37,734 nt of DNA, taken from Emcibacter sp. (lineage in GTDB: Bacteria; Pseudomonadota; Alphaproteobacteria; Sphingomonadales; Emcibacteraceae). The stretch's first letter is position 1; each line of letters starts with the position of its first letter. Under the pieces are notes generated by a model. The model worked only from the letters and a program-made list of their open reading frames with translations, had not been told where the DNA came from and did no database searches. Location of the stretch: positions 1 through 37,734 of the forward strand of contig JALSHF010000219.1 of NCBI GenBank assembly GCA_026982375.1, read 5' to 3'. This document shows positions 1 through 37,734 of the stretch, one piece after another. Position numbers and translations under genes: made by a program.

Positions 1-678
1 CCGATCCTTGCCCCTGTTATGTCCAAAAACCTTGTGGAAAATGACTATAAAGTTGTTGAACGCCAAATGGTTATGGTGAGCCGATGGACATTAATGGTGC
101 AATGTTTGCTTGTGGTGATTGCGGTATTTTACGGCGAAGCTTTAATGGGATTGATTGCGGGCGAAGATACGGAAAAGGCCCTTCTGGTTTCAAGCGGAAT
201 TATTCTGGTCTTTTTGATGATTGGCGAGACGGTTAATGGCGGTTTTGGCATGACGGACATGCCTATTCTGTACCGCTACCCCATATTTAATCCGGTTATA
301 TCGGTTATTATGGTGCCGCTTTATGTGGTTTTAGCCGCTGTCTTTGTTACCGTTCTTGATCTTGGGGTTGAGGGGGTGGCCATGGCTTTATGCACCATAT
401 ATATTCTGATGAATTTGGTTCGGATCATTACCGTTCGGCGCTTGATGGGCATTAATATGCTACAAATGAGCCTGCTAAAAGTGGTGTTGGCCGCTGTGGG
501 TTCTGGCCTGTTGTTCAAGCTGCTTTCCCATTATTCTCCCATTGATATTCTGGGCGGCAGCGGCAGCGCCATTGGCATAACGTTACTTATCCTTCTCTAT
601 ATATTCTCTGTCATCACTTTCTGCCTGACCGCCGGTGACAAGGCAAGACTTATGGCAAAATTTAGCCGTAAAGAGTAA
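1..678 (+). CDS. Oligosaccharide flippase family protein (3' part)
   Basis: The reading frame is open from the first base of the window, so the gene starts upstream and only about 225 C-terminal residues are seen. An internal ATG at base 19 is unlikely to be the start. The protein is strongly hydrophobic, with about five to six membrane segments separated by short charged loops. The stretch before the first visible segment (EN..YKVVERQMVMVSRW) resembles the interdomain region of Wzx-like polysaccharide flippases of the MOP superfamily. Members move lipid-linked sugar units across the inner membrane for O-antigen or exopolysaccharide assembly. The family call is from overall character, not a signature motif. 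No terminator was seen downstream, and a tRNA gene on the other strand follows within 50 bp. Confidence 0.7.
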   Translation, partial: PILAPVMSKNLVENDYKVVERQMVMVSRWTLMVQCLLVVIAVFYGEALMGLIAGEDTEKALLVSSGIILVFLMIGETVNGGFGMTDMPILYRYPIFNPVISVIMVPLYVVLAAVFVTVLDLGVEGVAMALCTIYILMNLVRIITVRRLMGINMLQMSLLKVVLAAVGSGLLFKLLSHYSPIDILGGSGSAIGITLLILLYIFSVITFCLTAGDKARLMAKFSRKE

Positions 679-725
679 GTGATTTTATATTTGAATTAGA
701 GAAAAATTGGGATAGACGTTTAAAC

Positions 726-815
726 TGGCGGAGAGGGAGGGATTCGAACCCTCGAAGGGCTTGCACCCTTGCCAGTTTTCAAGACTGGTGCATTCAACCG
801 CTCTGCCACCTCTCC
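726..815 (-). tRNA. tRNA-Ser(UGA)
   Basis: Read on the minus strand, this is a 90-nt class II tRNA. The acceptor stem GGAGAGG (809-815) pairs with CCTCTCC (730-736). The discriminator G (729) is followed by an encoded CCA (726-728). The anticodon loop contains CTTGAAA, giving anticodon TGA. A GGTTCGAATCC T-arm and a long variable arm, both expected for serine tRNA, are present. It decodes UCA and related serine codons. Confidence 0.97.
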
Positions 816-1069
816 GTGTCAATAAATTCAGGCTGAATATATGTGAGAACAGGATTTAGCCGATCGCCATACTGAGGTCAAGAACTGAATTGCCCCTGTT
901 GAATTTTTATCTTGGAATAATCCACAGTAATGTATAAAATTCCCTCTGCGATGGTAAAATGCATAAATGCCTTTATATTGTCATCATTTGTCGACATTAT
1001 AGGCTGTGATTAACGGCAAAAAAATACGATTGACCGGGGATTTTTAATGATAGGGCTTTGGATAAAGTG

Positions 1070-2134
1070 ATGAACAGTAAAAAAACTATTTCCATATTTT
1101 TTATTTCCTTTTTATTCATTGCTGGGGGGGTATTTCCCTTTGTTCCAGAAGCCAAAAGCGCAAAAACCGTTCCTGATAATCCGCTAAGCTTTGCGCAATG
1201 GCGCGCAGAGCTTAAAACCGAGGCCATGACAAAGGGCATTTCCGCTGAAACATTTGATAGGGCCTTTGCGGGCGTTGAGCCTAATCCGAAAGTCATCAAG
1301 CTTGACCGTCATCAACCGGAATTTACCCAGACCTATGCCAATTATATTTCCAAACGGGTCAGTAGCACGCGTATTGCCAAGGGCCGCGAAAAAATCTCGG
1401 AGAATGCCGATATTCTAACGGCTGTTGCTCAAAGGATCGGCGTTCAACAGAGGTTCATTGCGGGTATCTGGGGCATGGAAACAAATTACGGCAGCTATAC
1501 CGGCGGCTATAATGTTATCCGGTCACTGGCCACATTGGCCTATGACATGCGCCGCAGCAGCTATTTTCGAACGCAGCTGATCAAGGCCTTGCAAATTCTG
1601 GAAGAAGGCCATGTGCTGCCGGCTAATTTCAAGGGATCATGGGCCGGCGCCATGGGGCAGGGACAATTCATGCAGTCCAGCTTCTTTGCTTATGCCTATG
1701 ATTTTGACGGCGATGGCAAGAAAGATATATGGGATAACAAGGCAGATGTTTTTGCCTCAATCGGAAATTATCTAAAGGAGCATGGCTGGCAGACAAACCG
1801 CACATGGGGCCGGCAAGTGTCCCTGCCAAAGGATGTGAATGGTCTGTGGCAACAGGTCAAACAAACAGGAAAAGTTAAATATTGCCGCCGGGCCTTAAAA
1901 GACCACAGCAAACAACTGACCATGAATGAGTGGCAGGCCTTGGGGGTCAGAACAATTTACGGCAGTGACCTGCCCCTTGTGGCCGACCCCGCGTTTAAAG
2001 CCTCTTTGGTGATGCCGGCGGGCAAGGACGGGCCGGCGTTTTTAACCTATAAAAACTTCAGAGCGCTTTTAAGTTATAATTGTTCTAATTTCTACGCCCT
2101 TGGGGTTAGCTTGCTTTCGGATGAATTAAAATGA
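1070..2134 (+). CDS. Lytic murein transglycosylase, MltB family
   Basis: This is a periplasmic enzyme that cleaves the glycan backbone of peptidoglycan to form 1,6-anhydro-MurNAc ends. The N-terminus is a signal peptide (MNSKK followed by a hydrophobic core, with probable cleavage near EAKSA). The catalytic domain covers roughly residues 40-330. It shows WGMETNYG with the catalytic Glu (residue 137 counted from this start), GAMGQGQFMQSSF, and the EF-hand-like DFDGDGKKDIWD loop typical of MltB. The C-terminal PG_binding_1 domain found in some relatives is absent. ATG 1070 was chosen because it gives a clean signal peptide; an in-frame TTG at 1058 would add four residues. The stop overlaps the RlpA start (ATGA), so translation is probably coupled. 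A run of seven G lies in the signal-peptide codons at 1124-1130. Confidence 0.9.
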   Translation: MNSKKTISIFFISFLFIAGGVFPFVPEAKSAKTVPDNPLSFAQWRAELKTEAMTKGISAETFDRAFAGVEPNPKVIKLDRHQPEFTQTYANYISKRVSSTRIAKGREKISENADILTAVAQRIGVQQRFIAGIWGMETNYGSYTGGYNVIRSLATLAYDMRRSSYFRTQLIKALQILEEGHVLPANFKGSWAGAMGQGQFMQSSFFAYAYDFDGDGKKDIWDNKADVFASIGNYLKEHGWQTNRTWGRQVSLPKDVNGLWQQVKQTGKVKYCRRALKDHSKQLTMNEWQALGVRTIYGSDLPLVADPAFKASLVMPAGKDGPAFLTYKNFRALLSYNCSNFYALGVSLLSDELK

Positions 2135-2937
2135 TGTTTTTACAAAGAGCTGTCATTATCGGGTTTTCTCTGATTGTCGCAGGTTGCGGCGCAACTAAAA
2201 ACACCTATGAAGCTTCTGTCCCAAATCCAATTCACAAAGTTGGCAATCCCTATAAAATTGCCGGAAAAACCTATCACCCGGCGATTGACCCGCATTATGA
2301 CAGGGTGGGGCTTGCCTCATGGTATGGCAGCCAGTTTCATGGCCGCAAAACGGCAAACGGCGATGTCTTTAATATGAATGACTTAACGGCGGCCCATACG
2401 ACGCTGCCCATGCCCAGTCATGTGCGGGTTACCAATATCGAAAATGGCCGCTGGCTTATTCTTATGGTGAATGACAGGGGCCCATTTGTTGGGGACCGGA
2501 TCATTGATGTATCGCGCCGCGCCGCGCAATTACTGGGTTTTGAAAAAAAAGGTGTGACAAAGGTCAGAGTACAGGCCGTGACTGGCCCGCGCGGCGAATT
2601 GCCGAAACAAATTATCGCCCGGGAAACAACCCCAAAACCGCCCGTCATTACAGCGCCGGTTGTTCAGCTGGCCCAGAATGAAGCCATGACAACTGAAACT
2701 AAAGCCAAGAGAATATATGTTCAAATCGGGGCTTATGCAAATCAAAAGAACGCAAAAAAAGTTGTTAATGCTGTCCACCATATTAGCGATACAAAGATGG
2801 AAGAGGTCGATATAAACGGCCAGAATCTATATCGTGTCCGGGTTGGGCCGCAGCCAACTGTTGAATTAGCCGAGATTATACTTGGCAGAATATTATCGTT
2901 GGGCCACAATACGGCTCGTATCATTATGGACTATTAA
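2131..2937 (+). CDS. rlpA: RlpA family septal-ring lytic transglycosylase with SPOR domain
   Basis: This is an outer-membrane lipoprotein expected to act on stem-peptide-free ('denuded') glycan at the division site. The signal sequence ends in the lipobox VAGC with lipidated Cys19. A double-psi beta-barrel domain (about residues 59-150) contains GLASWYG, FHGRKTANG, LTAAH and VNDRGPF. A SPOR domain (about 192-268) begins YVQIGAYANQKNAKK and should bind denuded glycans. At the place where Pseudomonas RlpA is thought to carry its catalytic Glu (NGE), this protein has Asp78 (NGDVF); the partner His89 in TAAH is kept. It overlaps the transglycosylase by 4 bp and precedes a carboxypeptidase, forming a cell-wall remodelling set. 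Confidence 0.93.
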   Translation: MMFLQRAVIIGFSLIVAGCGATKNTYEASVPNPIHKVGNPYKIAGKTYHPAIDPHYDRVGLASWYGSQFHGRKTANGDVFNMNDLTAAHTTLPMPSHVRVTNIENGRWLILMVNDRGPFVGDRIIDVSRRAAQLLGFEKKGVTKVRVQAVTGPRGELPKQIIARETTPKPPVITAPVVQLAQNEAMTTETKAKRIYVQIGAYANQKNAKKVVNAVHHISDTKMEEVDINGQNLYRVRVGPQPTVELAEIILGRILSLGHNTARIIMDY

Positions 2938-2964
2938 AAAATATATTCAGATCAGAAATTTTAT

Positions 2965-4125
2965 ATGATGAAAAATAAAATGCTAAAATCAGTATGCAGT
3001 CTTGCTATCTTCTGCTTGGGCTTTACTTATGCGCAGGCCTATCAATTTAAAACCCCCGCCAAACATGCCATTATGGTAGAGGGCGCGACAGGGGCCGTTC
3101 TGTTTGAACATGAGGCAGATGTTCAGATGCCGCCGTCATCAATGAGCAAGTTAATGACCATTTACCTTACTTTTGAAAGATTGCGGGACGGCAATATAAT
3201 ATTGGATGATAAATTCGAGGTTAGTGAGACTGTCTGGCGAAAATGGCGGCTTCAAGGGTCAACCATGTTTCTTAAGGCCGGGCAAAAGGTTACCGTACAT
3301 GACTTGTTAATGGGCGTGGTGGTGCAATCCGGCAATGATGCCTGCGCTGTATTGGCAGAGGGGCTGGCAGGTTCCGAAGAGGCCTTTGTCCATTGGAGCA
3401 ATGAAAAGGCCAAAGAACTGGGCATGACTAATTCCCATTTTACCAATGTGAATGGCTGGCCCGATGAAGACCATTATATGTCTTCGCGGGATTTGGCAAT
3501 CTTATCCCAGAAACTGGTGACGGATTTCCCGGAATATTATCCGATGTTCAAGGAGAAAAAATTTACCTTTAACGATATATCGCAAACCAACCGTAACCCG
3601 CTTTTATACAGCATGCCTGCTGCTGATGGCCTGAAAACCGGTCATACAGAGGCTGCGGGCTATGGCCTTGTCGCATCGGCCGTGGAAAAGGGGCGCCGCT
3701 TGATATTGGTGGTTAACGGGCTGAAAAGCAACCGCGCCCGCGCCCGCGAAGCCGAACGGTTATTACGGCATGGTTTTCGCGATTTTAGTGTTTACCCACT
3801 GTTTAAAGCGGGTGACATTGTGGATTCCGCCAATGTTTGGCTGGGAGAAAATGGTAAAGTTCCCCTGATTATAGAAGATGATGTCGTGCTGTCGATCAGC
3901 CGTCAGGACCGGCGAAAGATGAAAGCTAAAATCATTTATACCGGCCCCATACCGGCGCCCATCGTTAAAGGCCAACCTATTGCTATCCTTGAGATTTCAG
4001 CAAAAGATATGAAACCCATCGAATTTCCCCTTGTGGCCGGTGCCGATATTTCAAAATTAGGCGGGGTAAGTCGCTTGAAAGCGGCCTTTAACTATCTTTT
4101 GATGGGGTCTGCCGGCAGTGAATAG
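2965..4125 (+). CDS. D-alanyl-D-alanine carboxypeptidase (PBP5/6 type)
   Basis: This is a low-molecular-mass penicillin-binding protein that trims the terminal D-Ala from peptidoglycan pentapeptides in the periplasm. A signal peptide ends near TYAQA (residue about 25). All three serine-acyltransferase motifs are present: SMSK (Ser59 nucleophile, Lys62), SGN (122-124) and KTG (224-226). The C-terminal part (about 285-386) matches the beta-rich PBP5 C-domain and ends with a possible membrane-anchoring segment. At 386 aa the length is normal for DacA/DacC/DacF proteins; I cannot choose a symbol. Two adjacent ATG codons (2965, 2968) are possible starts. The gene overlaps tmk by 8 bp, so the cell-wall genes and the tmk-holB run probably share a transcript. 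Confidence 0.92.
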   Translation: MMKNKMLKSVCSLAIFCLGFTYAQAYQFKTPAKHAIMVEGATGAVLFEHEADVQMPPSSMSKLMTIYLTFERLRDGNIILDDKFEVSETVWRKWRLQGSTMFLKAGQKVTVHDLLMGVVVQSGNDACAVLAEGLAGSEEAFVHWSNEKAKELGMTNSHFTNVNGWPDEDHYMSSRDLAILSQKLVTDFPEYYPMFKEKKFTFNDISQTNRNPLLYSMPAADGLKTGHTEAAGYGLVASAVEKGRRLILVVNGLKSNRARAREAERLLRHGFRDFSVYPLFKAGDIVDSANVWLGENGKVPLIIEDDVVLSISRQDRRKMKAKIIYTGPIPAPIVKGQPIAILEISAKDMKPIEFPLVAGADISKLGGVSRLKAAFNYLLMGSAGSE

Positions 4126-4801
4126 TGAAAATGATGAATCACCTCGGGGGAAATTTATCTCTTTCGAGGGGGGGGAAGGTACCGGCAAATCGACGCAGGT
4201 AAAAACATTGCAGGACACGCTCAAGGTCAGGGGCATTGACGTTATTCTTACCCGTGAGCCAGGCGGCGCGCCGGGTGCCGAAGAAATTCGCGCTCTTTTG
4301 CTGACCGGTGACCCTGATAAATGGGTTCCCATGACGGAGGTTCTGTTGTTTTATGCGGCGCGTGTGGATCATCTTCAACGAACAATATTGCCGGCCCTTG
4401 AGGCGGGCAAGTGGGTTATCACGGATCGTTACGCCGATTCAACCTTTGCCTATCAGGGCGCAGGCCATGGCATAGCTGCCACGGTTATTCAGCAAATACA
4501 CCGGATCACGACGGATAATTTCTGGCCTGATATGACCATTCTTCTGGATGCTGATCCTGAAGAGGGGCTATTGCGGGCAAATAACCGGGAAGCAGAAATA
4601 TCTGAAAATCTGCGGGAAGACCGATTTGAAAAAATGGCGGGCAGCTATCATCAACGTTTACGTAAAGCTTTCCTTGAAATTGCGGCGGAAAATCAGGATC
4701 GTTTTCATATTGTGCCAGCGGCGGGTTCAATTGATGCCGTGGCAAGACGTATATGGCAGAAGGTCACGGCGGCTTATGGCCCTGAAATAGACCAAATTTA
4801 G
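4118..4801 (+). CDS. tmk: Thymidylate kinase
   Basis: This enzyme phosphorylates dTMP to dTDP in the cytoplasm, an essential step of dTTP synthesis. The P-loop is EGGEGTGKST (about residues 17-26). The DR(Y) dTMP-binding motif is in DRYADSTFAYQG (103-114), and TREPGG lies at 45-50. The length of 227 aa is normal, with about ten extra polar residues before the core. The start is GTG at 4118 inside the previous gene; the nearby ATG at 4131 is in another frame. A run of eight G (4168-4175) lies in the P-loop codons. It is followed by holB, an old and widespread pairing. Confidence 0.95.
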   Translation: MNSENDESPRGKFISFEGGEGTGKSTQVKTLQDTLKVRGIDVILTREPGGAPGAEEIRALLLTGDPDKWVPMTEVLLFYAARVDHLQRTILPALEAGKWVITDRYADSTFAYQGAGHGIAATVIQQIHRITTDNFWPDMTILLDADPEEGLLRANNREAEISENLREDRFEKMAGSYHQRLRKAFLEIAAENQDRFHIVPAAGSIDAVARRIWQKVTAAYGPEIDQI

Positions 4802-4808
4802 GAAGTAA

Positions 4809-5912
4809 ATGCGGGATAGTGAAGAAAATACCGATAAAGCGCGCGGCTTTGATTTATATGGCCATGACGCGGCCCAGCAAATGTTTCTGGATGCCTATAA
4901 TTCTGACCGGCTGCATCATGCGTGGTTGATTACCGGCCCGCGCGGTATTGGCAAGGCCTCACTCGCCTATAAAATGGCGCGGTTTCTGCTTAGTAACCCG
5001 CCAGAAGATAACGGCCTGTTCGGGGATGTTTTGCCTGAAACGCTCCCTGTGACACTTGCGACAGATGAGCTTTCGCCGGTTAATAAAATAATTTCTGCGG
5101 GCAGTCACGGCGATATCATTGTCATAGAGCGTAAGCCAAATGAGAAAACCGGCAAAATGAAGGCGGAAATTGTCGTCGATGATGTGCGTAAATTGCAAAA
5201 TTTTTTCAACAAAACTTCGACCGAAGGCGGCTGGCGCATTGCTATTATTGACAGCGCCGATGAAATGAACCGCAATGCGGCGAATGCGGTGCTTAAAGCA
5301 TTGGAGGAGCCGCCAAAGAATGCGTTACTTATTCTGCTGGCCCATGCACCGGGCAAGCTTTTGCCCACGATCACCTCGCGTTGCCGTCAATTACGGTTAA
5401 ATCCGCTGCCCTTTGAGACTGTTTGCGCCATACTGAGTCGGCATTACCCGGATATTGGCCCTGATGAAATTGCGGGCTACGGCGTGTTAAGTGACGGCAG
5501 CCCGGGATATGCCATCAATCTTGTGGAACATCAGGGGCTTGAGTTATATATTCAGCTACTTGAAATTCTGGCTTCCTTGCCGGCACTGGACGTGCCGATG
5601 GCTCATAAACTGGCCGGCAGCCTTAGCCTTAAGGCTGCGGAACCGAAATATATCCTGTTTGGTGAATTGCTCACGGCCTTTATCAATCGCATGATCCGTC
5701 ATGTCTGTGCCGTGCAAGCCGGCGATATAAGCCCTGTAAAACCCGTGCTTACAGGAGAGCTTGACCTTATGTTGCAATTAGGGCAAAGAATTCCCCTTGA
5801 TCACTGGGCCGAGCTGTGGGAAAAGGTAACCCATAAAATGGCTCAGGTAAATTTAGATCGCAAGCAAGTGATTCTCAATGTCTTGACCCTGTTAAGTCAA
5901 AATCTAAAGTAA
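4809..5912 (+). CDS. holB: DNA polymerase III subunit delta'
   Basis: This is a clamp-loader subunit that helps load the beta sliding clamp onto primed DNA. It is an AAA+ protein of 367 aa. A Walker A-like GPRGIGKAS (about 43-51) is retained, unlike the degenerate E. coli delta'. There is DSADEMN at the Walker B position, ALEEPPKNAL in the sensor region, and the SRC motif in ITSRCRQL. The start ATG 4809 has a good AGGAAG ribosome-binding site 5 bp upstream. It lies 7 bp after tmk and before metG, the common tmk-holB context. Confidence 0.93.
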   Translation: MRDSEENTDKARGFDLYGHDAAQQMFLDAYNSDRLHHAWLITGPRGIGKASLAYKMARFLLSNPPEDNGLFGDVLPETLPVTLATDELSPVNKIISAGSHGDIIVIERKPNEKTGKMKAEIVVDDVRKLQNFFNKTSTEGGWRIAIIDSADEMNRNAANAVLKALEEPPKNALLILLAHAPGKLLPTITSRCRQLRLNPLPFETVCAILSRHYPDIGPDEIAGYGVLSDGSPGYAINLVEHQGLELYIQLLEILASLPALDVPMAHKLAGSLSLKAAEPKYILFGELLTAFINRMIRHVCAVQAGDISPVKPVLTGELDLMLQLGQRIPLDHWAELWEKVTHKMAQVNLDRKQVILNVLTLLSQNLK

Positions 5913-5939
5913 GAAAATATAACCTAGGGTATTCCAGAG

Positions 5940-7493
5940 ATGACGGCCAAATCAGCCTTTTACATCACAACGCCAATTTATTATGTCAATGACATTCCCC
6001 ATATCGGCCATGCTTATACCACACTTGCCTGTGATGTTTTGGCGCGTTTCAAGCGGATGGATGGCTATGATGTCATGTTTCTAACGGGCACGGACGAGCA
6101 TGGACAGAAAGTTGAAAAGTCTGCTGCCGCCAAGGGAAAAGATCCGCTTGCTTTTTGTGATGAGGTATCGATGCGTTTTCGAGATCTTGCCAAATTCATG
6201 AATTTTTCCAATGATGACTTTATCCGCACCACAGAAGAGCGTCATAAAATAGCCTGTCAGGCTTTATGGAAAAAGCTTGAAGAAAGCGGTAATATTTATC
6301 TTGATAAATATTCCGGCTGGTATTCGGTGCGCGATGAGGCATATTATGCCGAGGGCGAACTGATAGAAGGCAAAAATGACGAAAAACTGGCCCCCACAGG
6401 TGCACCTGTTGAATGGGTCGAAGAAGAAAGCTATTTTTTCAAACTATCCGCATGGGAAGATGCGCTCCTGAAATATTATGAAGACTTGCCGGAAACCGTG
6501 CTGCCGAAAAGCCGTAAAAATGAAGTTAAAAGCTTTGTAGAGGGGGGCTTGCGGGATTTGTCCGTATCCAGAACCAGTTTTTCATGGGGCGTTCCCGTTC
6601 CCGGAAATGACAAGCATATCATGTATGTCTGGATTGATGCGCTCACCAATTATTTAACGGCAGCGGGCTATCCCGATGTGGATAATGAGAAATTTCAGAA
6701 ATTCTGGCCCGCAGATGTCCATATGGTGGGTAAAGATATTCTGCGCTTTCATGCGGTTTACTGGCCGGCATTTCTCATGGCCGCAGGGGTTGAGCCCCCA
6801 AAAAGGATCTATGCCCATGGCTGGTGGACAAATGAGGGGCAGAAAATTTCCAAATCAACAGGAAATGTCATTGATCCGTTTGACATTGTCGAAGAATTTG
6901 GTCTTGATCAGGTGCGGTATTTCCTCATGCGGGAAGTCCCTTTTGGCAATGATGGTGATTTCTCGCGCACCGCGATGATTAACCGCATTAATTCGGATCT
7001 TGCCAATGATCTTGGTAATCTGGCCCAGCGTTCGCTCAGCATGATTTTCAAAAACTGCAACGGTCAAATTCCGCAAATTGGTGACTTTACAACAGAAGAT
7101 AAGAAAATTCTGGCTGCCGTCGATGGTTTGCTGCCCCAAATCCGTGAGCTGATGGACAGCCAAAGCATCAACAAGGCTTTGGAGGTCATCTGGAAGGTTG
7201 TGTCCGACTGTAACGTTTATTTCGCAGGGCAGGCGCCGTGGGCCTTGAAAACCACCGAGCCTGATCGCATGGGGACAGTGTTATATGTTACCGCCGAAGT
7301 GGTGCGTCAGATTGGCATATTGATCAGCTTTATCATGCCGGATTCATCAGAAAAACTGCTTGACCAGATTAACGTCCCTGTTGAAAGTCGTGGTTTTTCC
7401 GCGCTCGGCACGTCGGGGCGTTTGGTGCCCGGAACGCAACTGGATAAACCGGAAGGTGTCTTTCCCCGCTATGTGGAGGAAAAAGAAAAATGA
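5940..7493 (+). CDS. metG: Methionyl-tRNA synthetase
   Basis: This is a class I aminoacyl-tRNA synthetase that charges tRNA-Met with methionine. The HIGH motif is HIGH at 21-24 (PHIGHAYTT). The KMSKS motif is KISKS at 302-306. The connective-peptide region (SGWYSVRDEAYYAEGEL) has no CxxC pairs, so this is the zinc-free form common in Alphaproteobacteria. At 517 aa it also lacks the C-terminal tRNA-binding (Trbp111-like) extension of E. coli MetRS. The last 4 bp overlap the TatD-family start. Confidence 0.97.
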   Translation: MTAKSAFYITTPIYYVNDIPHIGHAYTTLACDVLARFKRMDGYDVMFLTGTDEHGQKVEKSAAAKGKDPLAFCDEVSMRFRDLAKFMNFSNDDFIRTTEERHKIACQALWKKLEESGNIYLDKYSGWYSVRDEAYYAEGELIEGKNDEKLAPTGAPVEWVEEESYFFKLSAWEDALLKYYEDLPETVLPKSRKNEVKSFVEGGLRDLSVSRTSFSWGVPVPGNDKHIMYVWIDALTNYLTAAGYPDVDNEKFQKFWPADVHMVGKDILRFHAVYWPAFLMAAGVEPPKRIYAHGWWTNEGQKISKSTGNVIDPFDIVEEFGLDQVRYFLMREVPFGNDGDFSRTAMINRINSDLANDLGNLAQRSLSMIFKNCNGQIPQIGDFTTEDKKILAAVDGLLPQIRELMDSQSINKALEVIWKVVSDCNVYFAGQAPWALKTTEPDRMGTVLYVTAEVVRQIGILISFIMPDSSEKLLDQINVPVESRGFSALGTSGRLVPGTQLDKPEGVFPRYVEEKEK

Positions 7494-8269
7494 TCGTTGA
7501 TAGCCATTGCCACTTGAATTACGGCACCATGATGGAAGATATGCCCGGCGTTATGGCCCGCGCGAAAAATGCGGGAGTCGAGGTCATGCTGGCCATCAAT
7601 GCCCGCCTGAGCGAATATGATGATGTTTTGGCCTTGGCAGAAGAATATGACCATGTTTATGCCACCGTCGGCAGTCATCCCCATGAGGCTGAGAAAGAAC
7701 CGGGCATACAGGCCGCGCAGCTGATCGAAAAATCTCACCATAAAAAAGTCATTGGTATCGGCGAAAGCGGGCTTGATTTTTATTATGAATATGCCCCGCG
7801 TGACTTGCAAGAAGCCAATTTCCGGGCGCATATTGAGGCATCCCGCGCAACCGGATTACCGTTAATTGTTCATGCCCGTGATGCCGATGATCAATGTATG
7901 GCGGTCATGCGTGATGAGATGGAGAAGGGGGCCTATCCCGCCGTTATTCACTGTTTTACCGCATCCCGCAGCTTTGCCGAGGCCAGTCTTGAATTGGGGT
8001 TTTATATCTCGATTTCCGGCATTGTGACTTTTAATAGCGCAAAAGAGCTTCAGGAAGTTACCAAGATCATTCCGCTGGACAGATTGCTGATTGAAACCGA
8101 TGCGCCTTATCTGGCCCCCGTGCCAAAGCGCGGGAAACCAAATGAGCCTTCCTACGTTAAATTCACGGCTGAATTTTTATCCCGGCATCTGGATATTCCT
8201 TATGAGGATTTAGCCAAGGCAACCACAGATAATTTTTATCGGCTTTTCACCAAGGCCGCGCGGCAATGA
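7490..8269 (+). CDS. TatD family metal-dependent hydrolase (YcfH-like)
   Basis: This is an amidohydrolase-fold protein; family members are 3'-5' DNA/RNA exonucleases or broader phosphodiesterases. Metal ligands are visible: HCH (H6, H8), Glu92 in GIGESGLDFYY, H128 in IVHARDAD, H154 in IHCFT, and the Asp in ETDAPYLAP. At 259 aa the length is usual. Its position after tmk, holB and metG matches the E. coli tmk-holB-ycfH neighbourhood, so it is most likely the YcfH orthologue. It overlaps both neighbours by 4 bp (ATGA junctions), implying one coupled operon. The physiological substrate is not known from sequence. Confidence 0.92.
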   Translation: MIVDSHCHLNYGTMMEDMPGVMARAKNAGVEVMLAINARLSEYDDVLALAEEYDHVYATVGSHPHEAEKEPGIQAAQLIEKSHHKKVIGIGESGLDFYYEYAPRDLQEANFRAHIEASRATGLPLIVHARDADDQCMAVMRDEMEKGAYPAVIHCFTASRSFAEASLELGFYISISGIVTFNSAKELQEVTKIIPLDRLLIETDAPYLAPVPKRGKPNEPSYVKFTAEFLSRHLDIPYEDLAKATTDNFYRLFTKAARQ

Positions 8270-9021
8270 AAATTGTGATTCTTGGTTGTGGAACGTCTAC
8301 GGGCGTACCAAAAATTGGCGGAAAATGGGGCGTTTGCGATCCCGGAAACCCCAAGAACAGACGCCGCCGGTCTTCGATTTATGTTGAAGAGCAGGATACC
8401 AAAATTATCATAGACACAACGCCGGATTTGCGGGAGCAATGTCTGGATGCCAATATCTGCCGCCTTGATGGCGTGCTTTATACCCATGATCATGCGGATC
8501 ATACCCACGGCATTGATGATCTGCGGGCCATATCTCATATTATGAAACGCCGCCTTGATGCTTACGGTGATACAAAAACCATGGCGGTGCTGAAAAGACG
8601 CTTTGACTATATTTTTGAGAGCCGGGGCGGCTATCCTGCGATCCTTAATGCCCATGAAATTACTTGTGACAAATTCACTATCGGCAGCTTGCCAGTGCAG
8701 CCTTTTGAATTGATTCACGGCAATGTTATGACATTAGGCTTTCGTTTAAATGAAATGGCTTATACAACTGATCTTAATGCAATACCTGAGGAAAGTGAGC
8801 GCTATTTATATGACCTTGATTTATGGATTGTTGATGCCCTGAGGCCAGAACCTCATGCAACCCATTCTCATTTGGCGCAAACCCTGGACTGGATTGAGAA
8901 GTTTAAACCCAAACGGGCGATCCTGACTCATATGACGTGGGATATGGATTATGAAACACTGAAAAAAACACTTCCCAATCACATCGAACCGGCTTATGAC
9001 GGCATGGTTATTCATATTTAG
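8266..9021 (+). CDS. MBL-fold metallo-hydrolase (PhnP-like)
   Basis: This is a metallo-beta-lactamase-fold hydrolase, cytoplasmic, 251 aa. The signature THDHADHTHG supplies H74, H76, D78 and H79. Further metal-site candidates are HGNVM near 150 and the late THMTWD. The N-terminal half resembles PhnP: GCGTSTGVPKIG, then a loop WGVCDPGNPKNRRRRSS that holds a cysteine. PhnP is a cyclic phosphodiesterase, but no phosphonate genes are near. In Alphaproteobacteria this gene travels with tatD and metG, so a nucleotide-related role is more likely; the substrate is unknown. It overlaps tatD by 4 bp. Confidence 0.88.
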   Translation: MKIVILGCGTSTGVPKIGGKWGVCDPGNPKNRRRRSSIYVEEQDTKIIIDTTPDLREQCLDANICRLDGVLYTHDHADHTHGIDDLRAISHIMKRRLDAYGDTKTMAVLKRRFDYIFESRGGYPAILNAHEITCDKFTIGSLPVQPFELIHGNVMTLGFRLNEMAYTTDLNAIPEESERYLYDLDLWIVDALRPEPHATHSHLAQTLDWIEKFKPKRAILTHMTWDMDYETLKKTLPNHIEPAYDGMVIHI

Positions 9022-9039
9022 GATTTAAAAAATCATAGC

Positions 9040-10257
9040 ATGGAACATAGCCGCAGAAATATAGTTCTTCTTTTTATCAGTCAGGCGATTGCGTTAACCT
9101 CTACGATTACCATTGTGACTTATTCGGCCCTGGTTGGAAAAATACTTACCGGCAGCACGAGCATGGCGACAATTCCTGCGGCTGCGGGGCTTGTAGCGGC
9201 AGCATTAACGGCCTATCCCGCATCGATGTTGATGAAGAAATATGGCCGAAAAAAGGGCTTCCAGCTGGGTGGTGCCTTTGCCTTGCTTGCGGGATTTTTA
9301 TCATTTTACGGTATTTATGCGGAACATTTCATCATATTTACTTTTGGCGTTATGATCCATGGGGTTTTTCAGGCCTTCGCCGCATTTTATCGCTTCACAG
9401 CCATGGAAATTACCGCGCCGCATATGCATAAGCAGGCGGTTTCCTATGTTTTGGCTGGAGGACTTCTCGCGGCTTTTGTCGCCCCAAGCGCGGCCCAGTT
9501 TTTTGAAGTAAATTTTTATCTGCCCATTCCCTATGCCGGCACCTATATTCTGGTGATGGTTTTGAGCTTTCTGACACAATTTATCATATTATTCGTCAAG
9601 TTTCCGGAAAAAATCCCTGAGACCAAGACCGAAATAATAGAGCAGGGGCCACAATCATCTATCTGGAATATACTTAAGAGGCCGGCCTTCCTGTGTGCGA
9701 GCTTGAATGCGGCGGGCGCATATCTGATTATGTCTTACGTCATGACGTCATCACCCATGCAAATCGTTGAATATTGCGGCTTTCCGCTTAGTGCGGCGGC
9801 CAGCGTTATTCAATGGCATGTGGCTTCCATGTTTCTTCCGGCCTTCTTTTGTGGCTCATTAATTGCCCGTTATGGCTCTGTTAAAATTCTTTTCTCCGGC
9901 ATGATTTGCCTTGCTGCATCAGCGGCCTTTGCCATTCAGGGACTTGAGCTGATAAATTTCTATGGCTCGCTTGTATTACTTGGGCTTGGCTGGAACTTTA
10001 TGTTTACCGCAGGGACAACTTTACTGCAACATGCCCATAATTCATCTGAAAAAGCGCAGGTTCAAGGCATGAATGATTTTGTTGTCTACGGCCTGACGGC
10101 CATTTCCACATTATCATCAGGCTATATGTTAGAGCATATCGGCTGGATGAATATGAATAAGCTGGTCTTTGGCGTCCTGGGACTATTGTTCATAATAACC
10201 TTATGGTATGTTATCACCGAACGTAAAACATTGGGCGTTATTAAACCTGATTATTAA
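9040..10257 (+). CDS. MFS transporter
   Basis: This inner-membrane transporter has 405 aa and about twelve predicted hydrophobic segments. The loop between segments 2 and 3 holds MLMKKYGRKKGF, a recognisable MFS motif (G-x3-D/R-x-GRK type). A hydrophilic stretch around residues 190-210 (KFPEKIPETKTEIIEQG) separates the two six-helix halves. The second half has the matching loop with IARYGSVK. The sequence resembles the uncharacterised proteobacterial MFS group of drug or metabolite exporters; the substrate cannot be inferred. It starts 18 bp after the MBL gene and ends 12 bp before the cyclophilin. Confidence 0.85.
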   Translation: MEHSRRNIVLLFISQAIALTSTITIVTYSALVGKILTGSTSMATIPAAAGLVAAALTAYPASMLMKKYGRKKGFQLGGAFALLAGFLSFYGIYAEHFIIFTFGVMIHGVFQAFAAFYRFTAMEITAPHMHKQAVSYVLAGGLLAAFVAPSAAQFFEVNFYLPIPYAGTYILVMVLSFLTQFIILFVKFPEKIPETKTEIIEQGPQSSIWNILKRPAFLCASLNAAGAYLIMSYVMTSSPMQIVEYCGFPLSAAASVIQWHVASMFLPAFFCGSLIARYGSVKILFSGMICLAASAAFAIQGLELINFYGSLVLLGLGWNFMFTAGTTLLQHAHNSSEKAQVQGMNDFVVYGLTAISTLSSGYMLEHIGWMNMNKLVFGVLGLLFIITLWYVITERKTLGVIKPDY

Positions 10258-10269
10258 AGGGCTTTGATT

Positions 10270-10905
10270 ATGAAATTTTTGCTAAACGGCATTCTGTTGC
10301 TTGCATTTGGTTTCTTTAGTCACACGGCGATGGCGGTCAATGATTCTCAAAACAACATCATTGAAGTGGTCATTGAAACCGACATGGGAAATATTGAACT
10401 TGAACTTTATCCCGATAAAGCGCCCATTACCGTTGGAAATTTCCTCCAGAATATCAAAGCTGGAATTTATGAGGGTGGACGTTTTTACCGTGCGTCACGA
10501 CCGGATAATAACCAAAATACCAAACGTAAAATTCTGACATTAATCCAGGGCGGAAAGAATGAGCAAAAGCAAGGGCGCAGCGCCATTTCCCATGAAACTA
10601 CATTTCAATCCGGATTGTCCCATCTGAACGGTGTCATATCCATGGCACGGCTAGATCCCGGAACCGCTACGTCAGAATTCTTTATCTGCATTGGTGACAA
10701 CAGCGGATTAGATTATGGCTCAGATCGCTACGAAGAAGGCAAGCGCCAAGGCTACGCCGCCTTTGGCCGCGTGACCAGCGGTATGGATGTGGTTACCACC
10801 ATCCAACAACAGCCCACGGGCAATAAAGCCAAAGACGATGCCGACTGGTTCGGCCAGCAGCTTATCAATGATACCGTTGTGATTAAGCAAATTGTCATTA
10901 AATAA
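10270..10905 (+). CDS. Peptidylprolyl isomerase, cyclophilin type, exported
   Basis: This probable periplasmic folding catalyst interconverts cis and trans prolyl bonds. ATG 10270 gives 211 aa, with AAGGG 8 bp upstream; the in-frame TTG at 10264 is less likely. A signal peptide ends at TAMA (about residue 22). The cyclophilin domain covers about 31-205. FYR (72-74) contains the Arg equivalent to the catalytic Arg of FHR in other cyclophilins. LIQGG (91-95) and SEFFI (135-139) are also present. The Tyr in place of His beside the Arg is a mild deviation shared by many bacterial members. No terminator was found directly after it. Confidence 0.9.
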   Translation: MKFLLNGILLLAFGFFSHTAMAVNDSQNNIIEVVIETDMGNIELELYPDKAPITVGNFLQNIKAGIYEGGRFYRASRPDNNQNTKRKILTLIQGGKNEQKQGRSAISHETTFQSGLSHLNGVISMARLDPGTATSEFFICIGDNSGLDYGSDRYEEGKRQGYAAFGRVTSGMDVVTTIQQQPTGNKAKDDADWFGQQLINDTVVIKQIVIK

Positions 10906-10944
10906 GGGGTAGAGATAAGGGCAATGAAATAATAAAAATGTTCC

Positions 10945-10976
10945 ATAATATAAATTATGCGCGTAACTTATATTAT
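10945..10976. repeat. AT-rich inverted repeat between cyclophilin and rluA
   Basis: ATAATATAA (10945-10953) and TTATATTAT (10968-10976) form a perfect 9-bp inverted repeat around a 14-base centre containing GCGCG. It lies about 25 bp upstream of the predicted rluA promoter. It could be an operator or an AT-rich hairpin. There is no T-tract, so it is not a convincing terminator. Confidence 0.4.
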
Positions 10977-11001
10977 TTATAGGGTGGGCTTTACTTGTCT
11001 G

Positions 11002-11031
11002 TTGATTGCCTCCCTATTACATATACATAAT
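11002..11031 (+). promoter_or_regulatory. Predicted sigma-70-type promoter for rluA
   Basis: TTGATT (11002-11007) and CATAAT (11026-11031) are separated by 18 bp and lie about 100 bp before the rluA start. The match is by eye only. It would separate rluA from the upstream operon. Confidence 0.35.
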
Positions 11032-11128
11032 ACTGCTTTTTTGATGGTGAAAGTTTTTTATATTTATTAGGGCGGCTAAATGGCCTATAGGATTGCCTTA
11101 GGAAATTTCTCTATCAGGAATACAGTCC

Positions 11129-11779
11129 ATGTTGTTTGATTATAAACCGCCCATGTCCCCCTTGGATATTCTGCATCAGGATAAAGATATCGTGGTTTTA
11201 AACAAGCCTTGCGGCTTATTGTCGGTTCCCGGACGTCAGAATCATATGAAAGACAGCTTAAGCCAGCGGGTTCAGGAAAAATTTCCGGAGGCGACTGTGG
11301 TGCATCGTCTTGATATGGATACCTCCGGCATTATGGTGATGGCGCTAAATATCAAGGCGCATCGGCATATCAGCAGGCAGTTTGAAAAGAGAGATACGGA
11401 AAAAACTTATGAGGCATGGCTGTATGGCGCAGTTGAAAAGGACGAAGGTGAGATAGATTTGCCGCTTATTATTGATTGGCCCAATCGTCCCCTGAATATT
11501 GTTGATATTAAGAATGGCAAACAGGCCCTGACGCGCTGGAAAGTCTTGGAGCGGCAGCAAGATAGAACAAAAGTCGCTTTTACCCCTGTGACAGGCCGCA
11601 CCCATCAATTGCGGGTGCATGCACAGGCCATCGGGCACCCCATATTGGGTGACAGCCTCTATGCCCATAAGACGGCCTTGTCAATGGCTAGCAGGTTAAT
11701 GCTCCATGCCACTATGCTGACCCTCACCCATCCCTATAGCAAAGAAATTATGAAATTTACCTCTGCTTCACGTTTTTAG
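11129..11779 (+). CDS. rluA: RluA family pseudouridine synthase
   Basis: This enzyme converts uridine to pseudouridine in structured RNA. The signature VVHRLDMDTSG places the catalytic Asp at residue 62, and NKPCGLLSVPGR (25-36) and GRTHQLRVHA are also typical. At 216 aa there is no S4 domain, as in E. coli RluA, which modifies 23S rRNA U746 and tRNA U32. The C-terminal RLMLHATMLTLTHP also resembles RluA more than RluC or RluD. It converges on ybbP, and the two stop codons overlap in the tetranucleotide TTAG (11776-11779). Confidence 0.88.
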   Translation: MLFDYKPPMSPLDILHQDKDIVVLNKPCGLLSVPGRQNHMKDSLSQRVQEKFPEATVVHRLDMDTSGIMVMALNIKAHRHISRQFEKRDTEKTYEAWLYGAVEKDEGEIDLPLIIDWPNRPLNIVDIKNGKQALTRWKVLERQQDRTKVAFTPVTGRTHQLRVHAQAIGHPILGDSLYAHKTALSMASRLMLHATMLTLTHPYSKEIMKFTSASRF

Positions 11780-14310
11780 GTCATATTATTACGCAGAACA
11801 TGTGCGGGCCGCGCCGACATGGCCAACCAGATACTCACCATACCAAAAGCAAGCGTCACTAAAATACTGAGCATTACAGTGATCACAGTAATATCAATTG
11901 GCAGTTGCCAGGACATCTTCATGACAAAATTGATCACGCTATAGGCCGCCAGTGATCCCAGAATAATCGCAATGGCCCCTGTCAAAGCCCCAAGCAGGAT
12001 AAATTCAATAAGATAGGCCTTCAATATATCATAGCGCGTGGCCCCCACCACCTTTAGAACGGCGGCATCGTAAATTCGTGATTTATGACCTGATGCGATG
12101 GCTCCGGCCAGAACAATAATACCGGAAATGATGGTTATTGCCGCCATGACGTCAATAGCGCCGGAAATCTTAGCCAGAAGAGCAAGGGCATTACTCAACA
12201 TATCTGTCATACGAACGACTGATATACTGGGAAATTTCCGGGTCAGCTCTTTGTATATGACAGGCTCGTCCTGAATGAGGGTTTTTGCCGTCCCTACATA
12301 ATTAAAGGGTGCTGATTTTAAGCTATTGGGGTCAATCATCATCACGTAATTAATACCAAAATTTGCCCAATCAAAGTCCCGAATAGAAGAAACAGGCATG
12401 GTGAAATCGCGGCCCAGAATATTCACGCTTATCTCATTACCAATATCAAGGGCCATGCTGTCGGCCATATTCTTTGAAATCGATACTTGCGGCGGGCCAT
12501 CATAATTCTCGGGCCACCACGAACCAGCCGTAATGATATTATTGGCCGGCAAAATATGAGTAAAGGTAATGCCCTTATCACCGCGCAAGATCCACTTGCC
12601 CTCAGGCTTAACCTGAGCTTTTCTGGCTTCAACGGACTTGATATGGGTAACGCGTCCACGTAAATTTGGCACGGTTCGGTAACTCTGCACCCCTTCCCGC
12701 GCCTTTAAATAATTTTTAAATTCATCATGTTGATCTTTCTGAATATCCAGAAAAAAGAAGGATGGGGCTTCTCCCCCGACCCGATCTTTAATTTCCCTCA
12801 GAAGATTATGTTCGATGAGCGCAATAGAGGTAAATAAAATCAAGCCAAGGCCCAGAGACATCACAATTGAATTGGTCGAATTTCCGGGCCGGTATATATT
12901 GCTTAAGGCAATACGGAATATGGGATTTTTAGGACGAGGTAAGCTTCTGGCCATTTTCTTTGCCAAAGTAGCTGCCCCTAACAAAATAAGGAAGGCCACC
13001 GCCGCTGCCGCCAAAGTCGCCGTCGTTAAAGGCCGGTATTCAGACATATAGATAACGACGCTGATCAATGAAAGTAACATCGCCGCAATGACGATAATAT
13101 AAGGAGCGGACTGCCTCGCAGATGGCCGTGTGCTTATGGTTTGCCTGAAAAGCCGCGCGGCGGGCACTTGCGTAGCTTTGCCCAAGGGCCAAAGCGTAAA
13201 AATAATAGCAACAGAATAGCTGTAAAATGCTGCAAGTATTAAGGGTTTGAGGTATATAGCACCCTTAAATTCCACGGGTAAGCTGTCTTTTAAAAACGCC
13301 CCTGCGGCTATGGGCAATCCAGCGCCCGCTATCAGGCCAAGGAAAATGGCGCCTGATGCGATGAACAGAACTTGAGCCAAATAGGTCAATAAAATCATCT
13401 GACTGCTGCCGCCTAATATTTTATAGGTGGCAATCGTATTTGTTTTTTCTGATAGATAAGACCTGACAGCGTTACTGACACCAACGCCCCCGACCAACAA
13501 GGCGGTTAATCCGACAAGAGTCATAAATTGACCCATGCGACCGACAAACCGCCTAAGCCCCGCACCGCCGCTGTTGCTGTCTTTTATCCGCCAGCTTTTA
13601 TCCGGGAAGGATTCTTTAATGTTATTTCTTAACAAGCCAGATGTAACATACTGATTTAACTTAATTCTATTGTGATAACGTATCAGGCTGCCTTGTTGAA
13701 CGAGTGAATTATCAATTAAACTACCCATGGCTACAATAACGCCCGGTGCAAGCTGTAATCCTTGATTGCTGGCGTTATCAGGCTCTTTTTTAATGATGGC
13801 CCTCACCTCATAATCTTCTGTACCCAACTTTACGCTATCGCCCATGCTTAGATTTAACCGCGTTGCAAGGGCATTGGACAGAAGAATACCCCATTTCCCG
13901 GCCTTTTCAGAAAGTATATCAGGGGAATATTTTCCGGATTGCAGCAAAAGTTCACCGTAAAGGGGGTATGCGGTATCGACAGCTTTTAAATTAACAAGGC
14001 TGCTGTCATTTCCCGCATGAGCCATACTGCGCAAGGTGGCAATTTCGGACATTAGCCCCCATTCCTTTAGATGCGCCCGTTCTTCATTGCTCAAGCGTTC
14101 CTGAGTTTGACTGATTTCCACATCGCCGCCCAGAAAAATCCTCCCATCTTCCCGTATGCTATCAGAAATATTTGAGGTGACAGAGCCAACGCCGGCAATA
14201 ATCGCCGTCCCAAGGAAGAGGCTGGCAATGAAAATCTTGAAATTTTTCAACGCAGACCGTGATTCACGCAAGGCAAACCGCAAAGCGCATACCAAAGATA
14301 GTGTATTCAT
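11776..14310 (-). CDS. ybbP: ABC transporter permease, FtsX-domain (YbbP-like)
   Basis: This inner-membrane permease has 844 aa. An N-terminal membrane segment (about 20-45) is followed by a large periplasmic MacB-like region to about residue 250, then a three-helix FtsX block and further helices to about 420. A second periplasmic region (about 480-700) and a final FtsX block (about 715-835) complete it. This duplicated ten-helix plan is that of YbbP and related mechanotransmission ABC proteins. Its start overlaps the ybbA stop by 4 bp, and tesA lies divergent beyond ybbA. The same trio occurs in E. coli, where the system is linked to handling hydrophobic or lipid-like molecules. The exact substrate is not visible in the sequence. 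Confidence 0.9.
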   Translation of the reverse strand: MNTLSLVCALRFALRESRSALKNFKIFIASLFLGTAIIAGVGSVTSNISDSIREDGRIFLGGDVEISQTQERLSNEERAHLKEWGLMSEIATLRSMAHAGNDSSLVNLKAVDTAYPLYGELLLQSGKYSPDILSEKAGKWGILLSNALATRLNLSMGDSVKLGTEDYEVRAIIKKEPDNASNQGLQLAPGVIVAMGSLIDNSLVQQGSLIRYHNRIKLNQYVTSGLLRNNIKESFPDKSWRIKDSNSGGAGLRRFVGRMGQFMTLVGLTALLVGGVGVSNAVRSYLSEKTNTIATYKILGGSSQMILLTYLAQVLFIASGAIFLGLIAGAGLPIAAGAFLKDSLPVEFKGAIYLKPLILAAFYSYSVAIIFTLWPLGKATQVPAARLFRQTISTRPSARQSAPYIIVIAAMLLSLISVVIYMSEYRPLTTATLAAAAVAFLILLGAATLAKKMARSLPRPKNPIFRIALSNIYRPGNSTNSIVMSLGLGLILFTSIALIEHNLLREIKDRVGGEAPSFFFLDIQKDQHDEFKNYLKAREGVQSYRTVPNLRGRVTHIKSVEARKAQVKPEGKWILRGDKGITFTHILPANNIITAGSWWPENYDGPPQVSISKNMADSMALDIGNEISVNILGRDFTMPVSSIRDFDWANFGINYVMMIDPNSLKSAPFNYVGTAKTLIQDEPVIYKELTRKFPSISVVRMTDMLSNALALLAKISGAIDVMAAITIISGIIVLAGAIASGHKSRIYDAAVLKVVGATRYDILKAYLIEFILLGALTGAIAIILGSLAAYSVINFVMKMSWQLPIDITVITVMLSILVTLAFGMVSIWLAMSARPAHVLRNNMT

Positions 14311-15005
14311 ACGGCAGCCTTGATTTCTTTGTTTTCTTTAATCTGGCCATCCTGAATATACAGAATGCGATCACATTTTTTAGCAACCTCAGGGTCATGG
14401 GTAATTAAAATCAAAGTGGTGTTGAATTTTTTTTGCAGATTAAAAATTAACTCAATAATTTTATGGCCGGTTTTGCCGTCTAAATTCCCTGTTGGTTCAT
14501 CGGCAAAAATAATTTTGGGATTTGGGGCCATGGCGCGCGCAATGGCGACCCGTTGTTGTTCACCGCCGGAAAGCTGGGAGGGAAAATGCGTAAGGCGATG
14601 AGACAGACCAACATGATTTAAGGCCTCCTCTGCCTTTTTCAAGGCATCTTTTTGCCCGCCAAGCTCTAGGGGGACAGCCACATTTTCCAATGCTGTCATG
14701 GTGGGGATCAAGTGAAAAGATTGCAGAACAATTCCAATATTATCCCGCCGAAAAAGCGCCAATTGATCTTCATTCATATAATCTAAAATATGGCCGGCTA
14801 CGGATACTGTGCCTGACGTTTGTTTTTCAAGTCCTGTGACAATTGATAAAAGACTGGACTTCCCCGAGCCAGACGGCCCTAAAATAGCCACTGAACTTCC
14901 TTTGAATATATCAAGGTTAATGCCGTTTAGAACTTTTACTTCATGAATTTCACCCGTAAACCTAAGGAAAATATCCTTTAGTTGTAAAATTGCCTTATTT
15001 GTCAT
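14307..15005 (-). CDS. ybbA: ABC transporter ATP-binding protein (YbbA-like)
   Basis: This is the cytoplasmic ATPase partner of the YbbP-like permease, of the MacB/LolD subfamily, 232 aa. Walker A is GPSGSGKSS (43-51), the Q-loop glutamine is in VLQSFHL, the signature is LSGGEQ (145-150), Walker B is IIFADEP (165-171), and the switch His is 203 (ITHD). All catalytic elements are intact. The start lies 52 bp from the likely tesA start on the other strand, so the two units have divergent promoters in a very short gap. Confidence 0.95.
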
Positions 15006-15057
15006 TATTATCCTGCAAATATTGAATTAATTTCCTTATATGTATAACAGTATAGAT

Positions 15058-15720
15058 ATGAACATTACAAAAATTATCAAGATAATTGCGCTTACTCTAT
15101 TATTTTTAGCGACAAAGGCACAATCCCTTCTGGCCAATGAATATACCATACTGGCTTTTGGCGACAGCCTGACGGCGGGATATGGCCTGATGGCCGAACA
15201 GGGGTTCACCTATCAGCTGGAATATGAACTTAATCAGCTGGGTCATAAGGTGACTGTCGTTAATGGCGGTGTTTCCGGGGATACAACTTCCGGTGGATTA
15301 TCACGGCTTGAATGGGTGTTGTCCAGTGTTAAGAACGGAAAACCGGATCTTGTTATTCTTGAGCTAGGGGCCAATGATGCGCTGCGCGGGATAACGCCTG
15401 ATATTACGCGCGCAAATATGGAAAAAATGCTGTCTATCTTAAAACAGGCAGAATTAAAAACCCTTGTGGCCGGAATGATGGCCCCGCCAAATATGGGAGA
15501 TAAATTTGGTGCAGAATTTAATCGTATTTTTCCCGAAGTTTCTGAAAAATTCAACACGCATCTCTATCCTTTTTTTCTTGAGGGCGTTGCGGGAAATGAA
15601 GCGTTGAACTTAAGTGATGCTGTTCACCCAAATTCAAAGGGCGTTAAGGTTATTGTAAAGAATATCATTCCCTACATCTTAAAAACCGACAGTTATTTTG
15701 GATTAAATCCAGAAAAATAA
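15058..15720 (+). CDS. tesA: Arylesterase / acyl-CoA thioesterase I, GDSL family
   Basis: This is a periplasmic SGNH hydrolase of the TesA type (thioesterase I, protease I, lysophospholipase L1). The four blocks are present: FGDSLTAGYG with nucleophile Ser37, GGVSGDTT with the oxyanion Gly, LGANDALRG with Asn106, and DAVHPN with Asp187 and His190. A signal peptide covers residues 1 to about 26 and ends near SLLA. ATG 15058 gives a compact signal peptide; ATG 15040 would add six residues, and neither has a good ribosome-binding site. It is divergent from ybbA-ybbP, the conserved arrangement, and probably works with that ABC system on lipid-like substrates. Confidence 0.92.
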   Translation: MNITKIIKIIALTLLFLATKAQSLLANEYTILAFGDSLTAGYGLMAEQGFTYQLEYELNQLGHKVTVVNGGVSGDTTSGGLSRLEWVLSSVKNGKPDLVILELGANDALRGITPDITRANMEKMLSILKQAELKTLVAGMMAPPNMGDKFGAEFNRIFPEVSEKFNTHLYPFFLEGVAGNEALNLSDAVHPNSKGVKVIVKNIIPYILKTDSYFGLNPEK

Positions 15721-15726
15721 TCCATT

Positions 15727-15812
15727 CATCGCAGCAAAAAGCTCCTTCGTCGCAAGCCACTGTTTTTCATCGCAAAAAGGATGCTATTAGTCGCTCATAA
15801 GTTTTCTATAGT
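15727..15812 (+). promoter_or_regulatory. Four helically phased TCGC repeats and -10 element
   Basis: TCGCA occurs at 15729, 15750 and 15770, and TCGCT at 15791. The spacings are 21, 20 and 21 bp, two helical turns each, with A/T-rich DNA between. The last copy is just upstream of TATAGT (15807-15812), a plausible -10 with no good -35, where an activator could bind. The downstream gene at 15870 encodes the small exported PepSY-like protein. The arrangement suggests cooperative binding of a response regulator or similar activator. This is inference; no regulator gene is adjacent. Confidence 0.45.
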
Positions 15813-15869
15813 CTGGTTGCGTGGCATAAGTCTCCTACACAAACTGAAAAGCTGAAGGAGAACGGACAG

Positions 15870-16193
15870 ATGCTCAAAGGAACAAAAATTATTGCGATGG
15901 CTTCACTCATGATAACAGGCGGATATACCGCCGTACAGGCCTATGAGCCCGGCAGTACGACTGTTAATCAGTCAGTTCAGGCCATTAATATAGAAAAAAA
16001 TATTTCCAAAGCAGACGCTAAAACAATAATGAAGGATTATCTTAAATCCAAAAAAGCCTATAAAAAATTGAGTGTCGGCGACATTGTTAAGCAACGAGAT
16101 CGCTGGAAAGTAAGAATAACGAATAATCAAAAAACTACAGTCGCCACGACCTATGTGAACAGCAAGACAGGTGAAATTACTTTCAAACGGTAA
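15870..16193 (+). CDS. Small exported PepSY-like protein
   Basis: The gene encodes a 107-residue precursor with a clear signal peptide (MLKGTKIIAMAS..., cleavage after AVQA at residue 24). The mature part of about 83 residues is basic and polar. It begins with a KADAK helix-like stretch and ends in a predicted beta hairpin (RWKVRITN, then TTYVNSKTGEITF). This resembles a single PepSY repeat, a periplasmic domain often seen beside two-component systems or as a stress-induced small protein. The ribosome-binding site GAAGGAG is strong. A good terminator follows, so it is a single-gene transcript with its own elaborate upstream region. The function is unknown. Confidence 0.7.
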   Translation: MLKGTKIIAMASLMITGGYTAVQAYEPGSTTVNQSVQAINIEKNISKADAKTIMKDYLKSKKAYKKLSVGDIVKQRDRWKVRITNNQKTTVATTYVNSKTGEITFKR

Positions 16194-16224
16194 TTACCCC
16201 TACTACCCCTCTTACCTGTCTTGT

Positions 16225-16262
16225 GAAGCAAGCCCCTTACCCCGGGGCTTGCTTCTTTTTTT
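16225..16262 (+). terminator. Rho-independent terminator of the PepSY-like gene
   Basis: A 12-bp perfect stem, GAAGCAAGCCCC (16225-16236) with GGGGCTTGCTTC (16244-16255), encloses a 7-base loop and is followed directly by seven T. This is a textbook intrinsic terminator and the strongest one in the window. Confidence 0.92.
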
Positions 16263-16331
16263 ATTCAGAAAAATATCGCGTCCAAGGCTTGTTTGCGGTT
16301 ATAGTAGCAGCCTGAATAAGCGGGATAAAAA

Positions 16332-17096
16332 ATGAAGTTGAATTACTATACTGTTGGCGCTGGCCCCAATTTAATCATTTTACACGGGCTATTTGGTTCT
16401 GCGAGCAATTTTCGTTCGCTCGCAAAGATTTACGGGGCATATTTCACAGTTTATTGCCTCGATCTTAGGAATCATGGTGCCTCCCCCCATGATGATGACG
16501 TGTCATTGGGCGCTATGGCCTCGGATATCATTGAATTTATGGATGAGCATAAGCTGGGCAATTCGGCCTTGATGGGACATTCCCTCGGCGGCAAGGTCGC
16601 TATGCAGGTGGCCTTGAATTATCCCGAAAGAATATCTTGCCTCATCGCAGGCGACATTGCGCCTGTTGAATATCCTCATCATCATGACGGCATTTTCGAG
16701 GGCATGAGGGCGGTGAGCCAACAAGCTGTCTCGTCACGAAAGGAGGCCGAACGGATTTTAGCGGACTTTGTGGAAATGCCAGAAGTAAGGCTGTTTCTGC
16801 TGACCAATCTGGTTCGGGATCAAGATAAATCCTTTATTTGGCGCATTAATGTCAACGGGCTGGAAAATGGTTATGAAGATATTTCAAACAAACCGAACGG
16901 GATGCCTTACCAGGGCCCCAGTTTATTCATACGGGGTGGTTTATCGGATTATGTGAAAGAAGAATATTTTCCGGCAATTTACAAGCTTTTCCCCAAAGCT
17001 GAAATTGTCACTCTGGCCGGTACGGGCCATTGGCTCCATGCCGAGAAACCGAAGGAATATGCGGCTATTACCTTGAAATTTTTAAAGAAAGTTTGA
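16332..17096 (+). CDS. Alpha/beta hydrolase, YbfF-like esterase
   Basis: This is a cytoplasmic alpha/beta-hydrolase of 254 aa. HGLFGSASNF (18-27) supplies the oxyanion region. The nucleophile is Ser84 in GHSLGG, followed by an Asp near 206 (GGLSDYV) and His233 in GTGHWLHAEKP. The LRNHGASP segment (45-52) is characteristic of the YbfF esterase group, which acts on short to medium acyl esters or acyl-CoA. No signal peptide is present. It lies 3 bp before the PanE-type reductase and is probably co-transcribed with it. Confidence 0.87.
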   Translation: MKLNYYTVGAGPNLIILHGLFGSASNFRSLAKIYGAYFTVYCLDLRNHGASPHDDDVSLGAMASDIIEFMDEHKLGNSALMGHSLGGKVAMQVALNYPERISCLIAGDIAPVEYPHHHDGIFEGMRAVSQQAVSSRKEAERILADFVEMPEVRLFLLTNLVRDQDKSFIWRINVNGLENGYEDISNKPNGMPYQGPSLFIRGGLSDYVKEEYFPAIYKLFPKAEIVTLAGTGHWLHAEKPKEYAAITLKFLKKV

Positions 17097-17099
17097 AAA

Positions 17100-18041
17100 A
17101 TGCGCATCGCAATCATGGGCAGCGGCGGTATGGGTGGCTATTTAGGCGCAAAATTAGCGGTATCTGGTCATGACGTTATCTTCATAGCCCGGGGCGCGCA
17201 TTTGGAAGCTCTCAAATTAAATGGCCTGAAACTCATTTCCCAAAATGGGGATATTCATATTGATAAGCCGTTGGCATTTGAGGATACCCGGGACGTGGGG
17301 CCCGTTGACTTAATCCTGTTTTGCGTCAAACTATATGATACGAAATCTGCGGCCCTTGCCTGCAAACCTATGATGGACCATGATACATTCATATTGACGC
17401 TGCAAAATGGTGTGGAAAGCGCCGATATTATATCAAGCATTATTGGCGCAGGAAAAGTGATTAGCGGAGCTATATATGTCTCGGCATCAATTCAGTCCCC
17501 CGGGATCATTAAACATTCCGGCGGCAATGATACCATCCAGTTTGCCGAGGCTGACAATTTACCAAGTATGAGAACCGATATTCTGGAAAATATATTTGAA
17601 CAGGCAGGGCTTATTGGCCTTCGCGCAGATAATATGAAAGAAATGCTCTGGTCTAAATTTGTTCTTCTCTGCGCCAATGCCGGATTGGGGTCTTTGACGG
17701 ATAGCGGCACGAAAACCATGTGTTCTGACCCGGATACCAAAGAAATACTGCTGGCGGCAATGTGGGAAGTATTTAATGTTGCCAAGGCCATGGACATCGC
17801 GCTGCCGGAAAGCATAATAGATGATATATTAAACCTCCTTATATCAGATGATCAACAAGAAGAAATGATTGCGTCTCAATGTCTTGACCTTAGAAAAGGT
17901 AACAGGCTCGAACTGGAATGGATACAAGGCACATTGTACCGGTTAGGTAAGATTCATAACGTGCCGACACCCATTAACAACACAGCTTATGTGGCTTTAA
18001 AAAGATTTGCCTCAGGCTTGAGTTCAGAAGGTTCAAGTTAA
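17100..18041 (+). CDS. panE: 2-dehydropantoate 2-reductase
   Basis: This NADPH-dependent ketopantoate reductase (PanE/ApbA family) makes pantoate for coenzyme A. The N-terminal Rossmann motif is GSGGMGGYLGA (7-17). LQNGVES (101-107) holds the conserved Asn, and Lys186 in MLWSKF matches the catalytic Lys of the family. The C-terminal RKGNRLELEW contains the usual substrate-binding polar residues. At 313 aa the length is normal. Many organisms have several paralogues acting on other 2-oxo acids, so the pantothenate role is likely but not certain. Its stop codon shares the tetranucleotide TTAA (18038-18041) with the convergent cysteine desulfurase. Confidence 0.85.
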   Translation: MRIAIMGSGGMGGYLGAKLAVSGHDVIFIARGAHLEALKLNGLKLISQNGDIHIDKPLAFEDTRDVGPVDLILFCVKLYDTKSAALACKPMMDHDTFILTLQNGVESADIISSIIGAGKVISGAIYVSASIQSPGIIKHSGGNDTIQFAEADNLPSMRTDILENIFEQAGLIGLRADNMKEMLWSKFVLLCANAGLGSLTDSGTKTMCSDPDTKEILLAAMWEVFNVAKAMDIALPESIIDDILNLLISDDQQEEMIASQCLDLRKGNRLELEWIQGTLYRLGKIHNVPTPINNTAYVALKRFASGLSSEGSS

Positions 18042-19186
18042 AGCTGGGTGCGGATTTTTTTAACAGCATCAATGATGTGATCTGCGGCATAATTAATTTC
18101 CTGATCCATGGTCATACGGCCAATACCTATTCTAATGCTGCCTTCGATTTGAGCCTTATCAAGGCCAATGGCGGTTAAAACATGGGAGGGTTCAGCGCGG
18201 CCCGTTGAACAGGCCGACCCTGCGGAAAAGGCAATATTGCGCAACCGCTTGATCAAAGCATCCCCCTTCACGCCATCAAAAATTAAATTCAGGTTACCCG
18301 GATAACGCTGTTTTTCAGATCCGTTCAGATGGACGCCGTCAAGGCTGCCTAAAATTTCTGATTTCATTCTTTTTGCCAGATTATGAATATGGTCATGATC
18401 TTTTGCCATATCCTGTTTGGCGATTTTGCATGCGGTGCCCAAGCCAGCGCATAAGGCCGGTGATAATGTGCCTGACCTAAGCCCTCTTTCCTGTCCGCCG
18501 CCATCAAACAAGGCCAAAGGTTGAATATTTTTTGGGCGTAAATACAACGCACCCACGCCCTTGGGGCCGTATATTTTATGACCAGAAATGCTCATGAGAT
18601 CAATATTCATGGCAGATACATCAAGAGGTATCTTGCCCGCCGCCTGCGCGGCATCCGTATGAAATATAACGTCACGGGCCATGCAGATGGCGCCTATTTC
18701 TGTTATATTTTGAATGACGCCAATTTCATTATTCACGGCCATAATGGAAACAAGAGAAGTTTTCGGTGTGATCGCCTGATCCAGTTGGGCAAGATCAATC
18801 AAACCATCTGCCCCCACCGGCAGATATGTGACCTTAAAACCATTTCTTGCCAGCGCAGCGCAGCTTTCCAGAACGCACATATGTTCCGTCACGGCTGTGA
18901 TAATATGATTTTTTGATGGATATGCGGCATAGGCCATGCCTTTTATGGCCAAATTATTGGATTCAGTTGCGCCCGAGGTGAAAATGATATCCTCAGGGGC
19001 GGCACCAATCAGATTTGCCACATTCTTGCGGGCAATTTCGACGCCCGCTGCGGCTTCCCAGCCAAAGCTATGGTTTGAATGCGGATTGCCGAATTTTGTG
19101 GTTAAATAGGGCATCATTTCCGCAAGCACCCTTGGGTCGAGCGGCGTTGTAGACTGATAATCCAGATATATGGGCAAATCCGTCAT
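18038..19186 (-). CDS. Cysteine desulfurase (second of tandem pair)
   Basis: This PLP enzyme takes sulfur from cysteine as an enzyme-bound persulfide for Fe-S clusters or thio-modifications. It has 382 aa. PLP contacts are His102 (TEHMCVLE), Asp178 (HTDAAQ) and the Schiff-base Lys204 (SGHKIYGPKG). The active Cys326 lies in SAGSACSTG. The last motif places it in the group I IscS/NifS-like class rather than SufS. It overlaps the upstream desulfurase by 4 bp and ends within 4 bp of panE. No iscU, sufE or suf genes are in view, so the acceptor partner is unknown. Confidence 0.93.
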   Translation of the reverse strand: MTDLPIYLDYQSTTPLDPRVLAEMMPYLTTKFGNPHSNHSFGWEAAAGVEIARKNVANLIGAAPEDIIFTSGATESNNLAIKGMAYAAYPSKNHIITAVTEHMCVLESCAALARNGFKVTYLPVGADGLIDLAQLDQAITPKTSLVSIMAVNNEIGVIQNITEIGAICMARDVIFHTDAAQAAGKIPLDVSAMNIDLMSISGHKIYGPKGVGALYLRPKNIQPLALFDGGGQERGLRSGTLSPALCAGLGTACKIAKQDMAKDHDHIHNLAKRMKSEILGSLDGVHLNGSEKQRYPGNLNLIFDGVKGDALIKRLRNIAFSAGSACSTGRAEPSHVLTAIGLDKAQIEGSIRIGIGRMTMDQEINYAADHIIDAVKKIRTQL

Positions 19187-20292
19187 GACATTCTTTTCCG
19201 GTCATATAATTTCTTCCACGCGCGGATGAAGGCATCGGCATCCTGCTGCGTCGTCTCCGGGCCAAGGCTTACGCGAATGGTTGACAAGGCCTGATCCTGC
19301 CCGCCGCCCATGGCCGTGACCACATGAGATGGCTTGACCTTACCCGAAGAGCAGGCCGAGCCCGAACTGACGCATAAGCCCTCCAGATCAAAGGCCATGA
19401 CCTGTGTCTCACTGGAAACGCCGGGCATCAGAATGGTGGATGTGTTGGGCAGCCTGTCAACCGCCCCGCCATAGAAACAGGCTTGCGGCGCATATTTACC
19501 AATTTCCTGTTCAATGCGGTTTCTTATTTTTTCACAAGTTTTCATGGCTTGAATATTCTGTGGAATAAAGCTGACCGCCTTGGAAAAGCCCGCTATACCC
19601 GCCAGATTTTCGGTGCCGGCTCTTCGGCCCCCTTCTTGGCCCCCGCCATAGGCCAATGGCACTAGTAGAATTTTTTCTTGGGCTATTAAGGTGCCGACCC
19701 CTTGCGGCCCGCCAAGCTTATGGGCAGAAAGTGACATCATATCCACCTCCAATGCCCGGAAATCAATCGGGATTTTACCCAAGGCCTGAATGGCGTCCGT
19801 ATGAAATAAGGCACCGGCTTCATGGCTTATCCGCGCGAGTGACCTTATATCTTGAATGACGCCGGTTTCATTATTGGCTAACATGATAGAAACTAGGGTG
19901 TTTTTGGTGGCCTGCGCCAAGGCATCCCGCAGCTTTTCAGGCTTCACAAGACCATGTTTGTCAACGGGCAGAATATCAACGCGGCCTTTAAAGTTTTGCT
20001 GGATTTGTCCAACTGAATCATGCTCGGCAGCAGAAATAATTATATGATCCAGATTTTTTACATTCAGGGCCAGATTATTGGCCTCTGTGCCGCCGCCTGT
20101 GAATATAATTTTCTGAGGACGGCAATTGACCATTTGCGCTATGGTTCGGCGGGATTTCTCCAAAACAGATTTGGCATGACGGCCAACGCTGTGGACAGAG
20201 GATGGATTGCCGCCCCTCTTCATCACACAGCTCATTTCATCTATGACTTCCGGCCTGATTGGGGCTGTGGCATTATGGTCAAGATAGATCAT
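19183..20292 (-). CDS. Cysteine desulfurase (first of tandem pair)
   Basis: This is a second group I cysteine desulfurase, 369 aa, clearly different in sequence from its downstream neighbour. His91 (AAEHDSV), the Asp in FHTDAIQ and Lys192 (SAHKLGGPQG) form the PLP site. The catalytic Cys314 lies in SSGSACSSGKVKPSHV. Its start codon directly abuts the cysE stop, with no gap, and its end overlaps the next desulfurase. Cysteine made through CysE could therefore be used at once by the pair. Tandem desulfurases are known in Alphaproteobacteria near suf genes; one may serve Fe-S assembly and the other tRNA or another carrier (inference). Confidence 0.93.
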   Translation of the reverse strand: MIYLDHNATAPIRPEVIDEMSCVMKRGGNPSSVHSVGRHAKSVLEKSRRTIAQMVNCRPQKIIFTGGGTEANNLALNVKNLDHIIISAAEHDSVGQIQQNFKGRVDILPVDKHGLVKPEKLRDALAQATKNTLVSIMLANNETGVIQDIRSLARISHEAGALFHTDAIQALGKIPIDFRALEVDMMSLSAHKLGGPQGVGTLIAQEKILLVPLAYGGGQEGGRRAGTENLAGIAGFSKAVSFIPQNIQAMKTCEKIRNRIEQEIGKYAPQACFYGGAVDRLPNTSTILMPGVSSETQVMAFDLEGLCVSSGSACSSGKVKPSHVVTAMGGGQDQALSTIRVSLGPETTQQDADAFIRAWKKLYDRKRMS

Positions 20293-21036
20293 CTAGTTGG
20301 CAGTATCTGATTTGGTTGCTCTTTTAGGGGGCTTTCTGGGTTTTGGGATTTTTTTAATTTTATCCAACGCCTCTTTTGCTGCCAGTTCCCCTTCCAGTTC
20401 TTCCACACGGCTTTTCAGGCCGCAAATCATATCGAACATGCCTTCAAGTGATCTTGCAATGGGATCCGGCAATTCGTCTGTTGACAAGCCATAAGCACAA
20501 AAGTCGTTGATATCTTTTTGTTTCGGTGGCTGAACCACCTTTGCCGGGATACCAATAACGGTGGCATTTTCCATGACGGATTTCACAACAACGGCGTTGG
20601 AGCCAACACGGGCATTTTTCCCCACATGGATCGGCCCGAGTATCTTGGCACCCGCGCCCACAATCACGCCCTCGGCCAATGTTGGGTGTCTCTTGCCGCC
20701 TTCCAGCGACGTTCCCCCAAGGGTCACCCCCTGATAAAGCGTGGCATTGTCACCAACTTCTGCCGTTTCACCAATGACAATGCCCATACCATGATCAAAG
20801 AAGACGCCCTTGCCGATTTTTGCGCCGGGGTGAATTTCTATTCCACTGAGAAAACGACCAACATGAGATATGAATCTGGCCAGCGTGGTGAAGCCATTTG
20901 CCCAGGCCCAATGTCCCATACGATAGTAAATTAACGCATGCACGCCCGGATAGGATATCAAAGCATCAATTTTCGATTTTGCTGCCGGGTCCCGCGCCAT
21001 AACGACAGAAATATCATGGCGTATATTATCAAACAT
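20293..21036 (-). CDS. cysE: Serine O-acetyltransferase
   Basis: This enzyme acetylates L-serine with acetyl-CoA, the first committed step of cysteine synthesis. It has 247 aa. A left-handed beta-helix of hexapeptide repeats covers about residues 65-165: [11 protein letters not shown], then [15 protein letters not shown], and [15 protein letters not shown]. His82 in DHG is the expected catalytic base. The C-terminus is a charged helical tail ([19 protein letters not shown]) ending in a Pro/Lys-rich stretch, longer than the short tail that binds cysteine synthase in E. coli. It leads a transcript with both cysteine desulfurases. Confidence 0.95.
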
Positions 21037-21150
21037 TATACAATATCCAATTCCCTCTTGCTTTTCACCCGTGCTTATATGCTATAAAAACGATGATTCG
21101 TCTAGAGTTACAAATTAATATTATTCATATAGGTTTTGCAGGCAACAACG

Positions 21151-21192
21151 TCAAGGGATGCCCTTGATTACGGTGATCTTATAACCATATTA
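21151..21192 (+). promoter_or_regulatory. Palindrome over predicted promoter of the COG2945 hydrolase
   Basis: TCAAGGG ATG CCCTTGA (21151-21167) is a perfect 7-bp inverted repeat with a 3-base centre. Its right arm overlaps TTGATT (21164-21169), a possible -35 followed by 17 bp and ATATTA (21187-21192). A repressor bound here would block that promoter. It lies in the divergent gap between cysE and the hydrolase. The assignment is by eye. Confidence 0.45.
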
Positions 21193-21235
21193 CGTTCAGC
21201 TAGACAATATTTTAAAAGTTTGAGGAAAGATGCGT

Positions 21236-21877
21236 ATGCCTGAAGTTATATTTAACGGCCCGGACGGGCGCCTCGAAGGTCGTTATCAAGAAGGCGAAGG
21301 CGATAATCCTCCCATTGCCCTGATTCTGCATTCTGACCCACAATTTGGCAGCAATATGAATCACAAGGTCTGTTATTATCTCTATCATTCCTTCAAGCGC
21401 CGGGGTTTTTCTGTTTTGCGGTTCAATTTTCGGGGCGTCGGCAGAAGTCAGGGCAGTTTTGATGACGGCATAGGTGAATTAAGTGATGCGGCGGCGGCAT
21501 TAGACTGGCTGCAGTCTCATAACCGAGATGCGCCCAGCTGTTGGGTGGCCGGTTATTCCTTTGGCGCATGGATCAGCATGCAGCTTCTGATGCGGCGTCC
21601 TGAAATTCAGGGCTTTCTATCTGTATCACCGCCAGCAAATTTATATGATTTCAGTTTTCTTGCCCCCTGCCCGGCTTCTGGTCAGATCATTCAGGGAACT
21701 GAGGATACCGTTGTATCCGAACCATCGGTACAAAGGCTTGTAGATAAGCTTAAAACACAGAAAAGCATTGATATTCAATATGATAGAATTGAGGGTGCCG
21801 ATCATCTATATGTGGATTATCATGCCCCGCTGGTACAGGAAATTGATAAATATCTGACGGCACGTTTAGGCTATTAA
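21236..21877 (+). CDS. Alpha/beta hydrolase, COG2945-type
   Basis: This is a cytoplasmic hydrolase of 213 aa from the chosen start. LHSDPQFGSNMNHK (31-44), FNFRGVGRS (63-71) and GYSFGAW with nucleophile Ser108 are typical of the COG2945 group. Asp157 (GTEDTVV) and His190 (GADHLYV) complete the triad. ATG 21236 was preferred over ATG 21230 because GAGGA is then about 9 bp upstream and relatives begin MPEVIFNGP. It is divergent from the cysE-desulfurase unit, a neighbourhood recurring in Alphaproteobacteria, but the substrate and any tie to sulfur metabolism are unknown. Confidence 0.87.
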   Translation: MPEVIFNGPDGRLEGRYQEGEGDNPPIALILHSDPQFGSNMNHKVCYYLYHSFKRRGFSVLRFNFRGVGRSQGSFDDGIGELSDAAAALDWLQSHNRDAPSCWVAGYSFGAWISMQLLMRRPEIQGFLSVSPPANLYDFSFLAPCPASGQIIQGTEDTVVSEPSVQRLVDKLKTQKSIDIQYDRIEGADHLYVDYHAPLVQEIDKYLTARLGY

Positions 21878-21882
21878 TAATA

Positions 21883-23019
21883 TTATTTGGGCTGATATAA
21901 TTTTCCGCCTGCGGAGGACTGGTGAATACCTGTTGTCCCAGGAAATGTTATGGGCAGACTTAAAAGATGACGGCAGGCGAGGAAAGCAAAGGCTTCGGCT
22001 TCCAATGCATCACCGCACCAGCCAAGTTTTTCAACAGAATCAATGGGTATATCCATTTTTTTAAGTTTCCACATTAATGTCTTATTATGCCGTCCGCCGC
22101 CGCATATATAAATATATTTTGGCCTTTCCGGGCAATATTCAAGGGCAACCTGGATTGTCTTTACGGTAAAATCCAACAAAGTCGCGGCCCCGTCTTCAAG
22201 TGACAGACTCTCTAGTCCCATGACATTAAAGCCCAGACGATCAAGTGATTTTGGCGGAGGCTGAGTGAAATATTCATTTTTCAGCCATTCTTTGACCAGA
22301 TCATGATCAATATCTCCTTTTGCCGCCAGTGCGCCATCAATATCCATGGGCTGACCCGTGTTTTTTTTGACCCAATCATCTATAAAGGCATTGCCCGGCC
22401 CCGTATCAAACGCCAGCATCTGTTGCTCGCCATCGTTATGAAGCCAGGTCACATTACTCACCCCGCCAATATTTATGAGGGCAATGGGCCATGCCACCTC
22501 AAGGCCTTGATCCACCCGGGCTTTAATGAGCGCCTGATGGTAAATAGGAACCAGCGGCGCCCCCTGCCCGCCATTTTCCACATCATGGCGCCTGAAATCA
22601 TTCACGACGGAAATATTCACCATATTGGCCAGATGTTGACCATCCCCGATTTGCCAGCTCCAGCCCTGATCCGGTCGATGCAGCAAGGTTTGACCATGAA
22701 AACCTACCACATCAATATCTTTTGGATTCAGGTTATTTTCCGATAAAATTTTCCTGACAGACTCTGCATGAATATTGGTGAGTTTTGTCTCTAACTGGTT
22801 CAGATTTTCATTCTGCAAAACTGGGCTCCCAAGCCGCCCCGCCTCTGTCATGGCGCTGGCAATGTTCCGGCGCATGTCCGGGGAATATGGCAAATGAACC
22901 ATTTTGCCAACGGCCTTTGCGGTATGAGCATCACTTTTAATCAAGGCGCAATCCACCCCGTCCATGGAGGTTCCGCTCATTAATCCGATAGCTAAAAATT
23001 GTTTTTTAGAAAAACTCAC
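21883..23019 (-). CDS. anmK: Anhydro-N-acetylmuramic acid kinase
   Basis: This enzyme phosphorylates and opens 1,6-anhydro-MurNAc to MurNAc-6-phosphate, recycling the product of lytic transglycosylases such as those at 1070-2937. The phosphate loop is GLMSGTSMDGVD. GFHGQTLLHRP, NIGGVSNVTWL and FDTGPGNAFIDDW are family hallmarks, with the Asp of FDTGPGN near the active site. GTG 23019 was chosen because GGAAA lies 6 bp upstream and the length (378 aa) matches the family. ATG 23079 would add 20 residues unlike other members and leave only 27 bp to tyrS. Confidence 0.93.
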   Translation of the reverse strand: MSFSKKQFLAIGLMSGTSMDGVDCALIKSDAHTAKAVGKMVHLPYSPDMRRNIASAMTEAGRLGSPVLQNENLNQLETKLTNIHAESVRKILSENNLNPKDIDVVGFHGQTLLHRPDQGWSWQIGDGQHLANMVNISVVNDFRRHDVENGGQGAPLVPIYHQALIKARVDQGLEVAWPIALINIGGVSNVTWLHNDGEQQMLAFDTGPGNAFIDDWVKKNTGQPMDIDGALAAKGDIDHDLVKEWLKNEYFTQPPPKSLDRLGFNVMGLESLSLEDGAATLLDFTVKTIQVALEYCPERPKYIYICGGGRHNKTLMWKLKKMDIPIDSVEKLGWCGDALEAEAFAFLACRHLLSLPITFPGTTGIHQSSAGGKLYQPK

Positions 23020-23106
23020 TTTAAATTTCCATTTTTTATTTTGTAAAGTTATGCTACATGATGCGCCATAATACTGCATCTTTATTTATTAAAAAAAGAA
23101 ATCAAA

Positions 23107-24378
23107 ATGACAAATAATATTGATAATTTCACCCCTAATTCCGACTTTCTAAAAATGATGAAAGACCGGGGCTATATTCATCAATGTACTGACCTTGACG
23201 CATTAGATCAGAAATTATCCAAAAATATTGTTGCGGCCTATATCGGCTTTGATTGTACGGCCACAAGCCTGCATGTAGGGTCATTGGTGCAGATTATGAT
23301 GTTGAGAAACTTACAAAAAAACGGCCATAAACCCATTGTTCTCATGGGCGGCGGCACGACACGTATCGGTGATCCTACGGGGCGGGACGAATCTCGGAAA
23401 ATGCTGACCGATGAAGATATAAACACCAATATGGACGGTATTCGCACCGTATTTGAAAAATACCTGACCTTCGGAGACGGGCCAACGGACGCCGTCATGG
23501 TCAATAATGCTGATTGGCTGGAAAAGCTAAGCTATATTGATTTTCTGCGTGATATGGGTCCCCATTTCACCATTAACCGCATGTTGACATTCGATAGTGT
23601 CAAGCTGAGGCTTGAACGTGAACAGCCCATGACCTTTCTTGAATTCAATTATATGATACTACAGGCCTATGATTATCTGGAACTGGGCCGCAAATATGAT
23701 TGTAGCCTGCAAATGGGCGGATCCGATCAATGGGGTAATATTATCAACGGCGTTGAATTAAACCGGCGCGTTGACCGCAATGAGGTTTACGGCTTGACAA
23801 CCCCGCTCGTTACCCTTGCAAACGGCCAAAAAATGGGCAAAAGTATGAGCGGTGCGGTTTGGCTAAATGATGATATGCTCTCGTCCTACGACTTTTGGCA
23901 ATTTTGGCGAAATACGGCGGATGCTGATGTGGGCAGATTTTTGCGATTATTCACAGAACTGCCAATGGCAGAGATAGAACGCCTCGAAAGGCTTGAAGGT
24001 TCAGAGATTAACGAGGCCAAGAAAATACTCGCCAATGAAGCAACAATATTATGCCACGGCCCCGCAGCAGCCCAAAATGCCTCTGAAATTGCGAGGCAGG
24101 CCTTTGAGCAGAAATCGCTTTCCGCTGATCTTCCCACTGTGCAGGTGGCCAAAACTGATCTTGAAACAGGCATTAAGGTGAACGACCTATATGTAACAGC
24201 GGGACTGACCCAATCAAAAGGCGAAGCCCGCAGGTTGATTAAGCAAGGCGGCGCAAAGATTAATGACGAAAAAATTTCTGATGGTGAGCTTCTGATTACA
24301 TTGGCTCATCTGAATTCTGAAGGCAGCATTAAATTGTCTGCCGGCAAGAAAAAACATGTTCTGATCAAACCTGAATGA
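23107..24378 (+). CDS. tyrS: Tyrosyl-tRNA synthetase
   Basis: This is a class I aminoacyl-tRNA synthetase, 423 aa, of the bacterial TyrS form. The HIGH-type motif is HVGS (56-59) and the KMSKS-type motif is KMGKS (242-246). Tyrosine-site elements include [22 protein letters not shown] and [13 protein letters not shown]-terminal S4 RNA-binding domain follows (about 355-420, with [15 protein letters not shown]). It is divergent from anmK and convergent with the AsmA-like gene. Its stop lies inside a palindromic hairpin. Confidence 0.97.
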
Positions 24379-24400
24379 TATCTTATCCGGGATATCATTC
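24373..24400. terminator. Candidate bidirectional hairpin holding both stop codons
   Basis: GAATGATATC (24373-24382) and GATATCATTC (24391-24400) form a perfect 10-bp stem with an 8-base loop. The tyrS stop TGA (24376-24378) is in one arm and the AsmA-like stop (24395-24397) in the other. On the plus strand T-rich DNA follows, but not a pure T-tract, so termination strength is uncertain. Confidence 0.5.
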
Positions 24401-27400
24401 TGGTTTTGTTTCTGGTTTTGTTTCTGGTTTTGTTTCTGGCTTAATTATTGACTGTTCTCCAGGAGTGCTTTCTGTATTTGGTATTATTTCCTGCATTTCC
24501 TCGGCTTGCTCACGGAGAGTCTTTTTCTTGCCGCCAATCGCCGTGAAAATCTTTCGGAAAATACCCGGTGCAAGAACCGCCAAGGGATTGATGTTAATCT
24601 GCGGATCATCGAGCGGGCCGCTAATGGTATAGGTTGCGGAGAATATTCCTTCCCCTTTTCCTCCCGTCAGAATGGTTCCTATGAGCGGAATATTGCCCAA
24701 CAATGAATTGATGCCGTAAGCCGGAACGAGCGTGCCGGATATGTTCATTTCATCATAAGCCTGATCGATCACACCCTCTATCGTCATGCCAAGCATGGGC
24801 CCGCGCGCGCGCGCGTCACTGATTTTCGTAACACCATTTGATGTTTGAAAAGTCATGTCAAAATCATTAAAAGAAAGCCCGCCCTTATTGAGTTCTTCCC
24901 GTGCTTTTGTAAATTTTTTTTCATCCAGAAGTTTGGAAAAACCAGGAGATTCAATAACTTTAAATTTTGTAATTTTTGCCTGCCCCCCAAGGGAAATACC
25001 ATGCTCATGCTTTACCATATCAGCGTTGAGTGTCATATCCCCGCCAACGCCAAGGTTAAATACCCCCAATCCCCGCAAGGCCTCCCCTGCGTCATCACTG
25101 TTAAATAGTAGCTTGCGATTGTCCCCCTCAGGATAAACACTGACCGTTACATTGTTATTTTCGTGAATTTTACCTTCAAGGTTAACATGGGTAAAATCTT
25201 GTTTTCGATAGATGGCCGACAATATTGCCTTGCTAATTCTGACATTGTTTTTTGCCAAAAGATCATCTATTTCGGCATCCACATTAAAGTCTGGCAAGGA
25301 GACCTTTTCCTCATCACCATCCGTAGACATTATAATATCTATAAGCGAGGCGGCATTAAAAGCCTTGCCGGTAATTGTGGATGCATAGTATTTTTTTTCT
25401 GCATCCCATTCCATCAGCATGTTGATATCGGTATCCGGCATGACAAGACTTGGAATAGAAAAGCGGGTAACCATATCGTCAACCATATCCAGCTCCAGAT
25501 TGGCTACAAGGCTTTCGCTTTGCAGAAGAATATTGGATATAGTAAGATGGCCATCGCCTTTAAATGTTAAGTCAAAATCAACATGGCCTGCTTTGCCTTT
25601 TGGCTTTTCCCATCCAATTGGATCAAAATTGCTGAGGCTGTTAATCAGGTTAAACTGGCCATTTCCCTTCTTGATAGCGCCGCCTTTACCATAAAGGGTT
25701 AAATCAATTTCTACGGGCCCATCAATATAAGGGTCAAAGGGTAAATGTAATTGTTCCCATTGGGCGCCCTCTATGAAACCATTGATAATATATTTTGTTG
25801 GAAAATCTTCGCTGTCGCCAAAATTCTCCAGCCAGTTTGCCGCAAACGCCACACCATTCAGGATAATATTTCCTTCGGCGGCAATCCCGTCACCATTAAC
25901 GAATAACTCCAAATCACCATCATCAATGCCAAGGCTGTCATTGAGAACCGGAATGGAGAGCTGGTGAATATCTGCCTTTACATCGAATGTCACATCTTTG
26001 AGGCGAACTTTTTTAAGAAGCGGGAAACTCAAGGACAATTCGGCGGTTGCTTGCCCTGTTATGCTGCCCTGCTCAATACCATATTTTGACGGATAACCCA
26101 GTGGCTTATGGTCAATCACGCGCAATATCTCTTCAAGAGCTCCCTCAAGTTCAAGGGTAATATCTGCTACCCCCTTGCCTTTAATATGAATGTCTGAAAA
26201 TAAAAGGTCGGCCCTATTGATGACCAGCTGTTCAATATGCCCCCCCCCGGCTTTCAGATGGAAACTTTGTAAATTAAGCTCTGCATGCCCGGACATACCG
26301 CTTAATATGGGCATTGGGCGCAGGTAATGAGCGCTGATATTCTTGAAATCAAATTTGAAGGTCACACTATCCGCTGGCAAGCCGGCATTATTTTGTGGGC
26401 TTGGCCACATCTGTGGTTCTATATAGACATCAAGCTTGCCTTTTGGGACAATTCCAGCGTCAATATTTTTTGCGATCCAGTCATAGGCCCCTTTGCCAAA
26501 TCGCCCCGGCCAATATGTTTTTAAATCGGCGAAAGGTAAATCTGTAATATCTGCCTTGATTGCAATGCCAGGCCTGTCAGTTGGGCCATATAACATCCCC
26601 GTACCACTCACATAAGTTTGACCAAGTTGAAGTGAAATTTCTTCCAGAAAAATTGTGTCTTCACTTCTATTTACATAACCGCTCAATGCCGCAGATGTGA
26701 TTTTCAGGGGTTCAGGATATATTTCAGTCGGATTGATGGTTCCCTCATCAAGGGAAATGCTAAACGTCATAACGGGGATTTTAAAATCCCGATCAATCGT
26801 AAAGTCAATTTTGCCCTTTGCGGGAATATCAAGATTTGATAAGCCGGACAGAGCGTCAACTTTCCCCACCAATGCGGCTGGGCGCAATTCAGAAAAATGT
26901 AAACTGGTGACAATTTCCTTTCTGGCATTGTCAAAAACAAGCGAAACATCAATTGGCATAGCATTGCTCTGCGCCATTTCTATATTGCCAAGTAGTCGAA
27001 CATTTAATCCAAAACTGGTTCTGCGTAAATTAAGATGGGCTTCCGGTATTTGCCATATCTGCCCGGATAACTGATCTGTGAGGATTATTTTTGTGCCCAG
27101 CAAGGAAAATTGACCGAGATATCCTGTTGCTACAGACGCCTTTGGGGGAGAAAGCAGTTCCTTGGCAATTTTAAAGGGTAAAATTTCCGAATTTTGAAGT
27201 TCTTCTATTAAAGCCTCAAGTTTTTCCATAAAGGGCCTGTTGTCTGTGGATGTCCAGACATCCGGACCAAGTGTGTAATCAATGGATAGACCAAGAATTT
27301 CAATATCCGTGGGGGCGAGCAAGCCCCGCATCATGGCAAGACCACTGAAACGCATGCCTGCTTCGGGGACATTTAAGATGAAATCAGTTTTTTTATCGAT

Positions 27401-27664
27401 GATCTCAACTTCATAAAAGGTAACCTGAAGTCCGCTTGTCCTGCCATAACCCGCCGTCTCTTTTTTGCGCCAAACCAAAACGGCATCACGGAAATCAAAG
27501 CTGACGTCCTTTTGGTTCAGAACCAAAGCACGTTTCAAATAGTCCCCTGTCCAATCCAGCGCAATTGGCCCAATACTCAAGCGCCAACCGAGCAATATGA
27601 TCACTAAGGCAAGCAGCGAAAATAAAACCAATGGTATTTTTAATGTTAAGGCGTATCGTTTCAA
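24395..27664 (-). CDS. AsmA-like / YhdP-type large envelope protein (DUF3971)
   Basis: This is a 1089-residue protein with one N-terminal membrane anchor (about residues 9-30: hydrophobic, after MKRYALTLK). A very long region follows, rich in alternating beta-strand patterns and expected to lie in the periplasm. The middle third resembles the DUF3971 region and the last third the AsmA C-terminal domain (LSFNDFDMTFQTSNGVTKI, then ARGPMLGMTIEGVID). Such proteins form lipid-carrying bridges between inner and outer membrane (YhdP, TamB, AsmA family). The C-terminus is a polar tail ending in KPET repeats. A run of nine G on the coding strand (26240-26248) and a (CG)7 tract near 24802 lie inside the gene. 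It is divergent from glnE. Confidence 0.8.
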   Translation of the reverse strand: MKRYALTLKIPLVLFSLLALVIILLGWRLSIGPIALDWTGDYLKRALVLNQKDVSFDFRDAVLVWRKKETAGYGRTSGLQVTFYEVEIIDKKTDFILNVPEAGMRFSGLAMMRGLLAPTDIEILGLSIDYTLGPDVWTSTDNRPFMEKLEALIEELQNSEILPFKIAKELLSPPKASVATGYLGQFSLLGTKIILTDQLSGQIWQIPEAHLNLRRTSFGLNVRLLGNIEMAQSNAMPIDVSLVFDNARKEIVTSLHFSELRPAALVGKVDALSGLSNLDIPAKGKIDFTIDRDFKIPVMTFSISLDEGTINPTEIYPEPLKITSAALSGYVNRSEDTIFLEEISLQLGQTYVSGTGMLYGPTDRPGIAIKADITDLPFADLKTYWPGRFGKGAYDWIAKNIDAGIVPKGKLDVYIEPQMWPSPQNNAGLPADSVTFKFDFKNISAHYLRPMPILSGMSGHAELNLQSFHLKAGGGHIEQLVINRADLLFSDIHIKGKGVADITLELEGALEEILRVIDHKPLGYPSKYGIEQGSITGQATAELSLSFPLLKKVRLKDVTFDVKADIHQLSIPVLNDSLGIDDGDLELFVNGDGIAAEGNIILNGVAFAANWLENFGDSEDFPTKYIINGFIEGAQWEQLHLPFDPYIDGPVEIDLTLYGKGGAIKKGNGQFNLINSLSNFDPIGWEKPKGKAGHVDFDLTFKGDGHLTISNILLQSESLVANLELDMVDDMVTRFSIPSLVMPDTDINMLMEWDAEKKYYASTITGKAFNAASLIDIIMSTDGDEEKVSLPDFNVDAEIDDLLAKNNVRISKAILSAIYRKQDFTHVNLEGKIHENNNVTVSVYPEGDNRKLLFNSDDAGEALRGLGVFNLGVGGDMTLNADMVKHEHGISLGGQAKITKFKVIESPGFSKLLDEKKFTKAREELNKGGLSFNDFDMTFQTSNGVTKISDARARGPMLGMTIEGVIDQAYDEMNISGTLVPAYGINSLLGNIPLIGTILTGGKGEGIFSATYTISGPLDDPQININPLAVLAPGIFRKIFTAIGGKKKTLREQAEEMQEIIPNTESTPGEQSIIKPETKPETKPETKPE
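24398..24441 (-). repeat. 12-bp tandem repeat encoding KPET units
   Basis: Three perfect 12-bp units (24398, 24410, 24422) and a partial fourth, with a mismatch at 24440, code on the minus strand for a KPET repeat at the extreme C-terminus of the AsmA-like protein. The repeat starts within the last bases of the preceding palindrome. Copy number is likely to vary between strains by slippage. Confidence 0.95.
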
Positions 27665-27756
27665 AATAATATTCTCTATAGTTGACTATAAACAGGGCCA
27701 GAGAAGCATAACCCACCCTATAGAACAAAAGTTTGACCTAATTAAGGTATATTTTC

Positions 27757-30700
27757 ATGATGGTAACTTACCCTTTTTATCCACAGGCTTTTAACAAAGA
27801 ACTTGGTGAAAGCAAACTTGCTGATTTCATGGAATATTGCCGCGACCAACAAGTAACAGATATTGTTGCATTATTTAATAAAAATAACCATCGTGATCTA
27901 TTATCTGCTGTCTTTTCCAATAGCCCCTATTTATCTCGGCTGCTGACAAGGGATGTCCATTTTACCAAACGATTGCTTTCGGAAGATTTCGAGGCGCTGT
28001 TTGAAGAGGTCATTGAGGATTTGACCAAAATCCTGCCTGTTACAAAAGATACCAAGCAGGTTATGCGACATTTAAGGCTGGCAAAAGCGCGGGTGGCCTT
28101 GATTACTTCTTTTGCTGACCTTTCAGGGGCATGGCCTCTTGAAGTCATTACAGACCGGCTTTCGGCATTCGCAGAAGTCTCTGTTGCCCTTACGGTAAGC
28201 CATCTGCTCCGTGCTGAAATGATCAAGGGGAATCTGGCCATTCCGCCCCATTTATCAGTGACGCCAACCGATCAGATTCTGGCTGACTTTGATATATCAA
28301 AGGATACAGGTTATGTGGTTCTTGCCATGGGGAAAATGGGCGGATTTGAACTTAATTACTCAAGCGATATTGATCTGATTATCCTGTATGACAATGATAT
28401 CGTTCGTTACACCGGACGCAAAACAGCGCAGGATATGTTTATCCGGCTCACCCGGAATCTGGTTAAAATCATGCAGGAAAGAACGCAAGACGGCTATGTC
28501 TTTCGAACGGACCTGCGGCTCAGGCCGGATCCCGGCGCGACCCCGGTTGCCATATCCATGGAAGCGGCAGAAGTCTATTATCAATCCATGGGCCTGAATT
28601 GGGAACGTGCCGCCATGATAAAGGCAAGGCCGGTTGCCGGTGACATCGCCGCAGGTCATGATTTCCTGTCACGAATAAAAGGCTTTGTCTGGCGCAAACA
28701 TCTTGATTATGCGGCCTTGGAAGATATTTACGCGATTAAAAAACTTATACATCAGCATCATGGCCATGGGTCTATTGGTTTTGCCGGACAGGATATCAAG
28801 CTTGGCCATGGCGGCATTCGGGAAATTGAGTTTTACGCCCAGATATTTCAGCTCATATCAGGGGGCCGCGAACCGGAACTTCGGGTGCCTGCGACCTGCA
28901 ACGCGCTGAATGCGCTGGAAGAAAATCAGAAATTATCTGCCGTGGATAATGAAATTCTTCAGGATGCCTATCGTTTCTACAGAACGCTGGAACATAGGTT
29001 GCAGATGATCAATGATGACCAAACCCATAGTATGCCGGAAAGCCCGGAGGACCTTGCGAGAATAACGAGTTTCATGGGATATCAAAAGCAGGCTGATTTT
29101 GAAAAAGACCTAAAGCATCACCGTCATAATGTGCATGGTCTTTTTACTGATCTGTTGAAAGATTCCCATCAGGATCAGGATATTGATCCGCTTTTAGCCT
29201 TCCCGCCCGATGATTTCAATCAGGATACGCTTGAGGCCATTACCTCTTATGGCTATCAGGATGCCAAAGCCATATATATGATTATCAACCGTTGGCTATT
29301 GGGACGCTACCGCGCCTGCAGAACCAAACGCGCCCGCGATTTGCTCCATAATTTAATTCCGGAAATTCTCTCAAATTTTGGTAAATATGCGCAGCCAGAT
29401 ACAGGCTTTCATAAATTTGATACATTTCTGTCCCGCCTGCCCTCAGGCGTTCAGCTCTTCTCTTTTATCAAGGCCCAGCCGTGGCTTTTGGAATTGCTTT
29501 CGGAAATTATCGGCATTGCCCCCGATTTGGCGGATCAATTGGCAAAGCGCCCTCTATTGCTGGATGCGGTGCTCAACAATAATTTTTTTGAGGCCTCCTT
29601 CAACAGGCAGGATTTGAATGAACAGCTTGAAAGTCAGCTTGCTGTTGCCAAGGATTTTCAGGACATTCTGGATATTATGCGTAAATGGGCCAGTGAACAA
29701 AAATTTCAAGTCGGGGTACAAATTTTACGTAATAATATTGACGCCAAAACGGCCGGTAAAAATTTATCTTTGCTTGCAGAGGTCATTCTTGACGCCATGC
29801 TAAACAAAGTCATCGAAGATTTTTCCATAAAACATGGCCAGATTAAAGGGGCTGAATTTGCTGTTCTTGCCCTTGGGAAACTCGGCGGCCACGAGCTTAC
29901 CACCACATCTGATCTGGATTTGGTATTTATATATGATGCCAAAAGCGCGCCGTTAATATCAGACGGCCAAAAACCGCTTTCCATAAACCATTATTTTGCC
30001 CGCTTTAGCCAACAATATATCAATGCCCTGACCGCCATGACCGCAGAGGGAAGATTATATGAAATAGATATGCGGCTGCGCCCATCAGGCAATGCGGGGC
30101 CAATTGCCGTTACGCTGACAAGTTTTGAAGAATATCAACAGCGGGATGCCTGGACGTGGGAACATCTTGCCCTGACACGCAGCAGATGTGTTTCAGGCTC
30201 GCATGATCTGAAAGAAAAAATTACGCAGGCCATAGCGCAATCTCTTCGGCGCGAAGATCGCGACCCGAAAAAGCTGCTGAAAGATACCTGTGATATGCGG
30301 GAAAAACTGCGCAATGAATTTGATACGCGGCATATTTGGTCGCTTAAACAAATTCGGGGCGGTTTGGTTGATATTGAATTCATCTGCCAGTATTTGATCC
30401 TGAAACATGTCGCTGACCACCCCAAAATTTTGACTCCCAACACGCTCGATCAGATATCAGTTTTAAGAGAAAAAAACATCCTGTCCAGGGATCACGCTGA
30501 CCTGCTCTGTCAATCCTGTGAATTCATGCAGAATCTTCAAATTATTTTGCGGTTATGTTACGGTGACAGTGTTAAGTTCAATCCAGAGCTTTCCGATGAC
30601 TCCCATGCCTTCATGACAACATTATGTATGAGGTTTAACGTTGACAATATTGACCAATTGACGCAAAAACTTTTAAATACTCAAAAAAATATCTATCAAC

Positions 30701-30759
30701 TTTATCAGGACATCATTGAAAACCCTGCTAAAAACTCTGCTGAAAAAATTATTGAATAA
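27757..30759 (+). CDS. glnE: Glutamine synthetase adenylyltransferase / adenylyl-removing enzyme
   Basis: This bifunctional cytoplasmic enzyme adenylylates and deadenylylates a tyrosine of glutamine synthetase in response to PII and glutamine. It has 1000 aa and two nucleotidyltransferase domains. The N-terminal one (phosphorolytic, adenylyl-removing) has GKMGGFELNYSSDIDLI near residues 193-209. The C-terminal one (adenylylating) has GKLGGHELTTTSDLDLV near 707-723. Each is followed by helical regulatory segments such as HGGIREIEFYAQ and RGGLVDIEFICQ. The start has two adjacent ATG codons. The bcp gene follows after 10 bp. Confidence 0.97.
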   Translation: MMVTYPFYPQAFNKELGESKLADFMEYCRDQQVTDIVALFNKNNHRDLLSAVFSNSPYLSRLLTRDVHFTKRLLSEDFEALFEEVIEDLTKILPVTKDTKQVMRHLRLAKARVALITSFADLSGAWPLEVITDRLSAFAEVSVALTVSHLLRAEMIKGNLAIPPHLSVTPTDQILADFDISKDTGYVVLAMGKMGGFELNYSSDIDLIILYDNDIVRYTGRKTAQDMFIRLTRNLVKIMQERTQDGYVFRTDLRLRPDPGATPVAISMEAAEVYYQSMGLNWERAAMIKARPVAGDIAAGHDFLSRIKGFVWRKHLDYAALEDIYAIKKLIHQHHGHGSIGFAGQDIKLGHGGIREIEFYAQIFQLISGGREPELRVPATCNALNALEENQKLSAVDNEILQDAYRFYRTLEHRLQMINDDQTHSMPESPEDLARITSFMGYQKQADFEKDLKHHRHNVHGLFTDLLKDSHQDQDIDPLLAFPPDDFNQDTLEAITSYGYQDAKAIYMIINRWLLGRYRACRTKRARDLLHNLIPEILSNFGKYAQPDTGFHKFDTFLSRLPSGVQLFSFIKAQPWLLELLSEIIGIAPDLADQLAKRPLLLDAVLNNNFFEASFNRQDLNEQLESQLAVAKDFQDILDIMRKWASEQKFQVGVQILRNNIDAKTAGKNLSLLAEVILDAMLNKVIEDFSIKHGQIKGAEFAVLALGKLGGHELTTTSDLDLVFIYDAKSAPLISDGQKPLSINHYFARFSQQYINALTAMTAEGRLYEIDMRLRPSGNAGPIAVTLTSFEEYQQRDAWTWEHLALTRSRCVSGSHDLKEKITQAIAQSLRREDRDPKKLLKDTCDMREKLRNEFDTRHIWSLKQIRGGLVDIEFICQYLILKHVADHPKILTPNTLDQISVLREKNILSRDHADLLCQSCEFMQNLQIILRLCYGDSVKFNPELSDDSHAFMTTLCMRFNVDNIDQLTQKLLNTQKNIYQLYQDIIENPAKNSAEKIIE

Positions 30760-30769
30760 GGAAATATAT

Positions 30770-31231
30770 ATGCTTGAAGTCGGCCAAAAAGCCCCAAAGT
30801 TTTCTCTGCCGGATGAAAATGGTGCCATCATTTCCCTTGATGACTTCAAGGGTAAAAAACTTGTGCTTTATTTCTACCCAAAAGACAGCACGCCCGGCTG
30901 CACTACAGAAGCCAGGGATTTTACCGCCCTCATCCCTGAATTTGACAAGGCCGGTGCGGTGGTCATTGGGGCATCCAAAGACAGCATGAAACGCCATCAG
31001 AATTTCATTGCCAAGCAAAATATCGGCTTTAGCCTGCTTTCCGATGAAGATGGGATTTTATGCGAGGCCTACGGTGTCTGGGTGATGAAAAAACTCTATG
31101 GCCGTGAATATATGGGCATTCAAAGAGCAACATTTTTGATTGATGAGGTGGGTATCATCCAGCATATCTGGCCCAAAGTAAAAGTCAAAGGCCATGCCCA
31201 ACAAGTTCTGGAAACGATAACCTCAGCATAA
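30770..31231 (+). CDS. bcp: Thioredoxin-dependent peroxiredoxin, BCP/PrxQ type
   Basis: This enzyme reduces hydrogen peroxide and organic hydroperoxides in the cytoplasm. It has 153 aa and a thioredoxin fold. The peroxidatic Cys44 is in STPGCTTEA. Position 49, where E. coli Bcp has its second cysteine (C50), is Arg (TEARDF), so this member would work as a 1-Cys type or use another thiol, such as the Cys in ILCEAYG. ATG 30770 has AAGGAA directly upstream; an 18-residue upstream extension reaching into glnE is rejected. It is probably co-transcribed with glnE. The sequence character changes just after its stop. Confidence 0.95.
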   Translation: MLEVGQKAPKFSLPDENGAIISLDDFKGKKLVLYFYPKDSTPGCTTEARDFTALIPEFDKAGAVVIGASKDSMKRHQNFIAKQNIGFSLLSDEDGILCEAYGVWVMKKLYGREYMGIQRATFLIDEVGIIQHIWPKVKVKGHAQQVLETITSA

Positions 31232-31278
31232 TCCGAGGGTTGCGTCAGAGCAATGGGGCCAAAGGTGGGTGCCGGGCC

Positions 31279-32121
31279 TCATTCCGGCTGTGGAAAATGC
31301 AGGCTTGTAACATCGGCGAGATAGAAGGGAAAATAGTCTTCAGTCCCAAAGAAATTTCCGGCTTCAACATGGGTCGGGAGCCGAAAACCCGAAATTTCCC
31401 GAAATTCAGAAAGATAGCCGCCAAACGGTTGGAGACGATAAACGCCTTGCGGGTTAGCATCGCTCCACCGCGGAAAACGGACCTCTGTTGGCTGGCCCTC
31501 GGCTGTCACGGAGATATAAACGTCCTGCGTAATACCGCTATGACGAAATGTGACCTTTGACGTGTTTTCGTCCACCGCTTGCCAAACGACATCCGGCCCG
31601 GGCAAAAGCGCTGCGGGGGTCCAGAAAACGGCTTCTGCCACATAGCGGCCGAACGCCGAGCGTGTGTGATCAGAAGTCCCTCCAAAGCGTGCAACAGGGG
31701 CGAGCCCGGCAATCCAGAAGCGGGTCCAGCCCGCACTGTCCGATCCGGACATGCGCATAAGCCCTTTGCCGCCAGACATTTTCCAGATAAAACCATTTGG
31801 CGCCGCCAGCACCTGCCGTGCGGTCATGGCCATATAGTTTGGCACCTCTTTCGTGCCGAGACTGAATTGCCCCGTCATCTCGATATCTGCTACCGTGAAC
31901 AACGGCGTTCCCGTCAGAATCGTATATTCGAAATATCGCCGCGCCGGTTCTGGCAGGTCGACCACCATTGCCGGATCAAAGGCAGGTGGTGATTTGGGCT
32001 GCAATGCTATGAGGCGAGCCATTTCTGCCCGATCCGCACGGTGATCAAGCTGACGCCATATCATCAATATGACGAGAGCGACCGCAAACAGAAAAACAAA
32101 CAAAAAGAGAAATACCTTCAT
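31279..32121 (-). CDS. DUF6544-type membrane-anchored protein of unknown function
   Basis: The protein has 280 aa from ATG 32121, which has AAAGG upstream; longer starts to 32208 are unlikely. A hydrophobic N-terminal segment (MKVFLFLFVF to about residue 21) acts as an anchor or uncleaved signal. The rest reads as a single soluble domain with LPEPARRYFEY, GKGLMRMSGSDSAGW, FWTPAALLPG and WQAVDE. These features resemble the DUF6544 family, whose function is not known. Four sampled 60-base lines in the gene have 55-68% G+C, well above sampled neighbours such as AsmA-like and glnE lines at 42-45%. That suggests recent acquisition. It lies convergent to bcp, with no relation to it in view. Confidence 0.75.
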   Translation of the reverse strand: MKVFLFLFVFLFAVALVILMIWRQLDHRADRAEMARLIALQPKSPPAFDPAMVVDLPEPARRYFEYTILTGTPLFTVADIEMTGQFSLGTKEVPNYMAMTARQVLAAPNGFIWKMSGGKGLMRMSGSDSAGWTRFWIAGLAPVARFGGTSDHTRSAFGRYVAEAVFWTPAALLPGPDVVWQAVDENTSKVTFRHSGITQDVYISVTAEGQPTEVRFPRWSDANPQGVYRLQPFGGYLSEFREISGFRLPTHVEAGNFFGTEDYFPFYLADVTSLHFPQPE

Positions 32122-32187
32122 CAAAGGTGCCTTTATTGTTTTAACTTTTTGGATCAGGGTTATTAAACCACCTCTTACACGTCTGCA

Positions 32188-32216
32188 AGAATAGAGGGAA
32201 ATGCTCAATTAAACAA
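32188..32216 (-). promoter_or_regulatory. Predicted promoter for the DUF6544-type gene
   Basis: On the minus strand TTGTTT (32211-32216) and TATTCT (32188-32193) are 17 bp apart, about 70 bp before the start at 32121. The spacing is ideal but the hexamers are moderate matches. Confidence 0.35.
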
Positions 32217-32534
32217 CTCTTTCTCATGTTCACAGAGGTAGCCGTTATTGTTTATTTAGGATCCATTAATTATTAATACGCGGCATAATTCGTGCTCGCC
32301 ATTACTTTAAAATAGGATAGAATTGTATTTTGATGCGCCACAGGGGACATAGATGGGCACTGGGATGAGGTGGTACAAATACCTTAATTTTGGCCGAAAA
32401 ATTAATACATCATTCAAATTGATGCTTATGGCCCAAAACCACATTCGAGCTTCTCGAGTTGAATGACCGCCTCTAAGTTAAATCAGAAGAAATTTTAGAA
32501 GTTTGCGAGTGCTGGTAGTCGATACGGCTCATTT
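32217..32534. other. Gene-free stretch between DUF6544 and SEC-C genes
   Basis: No gene is supported in these 318 bases. The left half is A/T-rich, with short palindromic TTAATTATTAA-like DNA. A 37-codon ORF (32353-32466, plus strand) has no ribosome-binding site or recognisable product. An imperfect inverted repeat CATTC...GAATG with an inner CTCGAG lies near 32441-32464. No tRNA remnant, transposase fragment or intrinsic terminator was seen. Confidence 0.6.
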
Positions 32535-34880
32535 TTAACGGCCATGGCACTTCTTGTATTTTATACCACTGCCGCATGGGCATGGTTCATTGCGTCCAAT
32601 TTTCCTTGTACGCTTGGGCTTTGGGGTGGCCGCCGTAGGACGTAAGCTTACTGTCCTGTTTGGCTGTCTCATGCGCTTGGCATCATCATAGATGTGTGCA
32701 TTTTTGTTCGTCCGAGTGGAAGGGACATGCACTGTGAGGCGTTCGGCCTTAATATAAGTGCCGCCCGCATTTGCTATAACCGTCAAACCAATCACGTCGG
32801 GGGAATTGATCGCAAGAGCAGCGGCACTTGCCTTATCATTGACCTTACTCCATTCAATGTCGCTTTTCTTGCTTTGCAACCAGACAAAAAGGGGAGGTCC
32901 GTCGCCAGCAAAGGTGAAATAGCGTGCTGGATACTGATCCAGTGTCTTGCGCTGATCTGACAGAATTTTGGCGAGATCATTGCGACCTTTCTCGCTAAAA
33001 TCGCGGATATGGCTCTCCACCGAAAGCCATCCCGGTGCGCGGGTTGTGTTCAGTGCGCCGAGCAGCTTGGTCACCTCGTCTGGAAATTTCTGGCTGGGAA
33101 TAGGTTTGTTTTCCCAGTCTTCACCCTCGAAGCTCTTGTCGACGACATCACTCATACCGTCCCACACGATCATATCCACTTTTCCATCCTTCAATTTGTC
33201 GGTAAAGTCCTGATCGAATCGGTTTCTCTTAAGGTATGCACCGAGGTGGTCAAGCTCGTCAAACAGGCGCGCGCGTCGTATGCCCGCCGCAGCCTGCCGC
33301 ACCTCAATGTAATGTGCAAACTCGCCAGGTGTAGGAAGAAGTCGCTTGAGAACAAAAAGGTCATCAATAGACATTGAAATAAACGGATGCTTGCCGAGGA
33401 TTGGCTTTATTTGGGGCAATTCCTTGCAATATGTCGAAAATGGAGAAAACGATTCAACCGTCAACCCAATTGGCACCATTATGCGGTAATCCGCATGGCG
33501 AATACGTCCGCATTCTTTGTATTTTCCATCCACTAAGTGGTATATGGGCACTTCATCTGCCGAATTTAGATACTTGAAGAAGCGTTCACACTGCTTATAA
33601 GCTTTAATTACCAAGTCTTGAACCGATTTTGCATGGCGTTCAAAATCAAGAGCCGGCGAAGCAATGGTTGCAGCTGCACCTGCTTTCGCTTCAATCAGAA
33701 AAAGCACATCATCTAGCAGAACCACGGTGTCATTTTCGGACCACTGCTTGGTCGTGGGGTCTTTGTAGTAGACTTCCTGATGGATCGTAGCATTAGGTAG
33801 CTGGGCAGCCAAAATATCCGAGAAGGCACCTTCGCTCAGTATTTTCTGGCGATTCTCGAAGTCCTGCCTGTAATCTGGCTTGCGTTGCAATAAATTAAAG
33901 AGAAGGGCACGATATCCTGCGTCACGGATGAAACATGGATCGACGGCATAATAGTCTGATTCAAGTTTTATCAACGGCTTTTTCCGGGCAGGAAGGGTTT
34001 GATAGGGGGTTCCTGCGTAATCGCCTGAGGCAAAAAACGCGATCTCTTCACCACGTTCATACGCTAAATCTGCCAACAGTTTCTCCGGTAGTTTCGTATG
34101 GCGGCTGACATTGGCGATCCCGCCCCAGAACAAGTCATCTACGGCCAGATCAGCGGCTTTTGATTGATCTGCATTTGAGGCAACCCATGATTCCATGACC
34201 TCTTCCAAAGGTTTGTTTTGAGCAGTAGCGAATGCAACAGCCGCCTTTTGTTGCTTTTGTATCTCCTCTATCGCGTCAGCGTGCCCTGAGCGTGTGGCAT
34301 TCGCCATGTCCTGAAAACCTTCCGCAATTTCTGCAGAACCAACACCATACGCCTCTTTCAGGGCGTCATTATGTGGGGCAAGCACATAGTTGTAGAATTC
34401 ATCTTCCAGAACCTGATAGCGGTTTCCACGAAGCATGATCCAAGTTGACTTGGCGTGGAACTCGATTTCACCCGTGTTCGGCCCGAAAATGCCACCTTTT
34501 GCAGGGCCAGAGGTTGCCATGGCGAAAAACATTGCCTGCTGTTTGAGCTCTTGGCTAAGCTCAAGCAACTGGACACATTTTGCCTCGTCGAATTCGAGGA
34601 TTGCGGGAGCAGTATCAGATGCTAGGACCGCATGAACGTATTCTAGCAGAAACTGATTTTCGCCAAGAATGTCATCAGGACTGTCCGCAACGTCATTCTT
34701 CGAAGACGCGCCTTGGTCCTCTCTGGCCTTCATCATGTACTGGGCGTAAATATAACCAAGAAGATCCTTAGCTGGCATGGCGACGATAAGGTCGCGCATG
34801 CGGGCAGCGGTCGTTTTCATACTTTCCAATAAATCGGTTGCCGCTTTTTCAAGCTCTTCTTCAGTGGAACTCGACGTCAT
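32535..34880 (-). CDS. Probable PD-(D/E)xK nuclease-fold protein with C-terminal SEC-C motif
   Basis: This is a 781-residue cytoplasmic protein with no signal or membrane segment. Residues 1-250 are mostly helical and not recognised. Around residues 345-400 a nuclease-like core appears: a helix after [10 protein letters not shown], then QEVYYKD, END (Asp384), a strand [11 protein letters not shown] and E397-A-K399. This gives the D-x(12)-ExK pattern of PD-(D/E)xK enzymes. Residues 410-745 include a further mixed region ([33 protein letters not shown]). The extreme C-terminus after a Lys/Arg-rich linker is a SEC-C zinc motif: C767-P-C769, C778-H779. The start has GGAG 5 bp upstream. The gene is a singleton between unrelated genes, beside tRNA-Leu. 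A nucleic-acid-targeting, possibly defensive, role is inference. Confidence 0.7.
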
Positions 34881-35015
34881 GTTTTCTCCTGAGCCGATCG
34901 TAGTCAGTAAAAAGGCTGGCCAAATCTAATATCTATTCTGTGGTCAATTCCCATAGTATCAATCCCCATGGAAATGAGCTACCCTGCATTATATTCAATA
35001 TGCTTGATTTGTATT

Positions 35016-35103
35016 TGGTGCGGCCGAGAAGACTCGAACTTCCACGGGATATTATCCCACAGCGACCTCAACGCTGCGCGTCTACCAATTCCGCCACGGC
35101 CGC
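35016..35103 (-). tRNA. tRNA-Leu(GAG)
   Basis: Read on the minus strand, this is an 88-nt class II tRNA. The acceptor GCGGCCG (35097-35103) pairs with CGGCCGC (35020-35026), followed by discriminator A and encoded CCA (35016-35018). The anticodon loop TTGAGGT gives GAG. D-arm (GGTAGACGC), long variable arm and GTTCGAGTC T-arm are intact. Its 3' end faces the accessory genes at 31279-34880. Confidence 0.97.
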
Positions 35104-35196
35104 ACACTTTGAATTGGATCAAACCTTAAAAAGAATTTGACTGAGGGTGAAGTAACAAACCACAGCCGATTTAGCAATAGTAATTATCACCAAAGG

Positions 35197-35922
35197 TCAA
35201 ATATTCTCACCAATATGAATGCCGCATTCAGCTTTATCCTGACCAGACCAGCGGCCCATACGTCTGTCCTGTCCGGCTTCGACGCGTTTTGTGCAGGGCA
35301 TGCAGCCAATAGAAGGATAGCCTTGTGCGACCAGGGGATGTTTCGGCAGGCCTTTATTCTCCATTATCTGGTCTAGCTCATCCTGATTCCAATGGGCCAA
35401 AGGATTGATTTTAAATTTTGAACCATCCTGTTCGATCAATGGTATCCCGCTTCGTTCTGTGGTTTGGAATCTCTTGCGGCCTGTAATCCACGCACCATAA
35501 CCATTCATGGCTTTGGCAAGGGGGCGCGTTTTACGAAGGTCGCAGCAGGCATCCGTATCCCGTGTCCAGAGCAGGCCGTTTTTATCCTCATTGGCAACAT
35601 CTTCGGGATTTGGCTTTATGGTAATAATGTTGGTCAGCCCCAGTTTTTCCGCAATTTTATCGCGGTAACTTACTGTTTCGCCGAATAATTTCTGGGTATT
35701 CAGAAAAATAACCGGCGTTGCCGGATTAACCTCTGCAACCATATCCAGCAATACAATGGACTCAGCGCCAAAAGAAGAAACCAGCGCAATATTATCCCGA
35801 AATTCTCCATTAATCATGGCATCCAACAGGTCCAAACTATTTAAATGACCATATTCAGACATGAGCGCAGAGAAGTCTTTTACCTTCTGCGGGTTATCTG
35901 CTTTTTTCTGCGCTAATGACAT
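35197..35922 (-). CDS. cysH: Phosphoadenylyl/adenylyl-sulfate reductase, [4Fe-4S] type
   Basis: This enzyme reduces activated sulfate to sulfite in assimilatory sulfate reduction. It has 241 aa. The N-half contains the PP-loop-like SSFGAESIVLLD (49-60). Cysteine pairs CC (126-127) and CMPC (207-210) are the ligands of the [4Fe-4S] cluster found in APS-using reductases and absent from E. coli PAPS reductase. The catalytic Cys233 is in ECGIH near the C-terminus. APS is therefore the likelier substrate. ATG 35922 is chosen because AAGGA lies about 7 bp upstream; a TTG two codons earlier is possible. It supplies sulfite, later sulfide, for the CysE-dependent pathway encoded at 20293-21036. Confidence 0.94.
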   Translation of the reverse strand: MSLAQKKADNPQKVKDFSALMSEYGHLNSLDLLDAMINGEFRDNIALVSSFGAESIVLLDMVAEVNPATPVIFLNTQKLFGETVSYRDKIAEKLGLTNIITIKPNPEDVANEDKNGLLWTRDTDACCDLRKTRPLAKAMNGYGAWITGRKRFQTTERSGIPLIEQDGSKFKINPLAHWNQDELDQIMENKGLPKHPLVAQGYPSIGCMPCTKRVEAGQDRRMGRWSGQDKAECGIHIGENI

Positions 35923-35936
35923 ATCCAATTCCTTCG

Positions 35937-35980
35937 TTACTGCATTACAGTAATTTAGGGTAGATATCTCATAAAATCAA
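35937..35980 (-). promoter_or_regulatory. Predicted cysH promoter with overlapping palindrome
   Basis: On the minus strand TTGATT (35975-35980) and TAAATT (35952-35957) are 17 bp apart. The perfect inverted repeat TTACTG-N5-CAGTAA (35937-35953) covers the downstream edge of the -10 and the probable start site, three bases before AAGGA. This is where a repressor would sit. The regulator is unknown. Confidence 0.5.
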
Positions 35981-36055
35981 GATTTCTGTGTATATTTATT
36001 TATACTACACTATAAAATATGTAAATCTAGGCTGGTGATAACGAATATTGCGAAT

Positions 36056-36298
36056 TTAGTTTCGCTGGTAATTTTTAACGCTTTGGGTGATGCTGACGGC
36101 CACATTTTCACCGGCAACCATAATTTCACCCTTGGCTATCATTTCGCCGTTTGCATAAATTTTAACGGGTTGATCCTGATGGCCGTCAAGTTCTATAACG
36201 GCGCCGCGCCCAAGCTTTAACAATTGTTTGATGGGCATCATGGTTTGGCCAAGCACAACGGTCAGTTCAACATCTACATCTTCAATTGCCTGTGACAT
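36056..36298 (-). CDS. fliN: Small FliN/FliM-type motor switch (SpoA) protein
   Basis: The protein has 80 aa and is almost entirely one SpoA domain: VELTVVLGQTMMPIKQLLKLGRG, then VIELDG and the late VYANG-like KIYANGEMIAKGEIMVAGENVAVSI. This is the C-terminal domain that in FliN forms the flagellar C-ring with FliM and FliG. It is shorter than most FliN proteins, lacking the N-terminal tail. No other flagellar gene is in the window; its neighbours are cysH and lipB. It may be a stray true FliN in an organism with dispersed flagellar genes, or a SpoA protein with another partner. The fold call is firm, the flagellar role less so. Confidence 0.82.
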   Translation of the reverse strand: MSQAIEDVDVELTVVLGQTMMPIKQLLKLGRGAVIELDGHQDQPVKIYANGEMIAKGEIMVAGENVAVSITQSVKNYQRN

Positions 36299-36387
36299 TA
36301 TTAATTTTATCCTTAATTTACGTCTTTAAAATGGATATATATCCCACAATGGAATAACATAATTATTATTCGGTTAACAGGAAAAGC

Positions 36388-37050
36388 ATGACCAAAACTA
36401 AAAATACACCCTTGACTCTTGAATGGAAATATACAGAAGGCCTGACGTCCTATGAAGAGGCCATGGCCTTTATGGAACAAAGGGTCGCTGATATTCATGG
36501 GGGCCGGGCTTCGGAACTTGTCTGGTTTTTGCAGCATCCCCCGCTTTATACGGGCGGTACATCTGCAAAGATTGATGACTTGCTTCTACCTGATCGCTTT
36601 CCCATTTATGATACAGGGCGCGGCGGGCAATATACCTATCACGGGCCGGGACAGCGTGTGGTTTATGTTATGCTCGACCTGACACGGCGCGGGCGGGATC
36701 TGCGAAAATATGTCTTCCAGCTGGAACAATGGATCATTGAGACGCTGGCCGAATTTAACGTTACTGCGGAAAGACGCAAGGGCCGGGTCGGCGTTTGGGT
36801 AACCCGAAATGGTGGCGGCGAAGAAAAAATTGCCGCCATAGGGGTGCGGGTGCGCAAATGGGTAAGTTTCCATGGTATATGCATTAATGTTGAGCCTGAC
36901 CTTGAACATTACAGCGGCATCGTCCCCTGCGGCATTTCCGAGCATGGCGTAACATCTCTTGCGGCTCTGGGCCTACCCGTTGCCATGCATGATGTTGATG
37001 CCGTTCTAAAACATAAATGGACCGAAATATTTGAGAAACCGCATGAATAA
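36388..37050 (+). CDS. lipB: Octanoyl-[acyl-carrier-protein]-protein N-octanoyltransferase
   Basis: This enzyme transfers octanoyl groups from acyl carrier protein to lipoyl domains, the first step of de novo lipoate attachment. It has 220 aa. The motif [12 protein letters not shown] (78-89) binds the acyl chain, Lys147 is in KIAAIGVR, and the catalytic Cys181 is in [19 protein letters not shown] lies 4 bp before ATG 36388. A 12-bp perfect palindrome GGATATATATCC (36333-36344) sits in the divergent gap to the FliN-type gene. Its last 8 bp overlap the following lipoprotein gene. Confidence 0.95.
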
Positions 37051-37486
37051 AAACTGGAAAAACACTTTTTATCTATTATTCCTGCCTGTTGTCTTATCCA
37101 GCTGTTCATTACCTGTTGATACCGGCCTTGCTGAGTTAGCGGTGACAGATTTTCATGAAAGTTATAACAGGGCGTCTTTCAGGGCCATTCATGACAATGC
37201 CAGTCCGGACTTTAAAGCATTTATTCCACAGGATAAATTCGTTCTTTTGCTTGGAAAACTTCATGCGAGACTTGGCCAGCATCAAAGTTCAAATCTGATC
37301 AACTGGACTGCCAAATCCAGCATCAAAGACGGCGCAACCATCACACTGACTTATGATGCCGTATATGACAATGATGACAGGGCCAAAGAAAGTTTTACCT
37401 TCAAAGTCAATGACGGAATGGCCCGGTTATATAATTTTAATGTGGCCTCGAAAGCTTTAAACAGATCAAAAGATACGGATATTTAA
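37043..37486 (+). CDS. Small lipoprotein of unknown function
   Basis: The precursor has 147 aa with a lipobox LSSC (Cys21) after a short hydrophobic core. The mature part (about 127 residues) has a helix-rich start ([27 protein letters not shown]) followed by strands ([29 protein letters not shown]). This pattern resembles NTF2-like small exported domains such as DUF4019/DUF3887; I cannot confirm which. ATG 37043 overlaps the end of lipB by 8 bp, so it is probably translated from the lipB transcript. The upstream in-frame TTG at 37031 is rejected. The last codons lie in a 13-bp tandem duplication. Confidence 0.72.
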
Positions 37487-37500
37487 CACGGATATTTAAC
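37475..37500. repeat. 13-bp perfect tandem duplication at convergent stops
   Basis: ACGGATATTTAAC occurs at 37475-37487 and again at 37488-37500. The first copy holds the lipoprotein stop TAA (37484-37486). The second copy holds the minus-strand stop of the acylphosphatase gene (37496-37498). Confidence 0.97.
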
Positions 37501-37734
37501 GGTGTCTTTCTTCAATATCAACGGTTGGTTTCTGCGTAAACCCCTTAGGGGTAATGCCCATGGCCGCCTGAATATCAATATGGTCAACTTTAGCCAATTC
37601 TGGCCCGTCCCAACAGGCCTTAATCATATCATCAACAAGATTCTCAGGCCCGACAAGCAAGCTTTCCACACTGCCGTCCGCGCGGTTTCGAACCCAGCCG
37701 TCCAGCTTCAGGATATTGGCCCGTTCCACGGCCC
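37496..37734 (-). CDS. Acylphosphatase (C-terminal part)
   Basis: The frame is open to the window edge, so the start lies outside and about 79 residues are visible. LDGWVRNRADGSVESLLVGPE and the following CWDGPELAKVDHI match the second half of acylphosphatases, including the conserved Asn of WVRNRADGSV. The first half, with the phosphate-binding loop and catalytic Arg, is missing from the window. The enzyme hydrolyses acyl phosphates in the cytoplasm. An internal GTG at 37729 is not a likely start. Confidence 0.85.
   Translation of the reverse strand, partial: AVERANILKLDGWVRNRADGSVESLLVGPENLVDDMIKACWDGPELAKVDHIDIQAAMGITPKGFTQKPTVDIEERHR

Follow-up and report, generated by a model that had tools for sequence, protein, structure and literature searches.

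A helix-phased repeat array in Emcibacter: a probable LytTR operator in front of a PepSY-like gene and a conserved C-rich RNA

Four copies of TCGC stand at almost equal steps in front of a short gene in the genome of Emcibacter sp. (GenBank assembly GCA_026982375.1, contig JALSHF010000219.1), and we can ask: which protein binds them, and which product do they control? The stretch of DNA analyzed, here called the window, is 37,734 nucleotides long, and its relevant features are collected in Table 1. In the reading which we prefer, with a probability of about 0.66, positions 15725-15795 form a tandem LytTR operator, from which the sole LytTR regulator of this genome drives an RNA of about 440 nt that is PepSY-like mRNA and C-rich RNA in one. 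Most likely the regulator, once phosphorylated, occupies the repeats along one helix face; it would bring RNA polymerase to a promoter that has a -10 element and no -35, activation being the presumed sign of control. The transcript would encode a small exported PepSY-like protein and continue into a structured C-rich RNA that closes with a terminator, and the exposed C-rich stretch probably pairs with G-rich ribosome-binding sites of other mRNAs. The operator is phased and conserved, the genome has a single LytTR gene, and in sister family f5 the array is linked to the operon of the orthologous regulator. Below the same operator lies a conserved paired RNA, which persists where the open reading frame (ORF) is missing.

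Table 1. Positions of the operator, promoter, gene and RNA features in the window
Feature	Position	Strand	Sequence, basis or remark
Repeat 1	15725..15733	+	TTCATCGCA, 0 mismatches to TTYRTCGCA
Repeat 2	15746..15754	+	TTCGTCGCA, 21 bp after repeat 1
Repeat 3	15766..15774	+	TTCATCGCA, 20 bp after repeat 2
Repeat 4	15787..15795	+	Degenerate TTAGTCGCT, 21 bp after repeat 3
Putative -10 TATAGT	15807..15812	+	Sequence; TATAAT in G017
PepSY-like ORF, 107 aa	15870..16193	+	ORF list; signal peptide-like N terminus
Conserved structured C-rich RNA element (models R1/R2)	16163..16262	+	Fold, alignment, covariance model
Outer stem, 5' arm CAAGACAGGT	16163..16172	+	Fold, alignment; last ORF codons
Single-stranded C-rich stretch CCCCTACTACCCCTCTT	16197..16213	+	Predicted fold
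Outer stem, 3' arm ACCTGTCTTG	16214..16223	+	Fold, alignment
Intrinsic terminator stem-loop, then T run	16225..16255	+	Terminator scan

A previous reading of this DNA from its letters alone (hereafter the sequence-only reading) had described four TCGC copies spaced 21-20-21 bp, and direct inspection of the window agrees with it in positions and spacing, the copies starting at 15729, 15750, 15770, and 15791. Around each of them the 9-bp repeat reads TTYRTCGCA, and the spacers between the repeats are 12-11-12 bp. Repeat 4, the weakest copy, deviates from the consensus at 2/9 positions and covers the expected -35 region. LytTR-domain regulators are known to be marked by direct repeats, about 9 bp long and separated by spacers of 11-13 bp (PMC4847170, PMC4064291, PMC11347149), and the array has just this arrangement, with at least two imperfect copies in direct orientation. 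When the window was shuffled 200 times with its dinucleotides kept, four TCGC in a 20/21-bp chain never appeared, and the longest chain was three, reached in 2 shuffles. TCGC is the sole 4-mer of the real window with a 20/21-bp chain of four; no 4-mer at all had one in 30 shuffles. The genome search for spaced repeats proposed in the sequence-only reading gave 6 matches to the relaxed pattern TYRTCGCN{12,14}TYRTCGC in the whole 2.63-Mb genome, 2 of them being this array, against 1 for the reversed-pattern control.

How widely is this arrangement kept? Relatives of the 107-aa PepSY-like protein were found in 14/32 genomes of the family, at 19 places (L004 and L005, which duplicate the loci of G007 and G017, were exchanged for L022 and L023). 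For each of them the 230 bases before the start were searched for chains at 20-22 bp with a matrix of 13 positions, trained on 88 half-sites from arrays outside the PepSY locus, which avoids circularity, and each region was compared with 100 shuffles of itself. The sequence-only reading had made its claim depend on conservation of the repeats upstream of orthologues; matching repeats were found in 18 of the 19 regions, which scored higher than every one of their 100 shuffles, although G014, G018, and G015b passed on a single site. G015c was the only one of the 19 that did not beat its shuffles. The 21-20-21 rhythm itself is not confined to one species or genus: it stands in G000, in G003 from another genus, in G016, in G017, and in others.

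At the level of whole genomes, the paired pattern TYRTCGCAN{11,13}YTYRTCGCA had 55 matches in 25/32 genomes of the family, several of which are incomplete (22/32 are at least 90% complete), and its reversed control had 1. The contexts that were read are mostly intergenic and immediately 5' of a gene. The recurring targets are the PepSY/esterase locus, prmA, and FtsX/MacB-like permeases, with an RND efflux permease in the sister family. Repeat pairs precede prmA-like genes, recognized by eye as those of ribosomal protein L11 methyltransferase, in six family genomes (L054, L055, L069, L106, L114, and L121). In the large family f6 of the same order the listing gave 28 pattern matches against about 19 reversed controls, and most of these matches should not be taken as sites because they are near the control level. 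Four f6 arrays look real, those before SIMPL/DUF541-like genes. There, in four genomes (L084-L087), the repeat pair lies directly 5' of the gene, whose product presumably belongs to the SIMPL/DUF541-like family.

The promoter below the array was said in the sequence-only reading to have a TATAGT without a good -35, and this is borne out: a good -35 is absent there, since the sigma-70 scan reported no promoter with a -35 at this TATAGT. The transcription start is predicted near 15819. Over 62 array rows the distance to the -10 showed no clear peak. The same reading had called the repeats a helix-phased activator array. A phased regulator array is upheld by its conservation and by the candidate regulator described below; activation is the presumed sign. 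According to PMC11347149, LytTR regulators are mostly activators, which speaks against the LytTR protein being a repressor here, and so do the weakness of repeat 4, the promoter without a -35, and several relatives in which the repeats are recognizable only as an upstream pair. On the other side, repeat 4 overlaps the expected -35, and CoxC of Afipia represses from three comparable direct repeats, 18-21 bp apart, over its -35 (PMC11347149). Repression is an alternative that we consider unlikely.

If the array activates, what does it activate? The sequence-only reading proposed a dedicated, regulated transcript for a short PepSY-like periplasmic protein. The ORF has a signal peptide-like N terminus, and its match to PepSY (PF03413) is only sub-threshold, 18.1 bits against a gathering cut-off of 24, and hence we call the protein PepSY-like only. 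Where present, the ORF seems to be a real gene under purifying selection (dN about 0.04-0.06, dS about 0.14-0.20, dN/dS about 0.28-0.33 by NG86 for G000, G007, and G017), and the dN/dS of about 0.3 suggests that the protein matters as well. The strong terminator of its own which had been claimed for this gene is confirmed (Table 1). That reading did not see the target, namely a conserved structured RNA in the 3' portion of the transcript.

Its predicted layout is an outer stem of 10-13 bp, an inner hairpin, an unpaired CCCCUACUACCCCUCUU located on the 3' side between stem and hairpin, and the terminator. The last codons of the ORF (KTGEITFKR in the window) form the 5' arm of the outer stem. 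The fold of 16150-16262 has -44.2 kcal/mol, compared with -20.6 +/- 3.1 in shuffles (z -7.55). Across genera, GGTAATTACCCCTACTACCCCTCTTACCTGTCTTG and the terminator 3' of the ORF are almost identical, and within the RNA conservation is highest in the C-rich stretch, though it is unpaired. In an alignment not fitted to any model (12 sequences, 11 distinct) 97.7% of cells were paired and 6 pairs had changed on both sides, values reached by 0/500 shuffles; with the partner slid by 1-3 columns, pairing fell to 32-51%. A covariance model built on these sequences found the RNA in 21/32 family genomes, as 22 units, G017 being counted once with its RNA split over two contigs (L150, L171). The covariation in the model-fitted alignment (24 rows, of which the G016 rows are doubled, 21 distinct) leans towards structure because that alignment was fitted to the model. 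In nine genomes of another genus, g5, the sequence of stem and terminator differs and the architecture is the same, and CCCUACU is common to both RNA types; covariation inside g5 is weak, 48/500 shuffles reaching it. Genus g5 (L161-L169) also has a further stretch, C-rich, hairpin-like, and conserved (TTGCAAG ... CTCCCTATAGCTA ... CTTGCTCCC), located between repeats and RNA, about 20-90 bases 5' of the RNA element.

Among the 22 most complete genomes the RNA is absent from G002 and G023, which have neither regulator nor array, and also from G029 and G031. Rfam 15, which includes RNAIII, gave 0 matches in 15500-16400 and only sub-threshold ones in 15800-16300, the best with 29.9 of 50 bits. Outside the family (118 genomes searched minus the 22 of f1, thus 96, under stricter filters) there were four weak matches to the RNA model. 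The RNA was not recognized there with confidence; all four are without an array, and the one in G062 is a C-rich RNA of different sequence. This G062 element (L174, G062:C11:697204-697308) has two CCTCCTCCCCC stretches and a terminator but no repeats, at a model E of 8e-4. Sites complementary to the RNA were not found in the window or in L077 beyond the opposite strand of the element itself, and literature searches at the level of titles brought up no publication about the array or the RNA.

The association of RNA and operator does not depend on the gene. In 22/22 units the RNA is preceded on its own strand, within 520 bases, by a T[CT][AG][CT]CGCA repeat, whereas the controls gave 1/22 on the opposite strand and 4/22 downstream, G017 and G024 offering less downstream sequence. 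A second copy at 20-22 bp, two mismatches allowed, is also present in 22/22 units, at a chance of about 3% per unit. Yet the PepSY-like ORF stands between repeats and RNA in only 9/22. In the other 13 (G004, G006, G014, G015, and nine of genus g5) the longest closed ORF between the two spans 15-40 codons, with 50-140 bases separating the repeats from the RNA; in four of these units the former coding end is still recognizable as the 5' arm of the stem. In G015 the start is predicted at the base of the stem, and therefore the transcript would be RNA alone. The RNA is thus the more widely kept product, and the small protein may be a secondary one, because array and RNA remain without it in 13/22 units. 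Since the RNA lies under repeats in every unit, including these 13, the locus looks like a regulator-controlled mRNA/sRNA.

One may object that the array is a LytTR operator and the 3' structure nothing but the end at which the PepSY mRNA is processed and terminated, without a role in trans. The nine units in which the stem arm is the end of the ORF, and the purifying selection on that ORF, would fit such an mRNA end. We find this rather improbable in view of the 13 units where array and RNA outlast the ORF, of the unpaired C-rich stretch as the most conserved part, and of the G015 transcript, which judging by its sequence would contain no mRNA at all.

Returning to the first half of the question, which protein would bind the operator? 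The genome of the window has one LytTR (PF04397) protein, and such proteins occur in 27/32 genomes of the family. It has 271 aa with the domains Response_reg and LytTR (G000:C94, L077:6519-7334). Directly before it, with an overlap of 4 bases, lies a His_kinase gene (L077:5413-6522); the domains of the pair are PF06580 (3.2e-25), PF00072 (6.6e-26), and PF04397 (6.7e-23). This is the layout of LytS/AlgZ-LytTR two-component systems, in which a PF06580 sensor adjoins a Response_reg+LytTR regulator.

The AlgZR (FimS-AlgR) system of P. aeruginosa likewise combines a REC+LytTR regulator with a sensor of the His_kinase type. In the half-site table position -4 is a C in 63% of the 60 sites from the window's family (f1) and in 92% of the 39 from f5/f6, a base which the search pattern did not demand. 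The AlgR site of Pseudomonas is CCGTTCGTC, as given in the cited part of PMC4064291. Repeat plus C at -4 reads CNNTTYRTC, which therefore contains this site, every constrained position fitting the C-NN-TTYRTC core. AlgR sites are, however, usually not in tandem at 21 bp as here, and neither PepSY nor RNA targets are described in the same part of that source.

Among the 22 family genomes that are at least 90% complete, G002 and G023 alone lack LytTR, and the same two alone lack the pattern (Fisher 1 in 231 by hand arithmetic, resting on just two absences). In the order, 7/297 genomes are without LytTR and all 7 are without the pattern, which outside f1 is weak evidence. The strongest tie is one of physical position. 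In a set of 13 wider array regions, a LytTR gene was found in the 5 with the RND permease and in no others. These are the five genomes of sister family f5 (L124-L128), where 5/5 arrays stand before the RND permease that heads an operon RND-adaptor-kinase-regulator, with a regulator 58-60% identical over its full length to that of the window genome. Thus the repeat precedes the own operon of the orthologous regulator, and this operon, with the repeat pair at its head, looks like a self-regulated efflux system. An array beside the regulator was seen only in f5; among 30 LytTR loci scanned in the window's own family there was none.

Could a regulator of another family, for example a response regulator of OmpR/PhoB type, bind these repeats instead? 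LytTR proteins are not alone in using direct repeats phased with the helix, and in the window genome LytTR gene and array sit on different contigs. We consider this quite improbable, since the motif table shows one element per two turns and no half-way copy, the repeat has an AlgR-like core, and in 5/5 cases in f5 the array heads the operon of the orthologous LytTR regulator. Within the LytTR family the assignment is less simple. In genomes with several LytTR proteins the cognate one is ambiguous because the same motif is used there, an example being an array beside a membrane LytTR in G027, and other LytTR proteins probably use the motif too. The G027 pair (G027:C67, L076:2210-2237) lies directly behind the gene of a membrane-anchored LytTR protein and before a gene for a small exported protein.

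That the repeats arose by chance and have no function is practically inconceivable: TCGC by itself is frequent, with 90 copies on the + strand of the window, but the shuffles, the family-wide pattern counts, the PepSY upstream regions, and the RNA units are all contrary to it, and we regard chance as ruled out by the shuffle controls together with conservation across genera.

Comparison with known systems helps to place a LytTR operator of this kind. The best-scoring model for the regulator of the window genome is BtsR (NCBIfam NF008677), with 177 bits, under the cut-off of 246. In E. coli the targets of YpdB/BtsR are transporters, and their motif differs from the repeat found here. The YpdB-yhjX and BtsR sites resemble ours in being direct repeats with spacers of 11-13 bp, and the regulon is described as very small in the cited part of PMC4847170. 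RcoM-1 and CoxC bind three direct repeats at 18-21 bp, TTCNNGCA and TTNNNGCN, whose spelling is one base different in length from the repeat here; CoxC is alphaproteobacterial, and its array covers the -35. These are (PMC11347149) single-component CO sensors controlling cox genes, unlike the regulator here. HigX of Caulobacter crescentus is an alphaproteobacterial LytTR protein binding to cell-envelope and efflux promoters, but it is membrane-anchored, has no receiver domain, and recognizes an inverted repeat without a spacer (PMC13384398).

The nearest counterpart in design is AgrA-RNAIII of S. aureus. There a LytTR response regulator drives an RNA with an internal small ORF for a peptide, and exposed C-rich loops of this RNA pair with Shine-Dalgarno regions and mask them (PMC3861533, PMC2837412). 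We understand the likeness as one of design and not of kinship, because Rfam gives no match. Unlike RNAIII, the ORF here encodes an exported PepSY-like protein and is dispensable, and any action of the RNA is a prediction; nor is the kinase a peptide sensor of known type. For the wider proposal, that in this family an AlgR/LytTR system drives a hitherto undescribed C-rich regulatory RNA from a phased operator, with dual function in those genera where the transcript also encodes the exported protein, and that this is a convergent Gram-negative counterpart of AgrA-RNAIII, we see the odds as even.

The locus offers a new RNA family, and a regulator, its operator, and its product can now be predicted throughout a family of bacteria that are uncultured or little studied, and marine as judged from the isolate names of two metagenome-assembled alphaproteobacterial relatives. 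If the RNA acts in trans, Alphaproteobacteria would also have evolved the circuit of LytTR two-component system and C-rich RNA that Staphylococcus has. Where the ORF is lost and the RNA retained, nature would give a clear example of the 3' end of an mRNA that has survived its protein. Elsewhere in the window, two adjoining genes on the minus strand (18038-20292) were recognized by eye as cysteine-desulfurase-like.
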